Of a stretch of DNA of 64,000 bases, positions 1-64,000 are shown piece after piece. This DNA is from Streptomyces deccanensis (lineage in GTDB: Bacteria; Actinomycetota; Actinomycetes; Streptomycetales; Streptomycetaceae). The stretch is from assembly GCF_022385335.1 (NCBI RefSeq), contig NZ_CP092431.1, positions 8,432,001 to 8,496,000 of the forward strand, written 5' to 3'. The notes beneath the pieces are model-generated. The model saw nothing but the letters and a program-made list of their open reading frames with translations, had not been told where the DNA came from and did no database searches. A program made the translations under genes and the position numbers. Each line of letters starts with the position of its first letter. The stretch's first letter is position 1.

Positions 1-159
1 CCACGCCGGGCGGCGCGACGCTCGTCGCCGATGAGCCGCGAACACCTGCGCGATCGTGGGATCGCGGGCAGTGCCGGACCTTGCCCGGGCAGCGTGCCGG
101 GAGCCGCTAGTTTGGGACCGGCCATATGAGAACCCGTGAGAGATGAGAGGGTCTGACGG
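1..159. other. upstream region of pcaL-like gene
   Basis: I see no gene in this stretch. It ends with a ribosome-binding site (GAGAGGG, about 9 nt before the GTG at 160). The AT-richer patch around 105-130 is the most promoter-like part. Genes upstream are outside the window, so whether the next gene is the tail of a longer pca operon cannot be decided. Confidence 0.4.
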
Positions 160-1458
160 GTGAGCGAGACACCACCGAACACCCTGCAATACCGTTTCGA
201 CGGCCCGGAAGACGCCCCTGTTCTGATCCTGGGCCCCTCCCTGGGCACCACCTGGCACATGTGGGACCGTCAGATCCCCGAACTGACCAAGCAGTGGCGG
301 ATCTTCCGCTTCGACCTGCCGGGGCACGGTGGCGCGCCGGCGTACCCCGGTGGCTCGGTCACCGAACTGGCCTCCCGCCTGCTGGCCACGCTCGACGCCG
401 TCGGTGTGCAGCGCTTCGGCTACGCGGGCTGCGCGTTCGGCGGCGCCATCGGCGTCGAACTCGCCCTGCGCCACCCCGAACGGCTCGCCTCGCTCGCGCT
501 GATCGCCGCCTCGCCCCGCTTCGGCACGGCCGACGAGTTCCGCCAGCGCGGGGTGATCGTGCGGACCAACGGCCTCGACCCCATCGCCCGGACGTCCCCG
601 GACCGCTGGTTCACCGCCGGGTTCGCGGCGGCGCAGCCCGCGATCACCGAGTGGGCCGTGCAGATGGTCCGCACCACCGACCCCGGCTGCTACATCGCCG
701 CCTGCGAGGCACTCGCCTCGTTCGACGTCCGCGCCGAACTCGGCCGGATCGGCGTCCCCACCCTCGTCCTCGTCGGCTCCGACGACCAGGTCACCGGCCC
801 CGCCGAGGCCCGGACGCTCGTCGCGGGCATCCCGGACGCCCGGCTCGCGGTCGTCCCGGGCGCCTCCCACCTCGTCCCGGTCGAGCAGCCCGCCGCCGTC
901 ACCGACCTGCTCGTCCGCCACTTCTCCACCGCCTGGCAGCCCGCCTACGACTCCACCACCGGCCAGGTCGCCATCCCGGCGGCCCCGGTCAAGCCGGCCC
1001 TCGCGGCCGTCCCGCCGCAAACCGGACCGGTCGCCGAGATCGCCCCGGCCGCCGTCCAGCCGGAGGCCATGGGCAGACCGGACCCGTACGACGCCGGGCT
1101 GAAGGTCCGCCGCGAGGTGCTCGGCGACGCACATGTGGACCGGGCGCTGGCGTCGGCGGACGACTTCTCCGGCGACTTCCAGGAGTTCATCACCCGCTAC
1201 GCCTGGGGCGAGATCTGGGACCGGCCCGGCCTCGACCGCCGTTCCCGCAGCTGTGTCACCCTGACCGCGCTCGTCGCCGGCGGGCACCTGGACGAACTCG
1301 CCTTCCACACCCGCGCCGCCCTCCGCAACGGCCTCACGCCGGACGAGATCAAGGAAGTCCTCCTCCAGGCGGCCGTCTACTGCGGGGTGCCGGCCGCGAA
1401 CAGCGCGTTCCGCGTGGCCCAGCAGGTCATCCGCGAGGAGACCACCCCGCAGGAGTGA
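160..1458 (+). CDS. pcaL: PcaL-type fusion: 3-oxoadipate enol-lactonase-like domain + 4-carboxymuconolactone decarboxylase
   Basis: The 432-residue protein joins an alpha/beta-hydrolase domain (about residues 1-265) through an Ala/Pro-rich linker (about 265-305) to a carboxymuconolactone decarboxylase domain (about 305-425). In the protocatechuate branch of the beta-ketoadipate pathway such fusions decarboxylate 4-carboxymuconolactone and hydrolyse the enol-lactone to 3-oxoadipate. The hydrolase fold is clear (PSLGTTWHMWD oxyanion region, DLPGHG, late Asp in VGSDDQ and His in GASHLV). The nucleophile elbow, however, reads G-C-A-F-G-G: the expected Ser is Ala92, preceded by Cys91. The GTG start follows GAGAGGG. 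An MBL-fold gene follows 60 nt later. No other pca gene is in the window. Fold assignment is firm; lactonase activity is doubtful. Confidence 0.85.
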   Translation: MSETPPNTLQYRFDGPEDAPVLILGPSLGTTWHMWDRQIPELTKQWRIFRFDLPGHGGAPAYPGGSVTELASRLLATLDAVGVQRFGYAGCAFGGAIGVELALRHPERLASLALIAASPRFGTADEFRQRGVIVRTNGLDPIARTSPDRWFTAGFAAAQPAITEWAVQMVRTTDPGCYIAACEALASFDVRAELGRIGVPTLVLVGSDDQVTGPAEARTLVAGIPDARLAVVPGASHLVPVEQPAAVTDLLVRHFSTAWQPAYDSTTGQVAIPAAPVKPALAAVPPQTGPVAEIAPAAVQPEAMGRPDPYDAGLKVRREVLGDAHVDRALASADDFSGDFQEFITRYAWGEIWDRPGLDRRSRSCVTLTALVAGGHLDELAFHTRAALRNGLTPDEIKEVLLQAAVYCGVPAANSAFRVAQQVIREETTPQE

Positions 1459-1518
1459 GCGCGGTCGGGGTGCCGGCCACGGTGGGCCCGGCACCTCCCG
1501 CCCGGGCAGGATGGATCC

Positions 1519-2160
1519 ATGACCATGAAGCTCACGAAGAAGTCGCACGCCTGCGTCCGGCTGGAGAAGGACGGGCGCACGCTCGTCATCGACCCGGGCG
1601 GGTTCAGCGAGGAGGACGCCGCGCTCGGCGCGGACGCGGTGCTGGTCACGCACGAGCATCCCGACCACTTCGACGAGGGACGGCTGCGGGCGGCCCTGGA
1701 GGGCAACCCGGCCGCCGAGATCTGGACCCTGCGCTCGGTTGCCGAGAAGATCTCCGCCGCCTTCCCGGGCCGGGTGCACACGGTCGGCCACGGCGACACG
1801 TTCACCGCCGCCGGCTTCGACGTGCAGGTCCACGGCGAACTCCACGCCGTGATCCACCCGGACATCCCGCGCATCACCAACGTTGGCTACCTCGTCGACG
1901 GCGGCCGCGTCTTCCACCCCGGCGACGCCCTCACCGTCCCCGACCTCCCCGTCGAGACGCTGATGCTCCCCGTCATGGCCCCCTGGAGCAAGATCTCCGA
2001 GGTCATCGACTACGTCCGCGAGGTCGCGCCGCAGCGGGCGTACGACATCCACGACGCCCTCCTCACCGACCTCGCCCGCCCCATCTACGACCGCCAGATC
2101 GGCGCCCTGGGCGGCGCGGAGCACCTGCGGCTGGCGCCCGGCGCCTCGGCGGACCTCTGA
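1519..2160 (+). CDS. MBL-fold metallo-hydrolase
   Basis: A 213-residue single-domain metallo-beta-lactamase-fold protein. The metal-binding motif T-H-E-H-P-D-H lies near residues 43-49, and further metal ligands are expected in the F-H-P-G-D stretch near 131-135. The short form and the K-K-S-H-A-C-V-R-L start resemble the UlaG-like branch of soluble cytoplasmic MBL hydrolases, but the substrate cannot be inferred. It lies 60 nt after the pcaL-like gene on the same strand, so co-transcription is possible. No signal peptide is seen. Family assignment is confident; function is unknown. Confidence 0.8.
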   Translation: MTMKLTKKSHACVRLEKDGRTLVIDPGGFSEEDAALGADAVLVTHEHPDHFDEGRLRAALEGNPAAEIWTLRSVAEKISAAFPGRVHTVGHGDTFTAAGFDVQVHGELHAVIHPDIPRITNVGYLVDGGRVFHPGDALTVPDLPVETLMLPVMAPWSKISEVIDYVREVAPQRAYDIHDALLTDLARPIYDRQIGALGGAEHLRLAPGASADL

Positions 2161-2221
2161 GCGCGGGCACCCTCACCGGGCGGGCCGGGCGTTGTCGGAC
2201 CCGCCCGGTAGGTTGTGGGGC

Positions 2222-3001
2222 ATGCGCATCGCGACCTGGAACGTGAACTCGATCACCGCCCGCCTCCCGAGGCTCCTCGCCTGGCTGGAGAGCAGCGGCA
2301 CCGACGTGCTCTGCCTCCAGGAGGCCAAGATCGCCGAGGACGGCTTCCCGCTCGACGCCCTGCGCGAGGCGGGCTACGAGGCCGCCGTGCACGCCACGGG
2401 GCGGTGGAACGGCGTGGCGGTGATCTCCCGCGTCGGCATCGAGGACGTCGTCAAGGGCCTGCCCGGCGACCCCGGCTACGACGGCTCCGTGGAGCCCCGC
2501 GCGATCTCCGCGACCTGCGGCCCGGTCCGCGTCTGGTCGGTGTACGTGCCGAACGGCCGCGAGGTCGACCACCCGCACTACGCGTACAAGCTCCAGTGGT
2601 TCGAGGCCCTCAAGGCCGCCGTCGCCGGTGACGCGGCCGGCAGCCGCCCCTTCGCCGTCATGGGCGACTACAACGTGGCGCCGACCGACGACGACGTGTA
2701 CGACGTCGCCGCCTTCGAGGGCCTCACCCACGTCACCCCCGCCGAGCGCGCCGCCCTGGCCTCCCTCCGCGAGGCGGGCCTGACCGACGTCGTCCCCCGG
2801 CCCCTCAAGTACGAGCACCCCTTCACGTACTGGGACTACCGCCAGCTCTGCTTCCCGAAGAACCGGGGCATGCGCATCGACCTCGTCTACGGCAACGAGC
2901 CGTTCGCCAAGGCGGTCACCGACGCGTACGTCGACCGGGAGGAGCGCAAGGGCAAGGGCGCCTCCGACCACGCGCCGGTCGTGGTGGACCTGGAGGTCTG
3001 A
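2222..3001 (+). CDS. xth: exodeoxyribonuclease III
   Basis: A 259-residue exonuclease III/AP endonuclease of the EEP superfamily, which incises DNA at abasic sites and removes 3' blocking groups. It begins M-R-I-A-T-W-N-V-N-S with the metal-site Asn7 and Glu34 (C-L-Q-E-A-K). The G-D-Y-N-V-A-P Asp/Asn pair and the terminal A-S-D-H-A-P motif complete the active site. Length is normal for the family. An in-frame GTG 30 nt upstream exists, but the ATG gives the conserved N-terminus. It is convergent with the secreted hydrolase gene on the other strand. Confidence 0.93.
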   Translation: MRIATWNVNSITARLPRLLAWLESSGTDVLCLQEAKIAEDGFPLDALREAGYEAAVHATGRWNGVAVISRVGIEDVVKGLPGDPGYDGSVEPRAISATCGPVRVWSVYVPNGREVDHPHYAYKLQWFEALKAAVAGDAAGSRPFAVMGDYNVAPTDDDVYDVAAFEGLTHVTPAERAALASLREAGLTDVVPRPLKYEHPFTYWDYRQLCFPKNRGMRIDLVYGNEPFAKAVTDAYVDREERKGKGASDHAPVVVDLEV

Positions 3002-3064
3002 GCACGGGGCCGGTCCGGCGGCCTCGCACCGGACCGCCGAACCGCCCCTTGGCCGCGCGGACCG

Positions 3065-4834
3065 TCACAGCAGGCCGAGGTCGACCGAGTCGGCGAGTGC
3101 CGCCAGCCCCGCCTCGTTCGGGTGCAGGTGGTCCCCGGTGTCGTACGCGGGCAGCAGCCTGGCCGGACGCGCCGGGTCACGCAGCACCTCGTCGAAGTCG
3201 AGGACCCCGTCGAACACCTCGCCCGCCTCACCGCCCCGGATCCACTCGTTCACCGCGACCCGCTGGGCGTCGACGGCGGCCGTGCAGCGCGCCTCGCCCT
3301 CACAGGGCGCCACGGTCGCCACGAGCACGCGCAGGCCCCGTTCGTGCCCCCGGGCCGCGATCTCCCGCAGCCCGGCGACGACCTCGCCCGCCGTCGCACC
3401 CCAGCGCACGTCGTTGACGCCCTGGAAGACGACGACCGTACGGGCGGAGGTCTGGGCGAGGACATCGCGGTCGAAGCGGTGCAGGGCACTCACGCCGCCC
3501 GTGTCGGTGGAGACACCGTCACCGGGGTAGCGGTCGGCGACCACCCGGTTCGCCGAGATCCCCTGGTTGAGGACGCCGTAGTGCGGGACCTCGTCCTGGC
3601 TCAGCAGCCGCCGGGCCAGGACGTCCGGCCACCGCCGGTTCGCGTCGACCGTCGTCGCCTCCCCGTCGGTGATCGAGTCCCCGAGCAGCACGACCGATCC
3701 CGGCCCGCCGCCCACGTCCACCCCGGTCAGCAGCGGCCAGGTCGAGATCGTGGAGGTGTACGCCGCACCCGAGCCGTCCGCCGCGTGGTCGCCCGGCTCG
3801 CTGACGTACGACGTCTGCCGGGCCAGCCGGTGCACGGGGGCGGCCGTCACCGTGCCGGGCAGGTGGAAGCTCACCAGCAGGTCCGTGCCGGGCGGCACCT
3901 CGAAGCCCAGCGGATCACTGAACGCCTGCGCGCCCGCCGGGATGTCGGTGCCGGCCGCGCCCCGGAACGACAGGGGCACCGGCGCACTCCGGGCGCTCGC
4001 GCCCGTCGCCCGCAGCGCCACCGTCGCGCTGCCCACCCGTACCGGCGCCGAGGCGAAGGTGTTGTCGAGCCGGATGCGCACCCGGGGCCCGCCCACCGAG
4101 GTGTGGACCACGAGCCGCAGGGTCCGGTCCGTCCACGGGCCGACGGCCGGGTAGCCGGAGGTGGAGGCGGCCCAACTGCCGCTCCACGCCGCCGGGTCGG
4201 GGCGCACCGCCAGGGCGAACACATGCAGGTCGCGGTTGCGCGGCAGGGTCACCGAGGCGACCTCACGACTCCGCACGAGCGGCACGGTGACGACGTACAG
4301 CCGTGCCTTCTCGGTGAGTTGACCACCCGGGGTGTTCACATGGGGGAGGGCCACGGCCTTGGTGGCGAGCGGGCCGGTACGCCAGTCGGGGGCGGCCAGC
4401 CGGTACGACGAGCGGGTCCCGTTCCGGTAGCGGACCTCCCCGCCGCCGGTCGCGTCGGCGCCGCCCGTGCCGGCGACCAGGAAGGCGAGGGCGTCGCCCC
4501 GGCCCCGTACCCGTACCGACTGGCCGGCGGCGCGGACGTTGTCGGGCTCGCCCGCCGCACGGGGCGGCAAGGTCAGGCGCGCGCCCTGAACGGTCAGCGT
4601 GCGCCCGGGCGTCCATCCGGCAGCCGTCAGGTCGGTGGCGGAGAGGGAGGCGCCGGAGCCGTCGAAGTCGGCCTCGGTGGGCCGCGCGTCCTCGCTGACG
4701 GCCCTGTTGTCGAAGAGGCGTTCCAGCGGCGCCGGTTCGGCTGCCGGGCGCGCGTCGGCCCGAGCGGTGGCGACGGGTGCGACCGCCGCCAGAAGTGCCA
4801 GGACGACGGCCGTTCTCCAGACGCGTCGGCGCAC
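3065..4834 (-). CDS. secreted SGNH/GDSL hydrolase
   Basis: A 589-residue exported protein: signal peptide (V-R-R-R-V-W-R-T-A-V then a hydrophobic stretch ending near A-T-A-R-A), a roughly 340-residue beta-rich N-terminal part, and a C-terminal SGNH hydrolase domain. The block I nucleophile is Ser387 in G-D-S-I-T-D-G, the G-x-N-D block is Q-G-V-N-D, and the catalytic dyad partner is D568-H-L-H571-P-N. Members cleave esters of lipids, sugars or acylated polymers; the substrate is not evident. The GTG at 4834 was chosen because AAGGGA lies 8 nt upstream and the signal peptide begins there; the frame stays open up to 4906. Its upstream region carries an array of 35-bp-spaced direct repeats. Confidence 0.87.
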   Translation of the reverse strand: MRRRVWRTAVVLALLAAVAPVATARADARPAAEPAPLERLFDNRAVSEDARPTEADFDGSGASLSATDLTAAGWTPGRTLTVQGARLTLPPRAAGEPDNVRAAGQSVRVRGRGDALAFLVAGTGGADATGGGEVRYRNGTRSSYRLAAPDWRTGPLATKAVALPHVNTPGGQLTEKARLYVVTVPLVRSREVASVTLPRNRDLHVFALAVRPDPAAWSGSWAASTSGYPAVGPWTDRTLRLVVHTSVGGPRVRIRLDNTFASAPVRVGSATVALRATGASARSAPVPLSFRGAAGTDIPAGAQAFSDPLGFEVPPGTDLLVSFHLPGTVTAAPVHRLARQTSYVSEPGDHAADGSGAAYTSTISTWPLLTGVDVGGGPGSVVLLGDSITDGEATTVDANRRWPDVLARRLLSQDEVPHYGVLNQGISANRVVADRYPGDGVSTDTGGVSALHRFDRDVLAQTSARTVVVFQGVNDVRWGATAGEVVAGLREIAARGHERGLRVLVATVAPCEGEARCTAAVDAQRVAVNEWIRGGEAGEVFDGVLDFDEVLRDPARPARLLPAYDTGDHLHPNEAGLAALADSVDLGLL

Positions 4835-4915
4835 GCGCGATCCCTTCTGCTCGCTGGACACCACGAGGGCGACGATGCCGACGGATGCGGCACGGCACCG
4901 GTACAACGACGAGAC

Positions 4916-5001
4916 GACGGATGTGTGATGACGACGGTTGAGTCAGGACGGACGGATGTGTCATGACCGCATGCGCCGCCGTGACGACAGGTGTGCCATG
5001 A
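4916..5001. promoter_or_regulatory. three direct repeats at exact 35-bp spacing
   Basis: Three 16-bp cores of consensus GACRGRTGTGYSATGA start at 4916, 4951 and 4986, exactly 35 bp apart; a weaker fourth copy (GACGGATGCGGCACGG) starts at 4880. The sequence between cores is not conserved, which argues for protein-binding sites rather than a simple tandem duplication. The array lies between the divergent hydrolase gene (start 4834) and the gene at 5124, so it could control either or both. No regulator is encoded beside it. Confidence 0.55.
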
Positions 5002-5123
5002 AGCTAAAGAGGCGTCAGGGACCCGTCAATGAGGCAGGCGGGAACCACGGCCGAACTCCCGGCGAACAAGCGGTTTCCGCGCGCCTGTGGTGCGAAGGGT
5101 GAGGCGGATGACACGCTGAGCGC

Positions 5124-5573
5124 ATGAACATCTCTTTCCTGGGCAACTGGCGCAAGAGGCGTGACCCCGCGTTCGGGGTCGCGGTGTTCACCGGGGGCGA
5201 CGGTGACGACGACGGCCACGAGGGACTCGCCGAACTCCTCTCCGAATGCGAACTGCTGCGCGCCCAGGCCGCCCTGGCCGGCGTCGAACTCGACGACTCC
5301 GCCGCCTCGTTGGAGGCGATCGACCAGCTCGTCCCGCGCTGGCGCGACGACGAGGAGACCGCGGCCTGGCTCGGGAACGACGCGGGGCTCTACCTGGGCA
5401 CGGTCGTCGTGCGGACCGTCCCGGGCGCCCGCTGGGAGATCTGGCCCAACGGCCAGCCCGTGGTGCGGCTGGACTCCGGCCGTGAGATCGACGTGGTCGA
5501 GGCCGGCCAGGCGTGGGCCGCCAGCGGCGCACCGGAACTCTCCCAGCTCTACGCCGAGGTCGCCGAGCAGTGA
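5124..5573 (+). CDS. conserved actinomycete protein, possibly DUF6278
   Basis: A 149-residue acidic, soluble protein without signal peptide or membrane segment. The N-terminus (M-N-I-S-F-L-G-N-W-R-K-R) and the central D-A-G-L-Y-L-G-T-V-V-V-R-T-V-P-G block match, from memory, a Streptomyces family catalogued as DUF6278; I could not verify this. No catalytic motif is recognisable and no function should be assigned. Codon bias is typical of a real gene. It is monocistronic, between a divergent secreted hydrolase and an ABC ATPase gene on the same strand 149 nt further on. Confidence 0.7.
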   Translation: MNISFLGNWRKRRDPAFGVAVFTGGDGDDDGHEGLAELLSECELLRAQAALAGVELDDSAASLEAIDQLVPRWRDDEETAAWLGNDAGLYLGTVVVRTVPGARWEIWPNGQPVVRLDSGREIDVVEAGQAWAASGAPELSQLYAEVAEQ

Positions 5574-5722
5574 GGACCCGGCGCGCACTCCTCGACGCGG
5601 TCGCTTCCCGACAATACGGCTAATCCCCGCGAGTGCGTGTCGCGTCCTGAGGTCCCCTCGGTCCGGATAGTTTGCGGCACCGGCGACACCACACGGTCGA
5701 GGGCGAGTAGGGCGGGCTGGGC

Positions 5723-6466
5723 ATGGCGGGCGAACCGCTGATCGAGATGCACGACGTGAACAAGTACTTCGGCGAGCTGCATGTCCTCCAGGACATCGAT
5801 CTCACCGTCGGCAAGGGGGAGGTGGTCGTCGTCATCGGCCCGTCGGGGTCGGGGAAATCGACGCTGTGCCGGGCGATCAACCGGCTGGAACCCATCCGCT
5901 CCGGCGTGATCCGGATCGACGGGCAGCCGCTGCCGAGCGAGGGCAAGGCCCTCGCGGCGCTCCGCGCGGACGTGGGCATGGTCTTCCAGTCCTTCAACCT
6001 CTTCGCGCACAAGACCGTGCTGCAGAACGTGTCGCTCGGTCAGATCAAGGTCCGCAAACGGAAGAAGGACGACGCCGACCGACGCTCCCTTGAACTCCTG
6101 GACCGGGTCGGTCTCGCCGACCAGGCGCCGAAGTACCCGGCCCAGCTCTCCGGCGGCCAGCAGCAGCGGGTGGCCATCGCCCGCGCCCTCGCCATGGACC
6201 CCAAGGTCATCCTGTTCGACGAGCCCACCTCGGCCCTCGACCCGGAGATGATCAACGAAGTCCTCGAAGTGATGCAGCAGTTGGCGCGCGAGGGCATGAC
6301 CATGGTCGTCGTCACCCACGAGATGGGTTTCGCCCGTTCCGCCGCCAACCGTGTCGTCTTCATGGCGGACGGCCGCATCGTCGAGGACCGCGCTCCGGAC
6401 GCTTTCTTCACGAACCCGGAGAGCGACCGCGCCAAGGACTTTCTCTCCAAGATCCTCAAGCACTGA
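5723..6466 (+). CDS. polar amino-acid ABC transporter ATP-binding protein
   Basis: A 247-residue ATPase of the GlnQ/GluA type that powers import of polar amino acids. It has Walker A G-P-S-G-S-G-K-S-T, the Q-loop region F-Q-S-F-N-L-F, the signature L-S-G-G-Q-Q-Q-R-V-A, Walker B V-I-L-F-D-E-P and the H-loop T-H-E-M-G-F. Length is normal for the family. Unusually, no permease or substrate-binding protein gene adjoins it: the next gene is a secreted hydrolase on the opposite strand. It must use membrane subunits encoded elsewhere, or the operon has been broken. Confidence 0.9.
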   Translation: MAGEPLIEMHDVNKYFGELHVLQDIDLTVGKGEVVVVIGPSGSGKSTLCRAINRLEPIRSGVIRIDGQPLPSEGKALAALRADVGMVFQSFNLFAHKTVLQNVSLGQIKVRKRKKDDADRRSLELLDRVGLADQAPKYPAQLSGGQQQRVAIARALAMDPKVILFDEPTSALDPEMINEVLEVMQQLAREGMTMVVVTHEMGFARSAANRVVFMADGRIVEDRAPDAFFTNPESDRAKDFLSKILKH

Positions 6467-6620
6467 CACCGGCGCTGGACCGGGCGCGGGCCTCGACTAC
6501 GATGAGCGGTTCATCCACTTGGGGTGAGCGAGGCCGTGGACGCCACCCCCGGCCGAACAGGGACGCTGCTGCCGGGCGCGCAGCAGCCAGGGGCCAGGCC
6601 CGCCCGGCGGCAGCCGGAGA

Positions 6621-8219
6621 TCACTGCTCGCGCAGCGGGATCGACACGTACGACGGGTCGTTCGGCGGCGAGGAGAAGGTCAGCTGCGCGCCGGTCGGGT
6701 TGTGCTCGATGTAGAGCGGGTCGACCGTGTCGACGACCAGGGCGAGACGGTGGCCCGCCGGAACGTCGTAGGCAGTGGAGAGCAACTCCAGGTCCACGCC
6801 GAACGGCTTGCCGGGCGTCTGGCCGTGGAAGGTGTACGGCGCGTGGCTGACCAGCTTGCCGAGGCCGAGCGGGCCCACGTCGTACAGGTAGGCGACGAGG
6901 GTGCCGCTCTCCTTGGTGGCCGTCACCGTGGTGTGCAGCTTCGCGGTGCCGCGCACGGCCTGCGCCGTCGGGTACTTCTCCGACTGCCAGACGGCCGCCC
7001 AGCGGCGCGGCAGCAGCGGTATCGAGGCCACGGGCGGGAGTTGGGCCACCTGGTCCAGGATGCTGGAGAGGAAGACGACCCCGCCGTTCGCGCCCGAGTC
7101 GACGTTCGCGCGGATCGTGGTGCCGCTCGCCAGGGCGATCTTCTTCCGGGTGGCGGTGACCGACTTCCAGTCCGGGTAGCCCTCGAAGGCGCCGCCCGTA
7201 CGGGACTTGAGCTGGACGGGCTGCTCGCGGTCGATGCCGTTGGCGGTGCCCTTCAGATAGCGGTCGAACCAGCGCCGGGTGTCCGTCCACACGTCGTTGG
7301 GCAGCCCGAACAGGCCGGTGACCTCCGTCGTGGCGTGGTCACCGGGGCGCAGCTGGAGCCGCTTGGGGCCGGTGAGCTTCTCGTAGAAGTCGGCGTACTG
7401 GTTGGGCGGGAAGATCGAGTCGCCCCAGGCGTTGGCGAGCATGACGGCCGTGCCGTGGGTGTTGAGCTGGTCGAGGTAGGTCTCGGGGGAACGTTTCTTC
7501 CCCCAGGCGATCATGTCTGCCTCCTTGGCCAGGTTCGAGGCGTAGAAGTTCTCGAAGATCTGCTGGAGTTCGGGGCCCTGACGGCCGGTGACCCGTCCCG
7601 CGCCGTCCAGCAGAGCGGCGGCCTGGAGGTGCTGGGTGCGGCCGCCGTAGATCGAGTCGATCAGGTCCGCCCAGCCGCTCAGCGCGGCGACCGCCTTGAC
7701 GCGCTTGTCGTGCGCGGCGGTGAGCAGACTGATGCCCGCCCCGTACGACAGCCCCGCCATGCCGATGTGCGCCGCGTCGGCCGGGGTGTTGGCGAGGGCC
7801 CAGTCGATCACCTTGGAGGCGTCGGCCGTGTCGGGTGGCCCCGCGACCTCTATGTATCCGCCGGACTCCCAGAAGCCGCGCACGTTGTAGCTGACCACGA
7901 CATAACCGGCCTCGGCCAGTTTCCGCGCCTGGGCCAGGTACTCGACCTGGGGCAGGCCCCAGCTCGTGGGCAGGACCAGGAGCGGGTACGTGCGGGAGGC
8001 GTCGGCCGGGGCGACCACGTTGGCCTTGAGGACGGTCCCGCCCTCGCCCTTGATGTCGACGAAGCGGGTCGTGGGGGCGGCGGTGGCACCTGACGCCGCC
8101 TGGGCGGCGGGGGCCAGGCCGAGGGCCGTGCCGGCGACCAGGGTGGCCGAGACGGCGCCCACGGCGCTCGTCCGCAGCGCCCTGGTCGTACGCGATGTGG
8201 TGCCGTGCGGGTGTCTCAC
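6621..8219 (-). CDS. secreted alpha/beta hydrolase of the X-Pro dipeptidyl-peptidase/CocE (S15) type
   Basis: A 532-residue exported hydrolase. A signal peptide (about residues 1-41, ending A-P-A-A-Q-A-A) precedes an alpha/beta-hydrolase catalytic domain with nucleophile motif G-L-S-Y-G-A. A C-terminal beta-sandwich like the PepX_C/CocE domain covers roughly the last 180 residues (V-A-Y-L-Y-D-V-G, H-R-L-A-L-V-V-D). Relatives are exopeptidases or acyl esterases; the substrate is unknown. The GTG start has GAGGAG 7-8 nt upstream. The 5' region contains several GGTAAC/GTTACC-like elements. It is convergent with the ABC ATPase gene. Confidence 0.86.
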   Translation of the reverse strand: MRHPHGTTSRTTRALRTSAVGAVSATLVAGTALGLAPAAQAASGATAAPTTRFVDIKGEGGTVLKANVVAPADASRTYPLLVLPTSWGLPQVEYLAQARKLAEAGYVVVSYNVRGFWESGGYIEVAGPPDTADASKVIDWALANTPADAAHIGMAGLSYGAGISLLTAAHDKRVKAVAALSGWADLIDSIYGGRTQHLQAAALLDGAGRVTGRQGPELQQIFENFYASNLAKEADMIAWGKKRSPETYLDQLNTHGTAVMLANAWGDSIFPPNQYADFYEKLTGPKRLQLRPGDHATTEVTGLFGLPNDVWTDTRRWFDRYLKGTANGIDREQPVQLKSRTGGAFEGYPDWKSVTATRKKIALASGTTIRANVDSGANGGVVFLSSILDQVAQLPPVASIPLLPRRWAAVWQSEKYPTAQAVRGTAKLHTTVTATKESGTLVAYLYDVGPLGLGKLVSHAPYTFHGQTPGKPFGVDLELLSTAYDVPAGHRLALVVDTVDPLYIEHNPTGAQLTFSSPPNDPSYVSIPLREQ

Positions 8220-8255
8220 GGGTCGCTCCTCACTCGTGTAAGTGCAAAGTGACCC

Positions 8256-8313
8256 GACGGTAACCGGACATCCTTACCGGAAGTAACTCCCCGGTAAGTT
8301 ACGTGACGGTAAC
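8256..8313. promoter_or_regulatory. cluster of GGTAAC-type repeats upstream of the S15-type hydrolase gene
   Basis: Within 58 bp lie a direct repeat GACGGTAAC (8256-8264 and 8305-8313), a perfect 8-bp inverted repeat CTTACCGG / CCGGTAAG (8273-8280 and 8291-8298), and a nested GTAAC / GTTAC pair (8283-8287 and 8298-8302). The cluster starts 37 nt upstream of the hydrolase GTG, so an operator set over its promoter is likely. The binding protein is unknown. Confidence 0.5.
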
Positions 8314-8322
8314 GTTCGACGG

Positions 8323-8373
8323 TGGACTGTTCGGTTGTGGACGGTTCGGCCGTGGACCGTGTGGACTGTTCGG
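8323..8373. repeat. degenerate direct repeats GTGGAC(T/G)GTTCGG
   Basis: GTGGACTGTTCGG occurs at 8323-8335 and 8361-8373, with a variant GTGGACGGTTCGG at 8338-8350. They lie just beyond the 3' end of the gene ending at 8381 and upstream of the hydrolase promoter elements. They may extend the regulatory array or be a simple slippage repeat. Confidence 0.45.
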
Positions 8374-8380
8374 CCGGGGA

Positions 8381-9142
8381 CTACGAGGCGCGGTGTGAGA
8401 TCTGGGCGGGAGCGGTCGGGGTTGGGGCCGGGGCCTGAGCCGCGCGGGTGACGTCCGCGACGAGTTCGACCACGTCGGCGCCGTACGCCTGGGAGTTGAC
8501 GACCTTCAGCAGGAGCACGAAGGTGCCGGTGCCGTACTTGCGGTGCAGGCGCTCGTGGTTGCGGGCGAGATAACGGGTGGCGGCCTGATTGGTGATGGCC
8601 CGCTGACCGCAGAAGAGGAACACGGGCCGGGCCTGGTCCGGCTGGCCGGTGGTGATCCGGGCCAGGATCACGTGCTCGGTGACACCGGCCTCCAGGCGGT
8701 AGCGCTCGCTGCCGATCTCGAAGGCGGCCCGGTCGGGGCCGGGTTCGGGGTCGGTGTTGAAGCGGATGCCGGGCAGCATGGCCGCTATGTGGGCGGCCAT
8801 CCGGCGATTGGACCCGGGTCCTCCCACGCAGAACTCGGTGCGCTCGCCGAAGCCCTGCCGCACGGCCTCCTGCGTGATCATCTGCGCGTGCGCGCCACAG
8901 TCCTTGATCAGTGCGGAGAGCTCCAGCAGCGCGAACACGTCGAAGCGGTGGACCGCCAGGTCCGCGCTGGACGGATCACGGTTGACCACCAGCAGGGACT
9001 CGGAGTTCTCCGGCAGCCCGAAGAACGCCTGCTTCCGCCGCAGCTTCCGCTTCCACAGGTACGTCCGGAAGAACCAGCCCAGCGAGGCACTGAGCCCGGC
9101 CGCGATCACGCCGAGGACGATATTGCGCACGTCGTCATTCAT
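8381..9142 (-). CDS. hypothetical membrane-anchored protein
   Basis: I do not recognise this 253-residue protein. The N-terminus (M-N-D-D-V-R-N) leads into one hydrophobic segment (about residues 6-27, I-V-L-G-V-I-A-A-G-L-S-A-S-L-G-W-F-F) followed by a basic stretch W-K-R-K-L-R-R-K, the pattern of a single N-terminal anchor with a cytoplasmic C-terminal domain. That domain is mixed alpha/beta with an F-C-V-G-G-P-G-S-N-R-R motif and ends in an Ala/Pro-rich tail. The ATG at 9142 is preferred over further upstream in-frame codons because the membrane segment starts there. Divergent from the gamma-glutamyltransferase gene. Confidence 0.68.
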   Translation of the reverse strand: MNDDVRNIVLGVIAAGLSASLGWFFRTYLWKRKLRRKQAFFGLPENSESLLVVNRDPSSADLAVHRFDVFALLELSALIKDCGAHAQMITQEAVRQGFGERTEFCVGGPGSNRRMAAHIAAMLPGIRFNTDPEPGPDRAAFEIGSERYRLEAGVTEHVILARITTGQPDQARPVFLFCGQRAITNQAATRYLARNHERLHRKYGTGTFVLLLKVVNSQAYGADVVELVADVTRAAQAPAPTPTAPAQISHRAS

Positions 9143-9273
9143 GGCCGCGCATGGTAGCGGGCGCCGTCGAACAGTGCTCGAATCCATGTCCGGTTCGGAG
9201 CCCCGGAGTGCCTCCTGACGGGACCATGGCAACCGCGTTAGTCTGCGCGGACGGTCCTTGACTGGAGGTACGG

Positions 9274-11071
9274 ATGCGTCTGCGTCGCCCTGTCGCGCGG
9301 AAACTGGCTGTACTGGCGGCGACGTCCGCCGTGGTGTCGGTGGGGGCGGCCCCGCCGACCTCCGCCGCGACGGACACCCCCACGAAGAGCCCGGTCGCCG
9401 TCGGCTACGGCGGCGCCGTCTCCAGCGTCGACCCGGACGCCTCCGCCGCCGGCATCGAGGTGCTCCGCAAGGGCGGCAACGCGGTGGACGCCGCGGTCGC
9501 CACGGCCGCCGCGCTCGGCGTCACCGAGCCCTACTCGGCGGGCATCGGCGGAGGCGGCTACTTCGTCTACTACGACGCCAAGTCCCGTACGGTGCACACC
9601 GTCGACGGCCGCGAGACCGCGCCGCTGAGTGCCGACGAGGGCCTCTTCCTGGAGAACGGGCAGCCGATTCCGTTCGCGGAGGCCGTCACCAGCGGGCTGA
9701 GCGTCGGCACCCCCGGCACCCCCGCCACCTGGCAGACCGCGCTGAAGAGCTGGGGCAGCAAGCCCCTCGCCAAGCTGCTGAAGCCCGCCGAGAAGCTCGC
9801 CCGCGACGGGTTCGTGGTCGACGAGACCTTCCGCGCGCAGACCGCCTCCAACGAGGCCCGGTTCCGCAACTTCCCGGCCACGGTCGACCTCTACCTCCCC
9901 GGCGGCCGGCTGCCGGTGGTCGGCACGACCCTGAAGAACCCCGATCTGGCGCGCACCTACGCCGAGTTGGGCCGCAAGGGAGTGGGCACGCTCTACCGGG
10001 GCGGGATCGCCCGGGACATCGTCGACACGGTCAACAAGCCGCCGGTGGACCCGGCTTCGGGATACAACGCCCGGCCCGGCGACCTGACGGCGGCCGACCT
10101 CGCCCGGTACCGCACCAAGCGCCAGGCCCCCACCAAGGCGTCGTACCGCGGCCTCGACGTCTACGGGATGGCACCCTCCTCCTCCGGCGGCACCACGGTC
10201 GCCGAGGCGCTCAACATCCTGGAGCGGACCGACCTCACGAAGGCGAGCGACGTCCAGTACCTGCACCGCTCCATCGAGGCGAGCCGCATCGCGTTCGCCG
10301 ACCGGGGCCGCTGGGTCGGCGACCCCGCCTTCGAGGACGTACCGACGAAGGGACTGCTCTCGCAGCGCTTCGCCGACTCCCGTGAGTGCCTGATCAAGGA
10401 CGACGCGGTCCTCACCAGCCCCGTCGCACCGGGCGACCCGCGCAACCCGGCGCCCTGCGCGACCGGCGGCACGGCGGCGCCGACGACGTACGAGGGCGAC
10501 AGCACGACCCATCTCACGGTCGCCGACAAGTGGGGCAACGTCGTCTCCTACACCCTCACCATCGAGCAGACCGGCGGCAGCGGCATCACCGTGCCGGGCC
10601 GTGGCTTCCTGCTCAACAACGAGCTGACGGACTTCTCCTTCACCCCGGCCAACCCGGCCGTGCACGACCCCAACCTGCCGGGACCGGGCAAGCGGCCGCG
10701 CTCGTCGATGTCCCCGACGATCGTGCTCGACCAGCACGGCAAGCCCGTGGTGGCGCTCGGCTCACCCGGCGGCGCGACCATCATCACGACCGTGCTGCAG
10801 ACCCTGACCGGCTTCCTCGACCGGGGCCTGCCGCTGGTCGACGCGATCGCCGCGCCGCGCGCCAGTCAGCGCAACCAGACCACCACCGAACTCGAACCGG
10901 GCCTGTGGAACAGCCCGTTGAAGGCCCGGCTCGAAGCCATCGGGCACGGCTTCCGGCAGAACCCGGAGATCGGCGCCGCCACCGCCGTCCAGCGTCTGCC
11001 GAACGGCAAGTGGCTGGCCGCCGCCGAGACCGTACGACGCGGGGGCGGCGCGGCGATGGTCGTGCACCCCG

Positions 11072-11079
<8 letters not shown>
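9274..11079 (+). CDS. ggt: gamma-glutamyltransferase, secreted
   Basis: A 601-residue Ntn-hydrolase that transfers or hydrolyses the gamma-glutamyl group of glutathione-like substrates outside the cell. It has a signal peptide (R-L-R-R-P-V-A-R-K-L-A-V-L-A-A, cleaved near T-S-A-A-T). The autoproteolysis site is S-T411-T-H-L, with Thr411 expected as nucleophile of the small subunit. The large-subunit core is marked by G-G-N-A-V-D-A-A-V-A and G-I-G-G-G-G-Y-F, and the small subunit by G-S-P-G-G-A. Length is normal. Its 3' end overlaps the convergent clp gene by 8 nt. Confidence 0.93.
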
Positions 11080-13678
<2,599 letters not shown>

Positions 13679-13775
13679 TCGCCGCCGGGTTCCCGCGTGG
13701 CGGGGGGATACACGTTTGTCGCCGGGGGTGGGGGTGGGTGCGGGGTTCGTCGGCGGGTGCGGGTGCGTGGGGCTT

Positions 13776-13874
13776 CTCGCGCAGTTCCCCGCGCCCCTAA
13801 AGGCCCAGGCCCTGCGGGCCTGGAAAGCACGGGGCGCAGCCCCTGCTTTTCAGGGGCGCGGGGAACTGCGCGAG
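13776..13874. repeat. Streptomyces-type palindromic intergenic element
   Basis: Two perfectly complementary 22-nt arms (13776-13797 and 13853-13874, beginning CTCGCGCAGTTCCCC) enclose two smaller hairpins, one formed by CAGGCCC / GGGCCTG. The transcript would fold into a long branched stem. It sits between the clp gene and map, both on the minus strand, downstream of map, and may act as terminator and mRNA 3' end. Related copies are at 21895, 44621 and 53681. Confidence 0.75.
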
Positions 13875-13913
13875 CAACCCCCACCCACCCGCACTCGAAC
13901 AACCCGCCAAAGC

Positions 13914-14699
13914 TCAGCCCCGCTCGAACGCCGCCCGCGACGTCAGCACCCGCGGCCCCGCCTCCGTGATGGCCACCGTGTGCTCCACGTGCGCCGCGCG
14001 GGAGCCGTCGTTCGTGCGCAACGTCCAGCCGTCCGGGGCCGCGTGATATCCGTCCGTCCCACCGCCGATCAGCATCGGCTCGATCGCCAAAACCATCCCG
14101 TGCCGCAGCTTCATGCCCCGCCCGGGGCGCCCCTCGTTCGGCACCCCCGGATCCTCGTGCATCCTGCGCCCGATGCCGTGTCCGCCGAACCCGTCGGGGA
14201 TGCCGTACCCGGCGGCCCGGCACACCGTGCCGATCGCGTGCGCGATGTCACCGATGCGGTTGCCGACGACGGCCGCCCCGATGCCCGCCGCGAGGGCGCG
14301 TTCGGCCGTCTCGACGAGCCGGAGGTCGGCCGTGCGCGGGGTGCCCACCACGAAGCTGATCGCCGAGTCCCCGGCCCAGCCGCCCAGTTGCGCGCCGAAG
14401 TCGAGGGAGACGAGGTCCCCGTCCCGCAGCCGGTACGCCGTGGGGATGCCGTGCACGATCGCGTCGTTCACGGAGGCGCAGAGCACCGCGGGGAACGGGG
14501 TGGGCGCGAACGAGGGGTGGTAGCCCAGGAAGGGTGAGGTGGCACCCGCCTTCCGCAGCACCTCGTGGGCCAGCTCGTCCAGGTCGAGCAGGGAGACCCC
14601 CACGTCGGCCGCGTCCCGCACGGCTGTGAGCGCCTGGCCCACGACCTGCCCCGCCTCGTACATCGCCTCGATCGACTCGTCCGTCTTCAGTTCCACCAT
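13914..14699 (-). CDS. map: methionine aminopeptidase, type I
   Basis: A 261-residue enzyme that removes the initiator methionine from nascent proteins. Metal ligands are visible in order: S-L-D-F-G-A and A-G-D-S-A-I (two Asp), G-H-G-I-G-R (His), L-A-I-E-P-M (Glu) and E-H-T-V-A (Glu). Length is normal for a type I enzyme without N-terminal extension. Streptomyces genomes carry several map copies, so this may be a secondary paralogue. The -10-like hexamer TATAGT lies only 7 nt before the ATG, suggesting a leaderless mRNA. It is divergent from an XRE regulator, with a shared perfect inverted repeat between them. Confidence 0.93.
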   Translation of the reverse strand: MVELKTDESIEAMYEAGQVVGQALTAVRDAADVGVSLLDLDELAHEVLRKAGATSPFLGYHPSFAPTPFPAVLCASVNDAIVHGIPTAYRLRDGDLVSLDFGAQLGGWAGDSAISFVVGTPRTADLRLVETAERALAAGIGAAVVGNRIGDIAHAIGTVCRAAGYGIPDGFGGHGIGRRMHEDPGVPNEGRPGRGMKLRHGMVLAIEPMLIGGGTDGYHAAPDGWTLRTNDGSRAAHVEHTVAITEAGPRVLTSRAAFERG

Positions 14700-14706
14700 G
14701 CCAATT

Positions 14707-14766
14707 ACTATACCGCTAGGCGCCCAATTCTAATACCGGTCCACCGGAGGGGGTCGGTATTAGAAT
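14707..14766. promoter_or_regulatory. divergent leaderless promoters around a perfect 12-bp inverted repeat
   Basis: ATTCTAATACCG (14727-14738) and CGGTATTAGAAT (14755-14766) are perfect complements separated by 16 bp. The -10-like hexamers are TATAGT on the minus strand (14712 down to 14707), 7 nt before the map ATG, and TAGAAT on the plus strand (14761-14766), 6 nt before the XRE ATG. The right arm thus covers the -10 of the regulator gene and the left arm the likely -35 region of map. Autoregulation by the XRE protein is the simplest reading. Confidence 0.65.
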
Positions 14767-14772
14767 GGGGTC

Positions 14773-15045
14773 ATGGTGCGCACCCCTCTGACCCCCGAAG
14801 AGCGCGAACGCGGCGAGCGGCTCGGCCGGTTGCTGCGCGATGCCCGTGGCGGTCGCAGCATGGCGGAGATCGCCGCCGGCGCGGGCATCTCCGCGGAGAC
14901 CCTCCGGAAGATCGAGACCGGCCGTGCCCCCACCCCGGCCTTCTTCACGATCGCCGCCCTCGCCCGCACGCTGGGCCTGTCGATGGACGACCTCGTGACA
15001 CGGTGCGGCCCGGCTGTCGTCGCGCCGCAGACCGCGGTGGCCTGA
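14773..15045 (+). CDS. XRE-family transcriptional regulator
   Basis: A 90-residue protein consisting almost entirely of one Cro/C1-type helix-turn-helix domain (about residues 15-75: L-G-R-L-L-R-D-A-R-G, M-A-E-I-A-A-G-A-G-I-S, L-R-K-I-E-T-G-R-A-P-T-P). There is no ligand-binding or toxin-partner domain. The start ATG lies 6 nt after a TAGAAT hexamer. It is divergent from map, and the 12-bp inverted repeat over both promoters is its probable operator, so it may repress itself and map. The signal it senses is unknown. Confidence 0.85.
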   Translation: MVRTPLTPEERERGERLGRLLRDARGGRSMAEIAAGAGISAETLRKIETGRAPTPAFFTIAALARTLGLSMDDLVTRCGPAVVAPQTAVA

Positions 15046-15161
15046 CACGGGCCGCCCTCGGGCGACACTGCGTCCGCTCTGAAAACTTCACGTAGCCCGT
15101 CTGTAACACAACTGGTGTTTTCTTGCGGACCGGAGCACTCCAGTCGGCCGGGGAGCATGCG

Positions 15162-16790
15162 ATGGCTGTGGATCAACTCCCGGGTCAGGTGCGGGAGTTC
15201 GCGGGATACCTGAACAAGCTGATGAGCAAGCTCGACCAGGGCGGCGGCTGGTGCGCCGTCTTCTGGCAGCGTGATCCCGAAGGCATGCGCGCCTGCCTGG
15301 ACGGTCTGGAGGTGCCGCCCTGGGACGTCGTGGAAGCGCTCATGCACGACCTCCACACCGCGTACGGACCCGCCGCGGCGGCCCAGGAGACCGAGCGGGC
15401 CCGTGCGCTGCACCGCGCCTCGCTCGCCGCGTACGACTCCCGGCCCGGCGGCCGTGACGCCCTCGGCGACCGGCTCGACGTCATGCTCCGCGAACAGCGC
15501 TACGCCGCCGATCGCACCGCCGAACTGACCCGCAGGCTCCAGGCCGCCACCAGCCAGGAGGAGGCCGACTCCCTCCGACTGGACCTGGCCTGGGCCCACG
15601 ACGACCACGAGCGCGCCACCGCCCGCTGCACGGAACTGCGCACCCGCATCGCAGACGCCGACCTCCGCGCCCCGCACCACCCCGTGCGGGGCGCTTCGCG
15701 CGTCGTGGGGGATGCCGTCGGGGACGTACGCAGCGTGCCCGAGGCGGGGGGACGCCCGGAGCATCAGGGGACCCGCCCCGCCCCGCGCACGCACACGGAC
15801 GGCTTCGACCCCGCCCGTACGTACACGGATCGACCCGGCGGCGAAGGGGCGCGCGAGGCCCGGCGTGACGGCCACGCGGGCGCCTTCCAGGGCTCCGGCG
15901 AACCCGAACGAGCCCCCGACGCTTCCACGCACTCCTGGAACGGCGCCCCCGGAGCCGCCGGCGGCGGAGCCGACGACCGCCGCCCCGCGCCGGCACCCGC
16001 CCCCGACCCTGGGGGGCACGCTCCGGAGTCCGCTGCCCCCGCCCCCGCTCCGGCCAAACAGCGTTCCAAGCGCCGTCCCCGAGGGAGTGCCCGGTTCGCC
16101 GGGGCGGCGGAGGCCGAGGAGGCGGCGCCCGTGGCCGTACCCCAGGCCGCGCCGAGCGGGGGTCGCAAGGGGCGTGCCCCTCGGGGTGCCCGGTACGCCG
16201 GGGTCGCGGAGCAGGCCCAGGCGGCGGCGCCCAAGCAACCGCAGGCGCGGGAGGCGCTGGACGACGAGGCGCGGCGGGAGGTCGCCGGAACCGTGGAGCG
16301 GCTGGTGCGGCTGCGCCGCGAGAGCCGCAGCGGGGAGGCGCACGCTCTCCTCGTGGAGGTCGCGCACGGGCCCGCCGCCCGTTTCCCGCTGCTCGCGGCC
16401 GAGTTGCACCGCGCCGGGCTGGGCGCCGACTGGGCGACCCTGCTGTGGGAGGCCGGCTCGTTGCCCGCCGACCGGCTGGTCGCGGTCGCCGACGCCCTCA
16501 ACGCGGTCGGTCGCGCGGCGGACGGGGAGCAGATGCTGCGGCAGGGTGTCACGCGGCCCGCCGAGGAGATCGGCGAGGCGGTGCTCGGATTCGTCGCGGA
16601 GGGGCGCGTACGGGAGGCGCGTGCGCTGCTCGATGTGTACGTGCGCGTGCGTACGCCGGAGGAGGCGGCCCGCAGCGCGGAGGCCGACCCCCGGCGACTC
16701 GCGCCCCTCGTCCTGGCGGCGGCGCGCGGTGTCTCGGAGGACCGCCACCGGGACGTCGCCCACGCCCTGCGGGTCCAGGGCCTCACCTGA
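15162..16790 (+). CDS. hypothetical low-complexity protein
   Basis: A 542-residue protein in three parts: an N-terminal helical domain (about 1-165, with E-F-A-G-Y-L-N-K-L and coiled-coil-like R-L-Q-A-A-T-S-Q-E-E-A), a long disordered Pro/Ala/Gly/Arg-rich middle (about 165-360), and a C-terminal helical region (about 365-542) with repeat-like helices (V-E-R-L-V-R-L-R-R, A-V-A-D-A-L-N-A). Similar Streptomyces proteins are often mislabelled as viral tegument-like because of composition alone; no enzymatic function is visible. The middle encodes palindromic DNA, including a 10-bp-arm hairpin at 15668-15693. The ATG at 15162 has GGGAG 7 nt upstream. Confidence 0.7.
   Translation: MAVDQLPGQVREFAGYLNKLMSKLDQGGGWCAVFWQRDPEGMRACLDGLEVPPWDVVEALMHDLHTAYGPAAAAQETERARALHRASLAAYDSRPGGRDALGDRLDVMLREQRYAADRTAELTRRLQAATSQEEADSLRLDLAWAHDDHERATARCTELRTRIADADLRAPHHPVRGASRVVGDAVGDVRSVPEAGGRPEHQGTRPAPRTHTDGFDPARTYTDRPGGEGAREARRDGHAGAFQGSGEPERAPDASTHSWNGAPGAAGGGADDRRPAPAPAPDPGGHAPESAAPAPAPAKQRSKRRPRGSARFAGAAEAEEAAPVAVPQAAPSGGRKGRAPRGARYAGVAEQAQAAAPKQPQAREALDDEARREVAGTVERLVRLRRESRSGEAHALLVEVAHGPAARFPLLAAELHRAGLGADWATLLWEAGSLPADRLVAVADALNAVGRAADGEQMLRQGVTRPAEEIGEAVLGFVAEGRVREARALLDVYVRVRTPEEAARSAEADPRRLAPLVLAAARGVSEDRHRDVAHALRVQGLT
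15668..15693. repeat. hairpin inside coding sequence
   Basis: CGCCCCGCAC (15668-15677) and GTGCGGGGCG (15684-15693) are perfect complements around a 6-nt loop, within the disordered middle of the surrounding gene. The following 90 bp are also G-run-rich and palindromic in style, as if an intergenic-type repeat had been captured in frame. Confidence 0.5.
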
Positions 16791-16797
16791 CCCCGCC

Positions 16798-16855
16798 CGC
16801 CACCGCCCGACCCCACCCGCCACCGCCCGACCCCACCCGGCACCCCCGCCCCACC
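16798..16855. repeat. short tandem repeat, 20-nt unit
   Basis: CGCCACCGCCCGACCCCACC occurs twice in tandem (16798-16817 and 16818-16837), followed by a partial third copy to 16855. It begins 8 nt after the preceding stop codon. The rest of the interval to 17055 holds the direct repeats and hairpin described separately and no gene. Confidence 0.65.
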
Positions 16856-16899
16856 CGTCGCCGGCCCGGCCCCGCGGGCGGTCGTACGACCGGTTCCAG

Positions 16900-16940
16900 G
16901 TGCGAAACGCGGGTGTAATCGCCCACTGGAGTGCGAAACG
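16900..16940. promoter_or_regulatory. direct repeat GTGCGAAACG, 31 bp apart
   Basis: Identical decamers GTGCGAAACG lie at 16900-16909 and 16931-16940, three helical turns apart and 116-156 nt upstream of the first amidohydrolase gene. A TTGACG hexamer follows near 16957-16962. The spacing suits cooperative binding on one DNA face, plausibly by the PucR protein encoded at 19309. Confidence 0.45.
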
Positions 16941-16988
16941 AGATCGACTCGGCCGGTTGACGACGATGGTCTTGCCCAGCCCGTCGAC

Positions 16989-17008
16989 GGGGCTTAGTTT
17001 CAAGCCCC
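16989..17008 (+). promoter_or_regulatory. small hairpin in the leader of the first amidohydrolase gene
   Basis: GGGGCTT (16989-16995) pairs perfectly with AAGCCCC (17002-17008) over a 6-nt loop, about 48 nt before the start codon. It could be a leader hairpin or part of an operator; no T-run follows, so it is not a convincing terminator. Confidence 0.35.
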
Positions 17009-17055
17009 TACGGGCGTAGAGGCTCGCTGAGGTCCCTGTCGAAGGAGCACCTGAC

Positions 17056-17898
17056 ATGGCCAACGTCGTACGCGCCGCCCTGGTCCAGGCGACCTGGACC
17101 GGCGACACCGCGTCCATGGTCGACAAGCACATCGAGCACGCCCGCGAGGCGGCCCGGCAGGGCGCGAAGGTGATCGGCTTCCAGGAAGTCTTCAACGCGC
17201 CCTACTTCTGCCAGGTCCAGGAACCCGAGCACTACGCCTGGGCGGAACCCGTCCCCGACGGCCCGACGGTGACCCGGATGCGGGAGCTGGCCCGCGAGAC
17301 CGGCATGGTGATCGTCGTCCCGGTCTTCGAGGTCGAGCAGTCCGGGTTCTACTACAACACCGCGGCCGTCATCGACGCCGACGGCACCTACCTCGGCAAG
17401 TACCGCAAGCACCACATCCCCCAGGTCAAGGGGTTCTGGGAGAAGTACTACTTCAAGCCGGGGAACCTCGGCTGGCCGGTCTTCGAGACGGCCGTCGGCA
17501 AGGTCGGCGTCTACATCTGCTACGACCGCCACTTCCCGGAGGGCTGGCGCCAGCTCGGCCTGAACGGCGCCCAGCTCGTCTACAACCCCTCCGCCACGCA
17601 CCGGGGTCTGTCCTCCCACCTGTGGCAGCTGGAGCAGCCGGCGGCGGCCGTCGCCAACGAGTACTTCGTCGCCGCGATCAACCGGGTGGGCGTCGAGGAG
17701 TACGGGGACAACGACTTCTACGGCACCTCCTACTTCGTCGACCCGCGCGGCCAGTTCGTCGGCGAGGTCGCCAGCGACCAGGACGAGGAACTCGTCGTAC
17801 GGGACCTCGACTTCGACCTGGTCGAGGCGGTACGTCAGCAGTGGGCGTTCTACCGGGACCGCCGACCCGACGCGTACGAGGGGCTCGTGCGGCCGTGA
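17056..17898 (+). CDS. nitrilase-superfamily amidohydrolase, beta-ureidopropionase type (copy 1)
   Basis: A 280-residue carbon-nitrogen hydrolase with the catalytic triad Glu44 (F-Q-E), Lys118 (K-Y-R-K-H-H) and Cys155 (Y-I-C-Y-D-R-H-F-P-E-G). In context it most likely hydrolyses N-carbamoyl-beta-alanine (or N-carbamoyl-beta-aminoisobutyrate or another N-carbamoyl amino acid) to the amino acid, CO2 and ammonia, after ring opening by the dihydropyrimidinase encoded at 22027. A second 280-residue paralogue lies at 21042 with the same triad positions. The start follows GAAGGAG. The aminotransferase gene follows 92 nt later. Which N-carbamoyl substrate is used is inference. Confidence 0.88.
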   Translation: MANVVRAALVQATWTGDTASMVDKHIEHAREAARQGAKVIGFQEVFNAPYFCQVQEPEHYAWAEPVPDGPTVTRMRELARETGMVIVVPVFEVEQSGFYYNTAAVIDADGTYLGKYRKHHIPQVKGFWEKYYFKPGNLGWPVFETAVGKVGVYICYDRHFPEGWRQLGLNGAQLVYNPSATHRGLSSHLWQLEQPAAAVANEYFVAAINRVGVEEYGDNDFYGTSYFVDPRGQFVGEVASDQDEELVVRDLDFDLVEAVRQQWAFYRDRRPDAYEGLVRP

Positions 17899-17990
17899 TC
17901 GCCCGGGAAGGACTCGTACCGCCCTGACGTGGGCACGTACAGCCGTGACACCCGCAGAACCCGTACCGCAGTGAAAGGAGTGGTGCAGCC

Positions 17991-19277
17991 GTGACCGACG
18001 AACTGCTCGGACGCCACAAGGCCGTACTGCCCGACTGGCTCGCGCTCTACTACGCGGACCCGCTGGAGATCACCCACGGCGAGGGCCGCCACGTCTGGGA
18101 CGCCGCCGGCACGAAGTACCTCGACTTCTTCGGCGGCATCCTCACCACGATGACGGCGCACGCGCTCCCCGAGGTCACCAAGGCGGTGAGCGAGCAGGCC
18201 GGGCGGATCATCCACTCCTCCACGCTCTACCTCAACCGCCCGATGGTCGAACTCGCCGAGCGGATCGCGCAGATGTCCGGCATCCCGGACGCCCGCGTCT
18301 TCTTCACCACCTCCGGCACCGAGGCCAACGACACCGCGTTGATGCTGGCCACGACGTACCGGCGCAGCAACCAGATCCTGGCGATGCGCAACAGCTACCA
18401 CGGCCGCTCCTTCAGCGCGGTCGGCATCACCGGCAACAAGGGCTGGTCCCCGACCTCCCTCTCCCCGCTGCAGACGCTGTACGTGCACGGCGGTGTCCGG
18501 ACCCGGGGCCCGTACGCGGACCTCAGCGACGCCGACTTCATCACCGCCTGCGTCGCCGACCTGGAGGACCTGCTCGGCCACGGCCGTCCGCCGGCCGCGT
18601 TGATCGCCGAACCGATCCAGGGGGTCGGCGGCTTCACCTCACCGCCCGACGGGCTGTACGCCGCGTTCCGCGAGGTGCTGCAGCGACACGGCGTGCTGTG
18701 GATCGCCGACGAGGTGCAGACCGGCTGGGGCCGCACCGGCGACAACTTCTGGGGCTGGCAGGCGCACGGGCAGAACGGGCCGCCGGACATCCTCACCTTC
18801 GCCAAGGGCATCGGCAACGGCATGTCCATCGGCGGTGTCGTCGCCCGGTCCGAGGTCATGAACTGTTTGGACAGCAACTCGATCTCGACCTTCGGCGGCA
18901 CCCAGATCACCATGGCAGCCGGCCTCGCCAACCTGAACTACCTGGTCGAGCACGACCTCCAGGGCAACGCGCGCCGCGTCGGCGGGCTGCTCATCGAGCG
19001 GCTGCGGGCGATCACCGCGCAGATCCCGGCGGTGAAGGAGGTGCGCGGCCGGGGCCTCATGATCGGCATCGAGCTGGTGAAGCCCGGCACCGACGAGGCC
19101 AACCCCGAGGCCGCGTCGGCGGTCCTCGAAGCCGCCCGCCGGGAGGGCCTGCTGATCGGCAAGGGCGGCGGCCACAACACCAGCGCGCTGCGGATCGCGC
19201 CCCCGCTGTCGCTGACCGTCGCCGAGGCCGAGGAGGGCGCCGAAGCCCTCGAACGGGCTCTGAGGAGCATCCAGTAG
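17991..19277 (+). CDS. class III PLP aminotransferase (beta-alanine/3-aminoisobutyrate type)
   Basis: A 428-residue fold-type I, class III aminotransferase. The PLP-binding lysine is Lys272 (F-A-K-G-I-G-N-G), preceded by the Asp of W-I-A-D-E-V-Q-T-G-W-G-R. The sequence style (Y-L-D-F-F-G-G-I-L, the E-A-N-D-T-A-L stretch) resembles AGXT2-like beta-alanine/D-3-aminoisobutyrate:pyruvate aminotransferases. That suits removal of the amino group from the products of the flanking amidohydrolases, giving malonate or methylmalonate semialdehyde. GTG start with AAAGGAG about 10 nt upstream. Substrate preference is inferred from context. Confidence 0.88.
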   Translation: MTDELLGRHKAVLPDWLALYYADPLEITHGEGRHVWDAAGTKYLDFFGGILTTMTAHALPEVTKAVSEQAGRIIHSSTLYLNRPMVELAERIAQMSGIPDARVFFTTSGTEANDTALMLATTYRRSNQILAMRNSYHGRSFSAVGITGNKGWSPTSLSPLQTLYVHGGVRTRGPYADLSDADFITACVADLEDLLGHGRPPAALIAEPIQGVGGFTSPPDGLYAAFREVLQRHGVLWIADEVQTGWGRTGDNFWGWQAHGQNGPPDILTFAKGIGNGMSIGGVVARSEVMNCLDSNSISTFGGTQITMAAGLANLNYLVEHDLQGNARRVGGLLIERLRAITAQIPAVKEVRGRGLMIGIELVKPGTDEANPEAASAVLEAARREGLLIGKGGGHNTSALRIAPPLSLTVAEAEEGAEALERALRSIQ

Positions 19278-19308
19278 CACCAGAGGAACAGATCTGAGGA
19301 ACACCGCC

Positions 19309-20886
19309 ATGACCACCACCTCGGCCACCGCTCCGGAACCCGCCCTGTCGGTACGCCAGGTCCTCGCCCTGGACCGGGTCCTCGCCGGGGAGCCCGAGGT
19401 GGTGGCCGGGGCCGGTCAGCTCGACCGGCCCGTGCGCTGGGTGCACGTGGCCGAGGCGCCCGACGTGGGCGTGATGCTCAGCGGCGGCGAGATGGTCCTC
19501 ACCACCGGGGTCCTGCTCGCCGGCGACGAGGAGGCCCAGGCCGAGTACATCCGCTCGCTCTACCGGGCCGAGGCCGCCGCGGTCGTCCTCGGCCTCGGCC
19601 GGGCCTTCCCGACGCCGCCCGACGTGATGCGGCGGGCGGCCGAGCGGTGCGGACTGCCCATGGTGGTGCTGCACCGGCCGTCCCCCTTCGCCGAACTGAC
19701 CGAAGAGGTCCAGTCCCGGCTCGTGCGAAGGAAGTTCGCCGCCGTGAGCCTGTCCGAGGCCGTCCGCACCGCCCTGACCGGGCTCATCACCGCCGGTGCC
19801 CCGCTGCAACGGCTCCTCGACGAGATCGCCCACCACGCGGGCTGTCCGCTCGTCGTCACCAACCTCGCCCACCGCGTCCTCGCCACGGCGGGGGAGCGGT
19901 CCGCGGTCGACGACGTGCTGCGCGACTGGGAACGCATCTCCCGCCAGGCGGGCGGCACCCAGGGCGACGGCTGGGTCCGGGCCGAGCTGGGCGGACGCGG
20001 GGAGCGCTGGGGTCAGATCGTGCTGTGCGGCTACCGGGGCGACACCGCCACCGGACGGCTGCTCGCCGACCGGGCCGCCGAGGCGCTCGTCCTGCACCGC
20101 ATGCTCGGGGGCGCGGCGCACTCCTGGGAGGAGCAGTCCGCGCAGAGCCTCCTGACGGACCTCGTCTCCGGCGTCGTACCGGCCCGTCAACTGCTGCCGA
20201 GGGCGCGGGCGGCGGGGCTGCCCGTCAACCGCCGTACCTTCGTGCCGCTCGTCGTACGCGACGGTGACCCCGCCCAACTCGACCGTGTCCTGCGGATGTT
20301 GGGACTGCCGGGGCTGGTCGCCGAACTGGCGGAGGGGGCCACCGCCGTGCTTCTCAGCCTGGCCCGGGACCAGGACGCGACCGCGCTCACCGCGCACTTC
20401 GCGACCCGGCTGCGGTCCGAGTCGGGGGTGGGCCGGACGGTCGTGGCCGCCGCCGAGGCGCGGACCACGTGGGAGGACGTGCCGGGCGGACTGCGGGAGG
20501 CACGGCACGTGGCGGACGCCGTCGCCCAGTCCGCCACGACCGGTCTCGACCTCCCCGTCGTCGTACGCCTCCGCGACGTCCATCTACGGGGCCTGATCCG
20601 GCTGTTGCGCGACGATCCGCACGTCCAGGCCTTCGCCGAGCGGGAGTTGGACGGACTGCTGTGCGGCGACGGGCACGCCGAGCAGGATCTGCTGCCCGTC
20701 CTGCGGACCTATCTGGCGACCGGCCGCAACAAGTCGCACACCGCCCAGCTGCACCACGTCAGCAGGCCCGCGCTGTATCGGCGGCTGGAGGCCATAGAGG
20801 CCCGCCTCGGGGTGGACCTCGACGACTTCGAACAGGCCGCCTCCGTCCACATCGCCCTCCTCGCCCACGACGCGCAACAGGGCTGA
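19309..20886 (+). CDS. PucR-family transcriptional regulator
   Basis: A 525-residue regulator with an N-terminal PucR domain (about 15-145: V-R-Q-V-L-A-L-D-R-V-L-A-G-E-P-E, M-V-L-T-T-G), a central GGDEF-like region and a C-terminal CdaR/PucR helix-turn-helix (about 465-515: N-K-S-H-T-A-Q-L-H-H-V-S-R-P-A-L-Y-R-R-L). The family controls purine, allantoin and other nitrogen-source catabolism, usually as a ligand-responsive activator. It lies 31 nt after the aminotransferase gene and ahead of the second amidohydrolase. Paired direct repeats upstream of both amidohydrolase genes are candidate binding sites. Confidence 0.9.
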   Translation: MTTTSATAPEPALSVRQVLALDRVLAGEPEVVAGAGQLDRPVRWVHVAEAPDVGVMLSGGEMVLTTGVLLAGDEEAQAEYIRSLYRAEAAAVVLGLGRAFPTPPDVMRRAAERCGLPMVVLHRPSPFAELTEEVQSRLVRRKFAAVSLSEAVRTALTGLITAGAPLQRLLDEIAHHAGCPLVVTNLAHRVLATAGERSAVDDVLRDWERISRQAGGTQGDGWVRAELGGRGERWGQIVLCGYRGDTATGRLLADRAAEALVLHRMLGGAAHSWEEQSAQSLLTDLVSGVVPARQLLPRARAAGLPVNRRTFVPLVVRDGDPAQLDRVLRMLGLPGLVAELAEGATAVLLSLARDQDATALTAHFATRLRSESGVGRTVVAAAEARTTWEDVPGGLREARHVADAVAQSATTGLDLPVVVRLRDVHLRGLIRLLRDDPHVQAFAERELDGLLCGDGHAEQDLLPVLRTYLATGRNKSHTAQLHHVSRPALYRRLEAIEARLGVDLDDFEQAASVHIALLAHDAQQG

Positions 20887-20936
20887 AACATGCCGGGACC
20901 TGCGAAAACAGCGGTGAAACATGCGCCCACGAAGAG

Positions 20937-20979
20937 GTGACACGGTGGAACGGAGAACGCCCGCAGACGTGACACCGTG
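20937..20979. promoter_or_regulatory. paired repeat GTGACAC(G/C)GTG, 32 bp apart
   Basis: GTGACACGGTG (20937-20947) and GTGACACCGTG (20969-20979) are direct repeats three helical turns apart; their inner parts CACGGTG and CACCGTG also form an inverted pair. They lie about 65-105 nt before the second amidohydrolase start. A candidate operator for the adjacent PucR protein. The same GTGACAC core appears once near 17943, before the aminotransferase gene. Confidence 0.45.
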
Positions 20980-21041
20980 CAACTCAAACCCGATCTCCGG
21001 GCTTCCTACGCTCGCTGCACACCGAGTGACCGGAGGTCCCG

Positions 21042-21884
21042 ATGAGCAGAGTCATCCGCGCAGCCATCTTCCAGACGGCCTGGACCGGCGACAAGGAGTC
21101 GATGATCCAGGTCCACGAGCAGGCGGCCCGCGACGCCGCCGCGCAGGGTGCCCAGGTCATGTGCTTCCAGGAGCTGTTCTACGGGCCCTACTTCTGCCAG
21201 GTCCAGGACAAGGCGTTCTACGAGTACGCCGAAGCGATCCCCGACGGCCCCATCGTCAAGCGCTTCCAGGCACTCGCCAAGGAACTCGGCCTGGTCCTCG
21301 TGCTGCCGATGTACGAGGAGGAACAGCCGGGCGTCCTCTACAACACCGCCGCCGTGATCGACGCGGACGGCAAGTACCTCGGCAAGTACCGCAAGCACCA
21401 CATCCCCCAAGTCCCGGGATTCTGGGAGAAGTTCTACTTCCGTCCCGGCAACGCGGGCTGGCCCGTCTTCGACACCGCCGTGGGGCGGATCGGCGTCTAC
21501 ATCTGCTACGACCGGCACTTCCCGGAGGGCTGGCGGGCGCTGGGCCTCGGCGGCGCCGAGATCGTCTTCAACCCCTCCGCCACCTCGCGCGGCCTGTCCC
21601 GCTACCTCTGGCAGCTGGAGCAGCCGGCGTCGGCCGTCGCCAACGAGTACTTCATCGGCGCCATCAACCGGGTCGGCGTCGAGGAACTCGGCGACAACGA
21701 CTTCTACGGCACCTCCTACTTCGTGGACCCCGAGGCCCAGTTCGTCGGCGAGGTGGCCAGCGACAAGGAGACCGAACTCGTCGTCCGCGACCTGGACCTG
21801 GCCAAGCTCCGCGAGGTCCGCGACCGCTGGCAGTTCTTCCGCGACCGCCGCCCGGACGCGTACGGCCCTCTGACGGCGCCGTAG
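21042..21884 (+). CDS. nitrilase-superfamily amidohydrolase, beta-ureidopropionase type (copy 2)
   Basis: A 280-residue paralogue of the enzyme at 17056, collinear throughout without gaps, with Glu44, Lys118 and Cys155 conserved, as is the block H-H-I-P-Q-V-x-G-F-W-E-K. Differences cluster in the first 100 residues (for example E-L-F-Y-G-P against E-V-F-N-A-P just after the catalytic Glu), which could alter substrate size. The start has GGAGG upstream. The dihydropyrimidinase gene follows after a palindromic repeat. Probably acts on N-carbamoyl-beta-amino acids, with a different preference from copy 1; this is inference. Confidence 0.88.
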   Translation: MSRVIRAAIFQTAWTGDKESMIQVHEQAARDAAAQGAQVMCFQELFYGPYFCQVQDKAFYEYAEAIPDGPIVKRFQALAKELGLVLVLPMYEEEQPGVLYNTAAVIDADGKYLGKYRKHHIPQVPGFWEKFYFRPGNAGWPVFDTAVGRIGVYICYDRHFPEGWRALGLGGAEIVFNPSATSRGLSRYLWQLEQPASAVANEYFIGAINRVGVEELGDNDFYGTSYFVDPEAQFVGEVASDKETELVVRDLDLAKLREVRDRWQFFRDRRPDAYGPLTAP

Positions 21885-21894
21885 CAACGCTAGA

Positions 21895-21995
21895 CCCGCG
21901 CCCCCGAGGGCCCCGCAGGGGCCTTCAAGGGGCGCGGGGCAGCGCCTGATATGCGGCTCCGCCGCGTGGGCGCGACCAGCCACGAACGACCGGCA
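21895..21995. repeat. composite palindromic intergenic repeat
   Basis: This stretch holds a diverged copy of the palindromic element (CGCGCCCCCGAGG side, hairpin GGCCCC-gca-GGGGCC at 21909-21923, then GGGGCGCGGGG) followed by a second repeat motif containing GCGGCTCCGCCGC and GGGCGCGACCAGCCACGA, a string I associate with Streptomyces intergenic repeats. It separates the second amidohydrolase from the dihydropyrimidinase and may attenuate read-through. Confidence 0.6.
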
Positions 21996-22026
21996 CTGTC
22001 CCGACAACCGAACGGAGCGTGACCGA

Positions 22027-23430
22027 ATGAGCGGCCGTACAGTCATCCGCGGCGGTCTCGTCATCACAGCCTCGGATGAGATCCACGCCGATGTCCTGAT
22101 CGAGGACGGCCGCGTCGTCGCCCTCGCCGCCAGCGGCACCCCCACCGCCGACGCCTGGACAGCGGACCGCACCCTCGACGCCACCGGCAAGTACGTCATC
22201 CCGGGCGGCGTGGACGCCCACACCCACATGGAACTCCCCTTCGGCGGCACCTTCGCCTCCGACACCTTCGAGACCGGGACCCGCGCCGCCGCCTGGGGCG
22301 GCACGACCACGATCGTCGACTTCGCCGTGCAGAGCGTCGGCCACACCCTGCGCGAGGGCCTCGACGCCTGGCACGCCAAGGCGGAGGGCAACTGCGCGAT
22401 CGACTACGGCTTCCACATGATCGTCTCCGACGTGAACCAGGACACGCTCAAGGAGATGGACCTGCTGGTGCAGGAGGGCGTCACCTCCTTCAAGCAGTTC
22501 ATGGCGTACCCGGGCGTCTTCTACAGCGACGACGGCCAGATCCTGCGCGCCATGCAGCGCTCCGCCGAGAACGGCGGCCTGATCATGATGCACGCGGAGA
22601 ACGGCATCGCGATCGACGTCCTCGTCGAACAGGCCCTGGCCCGCGGCGAGACCGACCCCCGCTACCACGGCGAGGTCCGCAAGGCCCTGCTCGAAGCCGA
22701 GGCCACCCACCGCGCCATCAAGCTCGCCCAGGTCGCCGGCGCCCCCCTGTACGTCGTGCACGTCTCGGCCATGGAGGCAGTGGCCGAGCTGGCACGCGCG
22801 CGTGACGAGGGGCTCCCGGTCTTCGGCGAGACGTGCCCGCAGTATCTGTTCCTCTCCACGGACAACCTCGCCGAGCCGGACTTCGAGGGCTCCAAGTACG
22901 TGTGCAGCACCCCCCTGCGGCCGCGCGAGCACCAGGCCAAGCTGTGGCAGGGGCTGCGCACCAACGACCTCCAGGTGGTCTCCACCGACCACTGCCCCTT
23001 CTGCTTCGTCGGCCAGAAGGAACTGGGCCGAGGCGACTTCTCCAAGATCCCCAACGGTCTCCCCGGAGTGGAGAACCGGATGGACCTCCTCCACCAGGCG
23101 GTCGTCGACGGGCACATCTCCCGCCGCCGCTGGATCGAGATCGCCTGCGCGACCCCGGCCCGCATGTTCGGCATGTACCCGAAGAAGGGCACGATCGCGC
23201 CGGGCGCGGACGCCGACATCGTGATCTACGACCCGCACGCCGAGCAGGTCATGTCCGTGGAGACGCACCACATGAACGTCGACTACTCGGCGTACGAGGG
23301 CAAGCGCACCACCGGCCGGGTCGAGACGGTCCTCTCGCGCGGCGTCCCCGTCATCACCGAGCGGGAGTACACCGGGCACGCGGGGCACGGTGTCTACACC
23401 CCCCGCTCCACCTGTCAGTACCTCAACTAG
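22027..23430 (+). CDS. hydA: dihydropyrimidinase (D-hydantoinase)
   Basis: A 467-residue cyclic amidohydrolase that opens 5,6-dihydrouracil/dihydrothymine (and hydantoins) to N-carbamoyl-beta-amino acids. Metal ligands: G-G-V-D-A-H-T-H (two His), the lysine to be carboxylated in V-T-S-F-K-Q-F-M-A-Y, H in M-M-H-A-E and V-V-H-V-S, and D in S-T-D-H-C-P-F. Length and motifs are normal. The product feeds the two flanking amidohydrolases. The LLM oxidoreductase gene follows 11 nt later, so the two are co-transcribed. ATG start with CGGAG about 9 nt upstream. Confidence 0.93.
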   Translation: MSGRTVIRGGLVITASDEIHADVLIEDGRVVALAASGTPTADAWTADRTLDATGKYVIPGGVDAHTHMELPFGGTFASDTFETGTRAAAWGGTTTIVDFAVQSVGHTLREGLDAWHAKAEGNCAIDYGFHMIVSDVNQDTLKEMDLLVQEGVTSFKQFMAYPGVFYSDDGQILRAMQRSAENGGLIMMHAENGIAIDVLVEQALARGETDPRYHGEVRKALLEAEATHRAIKLAQVAGAPLYVVHVSAMEAVAELARARDEGLPVFGETCPQYLFLSTDNLAEPDFEGSKYVCSTPLRPREHQAKLWQGLRTNDLQVVSTDHCPFCFVGQKELGRGDFSKIPNGLPGVENRMDLLHQAVVDGHISRRRWIEIACATPARMFGMYPKKGTIAPGADADIVIYDPHAEQVMSVETHHMNVDYSAYEGKRTTGRVETVLSRGVPVITEREYTGHAGHGVYTPRSTCQYLN

Positions 23431-23441
23431 GAGCGGAGCAC

Positions 23442-24461
23442 ATGGACTTCGGACTCGTCCTGCAGACCGACCCCCCGGCCTCGCGCGTCGTCGAGCTGAT
23501 GAAGCGCGCCGAGGACAACGGCTTCACGTACGGCTGGACCTTCGACTCCGCCGTCCTCTGGCAGGAGCCGTTCGTCATCTACAGCCAGATCCTGTCCAGC
23601 ACGACGAAACTGACGGTCGGCCCCATGGTCACCAACCCGGGCACCCGCACCTGGGAGGTCACCGCCTCGACCTTCGCCACGCTCAACGACATGTTCGGCA
23701 ACCGCACGGTCTGCGGCATCGGCCGCGGCGACTCGGCGATGCGGGTCGCGGGCCGCAAGCCCAACACGCTGGCCCGGATCAGCGAGGCGATGAAGGTCAT
23801 CCGCGCCCTGGGCAGCGGGGGAGAGGCCGACCTCGGCGGCACGGTGATCCGGTTCCCCTGGATCAAGGAGGGCGCCGAACTCCCGGTCTGGATGGCCGCG
23901 TACGGCCCCAAGGCCCTGAAGATGACCGGTGAGGAGGCCGACGGCTTCATCCTCCAGCTCTCCGACCTCTACCTCACCGAGTACATGGTCAAGGCGGTCA
24001 AGGACGCGGCCGTGGCCGCCGGGCGCGATCCGTCCGAGGTGAAGATCTGCGTGGCCGCCCCCGCGTACGTCACCGAGGACGACTCGCCCGAGGCGCTGGC
24101 GCACGCGCGGGAGCAGTGCCGCTGGTTCGGCGGGATGGTCGGCAACCATGTCGCCGACCTGGTGTCCAAGTACGGCGAGCACTCCGCGGCCGTACCGGAG
24201 GAGCTGACGGACTACATCAAGGCGCGTGAGGGGTACGACTACTCCCACCACGGGCGCGCCGACAACCCCGACACCCAGTTCGTGCCCGACGAGATCGTGG
24301 ACCGCTTCTGTGTCATCGGCACCCCCGCCATGCACATCGAGAAGCTGAACGCGCTGCGGGCGCTCGGCGTGGACCAGTTCGCCGTCTACGACATGCACGA
24401 CGCCCAGGAGAGGGTGATCGACGTGTACGGCTCGACGGTCATCCCGGCGGTCAACGGCTAG
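23442..24461 (+). CDS. LLM-class F420-dependent oxidoreductase, TIGR03842-like
   Basis: A 339-residue luciferase-like TIM-barrel protein (M-D-F-G-L-V-L-Q-T-D, then T-F-D-S-A-V-L-W-Q-E, the G-x-G-x-G-D-S-A-M-R stretch and the W-M-A-A-Y-G-P-K segment). Such enzymes use F420 or FMN. From memory the TIGR03842 group occurs beside dihydropyrimidinases, as here. It is 11 nt from hydA with a strong GGAG site overlapping the hydA stop. The reaction is not established. No dihydropyrimidine dehydrogenase is present in the cluster, so reduction of a pyrimidine by F420H2 is one possibility; oxidation of a pathway intermediate is another. Confidence 0.85.
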   Translation: MDFGLVLQTDPPASRVVELMKRAEDNGFTYGWTFDSAVLWQEPFVIYSQILSSTTKLTVGPMVTNPGTRTWEVTASTFATLNDMFGNRTVCGIGRGDSAMRVAGRKPNTLARISEAMKVIRALGSGGEADLGGTVIRFPWIKEGAELPVWMAAYGPKALKMTGEEADGFILQLSDLYLTEYMVKAVKDAAVAAGRDPSEVKICVAAPAYVTEDDSPEALAHAREQCRWFGGMVGNHVADLVSKYGEHSAAVPEELTDYIKAREGYDYSHHGRADNPDTQFVPDEIVDRFCVIGTPAMHIEKLNALRALGVDQFAVYDMHDAQERVIDVYGSTVIPAVNG

Positions 24462-24525
24462 ACCGGAATCCACCGCTCCGATCCACTCCTCCACCCTCCC
24501 TCCCCGACCCCCCACACCTTGTCTC

Positions 24526-24553
24526 CTGCCCTTCCGCCGTCCCGGAAGGGCAG
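24526..24553 (+). terminator. hairpin terminator after the hydA-LLM unit
   Basis: CTGCCCTTCCG (24526-24536) and CGGAAGGGCAG (24543-24553) are perfect 11-bp complements around a 6-nt loop, 64 nt after the LLM stop. Only a weak pyrimidine-rich tail follows. It separates hydA/LLM from the permease gene, which begins at 24612. Confidence 0.7.
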
Positions 24554-24611
24554 GGCCCAAGGCCTCCGCACGGCCTTTCTTCCCGTCCCGCCTCCCCTGA
24601 TTGGCCTGCCC

Positions 24612-26189
<1,578 letters not shown>

Positions 26190-26269
26190 CCCGACCCGGC
26201 AGTGATCTGCCCGGCCGATAATCTCTCCCGGCCGTGACCGGAGCGGCGGTGGCCTTGCTGGAGGACGTC

Positions 26270-26941
26270 CTACGCGGAGTCCTCCAGTACGGCCGCCGCC
26301 TCCTTCGCGGCCTTGATGGCGCCCTTGTTGATCTCGTCCGTGCCGGGCGCCTTCTGCGACTCGAAGTCGCTGCCGTTGTAGGTGACGACCACCAAAGCGT
26401 TGGACAGCCGGACGTACACCACACCCTCACGGGTCTGCTGCTTGTCCTCGGTGGTGAGGTTCACCACCGAGTAGGCCTCGTCGCCGAGACCGGGCACGGC
26501 GCCGCCGCCGCTCTTCTCCGTGGTGCGCGTCCTGTAGGCGCTTTCGGCCTTCTCGTCCGATTGCTGAATCTCGTACGAGATGTCCAGCCAGCGGTAGTCG
26601 AAGCCCTTGAGCGCGTTCCACGAACACGTGCGGCGCACGGACTCGTTGGTCGACGCGATCTCCTTGCCGGCCGTCTTCGCCCCAGGGACAAGCGATTTGA
26701 CCGTTTTCTCCGTGACGCCGGAGCAGGGAGAGGGCGCCTTCTCGTACGTCTTGGTCACCGTCGCCGTGGACGGCGCGGACTCGTCGGTCGAGACGGGCCC
26801 CGACGCGGTTTCCTGCGCGGAGTCCTCCTTGGCCGGGCTCGACGACAGCGGACCGGACGACATCGCCCAGCCGGCGGTGGCGAGTACGACGACCGGCATC
26901 AGTCGCGCGGTGAGGGCGAGCGGCAGAGGGAGATCACGCAC
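26270..26941 (-). CDS. putative exported/membrane-anchored protein, DUF3558-like
   Basis: A 223-residue protein. A hydrophobic N-terminus (V-R-D-L-P-L-P-L-A-L-T-A-R-L-M-P-V-V-V) serves as signal or anchor, followed by a Ser/Thr/Pro-rich linker (about 35-65) and a compact domain with two widely spaced cysteines (S-P-C-S-G-V and R-T-C-S-W), usual in DUF3558-type actinobacterial proteins. There is no lipobox. The GTG at 26941 is chosen because GAGAAG lies 6 nt upstream and the signal begins there. Divergent from a lipoprotein gene; convergent with the permease. No function can be given. Confidence 0.65.
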   Translation of the reverse strand: MRDLPLPLALTARLMPVVVLATAGWAMSSGPLSSSPAKEDSAQETASGPVSTDESAPSTATVTKTYEKAPSPCSGVTEKTVKSLVPGAKTAGKEIASTNESVRRTCSWNALKGFDYRWLDISYEIQQSDEKAESAYRTRTTEKSGGGAVPGLGDEAYSVVNLTTEDKQQTREGVVYVRLSNALVVVTYNGSDFESQKAPGTDEINKGAIKAAKEAAAVLEDSA

Positions 26942-27067
26942 AGCGCACTTCTCGGGGTCGAGGCGGCGGTACCGCCGGTCGGTGGGGTACGCAAGTGTCA
27001 CACGACTGTCTGTGGGACGAAAGTGCGAACTCGCTCCGTGCATAACCGGTGACTGGGTCCCGCGGGC

Positions 27068-27126
27068 GGAGTCACGGCGTCCCGTACGCGTGGAATCACG
27101 GCGTCCCACGCGGAGTCACGGCTTCC
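27068..27126. promoter_or_regulatory. three direct repeats GGARTCACGGCKTCC
   Basis: Copies lie at 27068-27083, 27092-27107 and 27112-27126 (spacing 24 and 20 bp), ending 27 nt before the lipoprotein start at 27154. The cores are nearly identical and the flanks differ, consistent with an operator array in the divergent promoter region of the two envelope-protein genes. Confidence 0.5.
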
Positions 27127-27153
27127 GCGTGCCGTCCGTGTCAGGATCGGCCC

Positions 27154-27849
27154 ATGATCCCGATACGCGGCCGAACGGCCTCCCGCGCCCTGCTGGTCAC
27201 GGCGCTGACCCTGGCCGTCGCCGGCTGCGGACTCTCCGGGGAACTCGACCGCGAGCTCGACCCGGACCGTGCCGGGCCCTCCGCCGCGGCCTCGTCGGCG
27301 GAGACGGAAGCCCCCGGAGAGCTGGAGCTCCCGGTGCCCTCCGAAGCGGTGGAGGCGGAGTTGGGAGCGGATACGAGGGCTGTCCCCCCGCCCGACCCGA
27401 CAGCCGCCTGCCCGACCTCCGGTGTGCGCATGCTGCCCGGCCTCGTGGACGCGGCGATGGGCCTGCGGGTGGTGGGCGTGACCCTCACCAACTGCGGCGA
27501 GAAGCCGTACACCGTCAAGGGGTACCCCTTCATCCAGTTGCTCGACGCGGACGGCGAGGCTCACGACGACGTACGCGTCCTGGAGGGAGCCCGGCACATC
27601 ACCACCGCCGTGCCCGACTTCGGACCGCACCGCGTCACCCTGAAACCCGGCGAGTCCGCCGAGACCACCCTGGTCTGGCGCAACACGGTCACCGAGGTGG
27701 CCGTGCCCGCCGTCAACGCCCCCGCCCTGCGCATCGCCCCGCTCCCCGGCCGCCCCGCCGAAGTCCTCACCCTCGAAGGCGGCCTCGACCTCGGCAACAC
27801 GGGCCGCCTCGGCACGACCGCGTGGACGCAGCTCGCCCCGGACTTCTGA
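27154..27849 (+). CDS. lipoprotein with DUF4232-like domain
   Basis: A 231-residue predicted lipoprotein: signal peptide with lipobox L-A-V-A-G-C (Cys25), an acidic Ser/Ala linker (about 26-80), and a beta-rich C-terminal domain. The C-terminal pattern (C-P-T-S-G-V-R, G-L-R-V-V-G-V-T-L-T-N-C-G, P-Y-T-V-K-G-Y-P, the R-V-T-L-K-P-G-E stretch) is typical of the DUF4232 family of actinobacterial exported proteins. It would be attached to the outer face of the membrane. The ATG at 27154 has AGGA 8 nt upstream. Function unknown. Confidence 0.78.
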   Translation: MIPIRGRTASRALLVTALTLAVAGCGLSGELDRELDPDRAGPSAAASSAETEAPGELELPVPSEAVEAELGADTRAVPPPDPTAACPTSGVRMLPGLVDAAMGLRVVGVTLTNCGEKPYTVKGYPFIQLLDADGEAHDDVRVLEGARHITTAVPDFGPHRVTLKPGESAETTLVWRNTVTEVAVPAVNAPALRIAPLPGRPAEVLTLEGGLDLGNTGRLGTTAWTQLAPDF

Positions 27850-27906
27850 CGTGTCCGGGTCCTTAACCGGTTGCGGGTCCGCAGAGGTGATCAGCACCCT
27901 GGTGCC

Positions 27907-28764
27907 ATGAGCCGGTCACCGTACGACACCGAGTCCCAACTCCCTTCCCTGCCCGAGGAGATACTCGCCTACTACGAGCGCGGAGGGGAGCTCACCCGCC
28001 TCAGACAGGGCGCCGGTCGGCTGGAGTTCTGGCGCACCCAGGACCTCCTGCGCCGGCTGCTGCCGGGGGCTCCCGCGCGCGTGCTCGACGTCGGTGGCGG
28101 CACGGGGATCCACGCCGAGTGGCTGGCCGAGGACGGGTACGAGGTCGAGGTCGTCGATCCCGTGCCGCTGCACGTGGAGCGGTCCGGGCGGCTTCCCGGA
28201 GTCACCGCCCGCCTCGGGGACGCCCGCGCGCTGCCCGTCGAGGACGCCGGGTACGACGTCGTCCTGTTCCTCGGGCCGCTCTACCACCTTCCCGAACTCC
28301 CCGACCGGGTACGGGCGTTGGCCGAGGCCCGACGGGCGGTTCGGCCGGGCGGGGTGGTGGTCGCGGCCACCATCAACCGTTTCGCGGGGCTCAACGACAC
28401 CCTCATGCAGGGGAACTACTTCATCCCGGAGCGCCGCGAGCGCACCGACGCCGTGTCGGGCCACGGCAGGCACCGGTACTCGTCGGCCGATCCGCACTTC
28501 ACCACCGCCTACTTCGCCGATCCCGCCGACGTGCCGGGCGAGTTCGCCGAGGCCGGGCTCGTACCCGAGGGGCAGTACGGCGTCGAGGGCGTCGCCTGGC
28601 TGATGGGCGGGATCGAGGAGTGGCTGGACGACCTGGAGCGCCGGGAGGCCGTGCTGGCGGCGACCCGTCGTATCGAGTCGGAGCCGACGCTGCTGGGGGC
28701 GAGCGGACATGTGCTGACGGTGGGGCGGAGGCCGGGAGAAGACCTGGAGGGCGGCCTCGGCTGA
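27907..28764 (+). CDS. class I SAM-dependent methyltransferase
   Basis: A 285-residue Rossmann-fold methyltransferase. The SAM motif I is V-L-D-V-G-G-G-T-G-I-H (about residues 61-71), followed by V-V-D-P-V-P (motif II acidic residue) and the Y-D-V-V-L-F-L-G-P-L-Y-H-L motif IV region. The acceptor is not evident; the sequence resembles small-molecule or ubiquinone-type methyltransferases of unknown specificity. It lies between the lipoprotein and a gamma-glutamyltransferase gene on the same strand, with no clear functional link. Confidence 0.85.
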   Translation: MSRSPYDTESQLPSLPEEILAYYERGGELTRLRQGAGRLEFWRTQDLLRRLLPGAPARVLDVGGGTGIHAEWLAEDGYEVEVVDPVPLHVERSGRLPGVTARLGDARALPVEDAGYDVVLFLGPLYHLPELPDRVRALAEARRAVRPGGVVVAATINRFAGLNDTLMQGNYFIPERRERTDAVSGHGRHRYSSADPHFTTAYFADPADVPGEFAEAGLVPEGQYGVEGVAWLMGGIEEWLDDLERREAVLAATRRIESEPTLLGASGHVLTVGRRPGEDLEGGLG

Positions 28765-28828
28765 GACGCGGTGCGTCGCCCGCTGCGTACGATCACCGAA
28801 CGCCCGTCGCGCAGTGAGGAGTCCGCCC

Positions 28829-30691
28829 GTGTTCACCACCCGCCCGACGCTCCAGGGGACCTTCGGCATGGTGTCCTCCACGCACTGGCTCGCCTCGCAG
28901 TCGGCGATGGCCGTGCTGGAGGACGGCGGCAACGCGTTCGACGCGGCCGTGGCGGCGGGCTTCGTCCTGCATGTCGTCGAACCGCACCTGAACGGCCCGG
29001 CGGGCGAGGTGCCGATCATCCTCGCCCCGGCCGGCGGGGAGGTCCGGGTGCTGTGCGGACAGGGCGTGGCGCCCGCCGGGGCGTCCGCCGCGCACTACCG
29101 GGGGCTGGGCCTGGAACTCGTCCCCGGCACGGGCCCCCTGGCCGCCGCCGTGCCGGGCGCGTTCGACGCGTGGATGCTCCTCCTGCGCGACCACGGCACC
29201 AAGGACCTGGCCGACGTCCTGAAGTACGCCATCGGCTACGCGGAGGACGGACACGCGCCCGTGGAGAACGTGGGGGCGACCGTCGAGTCCGTACGGGACC
29301 TCTTCGAGAAGGAGTGGCTGTCCTCGGCGGAGGTGTACCTGCCGGACGGACGGGCGCCCCGGCCCGGCGAACTGTTCCGCAACCCCGCCCTGGCCGCGAC
29401 CTGGCGGCGCCTGCTCGCCGAGGTCGAGGGGGCCGGGGACCGGGAGGCCCGGATCGAGGCGGCGCGCGCGGTGTGGCGCTCCGGCTTCGTCGCCGAGGCC
29501 CTCGTCCGCCAGGCCGGCCGGCCGACCCTGGACACCAGCGGCGAACGGCACACCGGCACGCTCACCCTGGCCGACCTCGCCGCCTGGTCCGCGACCTACG
29601 AGGCACCGGCGACGTACGACTGGAACGGCTGGACCCTGTGCAAGGCCGGCCCCTGGAGCCAGGGCCCCGTCCTCCTCCAGCAACTCGCCCTGCTGCCGCC
29701 CGAACTGCCCCCGTACGGGTCCGCCGAGTACGTGCACCTCCTCGTCGAGGGCTGCAAGCTCGCCATGGCGGACCGGGAGGCCTGGTACGGGGACGCGGCG
29801 CCGGTGCCGCTCGCCGAGCTGCTGTCCGACGAGTACAACGCCGCGCGGCGGGCGCTCGTCGGCGACACGGCGTCGTACGAGCTGCTGCCGGGCGCCCCGG
29901 GCGGCCGTACCCCGCGACTGAGCGCGCACGCGCACGTGGTGGCCACCGACGAACCGGGCTTCAGCGCGCTGGGGGTCGGCGAGCCCACGGTCGCCAAGGG
30001 CCTCGGGGGAGGGGGCGAGCCCACCGTGGCGAAGAGCCCCAGGTCGCCGGTGCCGGGGGAGCCGGAGGTCGCGGCGGACGGCGGTACCCGGGGCGACACC
30101 TGCCACCTCGACGTCGTCGACCGCTGGGGCAACATGGTCGCGGCCACGCCCAGCGGCGGCTGGCTGCAGTCCAACCCGGTGGTGCCCGAACTGGGCTTCC
30201 CGCTCGGCACCCGGCTGCAGATGGCCTGGCTGGACGAGGGCCTGCCCAACACCCTCACCCCGGGCCGTCGCCCGCGCACCACGCTCACCCCGTCGCTGGC
30301 GCTGCGCGACGGGGTGCCCGTCATGGCCTTCGGCACGCCCGGCGGCGACCAGCAGGACCAGTGGCAGCTGCACTTCTTCCTCGCCGCCGCCCTCCGGCCA
30401 CGGGTGCGCGGCGGGCTCGACCTCCAGGGCGCGATCGACGCCCCGAACTGGCACAACGACAGCTTCCCCGGCTCCTTCTACCCGCGCGGCATGCGCCCCG
30501 GCAGCGTCACCGTCGAGTCCCGGACGCCCCCGCCGGTCGTGGAGGAACTGCGCCGGCGCGGCCATCACGTGGTCGTCGGCGAGGCGTGGTCCGAGGGCCG
30601 GCTGTGCGCGGTCGCACGCGACCCGCGGACCGGGGTGCTGTCGGCGGCGGCGAACCCGCGCGGCATGCAGGGGTACGCGGTCGGGCGCTGA
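28829..30691 (+). CDS. gamma-glutamyltransferase family protein, cytoplasmic type
   Basis: A 620-residue Ntn-hydrolase of the gamma-glutamyltransferase fold without signal peptide, so probably intracellular. The predicted processing site is G-D-T424-C-H-L with Thr424 as nucleophile; the usual second Thr is Cys. Just upstream (about 391-412) is a Gly-rich linker containing G-E-P-T-V-A-K twice, a 36-nt tandem duplication at about 29988-30047. The GTG at 28829 has GAGGAG 7 nt upstream. Such proteins act as acylases or hydrolases on varied gamma-glutamyl or amide substrates; the real substrate is unknown. Only distantly similar to the ggt at 9274. Confidence 0.87.
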   Translation: MFTTRPTLQGTFGMVSSTHWLASQSAMAVLEDGGNAFDAAVAAGFVLHVVEPHLNGPAGEVPIILAPAGGEVRVLCGQGVAPAGASAAHYRGLGLELVPGTGPLAAAVPGAFDAWMLLLRDHGTKDLADVLKYAIGYAEDGHAPVENVGATVESVRDLFEKEWLSSAEVYLPDGRAPRPGELFRNPALAATWRRLLAEVEGAGDREARIEAARAVWRSGFVAEALVRQAGRPTLDTSGERHTGTLTLADLAAWSATYEAPATYDWNGWTLCKAGPWSQGPVLLQQLALLPPELPPYGSAEYVHLLVEGCKLAMADREAWYGDAAPVPLAELLSDEYNAARRALVGDTASYELLPGAPGGRTPRLSAHAHVVATDEPGFSALGVGEPTVAKGLGGGGEPTVAKSPRSPVPGEPEVAADGGTRGDTCHLDVVDRWGNMVAATPSGGWLQSNPVVPELGFPLGTRLQMAWLDEGLPNTLTPGRRPRTTLTPSLALRDGVPVMAFGTPGGDQQDQWQLHFFLAAALRPRVRGGLDLQGAIDAPNWHNDSFPGSFYPRGMRPGSVTVESRTPPPVVEELRRRGHHVVVGEAWSEGRLCAVARDPRTGVLSAAANPRGMQGYAVGR

Positions 30692-30809
30692 GCGGGGGCG
30701 AGCCCCGGCTTCCGACCGGCGGCGGTCCGCCCCGGGAATTCACGGCGATTCCCTACCGAATACACCGAACGGGTGGGGATTGTCAGTGCCGCGTGCTGTC
30801 ATGGGGGGC

Positions 30810-31655
30810 ATGATCGAAGCCAACGAAACCATCGACGAGTTTCTCGCCCGACACGCCTCGGACGTCGAGGAAGCGATCCGCAAGGCCGCCGCCACGGAGA
30901 TCATGCCGCGCTTCCGGCAGCTCGCCGCGCACGAGGTCGACCAGAAGAGCGGCCCGCACGACCTGGTGACCGACGCCGACCGCAAGGCCGAGCTGTATCT
31001 GACGGAGGCGCTCTCCGAGCTGCTGCCCGGCTCGGTCGTGGTCGGCGAGGAGGCGGTGCACGCCGACCCCGCGTCGTACGAGGCGCTCCAGGGGGAGGCA
31101 CCGGTCTGGATCGTCGACCCGGTGGACGGCACCCGGCAGTTCGTGCGCGGCGAGCCCGGGTTCTGCACCCTCGTCGCCCTCGCCCGGGGCGGAGTGCTGC
31201 TCGCCTCCTGGACGTACGCGCCCGCCCTCGACACGCTCGCCGTGGCGATCCGCGGGCAGGGGGCCACGCTCGACGGCGAGCCGCTGCGTGCCGGGTCGCC
31301 CGACCCCGGCCGTGACCTCGACATAGCCACCTCCCACCCGGACTACACCACGGAGGAGCAGAAGCGGGCCCTGCTCGGCCTCTGGTCCGACGGGGTGTCC
31401 CCACGCGCCTGCGGCTCGGCCGGGCTGGAGTATCTCGCCATCGCCAGGGGTCACTTGGACGCGGTCGCCTTCAGCTGGGAAGCGGCCTGGGACCACGCGG
31501 CGGGCCTCCTCCTGGTCGAGGAGGCGGGCGGCGCCCACCTCACCCTGACCGGCGAGCCCTTCCGCATCACGGGCGGCAACACCCTGCCCTTCACCACGGC
31601 CCGGGACGCGGCCACGGCCCGCCGGGTACGGGGTCTGCTGACGGGCGGCGCCTGA
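30810..31655 (+). CDS. inositol monophosphatase-family phosphatase
   Basis: A 281-residue Mg2+-dependent phosphatase. Metal-site motifs are V-T-D-A-D, G-E-E-A, the core D-P-V-D-G-T-R-Q-F-V (about residues 106-115) and the C-terminal W-D-H-A-A-G. Family members dephosphorylate inositol phosphates, histidinol phosphate, 3'-phosphoadenosine phosphate or sugar phosphates; the T-R-Q-F-V form does not fix the substrate. Two upstream in-frame starts exist (30780, 30801); the ATG at 30810 gives the family's usual N-terminus. It precedes an FAD oxidoreductase gene by nearly 300 nt. Confidence 0.85.
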   Translation: MIEANETIDEFLARHASDVEEAIRKAAATEIMPRFRQLAAHEVDQKSGPHDLVTDADRKAELYLTEALSELLPGSVVVGEEAVHADPASYEALQGEAPVWIVDPVDGTRQFVRGEPGFCTLVALARGGVLLASWTYAPALDTLAVAIRGQGATLDGEPLRAGSPDPGRDLDIATSHPDYTTEEQKRALLGLWSDGVSPRACGSAGLEYLAIARGHLDAVAFSWEAAWDHAAGLLLVEEAGGAHLTLTGEPFRITGGNTLPFTTARDAATARRVRGLLTGGA

Positions 31656-31949
31656 GCGAAGGGGCGCCGCGGCGCCGCGATGAGCACGGCCCGGCCCACG
31701 AGCCGCGAGCCGCACGGGCTGGGCGAGCGGGTCCTCGCCGTCGGACCGGGGACGCGCGCCGTCGTCGCCGGGGCCGAGGGCGGGCGACATCCGTGCGGCC
31801 CCCGAGCCGAGTCGGCGCGGCCCACCCGTCATCGGTGGCGTCGGTGGTGCGGCATATCCTGAGCGCAGGTTTTGGCGCGGGTTTTGCCGTCGGCGGGATT
31901 GCGGTGGCGGGGCCCGGTGGTCATCGGCCGACGACGAAGGGGTCCGGAC
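31656..31949. other. intergenic region upstream of FAD oxidoreductase
   Basis: I see no gene here. A promoter-like AT-richer patch (GGCATATCCT near 31851-31860) is followed by two GGTTTTG motifs about 16 bp apart (about 31868 and 31884), which could be a regulatory element. Confidence 0.35.
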
Positions 31950-33371
31950 GTGCCGTCGATGCTCGACGCGGTGGTGGTGGGGGCGGGGCCGAACGGCCTG
32001 ACGGCCGCCGTGGAGCTGGCCCGGCGCGGGTTCTCCGTGGCCGTGTTCGAGGCGAAGGACACCGTGGGAGGGGGCGCCCGCACCGCGGAGCTGACCCTGC
32101 CCGGGTTCCACCACGACCCCTGCTCGGCCGCCCACCCGCTCGGCGTCAACTCGCCCGCGTTCAGGGCGATGCCGCTCCACCGCCACGGCCTGGAGTGGCT
32201 GCACGCCGACCTCCCGATGGCGCACCCCTTCCTCGACGGCTCGGCGGCCGTGCTGTCGCGCTCGGTGGGGGAGACGGCCGCCTCGTTCGGACCGCGTGAC
32301 GCGGGCGCGTACCGCCGACTGGTCGAGCCCTTCCTGCCCAAGTGGGACACGCTCGCCCGGGACTTCATGTCGCTGCCGCTGTCCGCGCTGCCCCGCGACC
32401 CGGTCACCCTCGCCCGCTTCGGTCTCGTCGGCCTGCCGCCGTCGACCTGGCTGATGCGCCGCTTCAAGGACGAGCGGGCCAAGGCGCTGTTCGCCGGACT
32501 CGTCGCCCATGTCATCGCCCCGCTCGGCGGCCTCGCCACCGGCGCCGTCGGCCTGGTCTTCGCCCTGGCGGCGCACGCGGCCGGCTGGCCGGTCGCCCGG
32601 GGCGGCTCACAGGCCATCTCGGACGCGCTCGCCGCCTATCTGGTGGACCTCGGCGGCACCCTGCACACGGACTACGAGGTCAAGCGGCTCGACGACCTGC
32701 CGCCCGCCCGCGCCTACGTCTTCGACACCTCACCCACCGCGTTGGCCCGGATCGCGGGCTTCGGCGGCCACTACGACGCCTACCGCTACGGCGCGAGCGT
32801 CTTCAAGCTCGACTACGCCCTGGACGGCCCCGTGCCCTGGACCGCCGAGGAGGCGCGTCGCGCGGGCACCGTCCAGGTCGGGGCGAGCAGGGCCGAGATC
32901 GGGGCGGCGCTGCACGCGGCCTCCCGGCAGAACCGCGCACCCGACCCGCCCTTCCTGATCACCGTCCAGCCCAGCCTGGTGGACCCCGGCCGGGCCCCCG
33001 AGGGCAAGCACGTCTTCTGGGCCTACGGCCACGTCCCGAACGGCTGGACGGGAGACCTGACGGACGCCGTCGAGCGCCAACTGGAGCGCTTCGCCCCGGG
33101 GTTCCGCGACCGCGTGCTCGCCCGCGCCACCGCGGGCCCGCCCGAACTCGCCGCGCACAACGCGAACTACGTGGGCGGCGACATCGCCTGCGGCGCCGCC
33201 TCCGGCCTCCAACTGCTGCTCCGCCCGAGGCTCTCGCTCCGCCCGTACGACACCCCGCACCCGGCCGTGTTCATCTGCTCCTCGGCGACCCCGCCGGGAC
33301 CCGGGGTGCACGGCATGTCGGGCCACAACGCGGCCAAGGCGGTGTGGCGCAGGCTGCGGCAGGAACCCTGA
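31950..33371 (+). CDS. NAD(P)/FAD-dependent oxidoreductase, phytoene-desaturase-like
   Basis: A 473-residue flavoprotein with an N-terminal dinucleotide-binding motif [12 protein letters not shown] (about residues 8-19), the G-G-x-x-R-T-like segment V-G-G-G-A-R-T-A, and a C-terminal FAD block ([13 protein letters not shown]). It belongs to the amine-oxidase/phytoene-desaturase superfamily; no carotenoid gene is nearby, so the substrate is unknown. The GTG at 31950 has GAAGGGG 7 nt upstream and places the dinucleotide motif at the usual distance. It ends 104 nt before the ebo operon and could supply a substrate for it, which is speculation. Confidence 0.85.
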
Positions 33372-33475
33372 GTTCACCGGCGCGCCGAGCGGCAGCACGG
33401 ACAACATCACGAATCGACAAAGGTCTTCACGCTTTCTCCATGTGAATGTCCAAGTCGCGTGGGTAAGTTGCCGCC

Positions 33476-34468
33476 ATGAAAGATCGGAGAGCGGGGGCGG
33501 GCTCCGGCCCGCGGCCTCGCGTGGGCCTCGCCGACCTCGCACAACTGGTGCGCGCCCCGGCCGCGTTGAGCGTCCCGGGCGACGTGCTCGCGGGCGCCGC
33601 CGCAGCCGGGCACCCGCTGGGCGCGCGGACGGTCGGCGTGATGGGTTCGTCCGTCTGCCTCTACTGGGCCGGCATGGCCCTCAACGACTACGCCGACGCC
33701 ACGGTCGACGCGGTCGAACGCCCCGAGCGCCCCGTCCCGTCCGGCCGGATCCCGCGCCGCACCGCGCTCGCCGTCGCGGGCACCCTGACCGCCGGGGGCC
33801 TCGCGCTCGCCGCCGCCTCGGGGGGCCGCCGGAGCCTCATGGGAGCGCTTCCGCTGGCCGCCGCCGTCTGGGCGTACGACCTCAAGCTCAAGTCCACCCC
33901 GGCCGGCCCCGCCGCCATGGCCTCAGCGCGGGCCCTCGACGTCCTCGCGGGCGCGTTGGCCGCCGGGGGCGGACCGGACCGCACGACCGGGACCGGTGCA
34001 GCCCTGCTGCGCGGCGCCGTCCCCGCCGCGCTGGTCGGCGCCCACACCTACACCCTGACCGCCCTCAGCCGCCACGAGATCTCGGGCGCCCCCGCCCGGC
34101 TGCCGGCCGCGACCCTCGCCGCCTCCACGACGACCGCCCTCGCCACGGCGCTCCCGGCCGCCCGCACCGCCGTCGCCTGGCGCGCCGGGCGACTTCAGGG
34201 GCGCGCGGGCACCACCGCCGCCGTCCGGGCCGCCGTGGTGGCCGCGGGCGCCCTCGCCTACCTCGGCAGCTACGGAACGGCTCAGGCCCGGGCCGTGAGG
34301 GAACCGTCGGGCGACAACGTACGGCGGGCCGTCGGGGCCGGGATCCTCGGGCTGATGCCGCTGCAGGCCGCGTTGACCGCACGCAGCGGAGCCACGGCAG
34401 CGGCGGCGGCCCTCGGCGTCGTACACCCCCTCGCGCGGCGGCTCGCCCGGCGCATATCCCCCACCTGA
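33476..34468 (+). CDS. eboC: EboC-like UbiA-family prenyltransferase
   Basis: A 330-residue polytopic membrane protein (about 7-9 hydrophobic segments) of the UbiA superfamily. The first Asp-rich motif is N-D-Y-A-D-A-T-V-D followed by R-P-E-R-P-V-P-S-G-R-I; the second Asp-containing motif is reduced to Y-D-L-K-L-K-S-T. It is the first gene of a six-gene run plus a P450 stump, whose members match ebo cluster families. In cyanobacteria, ebo genes are needed to move a scytonemin precursor to the periplasm; EboC is presumed to prenylate or anchor the metabolite. The substrate here is unknown. Confidence 0.82.
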   Translation: MKDRRAGAGSGPRPRVGLADLAQLVRAPAALSVPGDVLAGAAAAGHPLGARTVGVMGSSVCLYWAGMALNDYADATVDAVERPERPVPSGRIPRRTALAVAGTLTAGGLALAAASGGRRSLMGALPLAAAVWAYDLKLKSTPAGPAAMASARALDVLAGALAAGGGPDRTTGTGAALLRGAVPAALVGAHTYTLTALSRHEISGAPARLPAATLAASTTTALATALPAARTAVAWRAGRLQGRAGTTAAVRAAVVAAGALAYLGSYGTAQARAVREPSGDNVRRAVGAGILGLMPLQAALTARSGATAAAAALGVVHPLARRLARRISPT

Positions 34469-34500
34469 ACAGCACGGACCTCCGCAGGAGGAAAGCCGGA

Positions 34501-35364
34501 ATGACCCCGCCCCCCACCCCCCTCAGATTCGGCTACGGCACCAACGGCTTCACCAACCACCGGCTGGGCGATGTCCTCGCGGTCCTCGCCGACCTCGGCT
34601 ACGACGGCGTCGCCCTCACCCTCGACCACGGCCACCTCGACCCGTACGCGGACGACCTGCCCCGGCGGGTGGCCGCGATCGCCCGGGACCTGGCCCGGCA
34701 CGGACTGGACGTCACCGTGGAGACCGGCGCGCCCTACCTCCTCGACCCCTGGGGCAAGCATCATCCGACCCTCATGGCGGACGGCGCCGAACGCAGGATC
34801 GACCTGCTGCGACGGGCCGTACGCATCGCCGCCGAGCTCGGCTCGCCCACCGTCCACCTGTGCAGCGGCCCCGCACCGGGCGACGGTCTGCCGGAGCGGG
34901 ACGCGTGGAAACGGCTCGCGGCGGGCGTCGAGACCGTCCTGGAGACGGCGGAGGAGTACGGCGTCTCGCTGGCCTTCGAACCCGAGCCGTACATGTTCGT
35001 CGACACCGTGGAGCGGTGCCTCGAACTCGCCGAACTGGTCGGTGGGCACGAGCTGTTCGGGATCACCTTCGACGTGGGGCACGCCCACTGCGTCGAGGAG
35101 CGGACCGTCCTGGAGTGCGTCCGCCTCGCCGCCCCGCGTCTGCTGAACGTGCAGATCGAGGACATGCGGCGGGGCGTCCACCGGCATCTCGAACTCGGCA
35201 CCGGCGAGATCGACTTCCCGCCCGTGCTCGCCGCCCTCCAGGACCTCGACCACCGCGGACTGGTCTCCGTGGAGATCCAGGGCGGTTCCCTCGACGCCCC
35301 CGAAGTGGCCCGCCGCTCGCTCGACTTCCTGCGCGCGGCGACGGTCCGTCCCCGCACGTCCTGA
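34501..35364 (+). CDS. xylose-isomerase-like TIM-barrel protein in ebo operon
   Basis: A 287-residue sugar phosphate isomerase/epimerase-type (AP endonuclease 2 superfamily) barrel. Putative metal ligands are the Glu of A-F-E-P-E-P, the Asp/His of F-D-V-G-H-A-H-C, the Glu of V-Q-I-E-D-M and the Glu of V-S-V-E-I-Q-G. It lies 32 nt after eboC and 40 nt before eboA with a strong site (GGAGGAAAG), so it is an operon member. It is distinct from EboE, itself a barrel encoded at 37221. No eboD (dehydroquinate-synthase-like) gene is present in the run; this gene stands in the cluster instead. Confidence 0.82.
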   Translation: MTPPPTPLRFGYGTNGFTNHRLGDVLAVLADLGYDGVALTLDHGHLDPYADDLPRRVAAIARDLARHGLDVTVETGAPYLLDPWGKHHPTLMADGAERRIDLLRRAVRIAAELGSPTVHLCSGPAPGDGLPERDAWKRLAAGVETVLETAEEYGVSLAFEPEPYMFVDTVERCLELAELVGGHELFGITFDVGHAHCVEERTVLECVRLAAPRLLNVQIEDMRRGVHRHLELGTGEIDFPPVLAALQDLDHRGLVSVEIQGGSLDAPEVARRSLDFLRAATVRPRTS

Positions 35365-35404
35365 CGCCCCCGCGTCCTCCACCCCCACAGGAGGTTGTTC
35401 CGTC

Positions 35405-36190
35405 ATGGTCTCCACCGGAATGCCGCCCGCCGAGACGGCCGAACTCTCCGACCCCCGAACCCTCCTCGCCCGCCACCCCCTGGATCCGCCCGCCCGCGCC
35501 TGGCTCGACGAGGCGAAGGCCCGGGTCACCGAGCGCCCCGCAGCCGTCCGCACCCTGTTCCCCGCCGCCCGAAGACGCGTCGGGCGTGCCCGGCTGGACG
35601 CGCGCTGGACCGTCGACGAGGCCGCCCGCGCGGTCCTGCTCACCGCGCTGCCGCTGGGCGGACAGCCGCTCGCCGACGAACTGGCCGGCCTGCACCGCCA
35701 CGGCGACCCGGCCGAACAACGGGCGGTCCTGCGGGCCCTGCCGCTGCTCGCCGCCCCGGACCGCGGCGACGCCTCCCGGGAACCCCTCGGCGACCTCGCC
35801 CTGCCCCTCGTCCGGGAAGCCCTGCGGGGCAACGACAGCGGCATCATCGAGGCCGCCCTCGGCCCGTACGGCGCGGCCCGGCTGCCGGACGCCGAGTACC
35901 GGCAGGCCGTGCTGAAGTGCGTGTTCCACGAGATCCCCCTGGACCGGATCGACGGTCTCCCCGCCCGCGCCGACGCCGAACTCGCCCGCATGCTCGCCGA
36001 CTTCGCCCACGAACGGGTCGCCGCGGGGCGTGACGTGCCGACGGACATCTGGCCCGTCGTCCGCCCCTTCCCCGCCGCCGACCGGCTCACCGACGGACTC
36101 GCCGCCGAGACGCGGGCCGCCGCACCCGAGCGCCGAGAGGCCGCCGAACGTGCCCTGGCGGAACTCCGCCGGACCACGGCCTCCCCCTAG
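35405..36190 (+). CDS. eboA: EboA-domain protein
   Basis: A 261-residue, mostly helical, soluble protein without catalytic motifs, matching the EboA family by composition and context (D-P-P-A-R-A-W-L-D-E-A, A-R-A-V-L-L, the Y-R-Q-A-V-L-K-C-V-F-H-E-I-P block, and M-L-A-D-F-A-H-E-R). EboA is the least understood member of the ebo set; its partners suggest a scaffold or carrier role. Its last codons (T-A-S-P then TAG) lie in the first of three direct repeats of CCACGGCCTCC that continue beyond the gene, so the native C-terminus may have been altered. AGGAGG precedes the start. Confidence 0.8.
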   Translation: MVSTGMPPAETAELSDPRTLLARHPLDPPARAWLDEAKARVTERPAAVRTLFPAARRRVGRARLDARWTVDEAARAVLLTALPLGGQPLADELAGLHRHGDPAEQRAVLRALPLLAAPDRGDASREPLGDLALPLVREALRGNDSGIIEAALGPYGAARLPDAEYRQAVLKCVFHEIPLDRIDGLPARADAELARMLADFAHERVAAGRDVPTDIWPVVRPFPAADRLTDGLAAETRAAAPERREAAERALAELRRTTASP

Positions 36191-36249
36191 CCGGGGGACC
36201 CCCGTCCACGGCCTCCCCCAGGCCAGGGCAACCCGCGCCCACGGCCTCC
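36174..36249. repeat. three direct repeats at the 3' end of eboA
   Basis: CCACGGCCTCCCCC occurs at 36174-36187 and 36206-36219, and CCACGGCCTCC again at 36239-36249 (spacing 32 and 33 bp). The eboA stop codon (36188-36190) is immediately after the first copy. The repeats occupy much of the 166-nt gap before the eboB gene, the largest gap in the operon. Confidence 0.6.
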
Positions 36250-36356
36250 GCAGGTCACCGTGGCCGTCCGCCACCGCCATCGCCACCTCCACGCATCGTC
36301 ACCCGCCCGGCCACAGTCGGCGCGGCTCACCGACCACTCGAGGAAAAGGCCTGCCC

Positions 36357-37211
36357 GTGCGCATCTTCGACCCCCACATCCACATGACCTCCCGCACCAC
36401 CGACGACTACGAGGCGATGCACGCGGCCGGCGTGCGCGCCGTCGTCGAGCCGGCGTTCTGGCTGGGCCAGCCCCGCACCTCGCCCGAGAGCTTCTACGAC
36501 TACTTCGACGCGCTGCTCGGCTGGGAGCCCTACCGGGCCGCCCAGTTCGGCATCCAGCACTTCTGCACGATCGCCCTCAACCCCAAGGAGGCCAACGACC
36601 CGCGCTGCCGGCCCGTCCTGGACGAACTGCCCCGCTACCTGGCCAAGGACCGCGTGGTCGCGGTCGGCGAGATCGGCTACGACTCCATGACGCCCGAGGA
36701 GGACGAGGCCCTCGCGCTCCAGCTCCAGCTCGCGATCGAGCACGAACTGCCCGCCCTGGTGCACACCCCGCACCGTGACAAGGCCACCGGCACCCGGCGG
36801 ACCCTGGACGTCGTACGGGAGTCCGGCATCGCCCCCGAACTCGTCGTCCTCGACCACCTCAACGAACTGACCGTCGGCATGGTCCTCGACAGCGGCTGCT
36901 GGGCCGGGTTCTCGATCTACCCGAGGACCAAGATGAGCGAGGACCGCATGGTGACCATCCTCCAGGAACACGGCACCGAGCGCGTCCTCGTCAACTCGGC
37001 CGCCGACTGGGGCCGTTCGGACCCGCTCAAGACCCGGAGGACCGCGGACGCCATGCTCGCCGCCGGGTTCGACGACGACACCGTGGACCGGGTGCTGTGG
37101 CGCAACCCGGTCGCCTTCTACGGCCAGAGCGGACGGCTGGACCTCGACGAACCCAAGCCGGACGAGGAGTCCAGCTTCCAGGGCAACTCCGTCCGGCGCG
37201 GCGGGGAGTGA
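36357..37211 (+). CDS. eboB: EboB-like TatD-family metal-dependent hydrolase
   Basis: A 284-residue amidohydrolase-superfamily protein of the TatD type. It begins R-I-F-D-P-H-I-H-M (the H-x-H metal motif, residues 7-9), with the Glu of V-G-E-I-G-Y-D and the His of L-V-H-T-P-H-R. A late Asp in S-A-A-D-W-G-R-S-D-P supplies the catalytic acid. EboB proteins are predicted hydrolases acting on the trafficked metabolite; the substrate is unknown. The GTG start has GAGGAAAAGG 7 nt upstream. It is followed 9 nt later by eboE. Confidence 0.85.
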   Translation: MRIFDPHIHMTSRTTDDYEAMHAAGVRAVVEPAFWLGQPRTSPESFYDYFDALLGWEPYRAAQFGIQHFCTIALNPKEANDPRCRPVLDELPRYLAKDRVVAVGEIGYDSMTPEEDEALALQLQLAIEHELPALVHTPHRDKATGTRRTLDVVRESGIAPELVVLDHLNELTVGMVLDSGCWAGFSIYPRTKMSEDRMVTILQEHGTERVLVNSAADWGRSDPLKTRRTADAMLAAGFDDDTVDRVLWRNPVAFYGQSGRLDLDEPKPDEESSFQGNSVRRGGE

Positions 37212-37220
37212 GGACCACCC

Positions 37221-38435
37221 ATGCGCTTCCGTCACCCGGACGGCACCGCCGTCCACCTCGGCTACTGCAGCAACGTCCACCAGGCGGAGGATGTCGACGG
37301 CGTCCTCGCGCAGCTCGCCGACCACGCCGAACCGGTGCGGGAGCGGCTGGGCGTCGACCGGCTCGGCATCGGGCTCTGGCTCGCCCGTGACGTGGTCGCC
37401 CGCCTGACCGCCGAACCGGGCGAGTTGGCGCGACTCAAGGGCGAACTCGACGCCCGGGGCCTGGAGACCGTCACCCTCAACGCCTTCCCCTACGCCGGGT
37501 TCCACCGCGACGTGGTCAAGAAGGACGTCTACCTCCCCGACTGGGCGGACGAGGCCCGCCTGACGCACACCCTGGACTGCGCCCGTGTCCTCGCCGCGCT
37601 CCTGCCCGACGACGCGGAACGCGGCAGTGTCTCCACCCTGCCGCTGGCCTGGCGCACGCCCTGGCCGCCGGAGCGCGCCGACACGGCGCGCCGCGCCCTG
37701 GACCGGCTCGCCGCCGGGCTCGCCACGATCGAGTCGGACACCGGGCGCCGCGTCCGCGTCGGCTTCGAACCGGAGCCCGGCTGCGTCGTGGAGACCACCG
37801 CCCAGGCCGTACGGGAACTGCGCGGCCTCGACCCCGAACGACTCGGTGTCTGCCTCGACGCCTGCCATCTCGCCGTCCAGTTCGAGGAACCCGGCGCGGC
37901 CCTGCGCCGCCTCGCCGAGGCCGGGCTGCCGGTGGTCAAGCTCCAGGCGTCCTGCGCGATCGAGGCCGCCGACCCGGCCGCCCCCACCGCCCGCACGGCC
38001 CTCCGCCGCCTCGCGGAACCACGCTTCCTGCACCAGACGCGCACGGCGGCGATCGCGGGGACGGGCGGGGAGCCGCGTACGCCGGAGGGGCGGGCGGTGG
38101 CCGGGTTCGTGGCTCCGGAGGTGCGGGGTGTCGATGATCTGCCGGACGCGCTCGACGGGGGGCTGCCCACGGACACCGGTCCCTGGCGCGTCCACTTCCA
38201 CGCACCGCTGCACGCCGACCCCGAACCGCCGCTGCGCACCACCGCCGACCAGCTGGTCCGGGTCCTGGCCGGACTCCTCGGCGGGCCCTCGGCGGACTGC
38301 GACCACATCGAGGTCGAGACCTACACCTGGTCCGTCCTCCCCGAACCGCCCACGGACCTGCCCGGCGGCATCGCCGCCGAACTCGCCTGGGCCCGCGACC
38401 GGTTGACCGACCTCGGCCTCAAGGACGACCGATGA
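37221..38435 (+). CDS. eboE: metabolite traffic protein EboE
   Basis: A 404-residue TIM-barrel protein with the EboE family opening H-L-G-Y-C-S-N-V-H-Q-A-E, then G-L-W-L-A-R-D-V, T-L-N-A-F-P-Y, and barrel-strand acidic residues in G-F-E-P-E-P-G and L-D-A-C-H-L-A-V. It ends with H-I-E-V-E-T-Y-T-W-S-V-L-P. Length matches the family. In known ebo clusters it always accompanies eboA, eboB and eboC; no enzymatic assay is known to me. Very tight spacing to eboB (9 nt) shows co-transcription. Confidence 0.86.
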   Translation: MRFRHPDGTAVHLGYCSNVHQAEDVDGVLAQLADHAEPVRERLGVDRLGIGLWLARDVVARLTAEPGELARLKGELDARGLETVTLNAFPYAGFHRDVVKKDVYLPDWADEARLTHTLDCARVLAALLPDDAERGSVSTLPLAWRTPWPPERADTARRALDRLAAGLATIESDTGRRVRVGFEPEPGCVVETTAQAVRELRGLDPERLGVCLDACHLAVQFEEPGAALRRLAEAGLPVVKLQASCAIEAADPAAPTARTALRRLAEPRFLHQTRTAAIAGTGGEPRTPEGRAVAGFVAPEVRGVDDLPDALDGGLPTDTGPWRVHFHAPLHADPEPPLRTTADQLVRVLAGLLGGPSADCDHIEVETYTWSVLPEPPTDLPGGIAAELAWARDRLTDLGLKDDR

Positions 38436-38500
38436 CGAGCCCGCGACCGCCCCACCGGGAGCCCCCGACCGGCCCCGGCCCCCTTCGAGGAGAAGCAGCG

Positions 38501-38539
38501 ATGAGCCTTCGGCCCGGCAACAAGGAGCACCTGCGATGA
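38501..38539 (+). CDS. possible 12-codon leader ORF before eboF
   Basis: ATG at 38501 is preceded by GAGGAG at a good distance and opens a 12-codon frame (M-S-L-R-P-G-N-K-E-H-L-R) whose TGA overlaps the eboF ATG (ATGA). It could be a translated coupling peptide or a chance frame; eboF also has its own AAGGAG site 8 nt before its start. Confidence 0.3.
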   Translation: MSLRPGNKEHLR

Positions 38540-39936
38540 GTACCCGATCCCACCGGCTCGTCGTCCTCGACATCGTCGGTCTCACCCCCAAGCTGCTGGC
38601 CCACATGCCCGCCGTCGCCGCCCTCGGCGAGCGCGGCTTCCGGGCCCGGCTCGACCCCGTCCTGCCCGCCGTGACCTGCACGGTCCAGTCCACGTTCCTC
38701 ACCGGCGAACCACCCACCGGGCACGGCGCGGTCGCCAACGGCTGGTACTTCCGCGACCTCGGCGAGGTGCTGCTGTGGCGCCAGCACAACGCGCTCGTCG
38801 GCGGCGAGAAGATCTGGGAGACCGCCCGCAGGACCGACCCCGACTACAAGGTCGCCAACATCTGCTGGTGGTACGCGATGGGGGCGGACGTCGACCTCAC
38901 CGTCACCCCGCGCCCGGTCTACTACTCCGACGGCCGCAAGGAACCCGACTGCTACACCTGGCCGCCCACCCTGCACGACGAACTCACCGACCGCCTGGGC
39001 CCGTTCCCCCTGTTCACCTACTGGGGCCCCAACGCGGGCATGCCCTCCACCCAGTGGATCCTGGGCGCCGCACGCCAGGTCTTCGACGAGCACGACCCGG
39101 ACCTCACCCTCGTCTACCTCCCCCAACTCGACTACGAGCCGCAACGATCCGGCCCGGACTCGCCCGCCACGATCCGCGCCGCCCGCCAACTCGACGACGC
39201 GCTGCGCCCGTTGCTCGACCACTTCCAGCGCGAGGGCGCCACGGTGGTCGCGCTCAGCGAATACGGCATCACGCCCGTCTCCCGCCCCGTGGACATCAAC
39301 CGCGCCCTGCGCCGGGCCGGACTGCTCCAGGTGCACACGCAGGACGGCATGGAGTACCTCGACCCCTGGACCTCACGCGCCTTCGCGGTCGCCGACCACC
39401 AGGTGGCCCACGTGTACGTCCGGGACCCGGCCGACACCGCGGAGGTCGACGAGCTGCTGGCCGGACTCGACGGCGTGGACGAGGTGCTGGACGCCGAGGG
39501 CAAGGCCGCGCACGGCCTGGACCACGAACGCTCCGGCGAACTCGTCGCGGTCGCCGACCCGGACGCCTGGTTCACGTACTACTACTGGCTCGACGACGAG
39601 CGCGCCCCCGACTTCGCCCGCCAGGTCGAGATCCACCGCAAGCCCGGCTACGACCCCGCCGAGCTGCTCTACGACGAGACCGTCCCCGCGGTGAAGCTGC
39701 GCGCCGTCGGCCAGGTCGCCCGCAAGAAACTGGGCTTCCGCTACCGCATCAGCACGGTGCCGCTGAACCCCGCCGGCGTCCGGGGCAGCCACGGCCGCCT
39801 CCCCGCCGACCCCGACGACGGTCCCGTCCTGCTCTGCTTCGCGCCCGAGCCGGCCCGGGAGGCGTACGCCGCCACCGAGATCAAGTCCCTGCTGCTGGGC
39901 CTCGCCGGCCTGACGGAACAGAAGCCGCACGCATGA
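38536..39936 (+). CDS. eboF: EboF-like nucleotide pyrophosphatase/phosphodiesterase (alkaline phosphatase fold)
   Basis: A 466-residue alkaline-phosphatase-superfamily enzyme. The N-terminal metal site is V-V-L-D-I-V-G-L-T, and the catalytic Thr lies in A-V-T-C-T-V-Q-S-T-F-L-T-G-E. Later metal ligands are L-P-Q-L-D-Y-E (Asp), S-E-Y-G-I-T (acidic) and A-D-H-Q-V-A-H (Asp-His), with a final His in A-A-H-G-L-D-H-E. Such proteins cleave phosphodiesters or phosphomonoesters; as EboF it is thought to act on the trafficked compound. No signal peptide is seen. Its stop overlaps the start of the P450 stump by 4 nt. Confidence 0.84.
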   Translation: MSTRSHRLVVLDIVGLTPKLLAHMPAVAALGERGFRARLDPVLPAVTCTVQSTFLTGEPPTGHGAVANGWYFRDLGEVLLWRQHNALVGGEKIWETARRTDPDYKVANICWWYAMGADVDLTVTPRPVYYSDGRKEPDCYTWPPTLHDELTDRLGPFPLFTYWGPNAGMPSTQWILGAARQVFDEHDPDLTLVYLPQLDYEPQRSGPDSPATIRAARQLDDALRPLLDHFQREGATVVALSEYGITPVSRPVDINRALRRAGLLQVHTQDGMEYLDPWTSRAFAVADHQVAHVYVRDPADTAEVDELLAGLDGVDEVLDAEGKAAHGLDHERSGELVAVADPDAWFTYYYWLDDERAPDFARQVEIHRKPGYDPAELLYDETVPAVKLRAVGQVARKKLGFRYRISTVPLNPAGVRGSHGRLPADPDDGPVLLCFAPEPAREAYAATEIKSLLLGLAGLTEQKPHA

Positions 39937-40226
39937 CGCCCCACCTTCCCCTCCCGCCCCTCCGTCCACTGCTCGACCCGTCGCCGGAGTACGCCAAGTG
40001 GCGTGACGAGGAGCCGATCCGGCGGGTGACGATCTGGGGTGACAACAGCCCCTGGCTGATCACCCGGCACGAGGACGCCCGCGCGGTCCTCGCCGACCCC
40101 CGCTTCAGCGCCGACCCGACCCGCGACGGCCCCCCCGGCTTCCGCCCGCAGTCGCCACCCCGGGCTCCGGGCCAGTTCTTGATGATGGAGCTGCCCGACC
40201 ACACCCGCCTGCGCGCCGGGTCCTGA
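39933..40226 (+). pseudogene. truncated cytochrome P450 (N-terminal ~95 residues only)
   Basis: A 97-residue frame overlapping eboF by ATGA. Its sequence is a typical bacterial P450 N-terminus: W-R-D-E-E-P-I-R-R-V, S-P-W-L-I-T-R-H-E-D-A-R-A-V-L-A-D-P-R-F-S, then M-M-E-L-P-D-H-T-R-L-R, the start of the family's D-P-P-E-H-T-R-L-R-R block. The oxygen-binding helix, ExxR and heme Cys motifs are absent, and no continuation is seen in any frame downstream. The frame ends inside a perfect 17-bp inverted repeat. The reading frame and coupling are intact, so the gene appears cut rather than decayed. Confidence 0.82.
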
Positions 40227-40257
40227 TCCCGACTTTCGCCCCCGGCGCGCAGGCGGG
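40204..40257. terminator. perfect 17-bp inverted repeat at the end of the ebo operon
   Basis: CCCGCCTGCGCGCCGGG (40204-40220) and CCCGGCGCGCAGGCGGG (40241-40257) are exact complements around a 20-nt loop that contains the P450 stump's TGA. This is the strongest hairpin of its kind in the window and would end the ebo transcript, although no T-run follows. The left arm is still P450 coding sequence (T-R-L-R-A-G). Confidence 0.75.
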
Positions 40258-40368
40258 CGGGCCCGTCCCGGTGGCCAGTCCCGCCCGGCCCCGCGGCCGG
40301 TTCCGCCCGTCACGGCGTCGGTCGAAATCGGAGGCCCGCTCGTCCCGTCGGCTGGTATAGAGGCGGGC

Positions 40369-40914
40369 ATGACCACCATCACCCTCGTCCGGGGCGACAT
40401 CACCGAGCAGTCCGTCGACGCCATCGTCAACGCCGCGAACTCCTCCCTCCTCGGCGGGGGAGGAGTGGACGGCGCCATCCACCGGCGCGGCGGCCCCGCC
40501 ATCCTGGCCGACTGCCGCAAACTCCGTGCCTCGCTCCCCCACTCTCGGCTTCGCTCGAGCGGGGGGACCCCCATCGGCAAGGGCCTTCCCACCGGTCAGG
40601 CCGTCGCCACCACGGCGGGCGACCTCGACGCGCGCTGGGTCATCCACACAGTCGGCCCCGTCCACAGCCAGAGCCTCGACCGCTCCGCCCTCCTCGCCTC
40701 CTGCTACCGCGAGTCCCTCCGTGTCGCCGACGAGTTGGGAGCCAGGACCGTCGCCTTCCCGGCCGTCTCCGCCGGTGTCTACGGCTGGCCCATGGCGGAC
40801 GCCGCCCGCATCGCCGTGGAGACGGTCCGCTCCACCGAGACCTCGGTCGAGGAGGTCAGGTTCGTCCTCTTCGACGACGAGGCGTACCGGGCCTTCGCCG
40901 AACAGACGGGCTGA
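40369..40914 (+). CDS. macro-domain O-acetyl-ADP-ribose deacetylase
   Basis: A 181-residue MacroD-type macro domain that hydrolyses O-acetyl-ADP-ribose and mono-ADP-ribosyl esters. Ligand-site motifs are G-D-I-T, V-N-A-A-N-S-S-L-L-G-G-G-G-V-D-G-A-I-H (binding Asn and Asp), W-V-I-H-T-V-G-P, and S-A-G-V-Y-G-W-P. Between A-D-C-R-K-L-R and G-L-P-T-G-Q-A-V it has about 12 extra residues (S-L-P-H-S-R-L-R-S-S-G-G-T-P) compared with relatives such as E. coli YmdB. These extra residues are encoded by a palindromic repeat. Monocistronic, downstream of the ebo terminator. Confidence 0.9.
   Translation: MTTITLVRGDITEQSVDAIVNAANSSLLGGGGVDGAIHRRGGPAILADCRKLRASLPHSRLRSSGGTPIGKGLPTGQAVATTAGDLDARWVIHTVGPVHSQSLDRSALLASCYRESLRVADELGARTVAFPAVSAGVYGWPMADAARIAVETVRSTETSVEEVRFVLFDDEAYRAFAEQTG
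40532..40572. repeat. palindromic element inserted in frame in the macro-domain gene
   Basis: This stretch reads through TCCCCC (40535-40540) to GGGGGA (40562-40567), arms of one hairpin, enclosing CTCG...CGAG (about 40543-40558). It is inserted in frame and adds a P-H-S-R-L-R-S-S-G-G segment to the protein. I recall near-identical strings scattered through Streptomyces genomes, in and between genes. Confidence 0.6.
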
Positions 40915-41148
40915 CACCGGCTCCAGGGCGGGACGCGGCCCGGCGTGTCGCCCTCGCGCACTCTGACGGACGAACGGCGAAAGCGAGCCGAACGGCGCCG
41001 TACGGAGCGGTCCGTCGTGGGAAACACGCTGGTCAGGGTCGTCGGCGTGGTCGGTCGTCGGGTTCGGCCGGGGCGTTGTGCTCGGTTGCGGCGCGTCGTG
41101 GCGCCTCTCACGGTGAGCGCAAGGACAGCTGCTTCGAAAGGAACGTGC

Positions 41149-42015
41149 ATGCGCGCCCTCGTCTCCCGTGCTCTTCTCCTGTCACCTCTGGTCTGCGGGG
41201 CGCTGGTCTTCGGGCCGGTCGGTACCGCCACCGCGGCCGTCGACGCGGGCCGAACCGCCTCGGACCGTGCCGCGAGCCGCGCCGCCGCGGTTCCCGAACC
41301 TGATCTGGACGCCTTCTTCGACGCGTTGGAGAAGGAGATCGACGCGCTCGTGGACAAGGAGGAGGCGGAGGCGGACGCCATCGTCGACAAGGAGATCGCC
41401 GACATGGAGGCGCTCCTCGACAAGCTCGAGAGCGACCTGGACGCGCTGCTGGCCGACCTCGACGCCGACACGGACGCGGCCGCGGAAGCGGCTACGGGCA
41501 CGGCGACGGGCACGGCCACGGAGACCGACGCCGTCGGCACCGACGTCGACGACCTGCTCGACCAGCTGGAGCTGCTCGACCGCATGGACCAGAACGACGT
41601 GCTCGCCCCGCTGCTGGGCGAGATGACCACCATCGCCAAGCTGGACGCCGACCAGCTGGACACCGCCGAGGCGGCCCGGCACGTCGCGGCCCTGCGCACC
41701 GCCCACGCCACCGTTCAGCAGCGGTTGCAGAAGATCGAGGCGGCGGCCCCGGCCGGCTCCGACCGCGCCGCCGCGGCGGCCGACCCGGTCGCGGATCTGC
41801 TGGCCGCGCTGCAGGCCGCCGTCGACGCGCTGCTCAAGGCGCTGACCTCGCTCGACCTGGGTGCGGTCCTGGGTGCCGTGACCGGTCTGCTCGGCCCGGT
41901 CCTCGGAGTCGTCACCGGTCTCCTGCAGCCCGTGCTCGGCCTGGTCACCGGCCTGCTCGGTGGGCTGCTCGGCGGCCTGCCCGCCACAACGCTCCCGGCG
42001 ATTCCGGCGGCGTGA
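41149..42015 (+). CDS. secreted acidic coiled-coil and repeat protein
   Basis: A 288-residue exported protein of unknown function. The signal peptide covers about 1-30 (cleavage near A-T-A-A). Residues about 50-115 form a highly acidic helical, probably coiled-coil segment (D-A-F-F-D-A-L-E-K-E, D-K-E-I-A-D-M-E-A-L-L-D-K-L). A Thr/Gly/Ala linker and a second helical segment follow. Residues 243-275 are three exact-length 11-residue repeats of [AVL]-V-T-G-L-L-x-x-[VL]-L-G, encoded by 33-nt units at 41875, 41908 and 41941. The tail is G-G-L-P-A-T-T-L-P-A-I. The hydrophobic repeats could insert in membranes or self-assemble. AAAGGAAC precedes the ATG. Confidence 0.78.
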   Translation: MRALVSRALLLSPLVCGALVFGPVGTATAAVDAGRTASDRAASRAAAVPEPDLDAFFDALEKEIDALVDKEEAEADAIVDKEIADMEALLDKLESDLDALLADLDADTDAAAEAATGTATGTATETDAVGTDVDDLLDQLELLDRMDQNDVLAPLLGEMTTIAKLDADQLDTAEAARHVAALRTAHATVQQRLQKIEAAAPAGSDRAAAAADPVADLLAALQAAVDALLKALTSLDLGAVLGAVTGLLGPVLGVVTGLLQPVLGLVTGLLGGLLGGLPATTLPAIPAA

Positions 42016-42129
42016 CCCAAGCCAGGACACCCGAGTCGAACACCCGCCCCGGCCACCGGCCGGGGCGGTGCCGTTCCTCGGCGCGCCACCTCACCGGGTC
42101 CCGTTGCCCGACCGGTCCCGCCCGCCGCC

Positions 42130-42507
42130 TCAGTCCCCGTCAGGCGCGTCGCTGAGTCCCAGTCGCAGGTGCTCGACGTGATAGACGGCCTGGTCCAGCA
42201 GTTCGGCGACATGGTGGTCGTGCAGCGCGTACACCACCGAACGGCCCTGGCGCTCGCCCACGACCAGGCCGAGGTTGCGCAGCAGGCGCAGCTGGTGGGA
42301 GCAGGCGGACTGCTCCATCCCGACCTCGGCGGCCAACTCGGTGGCCGGGAGCGGCCCTTCGCGCAGCCGGGCCAGGATCAGCAGCCGGGACGGAGTGGAG
42401 AGGGCCTGGAGGGTGGTGGCCACCTTGGCGACATTGGCCGCGTCCAGACGCACACGAGCGGCGTCCTGCGTGGCGTTCTGCGCTGCGGTGACGGCTCCAT
42501 GACCCAT
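42130..42507 (-). CDS. ArsR/SmtB-family metal sensor, NmtR-like
   Basis: A 125-residue winged-helix repressor (S-T-P-S-R-L-L-I-L-A-R-L, M-E-Q-S-A-C-S-H-Q-L-R-L-L-R-N-L-G recognition helix). The alpha-5 metal motif D-x-H-x10-H-x2-H is complete (Asp97, His99, His110, His113 counting from this start). The N-terminus is M-G-H-G; in M. tuberculosis NmtR, as I recall it, Gly2 and His3 of the same M-G-H-G start help bind Ni/Co. I therefore prefer the ATG at 42507; a TAAGAT hexamer ends 7 nt upstream, suggesting a leaderless mRNA. An alternative ATG lies at 42525. Divergent from the metal ATPase it probably represses. Confidence 0.88.
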   Translation of the reverse strand: MGHGAVTAAQNATQDAARVRLDAANVAKVATTLQALSTPSRLLILARLREGPLPATELAAEVGMEQSACSHQLRLLRNLGLVVGERQGRSVVYALHDHHVAELLDQAVYHVEHLRLGLSDAPDGD

Positions 42508-42527
42508 GGCGAGTATCTTACTCATCG

Positions 42528-42557
42528 CACATGAAGGCATGAATGAGTCTTCATGTG
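42528..42557. promoter_or_regulatory. putative operator of the metal sensor
   Basis: CACATGAA (42528-42535) and TTCATGTG (42550-42557) are perfect 8-bp complements separated by 14 bp. The repeat lies between the -10-like hexamers of the two divergent genes (TAAGAT on the minus strand, 42520-42515; TATGGT on the plus strand, 42564-42569), covering both -35 regions. That is the expected position for an ArsR-type repressor controlling both genes. Confidence 0.65.
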
Positions 42558-42576
42558 TTCCTGTATGGTGTGCCGC

Positions 42577-44562
42577 GTGTCTGCCACCACCCTCACCCCC
42601 ACCCCGGTCCGCCCACCGTCCGCCGCGACGGCGCCCCGCCGCCGCACCCGCGTCCTCGCGCTCCCCGAGGCCCGCTGGGCACTGACGTCGACCCTCGCCT
42701 TCCTGCTCGCGTTCCCCCTGGACCTGGCCGGGGTCTCCGCCTGGCTGTACGGCCCGCTCTACGTGGTCGCCTACGCGGCCGGCGGCTGGGAGCCCGCCCT
42801 CGAAGGGCTGCGGGCACTGCGCGAGAAGACCCTCGACGTCGACCTGCTGATGATCGTCGCGGCGCTGGGCGCGGCCGCGATCGGCCAGGTCCTCGACGGC
42901 GCTCTGCTGATCGTCATCTTCGCCACCTCCGGCGCCCTGGAGGCCCTGGCCACCGCCCGCACCGCGGACTCCGTGCGGGGTCTGCTCGATCTCGCGCCCA
43001 CGACCGCCACCCGCCTGTCGCCGGACGGGACGACGGAGGAGACCGTGCCGACGGACCGACTCGCCGTCGGTGACGTGGTGCTGGTCCGCCCCGGCGAGCG
43101 CATCGGCGCCGACGGGCGGGTCCTGGAGGGGGAGAGCGAGGCCGACCAGGCCACCATCACCGGCGAACCGCTGCCCGTCCCCAAGGCACCCGGCGACGAG
43201 GTCTTCGCGGGCACCCTCAACGGCACGGGAGCGCTGCGCGTCCGCGTCGCACGGGACCCGGCCGACTCCGTGATCGCCCGCATCGTGAGCCTCGTCGAGG
43301 AGGCCTCGCGCACCAAGGCGCCGACCCAGCTCTTCATCGAGAAGATCGAACAGCGGTACGCCGTCGGGGTCGTCGTCGCCACCCTCGCCGTCTTCGGTGT
43401 CCCCCTGGCCTTCGGCGAGGACCTCACGGCCGCGCTGCTCCGCGCCATGACCTTCATGATCGTCGCCTCGCCCTGCGCGGTCGTCCTCGCCACCATGCCG
43501 CCGCTGCTGTCCGCCATCGCCAACGCCGGCCGCCACGGCGTCCTCGTGAAGTCCGCCGTCGCGATGGAGCGGCTGGGCGAGATCGACGCCGCCGCGCTCG
43601 ACAAGACCGGCACGCTCACGGAGGGCACGCCCGAGGTCGTCGCCGTACGACCGCTGCCGGGCTCCGGGTTCGACGAGGACGGGCTGCTGGCGCTGGCCGC
43701 GGCCGCCGAGTACCCGAGCGAACATCCGCTGGCCCGCGCGGTGGTGGCCGCCGCCGGGGCGCGGGGGGTGCGGATGGCCGCCGCCGAGGACTTCGTGGCC
43801 ACGCCGGGCCGAGGCGTGCGGGCGACGGTCGAGGGGCACGTGGTGACCGTGGGGCGGGCGGGGGAGCGCGGCGACCTCGGCGACGGGGCTCCCGCCGACG
43901 GGACCGGCGCCGGCGGGGCCCTCGCCGACAGGGCGGTCGCCGAAGGGACGACCGTGCTCGTCGAGCGGGACGGGGTCGCCGTCGGGACGCTCACCCTGGC
44001 CGACCGGCTGCGTCATGACGCGCCCGCCGCGGTGGCCGCCCTCACCGCCGTGACCGGTGCGTCGCCGGTCCTGCTGACCGGGGACAACGCGCGTGCCGCC
44101 GCCCGGGTGGCGGCGGACACCGGCATCGACGACGTGCGGGCCGAGCTGCTGCCGGACGGCAAGGTGGAGGCCGTACGGGAGCTGCAGAACGGGGGCGCGA
44201 AGGTCCTGTTCGTCGGGGACGGGGTCAACGACGCGCCCGCGCTCGCCGCCGCGCACGCCGGGGTGGCCATGGGCCGGGCCGGCTCCGATCTGGCGTTGGA
44301 GACCGCGGACGCGGTTGTGGTGCGCGACGAGCTGCGTGCGATCCCGGCGGTGGTGCGGCTGTCCCGGGCGGCCCGGCGGCTGGTCGTGCAGAACCTGGTG
44401 ATCGCCGGGGTGTGCATCGCCGTGCTGGTGGTGTGGGACCTGGTGGGGCATCTGCCGCTGCCGCTCGGGGTGGCCGGGCACGAGGGGTCGACCGTGCTGG
44501 TGGGCCTGAACGGGCTGCGGTTGCTGCGGGAGGCGGCGTGGGGGCGCGCCGCGCGGGGTTGA
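42577..44562 (+). CDS. P1B-4-type heavy-metal P-type ATPase (Co/Ni/Fe efflux)
   Basis: A 661-residue metal-exporting ATPase without an N-terminal metal-binding domain. Motifs are I-T-G-E-P-L-P-V (actuator), S-P-C-A-V-V-L-A in the transport helix, the phosphorylation site D-K-T-G-T-L-T, H-P-L-A in the nucleotide domain, G-D-G-V-N-D-A-P-A-L, and H-E-G-S-T in the last membrane segment. SPC plus HEG(G/S)T is the signature of the P1B-4 subgroup, which exports Co2+, Ni2+ or Fe2+ rather than Zn/Cd/Cu. The GTG at 42577 lies 7 nt after TATGGT; an upstream ATG at 42553 would overlap the operator and add a Cys-rich M-C-S-C-M-V-C stub. Pairs with the NmtR-like sensor. Confidence 0.9.
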   Translation: MSATTLTPTPVRPPSAATAPRRRTRVLALPEARWALTSTLAFLLAFPLDLAGVSAWLYGPLYVVAYAAGGWEPALEGLRALREKTLDVDLLMIVAALGAAAIGQVLDGALLIVIFATSGALEALATARTADSVRGLLDLAPTTATRLSPDGTTEETVPTDRLAVGDVVLVRPGERIGADGRVLEGESEADQATITGEPLPVPKAPGDEVFAGTLNGTGALRVRVARDPADSVIARIVSLVEEASRTKAPTQLFIEKIEQRYAVGVVVATLAVFGVPLAFGEDLTAALLRAMTFMIVASPCAVVLATMPPLLSAIANAGRHGVLVKSAVAMERLGEIDAAALDKTGTLTEGTPEVVAVRPLPGSGFDEDGLLALAAAAEYPSEHPLARAVVAAAGARGVRMAAAEDFVATPGRGVRATVEGHVVTVGRAGERGDLGDGAPADGTGAGGALADRAVAEGTTVLVERDGVAVGTLTLADRLRHDAPAAVAALTAVTGASPVLLTGDNARAAARVAADTGIDDVRAELLPDGKVEAVRELQNGGAKVLFVGDGVNDAPALAAAHAGVAMGRAGSDLALETADAVVVRDELRAIPAVVRLSRAARRLVVQNLVIAGVCIAVLVVWDLVGHLPLPLGVAGHEGSTVLVGLNGLRLLREAAWGRAARG

Positions 44563-44620
44563 GGGCGCCTGAGGGGGAGGGGCTGTCCGTCGTCCGGCGG
44601 CTGCTGGTCCGTGGGGGCTG

Positions 44621-44642
44621 GTCGCGCAGTTCCCCGCGCCCC
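44621..44642. repeat. solo arm of the palindromic intergenic element
   Basis: GTCGCGCAGTTCCCCGCGCC and the following CC match one arm of the element at 13776, but no complementary second arm is present nearby. It is a half-copy in the 189-nt gap between the ATPase and the alkylation-repair gene. Confidence 0.6.
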
Positions 44643-44751
44643 TTCAGGGTGGCGGGGGGCTTCCGGTGGTCGCAGGTCAACCCACGCTGATGTCGGATTT
44701 CCGCCAGCCCTCCGTTCGCGGCTCCCCGATGCTTGAGGCATGCGGAACGGG

Positions 44752-46236
44752 ATGTACGCGGACACGGAACGGTGTGTGCGGGCCGTGCGGTCGAAGGACG
44801 CGCGGTTCGACGGCTGGTTCTTCACGGCCGTGGTGACCACACGGATCTACTGCCGGCCCAGCTGCCCGGTGGTGCCGCCCAAGGCGGAGAACATGACCTT
44901 CTACCCGAGCGCGGCGGCGTGCCAGCAGGCCGGCTTCCGGGCCTGCAAGCGGTGCCGCCCGGACACCAGCCCGGGATCACCGGAGTGGGACCAGCGGGCG
45001 GACCTCGTGGCGCGGGCGATGCGGCTCGTGGGGGACGGGGTCGTGGACCGGGAGGGCGTGCCGGGACTGGCACGGCGGCTCGGCTATAGCGCCCGGCAGG
45101 TCGAGCGGCAGCTGCTGGCCGAGCTGGGCGCGGGCCCGCTGGCGCTCGCCCGGGCCCAGCGGGCGCAGACCGCGCGGCTGCTGATCGAGACGACCGCGCT
45201 GCCGATGGCCGAGATCGCGTTCGCCGCCGGGTTCGGGTCGATCCGGACGTTCAACGACACCGTGCGGGAGGTCTTCGCGCTGTCGCCCAGCGAACTGCGC
45301 GAGCGGGCCGCACGGTCGGCCCGGCAGCGCTCCGACTCGCCCGGCACCTCCGGGGCGTTGAGCCTCCGGCTGCCGTTCCGGGCCCCGCTCAACCCCGACA
45401 ACCTCTTCGGCCACCTCGCCGCGACCGCCGTACCCGGCGTGGAGGAGTGGCGCGACGGCGCGTACCGGCGCACGCTCCGGCTGCCTTACGGCCACGGCAT
45501 CGTCGCCCTCGCCCCGGAGCCCGACCACATCGCCTGCCGGCTCACCCTCGGCGACCTGCGCGACCTGCCCGTCGCCATCAGCCGCTGCCGCCGCATGCTC
45601 GACCTGGACGCCGACCCGGTCGCCGTCGACGAGCAGCTGCGCACCGACCCCCTGCTCGCGCCCCTGGTCGACAAGGCGCCCGGGCGCCGGGTGCCGCGGA
45701 CCGTCGACGAGGCCGAGTTCGCCGTACGCGCGGTGCTCGGCCAGCAGGTCTCCACGGCCGCCGCCCGGACCCACGCGGCCCGGCTGGTCCTCGCGCACGG
45801 CGAACCGGTCGACGATCCGGAAGGGGGCCTCACCCATCTCTTCCCGTCCCCCGAGGCGTTGGCGGCCCTCGATCCCGAGACCCTCGCGATGCCGCGCACC
45901 CGCCGGAACACCTTCACCACCCTGGTAGGGCAACTCGCCGAAGGAACACTGCACCTGGGCGTCGACAGCGACTGGGCCGAGACCCGGGCCCGGCTGCTCG
46001 CGCTGCCCGGGTTCGGCCCCTGGACCGTCGACGTCATCGCCATGCGTGCCCTCGGCGACCCGGATGCCTTCCTCGCCGGTGATCTCGGAATCCGGCGCGC
46101 GGCACGGGAGTTGGGCCTGCCGTCCACCCCGGCCGCCCTCGCGGCGCGGGCCGAGGCCTGGCGGCCCTGGCGGGCGTACGCGGTCCAGTACCTCTGGGCG
46201 ACGGACAGCCACCCCATCAACTTCCTTCCCGTCTGA
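44752..46236 (+). CDS. Ada-type regulator fused to AlkA 3-methyladenine glycosylase
   Basis: A 494-residue DNA-repair fusion. The N-terminal Ada domain (about 1-70) has its zinc cysteines in I-Y-C-R-P-S-C-P and A-C-K-R-C-R-P; the first is the expected methyl acceptor for phosphotriesters. An AraC-type helix-turn-helix follows (about 75-180, A-F-A-A-G-F-G-S-I-R-T-F). The C-terminal part is an AlkA N-domain and HhH-GPD glycosylase (G-Q-Q-V-S-T-A-A-A-R-T, L-P-G-F-G-P-W-T-V-D, catalytic Asp in L-A-G-D-L-G-I). One protein thus senses methylation and excises alkylated bases. The ATG at 44752 gives the usual M-Y-A-D-T-E-R-C start; an ATG at 44740 is also in frame. Followed by ogt. Confidence 0.9.
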   Translation: MYADTERCVRAVRSKDARFDGWFFTAVVTTRIYCRPSCPVVPPKAENMTFYPSAAACQQAGFRACKRCRPDTSPGSPEWDQRADLVARAMRLVGDGVVDREGVPGLARRLGYSARQVERQLLAELGAGPLALARAQRAQTARLLIETTALPMAEIAFAAGFGSIRTFNDTVREVFALSPSELRERAARSARQRSDSPGTSGALSLRLPFRAPLNPDNLFGHLAATAVPGVEEWRDGAYRRTLRLPYGHGIVALAPEPDHIACRLTLGDLRDLPVAISRCRRMLDLDADPVAVDEQLRTDPLLAPLVDKAPGRRVPRTVDEAEFAVRAVLGQQVSTAAARTHAARLVLAHGEPVDDPEGGLTHLFPSPEALAALDPETLAMPRTRRNTFTTLVGQLAEGTLHLGVDSDWAETRARLLALPGFGPWTVDVIAMRALGDPDAFLAGDLGIRRAARELGLPSTPAALAARAEAWRPWRAYAVQYLWATDSHPINFLPV

Positions 46237-46254
46237 CCTTCAGAGGACCCACCC

Positions 46255-46746
46255 ATGAAGCAGCAGAAGCGGCACACCGTCGTCGACAGCCCCTACGGCC
46301 CCCTCACCCTCGTCGCCGACGACGGCGTGCTGTGCGGCCTCTACATGACCGAGCAGCGTCACCGCCCGCCGCAGGAGAACTTCGGCGCACGTGACGACAC
46401 GGCCTTCGCCGAGCCCCGGGAACAGCTGGCGGCCTACTTCGCGGGCGAGTTGAAGGTGTTCACCCTCGAACTCCGGCTGGCGGGGACCCCGTTCCAACGG
46501 CAGGTCTGGGAACAGCTCGTCCGGATCCCCTACGGCGAGACCCGCTCGTACGGCGAACTCGCGGGCGCCCTGGGCAACCCCAAGGCGTCCCGCGCGGTCG
46601 GTCTGGCCAACGGCAGGAACCCCGTCGGCATCATCGTCCCCTGCCACCGCGTCGTCGGCTCCGACGGCAGCCTCACCGGATACGGCGGCGGCACGGAGCG
46701 CAAACAGCGCCTGCTGGACTTCGAGCGGGGCACGGCACTGTTCTGA
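46255..46746 (+). CDS. ogt: methylated-DNA--protein-cysteine methyltransferase
   Basis: A 163-residue suicide methyltransferase that transfers methyl from O6-methylguanine in DNA to its own cysteine. The active-site motif is I-V-P-C-H-R-V-V, with the helix-turn-helix block R-A-V-G-L-A-N-G-R-N-P ahead of it and the Y-G-E-T-R-S-Y-G-E-L motif before that. It lies 18 nt after the Ada-AlkA gene with AGAGGA upstream, so the two form an alkylation-repair operon probably induced by the methylated Ada domain. Confidence 0.94.
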   Translation: MKQQKRHTVVDSPYGPLTLVADDGVLCGLYMTEQRHRPPQENFGARDDTAFAEPREQLAAYFAGELKVFTLELRLAGTPFQRQVWEQLVRIPYGETRSYGELAGALGNPKASRAVGLANGRNPVGIIVPCHRVVGSDGSLTGYGGGTERKQRLLDFERGTALF

Positions 46747-46794
46747 GCGGCCCGGGCCCACGGGTCTACTGAAGGGTCCCGCAACACCGTCCCC

Positions 46795-47529
46795 TCAGTC
46801 GCTCGCCTCGCGGATCCCCCGCAGCACCTCCGGCAGCGCCGTCCCGATCGGCTCCCGTACGACCTCGTCCGCCCGCTCGTCGTACGGGGTCGGCTCGGCG
46901 TTGACGATGATCAGGCGGGCCCCGTGATCGGCGGCGACGCCGGCGAGCCCGGCGGCGGGCTGCACCTGGAGACTGCTCCCGACGGCGATGAAGATCTGGC
47001 AGGCCTTGGTGATCGCGACGGCCTCACCGAGGACCACCGGGTCGAGCCGCTCGCCGAACATGACCGTGGCGGACTTCAGCACGCCCCCGCACTCCAGGCA
47101 CGGCGGGTCCTCCTCACCGGCCTCGACACGGGCGAGCGCGTCCTCCATCGGCGTCCGGGCGTGGCACCCGACGCACACCACGGACCGCGCGGACCCGTGC
47201 AGTTCGAGCACCTTGCGGGCCGGCATCCCGGCCAGCTGGTGCAGCCCGTCCACGTTCTGTGTGATGACCCGCACCGGCACCCCGGACCGCTCCAGCTCGG
47301 CCACCGCCCGGTGCGCCACGTTCGGCTCGGCCCGCAGCGTCCGGTTCTGCCGCCGCATCTGCCACGCGCGCCGGCGGATCTCCGGATCACCCATGTAGTA
47401 CTCGTACGTCACCAGCTTCTCGGCCTCCGGATCCCGCCGCCACAGCCCGTTCGGGCCTCGGTAGTCGGGGATGCCGGAGTCGGTGGAGATGCCTGCGCCA
47501 CTGAGCAGGGCGACGAGGGGCTTGTTCAT
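46795..47529 (-). CDS. Sir2-family NAD-dependent protein deacylase
   Basis: A 244-residue sirtuin that removes acyl groups from lysines using NAD+, releasing nicotinamide and O-acyl-ADP-ribose. Motifs are G-A-G-I-S-T-D-S-G-I-P-D-Y-R-G, T-Q-N-V-D-G-L-H, the catalytic His in L-E-L-H-G-S, and the zinc cysteines C-V-G-C and C-L-E-C. V-G-S-S-L-Q-V-Q-P marks the NAD-binding end. Convergent with ogt and downstream of the kinase gene on the same strand (56 nt). Its product O-acetyl-ADP-ribose is a substrate of the macro-domain enzyme encoded at 40369. Confidence 0.93.
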   Translation of the reverse strand: MNKPLVALLSGAGISTDSGIPDYRGPNGLWRRDPEAEKLVTYEYYMGDPEIRRRAWQMRRQNRTLRAEPNVAHRAVAELERSGVPVRVITQNVDGLHQLAGMPARKVLELHGSARSVVCVGCHARTPMEDALARVEAGEEDPPCLECGGVLKSATVMFGERLDPVVLGEAVAITKACQIFIAVGSSLQVQPAAGLAGVAADHGARLIIVNAEPTPYDERADEVVREPIGTALPEVLRGIREASD

Positions 47530-47585
47530 GGGGCGAGGGTAGGTCGGCCGTCCCGCCGGGGCGAGCGGATATCGGCGTGGCGGGG

Positions 47586-50084
47586 TCAGGGGGCGGGCAG
47601 GCCGTAGGTGCGGTCGTAGTGCTGGGCGACCAGGACACCGCTGTGGTCACAGGCGAGCTGCCAGTCGTTGACGCCGGTCTCCAGGCCGTCGGTGAAGTTC
47701 CACAGGAGCCGGCCCTTTGCGGCGCCGATCGCGTAGATGCCGTTCTTGTTCTTGTAGGCCGGGACGTAGACCGCGTCGGGGCCCGCCGTGACCGGCTGGT
47801 CGATGTTGAGGCGTGGGGTGGGGCAGAACCAGCGGCGGGCACCGGTACCGGCGTTGAACGCGTACACACCGGCGGGGTCCGTGCCGGTGACGTAGACGGT
47901 GTTGCCGTAGCCGCCGAGGGACGCGAACATGCCGCGCTCGGGCCTCACCCGCCAGCGGAGTCCGCCGGTGCCGAGGTCCAGGGCCTTCAGCTCCCGGCCG
48001 ATGGCGAACACCGTGCCGTTGATCACGGCGAGCCCCGGCCGCAGGTCGTAGCCGACCGGGTGGCGCCACAGCACGCCGGAGCCTTCGGTGTCCCGGACCG
48101 TGACGTTGCGCAGTCCGTCGGCGTAGACGAAATAGCCGGGGATGATGACCGGCGCCAGCTTGATGCCGACGTCCTCCGGGCTGATGGGGATCACTTCGGC
48201 GCGGCGGGCCGCGAGGTCGACACCGAACACCGTGTCCGTGGACGTCGCGACGCCCTGTTCCTGGGACTCGCGCCGGAGCCGGACCCCGATGACGGAGATG
48301 GCCCGGTCGTCGACGGCGCCGAGCAGTGTGGTGAAGCGGAAGTCCGGGCCGAAGTCGATGGTGAAACGTTCCGTTCCGTCGACCGGGTCGACGCCGATCA
48401 CCGTCGACCCCTCACCGAGCGCGATCGCCGCGTCGAAGGCCAGCACGGCCGGGGTGGGCGACTGGCTGATGCCCTCGTAGACCCACTTGGGCCGGGTGCC
48501 GTCCTTCAGGTCGAGACAGACCAGGTCACCCGGGCGGGTCTTCACCAGGGCCGCGCCGTCCTGGAAGACGGCGGGCGCCTGGAGCAGCGGGCCGCCGCGG
48601 TAGGTCCACAGCGGCTTGGGGGCCGGGCCCGCGGGCTCCAGGGACCGCACGCTCGGCTCCTTGCGGCGGCTGAGCACCAGACCGGCGCCGACCGCGGCCG
48701 CGGCGGAACCCGCCGACACGGTCAGGACCGTGCGCCGCGACGGACCGGGCCGCGGTACCGCACGACGGTGCCCGGAGGCACGGTACGGCTCCGGCTCCTC
48801 GGGGGCGGAATAGGGCTCCGCGCCCGCGGGGGGCACGGCTGCGGACGGCGACTCGCCGCCGGTCCGGTCCGCGCCGTCGCCCACGCCGTACCCGCCGCCC
48901 ATGCCGCCCCTGTCGGTCGGCGGCACCTCGGCTCCTCGGCCCGGGTGGCCGGAGCCGTCGTACGGGCCGCCGGAGTCGCGGGTCGACGAGGCGTCCGTGC
49001 CGAGGGTCGACGGGCCGTCCGTGCCCGGGGGCGCCTCGGCCCCCTCGAAGCCGTACGCGGCGCGCCCCCGCCCCGCGCCGTACGTGGCCCGGTCCGGCCG
49101 GGGCGTGTAGGTGAGACGTTCCTGCTGGAAGTCGTACGCGTCCCGCTCGTGGTCGGACTCGGTGGAGCGCAGGACGACCGGACCGTCAGGTCCGCTGTCG
49201 AGGGTCTGTACGGCCGCCGCGCGCAGGGCGATCGAGGAGGTCACCGACGGCGGCAGCCAGCCGTCGGCCGCCAGCTGCTCCACCCCGCCGGGCGCGCAGG
49301 CGGCGGCCAGCTTGTCCGGGGTGATCCGCAGCCGGGGGTCCTTGGTGAGACAGAGGCTGATGATCTTGTCGAGCGGCTCGGGCACACCCGTCAGATCGGG
49401 TGCGCTGTGCACCACCTGGTACAGCAGCGTGGCCGCCGCGCTGCCGCTGAACGGGGCGTGCCCGGACGCCGCGAACGTGAGCACCGAGCCCAGCGAGAAG
49501 ACGTCCCCCTCGGGGCCCAGCGGCTCGCCCGTGGCCTGCTCGGGGCACATGTACTCGAAAGAGCCGAAGAGCGCCCCGGAGCGGGTGAGGTCGTAGCCGT
49601 CGCTCGCCCGGACGATGCCGAAGTCGATGACGCGCGGGCCGTCGGCGGCGAGCAGCACGTTGGAGGGCTTCAGGTCGCGGTGCACCAGCCCGGCCGCCTG
49701 GACCGAGATCAGCGCCTCGGCGATGCCGGCACCCAGCACGAGCACCGACTCCACCGGCAGCGGGCCGTGCGCGGCCACCGCCTCGGCCAGGGTGGGGCCG
49801 GCGATGTAGTCGGTGGCCAGCCAGGGGATGGGCGCCTCGGGGTCGGCGTCGACCACGGGCGCCGTGTATCTGCCGCCGACCGCCCCGGCGGCCTCCACCT
49901 CGCGACGGAAGCGGATGCGGAAGTTCTTGTCCCCCATCAGCTCGGGACGGATGGCCTTGACCGCGACGGTCCGCCCCTGAGGGGAGCGCGCCAGATAGAC
50001 CCGTCCCATCCCTCCTGCGCCGAGCCGTGCCACGAGACGGTAGGGACCTAGCTCCTCGGGATCGTCTGAGCCCAGTGGTTCCAT
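47586..50084 (-). CDS. Ser/Thr protein kinase with C-terminal PQQ-type propeller
   Basis: An 832-residue membrane protein resembling AfsK-type kinases. The kinase domain (about 13-275) has the G-A-G-G-M-G-R-V loop, A-V-K-A-I lysine, H-R-D-L-K-P-S-N catalytic loop and D-F-G. A long Pro/Gly-rich linker leads to a single membrane segment (about 475-500, R-R-T-V-L-T-V-S-A-G-S-A-A-A-A-V-G). The outer part is a beta-propeller of PQQ-like repeats (L-K-T..., V-Y-A-F-N-A-G-T-G-A-R-R-W). A ligand-sensing exterior with a cytoplasmic kinase is likely. The ATG at 50084 starts M-E-P-L-G-S-D-D; an in-frame GTG at 50204 with a good GGGAG site would add 40 residues of weaker codon bias. Confidence 0.87.
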   Translation of the reverse strand: MEPLGSDDPEELGPYRLVARLGAGGMGRVYLARSPQGRTVAVKAIRPELMGDKNFRIRFRREVEAAGAVGGRYTAPVVDADPEAPIPWLATDYIAGPTLAEAVAAHGPLPVESVLVLGAGIAEALISVQAAGLVHRDLKPSNVLLAADGPRVIDFGIVRASDGYDLTRSGALFGSFEYMCPEQATGEPLGPEGDVFSLGSVLTFAASGHAPFSGSAAATLLYQVVHSAPDLTGVPEPLDKIISLCLTKDPRLRITPDKLAAACAPGGVEQLAADGWLPPSVTSSIALRAAAVQTLDSGPDGPVVLRSTESDHERDAYDFQQERLTYTPRPDRATYGAGRGRAAYGFEGAEAPPGTDGPSTLGTDASSTRDSGGPYDGSGHPGRGAEVPPTDRGGMGGGYGVGDGADRTGGESPSAAVPPAGAEPYSAPEEPEPYRASGHRRAVPRPGPSRRTVLTVSAGSAAAAVGAGLVLSRRKEPSVRSLEPAGPAPKPLWTYRGGPLLQAPAVFQDGAALVKTRPGDLVCLDLKDGTRPKWVYEGISQSPTPAVLAFDAAIALGEGSTVIGVDPVDGTERFTIDFGPDFRFTTLLGAVDDRAISVIGVRLRRESQEQGVATSTDTVFGVDLAARRAEVIPISPEDVGIKLAPVIIPGYFVYADGLRNVTVRDTEGSGVLWRHPVGYDLRPGLAVINGTVFAIGRELKALDLGTGGLRWRVRPERGMFASLGGYGNTVYVTGTDPAGVYAFNAGTGARRWFCPTPRLNIDQPVTAGPDAVYVPAYKNKNGIYAIGAAKGRLLWNFTDGLETGVNDWQLACDHSGVLVAQHYDRTYGLPAP

Positions 50085-50478
50085 GACCTCAGCTGCCTGT
50101 TCGGTGAGGACGGGCGAATCGGCCCGCAGGTGGGGGGGAGACCGACTGCTCCGGGCGGCTCCCGGTGACCGTTCCCCCAGGGGCTCCGGATCTCCCGGCG
50201 CCACGGCCCGCTCCCGGGCCGCCGGTCACGGGTGTCCCGAGTGCTGCCCCGGTGGTCGAGCGAGGCGACGAGGGGCGATCGCTCGGACGGGGTTGGCGTC
50301 AGCCTAGATGCTGGAGTGACCAACGGGCAGCGTTTTGAGCCAGCGCTTTAAACTTCCATTAAGTGGAAGGTTCACGCACTTCACGTTCCGTACAAGGTGA
50401 GTTGACGCGATGTCAGCTGACTCCTGTCAACGGCGGGCGGCGACGGAACGACACCGCTGGTGGCCGATCCTCGACGGT
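50085..50478. other. upstream region of the kinase gene with a small palindrome
   Basis: I see no gene here. An inverted repeat CTTCCA / TGGAAG (50353-50358 and 50364-50369) with a 5-nt centre lies in an AT-richer patch (50336-50370), likely the kinase promoter or an operator. The stretch near 50204 could encode an N-terminal extension of the kinase. Confidence 0.4.
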
Positions 50479-50970
50479 TCAGGCCACCCGCTCGCCGTTC
50501 TCCAACTCGACCGGTCCCGTGCCCTCCACCAGCGCGTCCAGGGCGGCGAGCACCCGCCGGCCGAGCTGCCCCAGGAGATGTGCGGGAAGTTCGTCGCGCG
50601 GGACGAGCCGCCACGACAGCAACTCCTCCTCCTGCAACCGGATCCGCTTCAGATCCTCCTCGTCGAGCACCCCGCCGTCGTACACGTACGCCACCAGCGG
50701 CGGCCGCCCCACCCCGGGCACCCAGTCCACGGCGAGCAGCCGTCCCGGCTCGATGTCCAGCCCGATCTCCTCCAGGGTCTCGCGCCGCGCCCCCTGCCTC
50801 GGGGTCTCGCCGTCGTCCGACTCGATCGTCCCGCCCGGAAGCGCCCATCCCTCGCGGTAGTTGGGCTCGACCAGGAGCACACGGCCCTCGGCGTCCCGGA
50901 AGAGCGCGGCGGCACCGGCGAGGACACGGGGCAGGCTCGCGATGTACGCGGCGAAGTCCAAAGTGGTCAT
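50479..50970 (-). CDS. Nudix hydrolase
   Basis: A 163-residue Nudix protein. The Nudix box (G-x5-E-x7-R-E-x-x-E-E-x-G) begins at G-G-T-I-E-S and continues through A-R-R-E-T-L-E-E-I-G. Substrates of the superfamily are nucleoside diphosphates linked to another group; an ADP-ribose or NADH pyrophosphatase role would suit its position 64 nt after an ADP-ribosylglycohydrolase gene, but the sequence does not settle this. The ATG at 50970 abuts GTGAGG, and the mRNA may be leaderless if transcribed separately. Confidence 0.9.
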   Translation of the reverse strand: MTTLDFAAYIASLPRVLAGAAALFRDAEGRVLLVEPNYREGWALPGGTIESDDGETPRQGARRETLEEIGLDIEPGRLLAVDWVPGVGRPPLVAYVYDGGVLDEEDLKRIRLQEEELLSWRLVPRDELPAHLLGQLGRRVLAALDALVEGTGPVELENGERVA

Positions 50971-51034
50971 CCTCACAGCGTAGACGGCCCCCGAAGGCGG
51001 GAAATCGGCGCTCGGGGAGCGGAAGGGCCGGCGC

Positions 51035-52132
51035 TCAGGAGGCAAAGGACTCCGCCAACCGCACCGTGCGCTCCGCGAGTTCACTGACGCGCACCCCGTC
51101 GAAGCCGAACACGGCGCTGCGCACGGTGTCCTCCAACGGGTCCTTCCACCGGTCCGGGATCGCCTCCGCCCCGCACAGCACCCCGGCCACGGAACCGGCG
51201 GTGGCCCCGTTCGAGTCGGTGTCCAGGCCGCCGCGGACGGTCAGCGCGAGGGTGCGGGTGAAGTCGCCGTCGCCGTAGAGCAGCCCGGCCGTGAGCACGG
51301 CGACGTTCGGCACGACGTGGATCCAGCCGAGCCCGGCCGTCTCCTCGCCCACCGTCGTGAGCGTCTCCTCCCAGGCGAGTCCGGCCTCGTGCAGCGACAC
51401 GACCCGCCGCACGGTCCGGGCCAGACGGCTGCTCGCCGGGACCACCGCGAGCGCCTCGTCCAGGGCCGCCCGCGCCCCCGGCGCCGTGAACGCCGCGGCG
51501 ATCAGGGCCGCCGCCCACATCGCCCCGTACACCCCGTTGCCGGTGTGCGACAGCACCGCGTCGCGCCGGGCCAGCGAGGCCGCGCGCCGGGGCAGGCCCG
51601 GGGAGGTCCAGCCGAAGACGTCGGCACGGATGAGGGCGCCGATCCACTCCTGGTACGGGTTGTCGTAGGTTGCCGTCAGCGGCGGCTTCAGTCCGCTCGC
51701 GAGGTTGCGGTAGGCCGCCCGCTCCGCCGTGAACGTCTGGAGGTACGGCAGCCGCAGCAGCCACAGGTCACCGACCTGCTCGGTACTGAACGTGAAGCCG
51801 TGCGTCTCCAGCAGGTGCAGCCCGAGGATCGCGTAGTCCACGTCGTCGTCGCGGCAGCTGCCGTGGATCCGGCCGCGTACGCAGTCGCGCCACTCCGGCC
51901 GCAGCGCGCGCCCGTCGCTCTCGGTGGGCGGTTCCGGGAGGTAGTCGGTGAGCGGCAGGGCCCCGGCCCGCCGCAGATAGCCGTCGATCCGCTCCCGCGT
52001 CCACACCTCCCCCTGCTCCACGGGCTTCCCGAGCATGTTCCCCGCGATCCGGCCCAGCCAGCCCCCGAGCACACGGTCGGCGAGCTCGGCACCGACCGGG
52101 GGCGCGAGGGGGGTCGTGGTCGTGGGCGTCAT
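51035..52132 (-). CDS. ADP-ribosylglycohydrolase family protein
   Basis: A 365-residue all-alpha enzyme of the DraG/ARH family that cleaves ADP-ribose from proteins or small molecules using two Mg2+ ions. Metal motifs are S-C-R-D-D-D-V-D-Y near residue 110 (first Asp cluster) and G-L-D-T-D-S-N-G-A-T-A-G-S-V-A-G in the C-terminal part, the family hallmark. N-terminal G-G-W-L-G-R-I-A-G-N-M-L-G-K-P is also typical. It precedes the Nudix gene on the same strand by 64 nt, forming a probable two-gene ADP-ribose unit. The target is unknown. Confidence 0.92.
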   Translation of the reverse strand: MTPTTTTPLAPPVGAELADRVLGGWLGRIAGNMLGKPVEQGEVWTRERIDGYLRRAGALPLTDYLPEPPTESDGRALRPEWRDCVRGRIHGSCRDDDVDYAILGLHLLETHGFTFSTEQVGDLWLLRLPYLQTFTAERAAYRNLASGLKPPLTATYDNPYQEWIGALIRADVFGWTSPGLPRRAASLARRDAVLSHTGNGVYGAMWAAALIAAAFTAPGARAALDEALAVVPASSRLARTVRRVVSLHEAGLAWEETLTTVGEETAGLGWIHVVPNVAVLTAGLLYGDGDFTRTLALTVRGGLDTDSNGATAGSVAGVLCGAEAIPDRWKDPLEDTVRSAVFGFDGVRVSELAERTVRLAESFAS

Positions 52133-52318
52133 GTCCGAAGGTCTACCCGATTCCGCCCGATTCCGCGCACGGCGGCCCGGCGGGGGCCGGCGGAACCCGC
52201 TCGGGTCGGTGTTCGCTGGGCGGGACGGGGCATGACGTACCGGGGCCGGGCCGGTTAGGGTCGCAGCGGCGCGACTGCCTTGACGTGCGCAAGGCCCGAC
52301 GAGCGAGGGGAACGCAAG

Positions 52319-53554
52319 GTGGCGAACGCCGCGGTGGACGGGATCGACATGCCCGGGGACACGAACACGTCCGGGGGCACGAACACGTCCGGCGACACGC
52401 GAATGTCCGGCGACACGGACGCGACCGACCCGCGGGTGCTGATCGCCGCGGACAAGTTCAAGGGCACGCTGACGGCCGTCCAGGTCGCCGAGCGGGTCAC
52501 GGCGGGCATGCGCCGGGTCCGGCCCGACCTGGAGGTCGAGGCACTGCCGGTCGCCGACGGCGGCGACGGCACGGTGGCCGCGGCGGTCGCGGCCGGTTTC
52601 GAGCGCCGCGAGGTACGGGTCGCCGGGCCGCTGGGCGAGCCCGTCATCGCCGCGTACGCGCTGCGCGGTGACACGGCCGTCGTGGAGATGGCCGAGGCGA
52701 GCGGCTTGCAGCGCCTTCCCGCCGGGGTCTTCGCACCGCTGACGGCCTCCACGTACGGCTCCGGCGAACTGCTGCGCGCCGCGCTCGACGCGGGCGCGCG
52801 CACGATCGTGTTCGGCGTCGGCGGCAGCGCGACGACGGACGGCGGCGCGGGCATGCTCGCCGCGCTCGGCGCACGGTTCCTGGACGCGGCGGGGGAGCCC
52901 GTCGGTCCCGGCGGCGGAGGCCTGCGCGACCTGGTGACGGCGGACCTGTCGGGCCTCGACGCGAGGCTCACGGCGGTCGACCTCGTCCTCGCGAGCGACG
53001 TCGACAACCCGCTCACGGGCCCGAAGGGCGCGCCGACCGTGTACGGCCCGCAGAAGGGCGCGAGCCCCGAGGACGTGGCGACGCTGGACGCGGCCCTCAC
53101 GCACTTCGCGGCCGTCCTGGAGAAGACGGTCGGACCGAGCGCCACCGAGCACGCCCTCGCGCCGGGCGCGGGCGCCGCGGGCGGCATCGGCTACGGCGCC
53201 CTCGTCCTCGGCGCCCGCTTCCGCCCCGGCATCGAGGTCATGCTCGACGTCCTGGGCTTCGCGTCGGCGCTGGAGAAGGCCACGCTGGTGATCACCGGCG
53301 AGGGCTCCCTCGACGAGCAGACCCTGCACGGCAAGGCCCCCGCCGGGGTCGCCGCGGCCGCCCGCGCCGCCGGCAAGGAGGTCGTCGCGGTCTGCGGCCG
53401 CCTGGCGTTGGCACCGGAGGTGCTGGGGCAGGCCGGGATCCGTCGGGCGTACCCCCTGACCGAGGTCGAGCCGGACGTGGAGCGGTGCCTCGCCGATCCG
53501 GGGCCGATCCTCGAGGCCGTCGCCGAACGGATCGCGCAGGACTTCCTCACCTGA
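52319..53554 (+). CDS. glycerate kinase (GarK/GlxK family)
   Basis: A 411-residue kinase that phosphorylates glycerate, linking glyoxylate metabolism to glycolysis. Family blocks are I-A-A-D-K-F-K-G-T-L-T, V-A-D-G-G-D-G-T, G-V-G-G-S-A-T-T-D-G-G-A-G, S-D-V-D-N-P-L-T-G and G-E-G-S-L-D-E-Q-T. Residues 13-36 are an unusual hydrophilic insert of four 6-residue tandem repeats (G-D-T-N-T-S, G-G-T-N-T-S, G-D-T-R-M-S, G-D-T-D-A-T; DNA 52355-52426, 18-nt unit). The GTG at 52319 has GAGGGG about 9 nt upstream. Glycerate could come from glyoxylate made by the neighbouring ethylmalonyl-CoA pathway. Confidence 0.9.
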   Translation: MANAAVDGIDMPGDTNTSGGTNTSGDTRMSGDTDATDPRVLIAADKFKGTLTAVQVAERVTAGMRRVRPDLEVEALPVADGGDGTVAAAVAAGFERREVRVAGPLGEPVIAAYALRGDTAVVEMAEASGLQRLPAGVFAPLTASTYGSGELLRAALDAGARTIVFGVGGSATTDGGAGMLAALGARFLDAAGEPVGPGGGGLRDLVTADLSGLDARLTAVDLVLASDVDNPLTGPKGAPTVYGPQKGASPEDVATLDAALTHFAAVLEKTVGPSATEHALAPGAGAAGGIGYGALVLGARFRPGIEVMLDVLGFASALEKATLVITGEGSLDEQTLHGKAPAGVAAAARAAGKEVVAVCGRLALAPEVLGQAGIRRAYPLTEVEPDVERCLADPGPILEAVAERIAQDFLT

Positions 53555-53680
53555 TCAGGGCTCTGTCGCCCCCTCCGCCCCTACCCGTCCCATCCCAGGG
53601 GCGCTGCCCCTTCGCCCCCGAGTGGCCGGGGGTGGGGTCAGGGGTGGGCTGGTGGGTGGGTGCGGGATCGGTGGGGGTTC

Positions 53681-53781
53681 TCGCGCCGTTCCCCGCGCCC
53701 CTGAAAAGCAGGGGCTGCGCCCCATGCTTTCGTCCCGCAAGGGGCCGCAGGCCCCTTTGAGGGGCGCCGGGAACTGCGCGA
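53681..53781. repeat. Streptomyces-type palindromic intergenic element
   Basis: Arms at 53681-53701 and 53761-53781 are complementary with two mismatches; they enclose AAAGCA / TGCTTT and GGGGCC-gca-GGCCCC hairpins. It is the same family as the element at 13776. It lies between the convergent glycerate kinase and pssA genes, where it can serve both transcripts. The 310-nt gap contains no gene. Confidence 0.75.
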
Positions 53782-53821
53782 CCAACCCCCACCGAACCCG
53801 CACCCCGCCCCGAAACGCGAG

Positions 53822-53851
53822 GAGCCCCGGATCCGATCGGACCCGGGGCTC
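53822..53851 (-). terminator. hairpin terminator after pssA
   Basis: GAGCCCCGGATC (53822-53833) and GACCCGGGGCTC (53840-53851) pair with one mismatch around CGATCG, 13 nt after the pssA stop codon. A clear stem-loop terminator position, without a strong T-run. Confidence 0.7.
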
Positions 53852-53864
53852 TCCAAGCGGAGCG

Positions 53865-54734
53865 TTACGGCTGCGTCGCCCGTGCCTCGCGGCGGTTGTC
53901 GCGGAAGTTGTTCACGCGGCGTGCCGTGGCGAAGAGCGGGATGACCGCGCCCATGACGAGCTGCAGCGCGCAGCCGGTCTGGAGCAGGAGCTGACCGCCG
54001 GGGGCGTCGAAGGCCCAGGCCGCCAGGAGACCCATGGCGAGGACGATCCAGGTGAGCACCGCGCCCGCGAGGGGACCACGCGGCTTCGGGTACTCGACAC
54101 GGCTCACCATCAGCCACGCGACGCCGACGATGGCCAGGAGCGTCGCCACGAAGGGCAGCTCCAGGAGCACGATCGAGATGACCGTCAGCGCGCCGAACGG
54201 CGACGGCATGCCCTGGAAGGTGCCGTCCTTCACCGTGACGCAGGAGAATCTCGCGAGCCTCAGCACCACGGCCAGCAGCACGACGATCGCCCCCACCGCC
54301 GCCACCCGCTGGTGCGCGTCGTCGGCGACCATGCCGTAGACGAGGACGAAGTACGCCGGCGCGAGGCCGAAGCTGATCAGGTCGGAGAGGTTGTCCAGCT
54401 CCGCGCCCATCGGCGAGGAGCGCAGCTTGCGCGCCACCAGGCCGTCGAACAGGTCGAAGATCGCCGCGCACAGCATCAGGATCACCGCGGTGGCCGCGCT
54501 GTGCCGGGCCATGCCCGACTCCTGGCTGCCGGTGAGGTGCGGGATCAGGATGCCCGTGGTGGTGAAGTACACCGCCATGAAGCCGCACGTGGCGTTGCCC
54601 AGCGTGAGGGTGTCCGCTATCGACAGGCGGAGCGACAGCGGCATCTCCTCCGCGTCGTCCTCCACCTCGTCCACGTCGGGCACCCAGCCGGCCCCGGTCT
54701 GGCCGGGTTGGGTCTCCGGATCAATCACGGTCAA
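53865..54734 (-). CDS. pssA: CDP-diacylglycerol--serine O-phosphatidyltransferase
   Basis: A 289-residue CDP-alcohol phosphatidyltransferase with about 6-8 membrane segments after a polar N-terminus of about 45 residues. The catalytic motif D-G-x2-A-R-x8-G-x3-D-x3-D is present as F-D-G-L-V-A-R-K-L-R followed by M-G-A-E-L-D-N-L-S-D. It makes phosphatidylserine from CDP-diacylglycerol and serine. Its start overlaps the end of psd by 14 nt, so synthesis and decarboxylation of phosphatidylserine are co-expressed. Confidence 0.93.
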   Translation of the reverse strand: MTVIDPETQPGQTGAGWVPDVDEVEDDAEEMPLSLRLSIADTLTLGNATCGFMAVYFTTTGILIPHLTGSQESGMARHSAATAVILMLCAAIFDLFDGLVARKLRSSPMGAELDNLSDLISFGLAPAYFVLVYGMVADDAHQRVAAVGAIVVLLAVVLRLARFSCVTVKDGTFQGMPSPFGALTVISIVLLELPFVATLLAIVGVAWLMVSRVEYPKPRGPLAGAVLTWIVLAMGLLAAWAFDAPGGQLLLQTGCALQLVMGAVIPLFATARRVNNFRDNRREARATQP

Positions 54735-55377
54735 TGCGAGTCACCCCAGCCACGGTCTTCTGGCCCACCTCGACGTCGATCTCCACACCCTCGGGCAGGT
54801 AGATGTCGACACGGGAGCCGAAGCGGATCAGCCCGATCCGGTCACCCTGCTCGACCTTGGTGCCCTCGGGGACGTACGGAACGATGCGGCGAGCCACGGC
54901 GCCGGCGATCTGGATCATCTCGATGTCACCGAGTTCGGTGTCGAAGTGCCAGACGACGCGCTCGTTGTTCTCGCTCTCCTTGTTGAACGCCGGTACGAAC
55001 CCACCCGGGATGTGCTCCACCGACGTCACCGTGCCGGAGAGCGGCGCGCGGTTGACGTGGACGTTGAGCGGGCTCATGAAGATCGCGACGCGGGTGCGGC
55101 CGTCCTTCCACGGCATGATGCTCTGCACCACTCCGTCGGCGGGCGAGATGACCCGGCCCTGGGCGATCTCACGCTCGGGGTCGCGGAAGAACCACAGCAT
55201 GCCCGCCGCCAGCGCGGTGGCGGGTACGGCCACGGCGCGCGCGGCGCCGGAGCGGCGCGAACGGGCGAGGCTGAGTGCTGCGGTGGCGACGGTCGGGAGA
55301 AGCCACGGCGATGCTCCGCGCGCAAGACGTACGCCTGCCAGGCTGTCGCGTGGTGCAGAGGTTTGGCTGTGGGGCAT
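54721..55377 (-). CDS. psd: phosphatidylserine decarboxylase proenzyme
   Basis: A 218-residue short-type decarboxylase that converts phosphatidylserine to phosphatidylethanolamine. A hydrophobic N-terminal segment (about 25-63) anchors it; core blocks are F-F-R-D-P-E-R, I-S-P-A-D-G-V-V, F-M-S-P-L-N-V-H-V-N-R and the self-cleavage site R-F-G-S-R, whose Ser becomes the pyruvoyl group. Length fits the small archaeal/actinobacterial class. Operon with pssA through a 14-nt overlap. Confidence 0.93.
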   Translation of the reverse strand: MPHSQTSAPRDSLAGVRLARGASPWLLPTVATAALSLARSRRSGAARAVAVPATALAAGMLWFFRDPEREIAQGRVISPADGVVQSIMPWKDGRTRVAIFMSPLNVHVNRAPLSGTVTSVEHIPGGFVPAFNKESENNERVVWHFDTELGDIEMIQIAGAVARRIVPYVPEGTKVEQGDRIGLIRFGSRVDIYLPEGVEIDVEVGQKTVAGVTRIDRD

Positions 55378-55502
55378 GGATGACCTTCGTAGCGGATGAT
55401 GCCGCGCGGTGACTGGGGACGGCGGCTTTCACGGGATCGTACCGGTCGCGGACCGCAACTGGGCAAGCCAGGAAGCCGAGTCGACGACCGAAGCGTGCTG
55501 AC

Positions 55503-55535
55503 GGGGTGTGATCTTCTTCTCGAAGAAAACACCCC
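55503..55535 (-). terminator. two-tier hairpin after mcd
   Basis: GGGGTGT (55503-55509) pairs with ACACCCC (55529-55535), and inside it TTCTTC (55514-55519) pairs with GAAGAA (55522-55527). On the minus strand it lies 34 nt after the mcd stop, with TTTT inside the structure. Likely end of the ethylmalonyl-CoA operon transcript, separating it from psd. Confidence 0.6.
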
Positions 55536-55568
55536 GAACCAGACAACCGACCCCGGACCAACCGCGTA

Positions 55569-56774
55569 CTAGCCCTGGAATCGATACTCTTCGAGCAGTC
55601 GACGACCGATGATCATTTTCTGGATTTCGGCGGTACCTTCACCGATCAGCAGCATCGGCGCCTCGCGGTAGAGGCGCTCGATCTCGTACTCCTTGGAGAA
55701 GCCGTAACCGCCGTGGATCCGGAAAGCGTCCTCGACGACCTCTTTGCAGTATTCGGAGGCGAGGTACTTCGCCATCCCTGCCTCGAGGTCGTTTCGTTCG
55801 CCCGAGTCCTTTTTGCGTGCTGCGTTGACCATCATCGCATGCGCGGCCTCGACCTTGGTAGCCATCTCGGCCAGCTTGAACTGGATCGCCTGGTGCTGGG
55901 CGATCTGCTTGCCGAAAGTGTGGCGCTGCTGGGCGTACTGGACACCGAGTTCGAATGCACGCTGAGCGACACCGCAGCCACGTGCGGCCACATTCACCCG
56001 GCCCACCTCGACGCCGTCCATCATTTGGTAAAACCCTCGGCCCGTGGTGCCGCCGAGTACACGATTGGCCGGAATGCGCAGTCCGTCCATGATGAGCTCG
56101 GTCGTGTCGACGCCCTTGTAGCCCATCTTGTCGATCTTCCCGGGAATGGTGAGGCCGGGGCGGACCTCTCCGAAGCCGGGCTCCTTCTCGACCAGGAAGG
56201 TCGTCATCGACTTGTGGGGCGCCGTGCCCTCGGGGTGTCCTTCGTCACTTCGGACGAGAACGGCGACCAAGGTTGACGTTCCGCCGTTCGTCAGCCACAT
56301 CTTCTGACCGTTCAGGACGTACTCGTCGCCGTCCTTGACCGCCTTCGATGTGATCGCCGACACATCCGAGCCGAGCCCCGGCTCCGACATCGAGAAGGCG
56401 CCCCGGACGTCGCCGGCCGCCATCCTCGGCAGGAAGTGGTTCTTCTGCTCCTCGGTGCCGTGCTGCTTGAGCATGTACGCCACGATGAAGTGCGTGTTGA
56501 TGATCCCGGACACGGACATCCAGCCCCGGGCGATCTCCTCCACGCACAGTGCGTACGTGAGCAGGGACTCGCCCAGACCGCCGTACTCCTCGGGGATCAT
56601 CAGGCCGAAGAGGCCGAGTTCCTTGAGCCCGTCGACGATCTGCTGCGGGTACTCGTCCCGGTGCTCCAGCTCGGTCGCGACCGGGATGATCTCCTTGTCC
56701 ACGAAGTCCCGGACGGTGGACAGGATCTCCTGCTGGACGTCCGTGAGGCCGTGGGTCTGGGCGAGTCGTGCCAT
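55569..56774 (-). CDS. mcd: (2S)-methylsuccinyl-CoA dehydrogenase
   Basis: A 401-residue acyl-CoA dehydrogenase (FAD-dependent) that in this pathway oxidises methylsuccinyl-CoA to mesaconyl-CoA. Family blocks are P-E-E-Y-G-G-L-G, A-F-S-M-S-E-P-G-L-G-S-D, K-M-W-L-T-N-G and the C-terminal I-H-G-G-Y-G-F-S-K-E-Y with the R-L-Y-R-E-A stretch. On sequence alone other short-chain acyl-CoA substrates would be possible; the position 2 nt after mch in the operon decides the call. GGAGAAG upstream of the ATG. Confidence 0.9.
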   Translation of the reverse strand: MARLAQTHGLTDVQQEILSTVRDFVDKEIIPVATELEHRDEYPQQIVDGLKELGLFGLMIPEEYGGLGESLLTYALCVEEIARGWMSVSGIINTHFIVAYMLKQHGTEEQKNHFLPRMAAGDVRGAFSMSEPGLGSDVSAITSKAVKDGDEYVLNGQKMWLTNGGTSTLVAVLVRSDEGHPEGTAPHKSMTTFLVEKEPGFGEVRPGLTIPGKIDKMGYKGVDTTELIMDGLRIPANRVLGGTTGRGFYQMMDGVEVGRVNVAARGCGVAQRAFELGVQYAQQRHTFGKQIAQHQAIQFKLAEMATKVEAAHAMMVNAARKKDSGERNDLEAGMAKYLASEYCKEVVEDAFRIHGGYGFSKEYEIERLYREAPMLLIGEGTAEIQKMIIGRRLLEEYRFQG

Positions 56775-56776
56775 GG

Positions 56777-57289
56777 CTACTTCTCCTGCTCCCTGAGCTC
56801 GGGGCGGCCCGGCTGTTCGCCGCCGCGCTCCTTGATGTAGGTCTCGGTGGGCACCATGACCTTGCGACGGAACACGCACACCAACGTGCCGTCCTGCTTG
56901 TAGCCCTTGGTCTCGACGTACACGATGCCGCGGTCGTTCTTCGACTTCGACGGCCACTTGTCGAGCACGGTCGTCTGGCCGTAGATCGTGTCGCCGTGGA
57001 AGGTCGGCGCCACGTGCCGCAGCGACTCGATCTCCAGGTTGGCGATCGCCTTGCCCGAGACGTCCGGCACGGACATGCCCAGCAGCAGCGAGTAGATGTA
57101 GTTCCCGACCACCACGTTCTTGCCGAAGTCGGTCGTCTTCTCGGCGTAGTTGACGTCCATGTGGAGCGGGTGGTGGTTCATGGTGAGGAGGCAGAAGAGG
57201 TGGTCGTCGTACTCCGTGACCGTCTTCCCGGGCCAGTGCTTGTAGACCGCCCCGACCTCGAACTCCTCGTAGGTGCGTCCGAACTGCAT
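56777..57289 (-). CDS. mch: mesaconyl-CoA hydratase, MaoC-type
   Basis: A 170-residue hot-dog-fold hydratase that adds water to mesaconyl-CoA to give beta-methylmalyl-CoA. The hydratase segment is L-T-M-N-H-H-P-L-H-M-D, with G-N-Y-I-Y-S-L-L-L-G following, and F-H-G-D-T-I-Y-G. It contains a single hot-dog domain, about half the length of the double-domain enzymes of Rhodobacter or Methylobacterium, so it probably acts as an oligomer. It lies 15 nt after mcl and 2 nt before mcd. Confidence 0.88.
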   Translation of the reverse strand: MQFGRTYEEFEVGAVYKHWPGKTVTEYDDHLFCLLTMNHHPLHMDVNYAEKTTDFGKNVVVGNYIYSLLLGMSVPDVSGKAIANLEIESLRHVAPTFHGDTIYGQTTVLDKWPSKSKNDRGIVYVETKGYKQDGTLVCVFRRKVMVPTETYIKERGGEQPGRPELREQEK

Positions 57290-57304
57290 CGCGCTCAGGG
57301 CTCC

Positions 57305-58279
57305 TCAGTTGTCGGGGGTCTCGAACTTGGAGGTGCGCTGCATGCCGGCCGCGCGCCCCTTGCCGGAGATGACCAGCGCCATCTTGCGGCTGGCCTCGTC
57401 GATCATCTCGTCGCCGAGCATCGCCGAGCCCTTCTTGCCGCCCGCCTCGGACGTGTAGTAGTCGTACGCGTCCAGGATCAGCTCGGCGTGGTCGTAGTCC
57501 TCCTGCGAGGGCGAGAAGATCTCGTTGGACGCCTCGACCTGGCCCGGGTGCAGCACCCACTTGCCGTCGAAGCCGAGCGCGGCGGCCCGCTGGGCGACCT
57601 CGCGGTAGCCGTCGATGTTGCGGATCTGCAGGTAGGGGCCGTCGATCGCCTGGAGGTTGTTGGCGCGGGCCGCCATCAGGATCTTCATCAGGATGTAGTG
57701 GTAGGCGTCCGCCGGGTAGCCGGGCGGCTGCTCGCCCACGACCAGCGACTTCATGTTGATCGAGGCCATGAAGTCGGCCGGGCCGAAGATGATCGTCTCC
57801 ACGCGCTGGGAGGCCGTGGCGATCTCGTTGACGTTGTTCAGGCCCTGCGCGTTCTCGATCTGCGCCTCGATGCCGATCTTGCCGACCTCGAAGCCCATCG
57901 TCTTCTCGATCTGGGTGAGGAGCAGATCGAGGGCGACGACCTGCTGTGCCGTCTGCACCTTCGGCAGCATGATGCAGTCGAGGTTCTGGCCCGCGCCCTC
58001 GACGACGGTGACGACATCGCGGTACGTCCACTCCGTCGTCCAGTCGTTGACGCGCACGACCCGCGTCTTGCCCGTCCAGTCGCCCTCGTTGAGGAACTTG
58101 ACGATGGTGTGCCGCGCCTCGGGCTTGGCGAGCGGGGCGCAGGCGTCCTCCAGGTCGAGGAAGACCTGGTCCGCCGGGAGGCCCTGGGCCTTCTCCAGGA
58201 AGCGGGGGTTGCTTCCCGGCACCGCGAGGCAGGAGCGCCGCGGGCGAAGGCGGTTCACCTGGGGAACAGGGCTGGTCAT
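57305..58279 (-). CDS. mcl: L-malyl-CoA/beta-methylmalyl-CoA lyase
   Basis: A 324-residue HpcH/HpaI-type lyase that splits beta-methylmalyl-CoA into glyoxylate and propionyl-CoA (and can act on malyl-CoA). Motifs are A-V-P-G-S-N-P-R-F, the metal-site region V-F-L-D-L-E-D-A-C-A-P, I-M-L-P-K-V-Q, and the I-E-A-Q-I-E-N-A-Q-G stretch. The ATG overlaps the meaA stop by 4 nt (ATGA), showing translational coupling. Confidence 0.91.
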   Translation of the reverse strand: MTSPVPQVNRLRPRRSCLAVPGSNPRFLEKAQGLPADQVFLDLEDACAPLAKPEARHTIVKFLNEGDWTGKTRVVRVNDWTTEWTYRDVVTVVEGAGQNLDCIMLPKVQTAQQVVALDLLLTQIEKTMGFEVGKIGIEAQIENAQGLNNVNEIATASQRVETIIFGPADFMASINMKSLVVGEQPPGYPADAYHYILMKILMAARANNLQAIDGPYLQIRNIDGYREVAQRAAALGFDGKWVLHPGQVEASNEIFSPSQEDYDHAELILDAYDYYTSEAGGKKGSAMLGDEMIDEASRKMALVISGKGRAAGMQRTSKFETPDN

Positions 58280-60312
58280 GCGGGGACCTCCGTGCTGATG
58301 AGGGGGCTGAGCTTGTTGGCCTTGCGGATCTCGTCGACGATACGGCCGATGATCCCGGTGATGTCGAAGTCCTTCGGGGTGAACACGGCGGCCACTCCGG
58401 CGGCCCTGAGCCGGTCGGCGTCCGCGTTCGGGATGATCCCGCCGGCGATCACCGGGATGTCACCGGCGCCCGCCTCGCGCAGCCGCTCCAGCACGTCCGG
58501 GACGAGCTGGGCGTGCGAGCCGGAGAGGATGGAGAGCCCGACCGCGTGCACGTCCTCGGCGAGGGCGGCGTCCACGATCTGTTCCGGGGTGAGCCGGATG
58601 CCCTGGTAGACCACCTCGAAGCCCGCGTCGCGGGCCCGCACGGCGATCTGCTCGGCCCCGTTGGAGTGCCCGTCCAGACCCGGCTTGCCGACCAGGAAGC
58701 GGAGCTTGCCGACGCCCAGATCCTGGGCCGTGCGGTCCACCTTGCGGCGGACCTCCGCCATCGCCGAGCCCTCCTCGGCGGAGACCGCCACCGGCGCCGA
58801 CGAGACACCGGTCGGCGCGCGGAACTCGCCGAACACCTCACGGAGGGCCCCGGCCCACTCGCCGGTCGTGACTCCGGCGCGGGCGCACTCCAGGGTGGCC
58901 TCCATGAGGTTGTCCGTGCCCTTCGCGGCCTCCTTGAGCCGCTCCAGCGCCTTGCACGGGCGCGGGTGGTTGAAGGGCGGCTGGTAGCGCGTGTCGCGCC
59001 AGTTCCGCAGCGACGCGACGACCCGCGCCTCGACCGCCGGGTCGACCGTCTGGATCGCCGCGTCGAGGTCGGCGGTCAGCGGGTTCGGCTCGGTCGACTC
59101 GTAGATGTTGACGCCGACGATCTTCTCCTCGCCGGACTCGATCCGGGCCCGGCGCTCGGCGTGCGAGGAGACCAGCTGCGACTTGAGGTAGCCGGACTCG
59201 ACGGCGGCCATCGCGCCGCCCATCTCCTGGATCCGCTCGATCTCGGCGAAGGACTCCTCGACCAGCTCGGCCACCTTCGCCTCGATGACGTGCGAGCCCT
59301 CGAAGATGTCCTCGTACTCCAGCAGGTCGCTCTCGTGCGCCAGCACCTGCTGGATCCGCAGGGACCACTGCTGGTCCCACGGCCGGGGCAGGCCCAGCGC
59401 CTCGTTCCAGGCCGGCAGCTGCACCGCACGCGCCCGCGCGTCCTTGGAGAGGGTCACGGCCAGCATCTCCAGCACGATCCGCTGGACGTTGTTCTCCGGC
59501 TGCGCCTCGGTCAGGCCGAGGGAGTTGACCTGGACGCCGTACCGGAAGCGCCGCTGCTTGGGGTTCTCGATGCCGTACCGCTCGCGGGTGACGCGGTCCC
59601 AGATGCGGCCGAACGCCCGCATCTTGCACATCTCCTCGACGAAGCGGACGCCCGCGTTCACGAAGAACGAGATCCGGGCGACGACGTCGCCCATGCGCTC
59701 CTCGGGCACCTGGCCCGAGTCGCGCACGGCGTCCAGCACCGCGATCGCCGTGGACATCGCGTACGCGATCTCCTGCACCGGCGTGGCCCCGGCCTCCTGC
59801 AGGTGGTAGCTGCAGATGTTGATCGGGTTCCACTTCGGGATGTGGGAGACCGTGTACGCGATCATGTCCGTCGTCAGCCGGAGCGAGGGCCCCGGCGGGA
59901 ACACATGGGTGCCCCGCGACAGGTACTCCTTGACGATGTCGTTCTGGGTCGTGCCCTGGAGCTGGGTGATGTCCGCGCCCTGCTCCTCCGCGACGACCTG
60001 GTAGAGCGCCAGGAGCCACATGGCGGTGGCGTTGATGGTCATCGAGGTGTTCATCTGTTCCAGGGGGATGTCCTGGAACAGCCTGCGCATGTCACCGAGA
60101 TGGGCCACCGGGACGCCGACCCGGCCGACCTCGCCGCGGGCGAGGATGTGGTCGGAGTCGTAGCCGGTCTGGGTCGGCAGGTCGAAGGCGACCGACAGAC
60201 CCGTCTGCCCCTTGGCGAGGTTGCGCCGGTACAACTCGTTGGACGCCTCGGCCGTGGAGTGACCGGCGTACGTCCGCATCAGCCACGGCCGGTCCTTCTG
60301 ACGCTCACTCAT
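58276..60312 (-). CDS. meaA: B12-dependent ethylmalonyl-CoA mutase (MeaA)
   Basis: A 678-residue adenosylcobalamin-dependent acyl-CoA mutase that converts ethylmalonyl-CoA to methylsuccinyl-CoA. The N-terminal TIM-barrel part has T-Y-A-G-H-S-T-A, L-S-V-A-F-D-L-P-T-Q-T-G-Y-D-S-D and the N-T-S-M-T-I-N-A-T stretch. The C-terminal cobalamin domain has the base-off motif D-G-H-S-N-G, then S-I-L-S-G-S-H and V-I-A-G-G-I-I-P. Both halves are fused, as usual for MeaA/Ecm. The start lies 9 nt after the ccr stop; the end overlaps mcl. Confidence 0.92.
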   Translation of the reverse strand: MSERQKDRPWLMRTYAGHSTAEASNELYRRNLAKGQTGLSVAFDLPTQTGYDSDHILARGEVGRVGVPVAHLGDMRRLFQDIPLEQMNTSMTINATAMWLLALYQVVAEEQGADITQLQGTTQNDIVKEYLSRGTHVFPPGPSLRLTTDMIAYTVSHIPKWNPINICSYHLQEAGATPVQEIAYAMSTAIAVLDAVRDSGQVPEERMGDVVARISFFVNAGVRFVEEMCKMRAFGRIWDRVTRERYGIENPKQRRFRYGVQVNSLGLTEAQPENNVQRIVLEMLAVTLSKDARARAVQLPAWNEALGLPRPWDQQWSLRIQQVLAHESDLLEYEDIFEGSHVIEAKVAELVEESFAEIERIQEMGGAMAAVESGYLKSQLVSSHAERRARIESGEEKIVGVNIYESTEPNPLTADLDAAIQTVDPAVEARVVASLRNWRDTRYQPPFNHPRPCKALERLKEAAKGTDNLMEATLECARAGVTTGEWAGALREVFGEFRAPTGVSSAPVAVSAEEGSAMAEVRRKVDRTAQDLGVGKLRFLVGKPGLDGHSNGAEQIAVRARDAGFEVVYQGIRLTPEQIVDAALAEDVHAVGLSILSGSHAQLVPDVLERLREAGAGDIPVIAGGIIPNADADRLRAAGVAAVFTPKDFDITGIIGRIVDEIRKANKLSPLISTEVPA

Positions 60313-60321
60313 CTCGGGACC

Positions 60322-61659
60322 TCAGACGTTCCGGAAGCGGTTGATGGCGTCGATGTGCTGGGCGCGCTTCTCGTGGTCGCGGACGCCCAGGCCCTCCTCG
60401 GGGGCCAGCGCGAGGACGCCGACCTTGCCCTGGTGGAGGTTGCGGTGCACGTCGTACGCGGCCTGCCCGGTCTCCTCCAGGGAGTAGACCTTGGACAGCG
60501 TCGGGTGGATCTTGCCCTTGGCGATGAGGCGGTTGGCCTCCCAGGCCTCGCGGTAGTTCGCGAAGTGGGAGCCGATGATCCGCTTCAGCGACATCCACAG
60601 GTAGCGGTTGTCGTACTCGTGCATGTAGCCCGAGGTCGAGGCGCAGGTGGTGATGGTGCCGCCCTTGCGGGTGACGAAGACGCTCGCGCCGAAGGTCTCG
60701 CGGCCCGGGTGCTCGAAGACGATGTCGATGTCCTCGCCGCCGGTGAGTTCGCGGATGCGCTTGCCGAAGCGCTTCCACTCCTTGGGGTCCTGGGTGTTCT
60801 CGTCCTTCCAGAACTTGTAGCCCTCGGCGTTGCGGTCGATGATCGCGTCGGCGCCCATCGCGCGGCAGATGTCCGCCTTCTGCTCGCTGGAGACGACACA
60901 GATCGGGTTGGCGCCGCCGGCGAGGGCGAACTGCGTGGCGTAGCTGCCGAGTCCGCCGCTGGCGCCCCAGATGAGCACGTTGTCGCCCTGCTTCATGGCG
61001 GCGCCGTTGCGGGAGACCAGCTGCCGGTAGGCGGTGGAGTTCACCAGGCCAGGGGCGGCGGCCTCCTCCCAGCTGAGGTGGTCCGGCTTCGGCATCAGCT
61101 GGTTGGACTTGACGAGCGCGACCTCGGCGAGCCCGCCGAAGTTGGTCTCGAAGCCCCAGATCCGCTGCTCGGGGTCGAGCATCGTGTCGTTGTGGCCGTC
61201 CGACGACTCCAGCTCGACGGAGAGGCAGTGCGCGACGACCTCGTCACCGGGCTGCCAGGCGTTGACGCCGGGACCGGTGCGCAGGACGACGCCCGCGAGG
61301 TCGGAGCCGATGATGTGGTACGGCAGGTCGTGGCGCTTGGCCAGCTCGCTGGTGCGGCCGTAGCGCTCCAGGAATCCGAAGGTGGACAGCGGCTCGAAGA
61401 TCGAGGTCCACACCGAGTTGTAGTTGACCGAGGAGGCCATGACGGCCACCAGGGCCTCGCCCGGGCCGAGCTCCGGGAGCGGGACCTCGTCCAGGTGGAT
61501 CGACTTGCGCGGGTCCTTCTCGCGGGTCGTCATGCCCGCGAACATCTCCGTCTCGTCCTTGTGCACGGTGATCGCGCGGTACGACTCGGGGAGCGGCAGA
61601 GCGGCGAAGTCGGCGGACGTGGAGTCCGGCGACTGGATCGCGTCCAGGATGTCCTTCAC
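60322..61659 (-). CDS. ccr: crotonyl-CoA carboxylase/reductase
   Basis: A 445-residue medium-chain dehydrogenase/reductase that reductively carboxylates crotonyl-CoA to ethylmalonyl-CoA with NADPH and CO2, the key step of the pathway and a source of polyketide extender units. Features are the M-A-S-S-V-N-Y-N-S-V-W-T start of the catalytic fold, A-A-A-P-G-L-V-N-S-T-A-Y, the cofactor motif G-A-S-G-G-L-G-S-Y-A, and F-E-H-P-G-R-E-T-F (including the active-site region for CO2). The GTG at 61659 has GGAGG 7-8 nt upstream. First gene of a five-gene operon with meaA, mcl, mch and mcd. Confidence 0.94.
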   Translation of the reverse strand: MKDILDAIQSPDSTSADFAALPLPESYRAITVHKDETEMFAGMTTREKDPRKSIHLDEVPLPELGPGEALVAVMASSVNYNSVWTSIFEPLSTFGFLERYGRTSELAKRHDLPYHIIGSDLAGVVLRTGPGVNAWQPGDEVVAHCLSVELESSDGHNDTMLDPEQRIWGFETNFGGLAEVALVKSNQLMPKPDHLSWEEAAAPGLVNSTAYRQLVSRNGAAMKQGDNVLIWGASGGLGSYATQFALAGGANPICVVSSEQKADICRAMGADAIIDRNAEGYKFWKDENTQDPKEWKRFGKRIRELTGGEDIDIVFEHPGRETFGASVFVTRKGGTITTCASTSGYMHEYDNRYLWMSLKRIIGSHFANYREAWEANRLIAKGKIHPTLSKVYSLEETGQAAYDVHRNLHQGKVGVLALAPEEGLGVRDHEKRAQHIDAINRFRNV

Positions 61660-61940
61660 GTGGTGCCTCCGGCGACGAGCGTCCTTGAGGGAAGGACGCT
61701 GTTGAGGGTTACGTCGGGTGCTGCAGAGCTGTGTGGTGATGCCGTCGGTTCGGCGGAGGTGGTGCTTCGGCGGCGCTGTGTGTGGCGCGGAGGGTTGCCT
61801 GTGACGCAGGCGTCCGGGCGCGCGGACCGTGGTTCGCGGGGACAGTCGGCGTACGGGATTTCGCTGTACGCCGGCCGCCCGGACTCCTTCAACGTATGGC
61901 ACGCCGTGTCACCCCGCAAGGCACCGAGTGCCAGAAAGTT
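61660..61940 (-). other. long leader/promoter region of ccr
   Basis: I see no gene here. Part of the ccr reading frame stays open upstream, but codon bias weakens and the GTG at 61659 has the better ribosome-binding site. The stretch is likely promoter plus a 5' leader. The imperfect inverted repeat at 61941-61974 lies at its far end. Confidence 0.4.
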
Positions 61941-61986
61941 CGCTCAGGTGAAATCTTTACGTAACACTTGAGCGATGATCGATCAT
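61941..61986. promoter_or_regulatory. inverted repeat and palindromes upstream of ccr
   Basis: CGCTCAGGTG (61941-61950) and CACTTGAGCG (61965-61974) are complementary in 9 of 10 positions, with TTACGTAA, a perfect palindrome, at 61957-61964 between them. They are followed at once by the perfect palindrome ATGATCGATCAT (61975-61986). Such stacked dyads in an AT-richer patch suggest an operator; the TetR protein encoded at 62096 is the nearest candidate. Confidence 0.55.
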
Positions 61987-62018
61987 GCGGGGGTAGAAAA
62001 GGGCCTCTGACGTGCCAA

Positions 62019-62044
62019 AACGGCCACCCTGGAGGGTGGCCGTT
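62019..62044 (-). terminator. intrinsic terminator after the TetR gene
   Basis: AACGGCCACCC (62019-62029) and GGGTGGCCGTT (62034-62044) form a perfect 11-bp stem with a 4-nt loop. Read on the minus strand, the stem is followed by a TTTT run (complement of AAAA at 62017-62020). It lies about 51 nt after the regulator's stop codon. Confidence 0.85.
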
Positions 62045-62095
62045 CTCACAGTTACCGTTGAGTAGATCGTCGTCGGATCGGGGTTCCGAGGGGTG

Positions 62096-62905
62096 TCAGC
62101 GGTCGCGGAGCGCCTCTTCGATGGTGCGCATGACCTCGTCGAGCGGGGCGTCGGTGCGGGCCACGGTCACCAGGACCTCGCCGTGCGTGGACGTCGTCGC
62201 GGCGGCCGGCTCGGGTGCCAGGGTGCGGCCCGCGCCGATGCCCGTGCCGAACGTCTTGCGGACGATGGCGAAGGCGTGGTCGAGGTGGGTCTCGACGTCG
62301 CCGTGCCCGCCGGATCTGAGCCACCGTCGCAGCACGTGGTTGTGCGCGGTGACCACCGCCGACGCGGCCACCTCGGCGAGCAGGGGGTCGTCGTTGCCGG
62401 CGTCGTGGTGGGCGTGCTCGTCGAAGTGGCCCAGCAGATAACGGGTGAAGAGGCGCTCGTAGCGGGCCACGGAGGCGATCTCCGCCTCCCGGAGGGTGGG
62501 AACCTCACGGGTCAGCTTGTAGCGGGCGACCGAGATCTCCGGCCGGGCCGCGTACATCTTCATGACCTCCTTGATCCCACGGCACACCGTGTCGAGCGGG
62601 TGCTCGTGCGGGGGCGCCGCGTTGAGCACCGCCTCGGCGCGGATCAGGGTGTCGTCGTGGTCCGGGAAGATCGCCTCTTCCTTGGAGCGGAAGTGGCGGA
62701 AGAAGGTGCGGCGGGCGACCCCGGCCGCCGCCGCGATCTCGTCGACGGTGGTCGCCTCGTACCCCTTGGTCGAGAACAGCTCCATGGCCGCGGCCGCCAG
62801 TTCCCTGCGCATCTTGAGGCGTTGGGCGGCGGCACGACTTCCCGCGGCGCTCTCCGGAGCGTCGGGCGCAGCTGGTGTACGTGAGGACTTGGCGGGCTGG
62901 GACAT
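62096..62905 (-). CDS. TetR-family transcriptional regulator
   Basis: A 269-residue repressor-type protein. After a polar N-terminal extension of about 40 residues comes the TetR helix-turn-helix (about 43-90: A-A-A-A-M-E-L-F-S-T-K-G-Y-E-A-T-T-V-D-E-I-A, G-V-A-R-R-T-F-F-R-H-F). The C-terminal all-helical ligand domain is about 170 residues. It lies between the ethylmalonyl-CoA operon and the 3-hydroxybutyryl-CoA dehydrogenase gene on the same strand and probably controls one of them, perhaps through the dyads at 61941-61986; that is inference. The ligand may be an acyl-CoA. Confidence 0.88.
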   Translation of the reverse strand: MSQPAKSSRTPAAPDAPESAAGSRAAAQRLKMRRELAAAAMELFSTKGYEATTVDEIAAAAGVARRTFFRHFRSKEEAIFPDHDDTLIRAEAVLNAAPPHEHPLDTVCRGIKEVMKMYAARPEISVARYKLTREVPTLREAEIASVARYERLFTRYLLGHFDEHAHHDAGNDDPLLAEVAASAVVTAHNHVLRRWLRSGGHGDVETHLDHAFAIVRKTFGTGIGAGRTLAPEPAAATTSTHGEVLVTVARTDAPLDEVMRTIEEALRDR

Positions 62906-63188
62906 GCCCCGAACGTACTGCATCCGTGCAGGAGAGTGCGCGTGTCCGTCCCTCCGGCCGCCCGGTCGGGACAGGGGTGGGACCAGGTCGGCGGCCGGGC
63001 AGCCGGGGGACGGGCCGGGCGTGGAGGCGGCGGAACGGGCCGACGAGGAGCGGCTGCCCGGCCCGAGCAGCCCGCCCCAGTCCGTGTCGGCCGCCGACGG
63101 GGAGGCCCGGCCCGTCTCCGGGCCCGACAGCCGGGCCGGGGGCGAGGACGCCGCGCCCCCGGCCGTGCCGAACTCGTCGCCCGACCGC

Positions 63189-64000
63189 TCAGCGCTTGGC
63201 ATATTCGCGGAAGCCACGGCCCGTCTTGCGGCCGAGGCAGCCCGCGGCCACCAGGTGCTCAAGCAGCGGCGCCGGGGCCAGCCCCGGGTCACGGAACTCG
63301 CGGTGCAGCACCTTCTCGATGGCCAGCGAGACATCCAGCCCGACCACGTCCAACAGCTCGAACGGGCCCATCGGGTAGCCGCCGCCCAGTTTCATCGCCG
63401 CGTCGATGTCGTCCAGCGTCGCGTAGTGCTCCTGCACCATCTTGATCGCGTTGTTCAGGTACGGGAACAGCAGCGCGTTCACGATGAACCCGGCCCGGTC
63501 GCCGCAGTCCACCGGATGCTTGCGGACCTTCGCACACAGCTCGCGGACCGTGGCGTGGACGTCGTCGGCGGTCAGCACCGTGCGGACCACCTCGACCAGC
63601 TTCATCGCCGGCGCCGGGTTGAAGAAGTGCATCCCGATCACGTCCTGCGGGCGCGAGGTGGCGCGGGCGCAGGCGACGACCGGCAGCGAGGACGTGGTGG
63701 TGGCGAGGATCGCGCCCGGCTTGCAGACCTTGTCGAAGGTCGCGAACAGCTGCCGCTTGACCTCCAGGTCCTCGGCCACGGCCTCCAGCGCCAGATCGAC
63801 GTCGGCGAAGGCGTCGTAGGTGCCGGCCGGCGTGATCCGGTCCAGCGTCTCGGCGGCGGCCTCCACGGTCATCCGCCCCTTGTCGACGGAGCGGGCCAGC
63901 GACTTGCCGATCCGCGCCTTCGCTGCCTGCGCCTTCTCCTCGCTGCGCGCCGCCAGCACGACCTCGTACCCGGCCTTGGCGAACACCTCGGCGATCCCGG
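63189..64000 (-). CDS. 3-hydroxybutyryl-CoA dehydrogenase, C-terminal part (runs off the window)
   Basis: The last 270 residues of a 3-hydroxyacyl-CoA dehydrogenase; the N-terminal Gly-rich NAD motif begins just beyond the window edge (visible start G-I-A-E-V-F-A-K-A-G-Y-E). Diagnostic blocks are A-T-T-T-S-S-L-P, the I-G-M-H-F-F-N-P-A-P block with the catalytic His, and the C-terminal domain N-A-L-L-F-P-Y-L-N, G-Y-P-M-G-P-F-E-L-L-D. It interconverts acetoacetyl-CoA and 3-hydroxybutyryl-CoA, feeding crotonyl-CoA to Ccr. Same strand as the TetR gene and the ethylmalonyl-CoA operon. Confidence 0.92.
   Translation of the reverse strand, partial: GIAEVFAKAGYEVVLAARSEEKAQAAKARIGKSLARSVDKGRMTVEAAAETLDRITPAGTYDAFADVDLALEAVAEDLEVKRQLFATFDKVCKPGAILATTTSSLPVVACARATSRPQDVIGMHFFNPAPAMKLVEVVRTVLTADDVHATVRELCAKVRKHPVDCGDRAGFIVNALLFPYLNNAIKMVQEHYATLDDIDAAMKLGGGYPMGPFELLDVVGLDVSLAIEKVLHREFRDPGLAPAPLLEHLVAAGCLGRKTGRGFREYAKR

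Follow-up and report, generated by a model that had tools for sequence, protein, structure and literature searches.

The window analysed here, a 64,000-nucleotide stretch of the Streptomyces deccanensis genome, carries a set of ebo genes that lacks an inositol-phosphate synthase, and the same genome holds a second set that has this enzyme but lacks the prenyltransferase EboC. From the distribution of these genes we suggest that the EboC step, at a minimum, is probably common to both sets. We further propose, at about an even chance, that they cooperate and would yield a membrane lipid of a prenylated inositol type.

Gene content of the window

Profile scans of the open reading frames place EboC, TIM2, EboA, EboB, EboE and EboF, in this order and on the + strand, at 33476-39936, and all six reading frames are intact (Table 1). 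The preliminary description had claimed six consecutive plus-strand genes of these families and had read them as an actinomycete's ebo-type set; the Pfam and NCBIfam scores bear out both points. It had extended the set over 33476-40226, which holds as far as 39936; the last 290 bases belong to a seventh gene, a truncated cytochrome P450. From EboC to EboF the genes are separated in turn by 32, 40, 166, 9 and 100 bases, while the P450 remnant shares 4 bases with the end of EboF, a spacing that would suit an operon. Rfam and promoter scans found nothing. The start of EboB was picked by comparing relatives, the Pfam scan having begun at 36351.

Table 1. Features of the window, with scores in bits (cut-offs: NF045897, 260; NF035938, 50; NF035939, 250; PF01663, 23)
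Feature	Coordinates	Strand	Score or remark
Inositol-monophosphatase-family neighbour	30801..31655	+	same site in relatives; below every NCBIfam cut-off
FAD oxidoreductase, conserved core neighbour	31950..33371	+	outside the set
EboC-type UbiA prenyltransferase, SCO3242 family	33476..34468	+	PF01040 58.7; NF045897 361.9
TIM2, xylose-isomerase-like TIM barrel	34501..35364	+	PF01261 (AP_endonuc_2) 146.2
EboA	35405..36190	+	EboA_domain NF035938 164.3
EboB, TatD-type metal hydrolase	36357..37211	+	PF01026 50.5
EboE, TIM barrel	37221..38435	+	NF035939 410.1
EboF, alkaline-phosphatase fold, altered metal motifs	38536..39936	+	Phosphodiest PF01663 202.7
Cytochrome P450 remnant, type II-associated, 97 of ~395 aa	39933..40226	+	

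The EboA and EboE profiles that had been named as a test gave a divided answer: EboE passed NF035939 and EboA passed the domain model NF035938, but EboA reached only 82.6 bits under the stricter EboA family model (cut-off 320). The prenyltransferase is of UbiA type, as described, and passes the SCO3242 family model, but it scores 107.5 bits against the 250 set for the NCBI EboC equivalog; the EboC of a set that contains EboD (L149) is also below this cut-off, at 96.3. Its first aspartate motif, NDxxDxxxD, is intact, while in most EboC compared the second reads SRxExxG, a replacement of the canonical UbiA form. Archaeal DGGGP synthase and other UbiA enzymes resemble EboC in family (weak NCBIfam matches) and in the motifs NDxxDxxxD, YDxxxK and RPxRPxPSG, and differ from most EboC in this second motif. 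Because the other three of the four UbiA genes in the genome are those for heme O synthase, MqnP and decaprenyl-phosphate phosphoribosyltransferase, and the second ebo set has no EboC, the window EboC is the sole one in the genome, with no second SCO3242-type EboC among the four.

The closest solved structure to TIM2 is L-ribulose 3-epimerase (43 bits). The AlphaFold2 model of EboA is wholly helical (pLDDT 94.3), and its Foldseek matches were armadillo proteins and engineered helical repeats with low TM-scores, of which no match reached E<=0.001. Neither EboB nor EboF matched an Ebo-specific NCBI model, their matches being to Pfam TatD and Phosphodiest only. The HxH and later His/Asp positions of EboB are invariant in 21 loci. 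EboF departs from the canonical two-metal ligand pattern of PF01663, with DxxxQ for DxxxH and SEYG for DHG, and hence EY for DH, in 13 of 13 EboF compared (reference, phosphonoacetate hydrolase). We take the two replaced residues to be metal ligands in its relatives.

Two types of set in Streptomyces

The common actinobacterial order, here type I, is INO1-EboC-TIM2-EboA-EboB-EboE-EboF, with the inositol-phosphate synthase INO1 where the unrelated sugar-phosphate cyclase EboD would stand; the absence of EboD from these operons is read solely from their closed gene order. INO1 adjoins EboC in 38 of the 39 named loci outside type II, all loci having been found via EboC. In a sample of 396 genomes from the phylum, it does so in 8 of the 10 loci from other genera. 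The closest solved structure is the inositol-phosphate synthase 1u1i (198.5 bits), and INO1 has lysines at 1u1i positions 274, 278 and 306 and at the later FxFK, as counted on the alignment. In 6 of the 50 type I loci TIM2 and EboA are fused. When the neighbours of type I loci were grouped, some that by eye resemble a sugar transporter occurred at 17 of 51 loci.

The genome of the window (G000) holds a type I set 148 kb away (G000:C1:8613588-8619913), without EboC but with INO1. The genome has only two INO1 genes, and none was found in or beside the window. No EboD was found in the window operon or elsewhere in the genome, and the one DHQ-synthase-family match in the whole genome, 6.5 Mb away, is presumably AroB. 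The preliminary description overlooked this second set, the lack of a cyclase gene, the broken P450 and the presence of INO1 in sister sets.

The window set belongs to a second, Streptomyces arrangement, type II, which is without INO1 and usually has a P450 after EboF. Type II is monophyletic (SH-aLRT 100) and nested among the INO1-bearing sets of Actinomadura and others; the tree rejects an origin by local duplication of the resident genes, and Streptomyces probably gained it from another actinobacterium. None of 48 type II loci contains INO1, one of them (L026) having no room upstream. Because 7 of the 45 type II genomes searched (2/16 + 5/29) have no ebo-type INO1, type II can exist without it. 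These include G014, which is 100% complete in 320 contigs, and the single-contig G084, and two genomes (G564, G586) have no ebo-type INO1 yet contain a type I-like EboE. Of the 38 type II loci with room for the P450, 28 have half of it or more, and homologues of 394-397 aa stand at the same place in three relatives. The window remnant covers 19% of its homologue, and the gene is also cut in a near relative (G124, locus L129, 16%).

The FAD oxidoreductase upstream was rejected as a member of the set, being found in 149 of 150 same-genus genomes, only 16 of which have a type II EboC. The inositol-monophosphatase-family gene was also rejected, though it is upstream in relatives too, and as far as seen it is not specific to the set. 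Because the FAD gene is near-universal and several type II sets sit elsewhere, we regard both genes as neighbours of the insertion site.

Loss of EboC from resident sets

Type I EboC is deleted or reduced to a remnant at 21 of 42 loci in type II genomes, versus 1 of 79 others. On the tree, six of seven loss events fall on type II branches, although these account for 21% of its length (p=4.6e-4). An independent-pairs sign test, which is underpowered, gave 2-4 agreeing pairs and 0 disagreeing of 9 (median p 0.5). The loss falls mainly on one gene: the 37 type I loci from genomes that also have type II keep EboA, EboB and EboE in all 37, INO1 and TIM2 in 36, EboF in 30 and EboC in 16, so that type I EboC is retained by 16 of 37 type II genomes, while 80 control loci keep EboC in 77 and EboF in 79, the missing EboF lying at a contig edge.

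A fast-evolving type I EboC that had merely been overlooked was rejected, since 20 of the 21 loci counted as lost in type II genomes have a gap of fewer than 600 bases between their INO1 and TIM2 matches. This gap is 12 bases in G000, and the 704 bases in G065 hold only a 26-bit EboC remnant; remnants also occur in G578 and G557 (46 bits with a profile, 35 with tblastn). Two further type II genomes (G567, G570), with TIM2 beside INO1 at a contig edge, stand outside the tree. In two of the EboC-less genomes (G565, G559) a further type I set carries EboC intact (L259, L271). Four control loci have a defective EboC: that of G057, truncated beside an inverted repeat in a draft assembly, was scored as lost, and in G043, in G070 and at one of the two loci of G134 the gene is frameshifted or split. 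G043 and G134 were scored as kept, and G070, with too few genes, was left out of the tree; scoring G043 and G134 as defects gives 76 versus 3 in the controls.

In one genome (G571), the type II set consists of EboC and TIM2 with remnants, and the type I set of INO1, TIM2, EboA, EboB, EboE and EboF, so that the sole EboC is type II and the sole EboE type I. It is because EboC losses cluster in type II genomes, and because G571 pairs its single EboC with a single EboE from the other set, that we consider the prenylation step to be probably shared. Recurrent loss that is nearly confined to genomes whose second set can compensate is natural evidence for two operons sharing prenylation; loss of a redundant gene implies compatible substrates, not identical ones.

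A possible product and competing readings

INO1 stands in the place of EboD in most actinobacterial sets examined, and therefore the guess at the product narrows to a head group that is a cyclitol, for which two unrelated cyclases would be alternative sources. The INO1 of the resident set would, by homology and its conserved lysines, convert glucose 6-phosphate to inositol phosphate. TIM2, EboE and EboB may then remodel the cyclitol, with EboA as a helical scaffold. The window EboC would prenylate it in the membrane, as suggested by its UbiA family and by the type 2 IPP isomerase gene that ends the EboD-type operon L149 (319.7 bits; cut-off 281.3); we know of no EboC reported to use a cyclitol. 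EboF, whose metal site would be non-standard, may act on an intermediate that contains phosphate, and the P450, broken in this strain, would oxidise the product in most type II strains. The prenylated inositol-type lipid so formed could be a carrier.

More tentatively, at somewhat less than an even chance, we speculate that ebo operons are cyclitol-lipid factories in which the head-group enzyme was swapped from EboD to the non-homologous INO1. Streptomyces would have acquired an INO1-less set that became functionally fused with the resident one, the newcomer giving prenyltransferase (in some strains EboF) to both and its P450 tailoring the product, and the resident giving inositol phosphate. 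Ebo operons span many phyla and some algal plastids, and the INO1 finding moves the question of their role into genetically tractable Streptomyces.

The name 'metabolite traffic', which the preliminary description used, stems from Nostoc mutants (PMC6282210), for which the Ebo proteins were proposed to make or operate a lipid carrier taking a small molecule through the membrane. The window EboE passes the model that bears this name, but no cargo or transporter gene was seen to recur with type II, the recurring neighbours looked for being core genes, and the Nostoc study found no lipid-linked monomer (PMC6282210). We consider such an export module unlikely as the whole explanation, though it is compatible with a shared cyclitol-lipid route as a later step.

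A decaying second copy, with no role of its own in this strain, is a quite unlikely reading of the window set. Its P450 is cut to 97 aa, it has no INO1, and in some relatives type II sets are worn down to EboC and TIM2 (L060, L082, L085), but its six frames are intact and it supplies the genome's only EboC, and the worn sets retain EboC and TIM2, though all loci were found via EboC.

That EboC prenylates an aromatic acid, with the P450 then oxidising a prenylated aromatic metabolite, we judge improbable: according to PMC9235831 the EboC homologue Ubi-297 farnesylates 6 of 14 aromatic acceptors in vitro, 8-hydroxyquinoline-2-carboxylate best, but this range may reflect promiscuity, the window EboC falls outside the EboC equivalog cut-off, none of the listed recurring neighbours resembles an aromatic-acid gene by eye, and the recurring first gene is INO1.

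An ebo set in an actinomycete is not new in itself. The Saccharomonospora cluster that contains the Ubi-297 homologue resembles the window as a set of ebo genes in an actinomycete and differs in being described as EboA-E including EboD, with no mention of INO1 or a second set in the available text (PMC9235831). Actinobacterial EboA hybrids and sets without EboD are mentioned in PMC5133447. The ebo operon described there for cyanobacteria, Bacteroidota and eustigmatophyte plastids shares with the window EboA, EboB, an EboC-like protein, EboE and EboF on one strand. In contrast, the window lacks EboD, has an extra TIM barrel and the order C-TIM2-A-B-E-F, and its EboC and EboA fall under family-level cut-offs, while its type I relatives have INO1 for EboD (PMC5133447). 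In open-licence literature, we found no paper on ebo, inositol and prenyltransferase in actinobacteria, nor on UbiA, inositol-1-phosphate synthase and TatD in Streptomyces.

SCO3242 of Streptomyces coelicolor names the NCBI family of the window EboC, and SCO3243, the next number, is annotated as myo-inositol phosphate synthase, as in type I, in PMC3610822, where the pair is listed with the CDA antibiotic cluster. By name and numbering alone this locus is type I, unlike the window set, which is type II without INO1. This arrangement suggests an ebo operon of their own for SCO3242/SCO3243, outside the CDA cluster.

Two ebo-type sets in one genome

The interval 33476 to 40226 had been described as six consecutive plus-strand ebo genes, and their families and order were borne out; the end of the interval was not, as it belongs to a further, seventh gene encoding a 97-aa P450. 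EboE scores 410.1 bits against a cut-off of 250 and the EboA domain 164.3 against 50, although the stricter EboA family model is missed (82.6 against 320). Similarly, EboC holds as a UbiA-type protein, passing the 'SCO3242 family prenyltransferase' model (361.9 bits, cut-off 260), but falls below the EboC equivalog model (107.5 against 250). The gene spacing suits an operon, as judged from the sequence. The operon contains no EboD, the sugar-phosphate cyclase of classical ebo operons, and the only DHQ-synthase-family match in the whole genome lies 6.5 Mb off. The P450, cut also in the near relative G124 (locus L129), is 394-397 aa long in three relatives, and at least half of it is kept in 28 of the 38 type II loci with room downstream. 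A macro-domain protein adjoins it in many relatives at the same site.

EboE was found above cut-off twice in this 10.1-Mb genome, in the window (genome positions 8432001-8496000) and in a resident type I set of the order INO1-TIM2-EboA-EboB-EboE-EboF, where INO1 (inositol-phosphate synthase) and TIM2 overlap by 4 bases and EboC is missing. One of two INO1 genes lies in this set. Four UbiA genes are present, with no second EboC among them: besides the window EboC, they are heme O synthase (464.6 bits), MqnP (537.9) and decaprenyl-phosphate phosphoribosyltransferase (432.3).

Positions of the features discussed (window coordinates unless marked)
Feature	Position	Strand	Remark
EboC-type UbiA, TIM2, EboA, TatD-type EboB, EboE, alkaline-phosphatase-fold EboF, in order	33476-39936	+	six genes
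P450 remnant	39933-40226		first 97 codons
Macro-domain protein	40369-40914		immediately 3' of the P450 remnant
Resident type I set (genome)	8613588-8619913		148 kb from the window set
Resident EboE (genome)	8617365
INO1 outside the resident set (genome)	5134397
Gene of locus L149 (own coordinates)	7568-8401		no NCBIfam match; at the position expected for EboA or EboG in an EboD-type actinobacterial set

Type I and type II sets across actinobacteria

Using the window EboC as query, we collected the best 80 of at least 179 confirmed matches as named loci, 41 of which are type II. INO1 lies immediately 5' of EboC in 38 of the other 39, in Actinomadura, Amycolatopsis, Catenulispora, Kribbella, Dactylosporangium, Parafrankia, Nocardiopsis and other hosts, and is absent from all 48 type II loci compared, one of which (L026) has no room upstream. 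The nearest match of the ebo-type INO1 is the inositol-phosphate synthase 1u1i (198.5 bits); in the alignment it retains lysine at 1u1i positions 274, 278 and 306 together with an FxFK motif, presumably catalytic residues, and position 278 differs in a near-identical PDB sequence.

In a phylum sample, EboE is above cut-off in 18/396 genomes and, with one weaker match counted in, occurs in 10/236 genera. Ten loci of this sample come from other genera: the INO1 order is present in eight, L157 is fragmentary, and L149 is of the EboD kind (EboD-unknown gene-EboB-EboE-EboC-EboF-type 2 IPP isomerase; EboD matches PRK06203 at 563 bits). The isomerase ending this operon (319.7 bits, cut-off 281.3), which overlaps the end of EboF by 4 bases, ties the ebo pathway to isoprenoids. 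Around 51 type I loci (L087-L127 and others), neighbours resembling sugar ABC transporters, ThuA-domain secreted proteins and ROK-type regulators, and a further TIM barrel, recur in 13 to 21 loci, as judged by eye.

In a tree of 80 sets (short search, midpoint root), type II is monophyletic (SH-aLRT 100), nested among INO1-bearing sets of Actinomadura, Embleya and the divergent Streptomyces loci L105 and L140, and separate from the resident Streptomyces sets, suggesting that INO1 was probably lost once in type II ancestry and that the type II set was probably acquired. Among 150 genomes of the genus, EboE occurs in 104 and type II EboC (at least 65% identity) in 16. Of the 41 type II loci among the named ones, 26 occupy the window's GGT-IMPase-FAD site, one locus starting at a contig end.

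Locus L144 (genome G079) has type II EboA-B-E-F within the type I set, flanked by the type I EboE and EboF; the EboC and TIM2 of type II are still at the FAD site, as locus L056 (G569, same contig coordinates as G079). The two kinds of set thus seem to have recombined, and L056 is not a worn-down set because its A-B-E-F relocated. In L060, L082 and L085, type II is eroded to EboC and TIM2, and the sole EboE of those genomes is type I.

Selective and repeated loss of type I EboC

We scored type I EboC by the INO1-TIM2 gap, tblastn and profile search in 144 loci, of which 13 lay outside the tree and 10 more were excluded as incomplete. In genomes with type II, 21/42 loci have EboC deleted or reduced to a remnant, versus 1/79 in genomes without (Fisher P = 5.6e-11, kinship not corrected for). 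It should be noted that the 42 include extra divergent sets from the same genomes, and that named genomes were selected for having type II EboC. Parsimony on a FastTree tree gives seven losses. Six fall on type II branches, which account for 21% of tree length (P = 4.6e-4); the seventh belongs to the draft genome G057, where EboC is truncated next to an inverted repeat. In a stricter pair test, 2-4 of nine pairs agree and none disagree, which is too few pairs.

The loss of genes from type I sets in type II genomes is selective. Among 37 such loci, one per genome, EboA, EboB and EboE are kept in 37, INO1 and TIM2 in 36, EboF in 30 and EboC in 16, with all seven EboF losses in EboC-less loci; among 80 control loci, INO1, TIM2, EboB and EboE are kept in 80, EboA and EboF in 79 and EboC in 77. 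In Streptomyces sp. AC550_RSS872 (G571, loci L060/L257), type II consists only of EboC, TIM2 and remnants of EboA and P450, and the type I set, with the single EboE, is complete except for EboC. Against strict dependence between the sets, ebo-type INO1 is absent from 7/45 type II genomes searched (2/16 and 5/29), and the EboC-less G565 and G559 carry a further type I set with EboC.

A proposed joint pathway and its proteins

Our comparisons demonstrate the gene content, the ancestry of the type II set and the selective, repeated loss. We think that type I and type II jointly make a prenylated inositol-type lipid, every reaction of which we infer. INO1 of the resident set would provide inositol phosphate, to be altered by TIM2, EboE and EboB with EboA; the window EboC, serving both sets, would prenylate it; a phosphate-bearing intermediate would be the target of EboF; and the P450, broken in the window strain, would tailor the type II product. 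An isoprenoid-cyclitol product based on EboD (PMC5133447) and a cyclitol lipid carrier (PMC6282210) were already proposed, and aromatic acceptors were found in vitro (PMC9235831). The available portions of the open-licence literature on ebo and the SCO3242 region mention no INO1 variant, no two-set arrangement and no shared EboC. That actinomycetes carry ebo genes was known before; within the open-licence literature searched, what appears new is the division into types I and II, together with the reciprocal loss.

EboC retains NDxxDxxxD and YDxxxK, the second motif being mostly SRxExxG. In 13/13 EboF proteins, from the window and 12 relatives, DxxxQ and SEYG occupy the places of DxxxH and DHG in phosphonoacetate hydrolase, which we take to be the metal-ligand motifs typical of this fold; a standard two-zinc hydrolase is therefore not to be assumed. 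The EboA model is confident and all-helical (pLDDT 94.3), and Foldseek aligns it best with engineered helical-repeat and armadillo proteins, at low TM-scores and never at E <= 0.001; this predicted fold is compatible with the scaffold idea in PMC6282210. TIM2 and EboA are fused in 6/50 type I loci, a link in actinobacteria noted earlier in PMC5133447.
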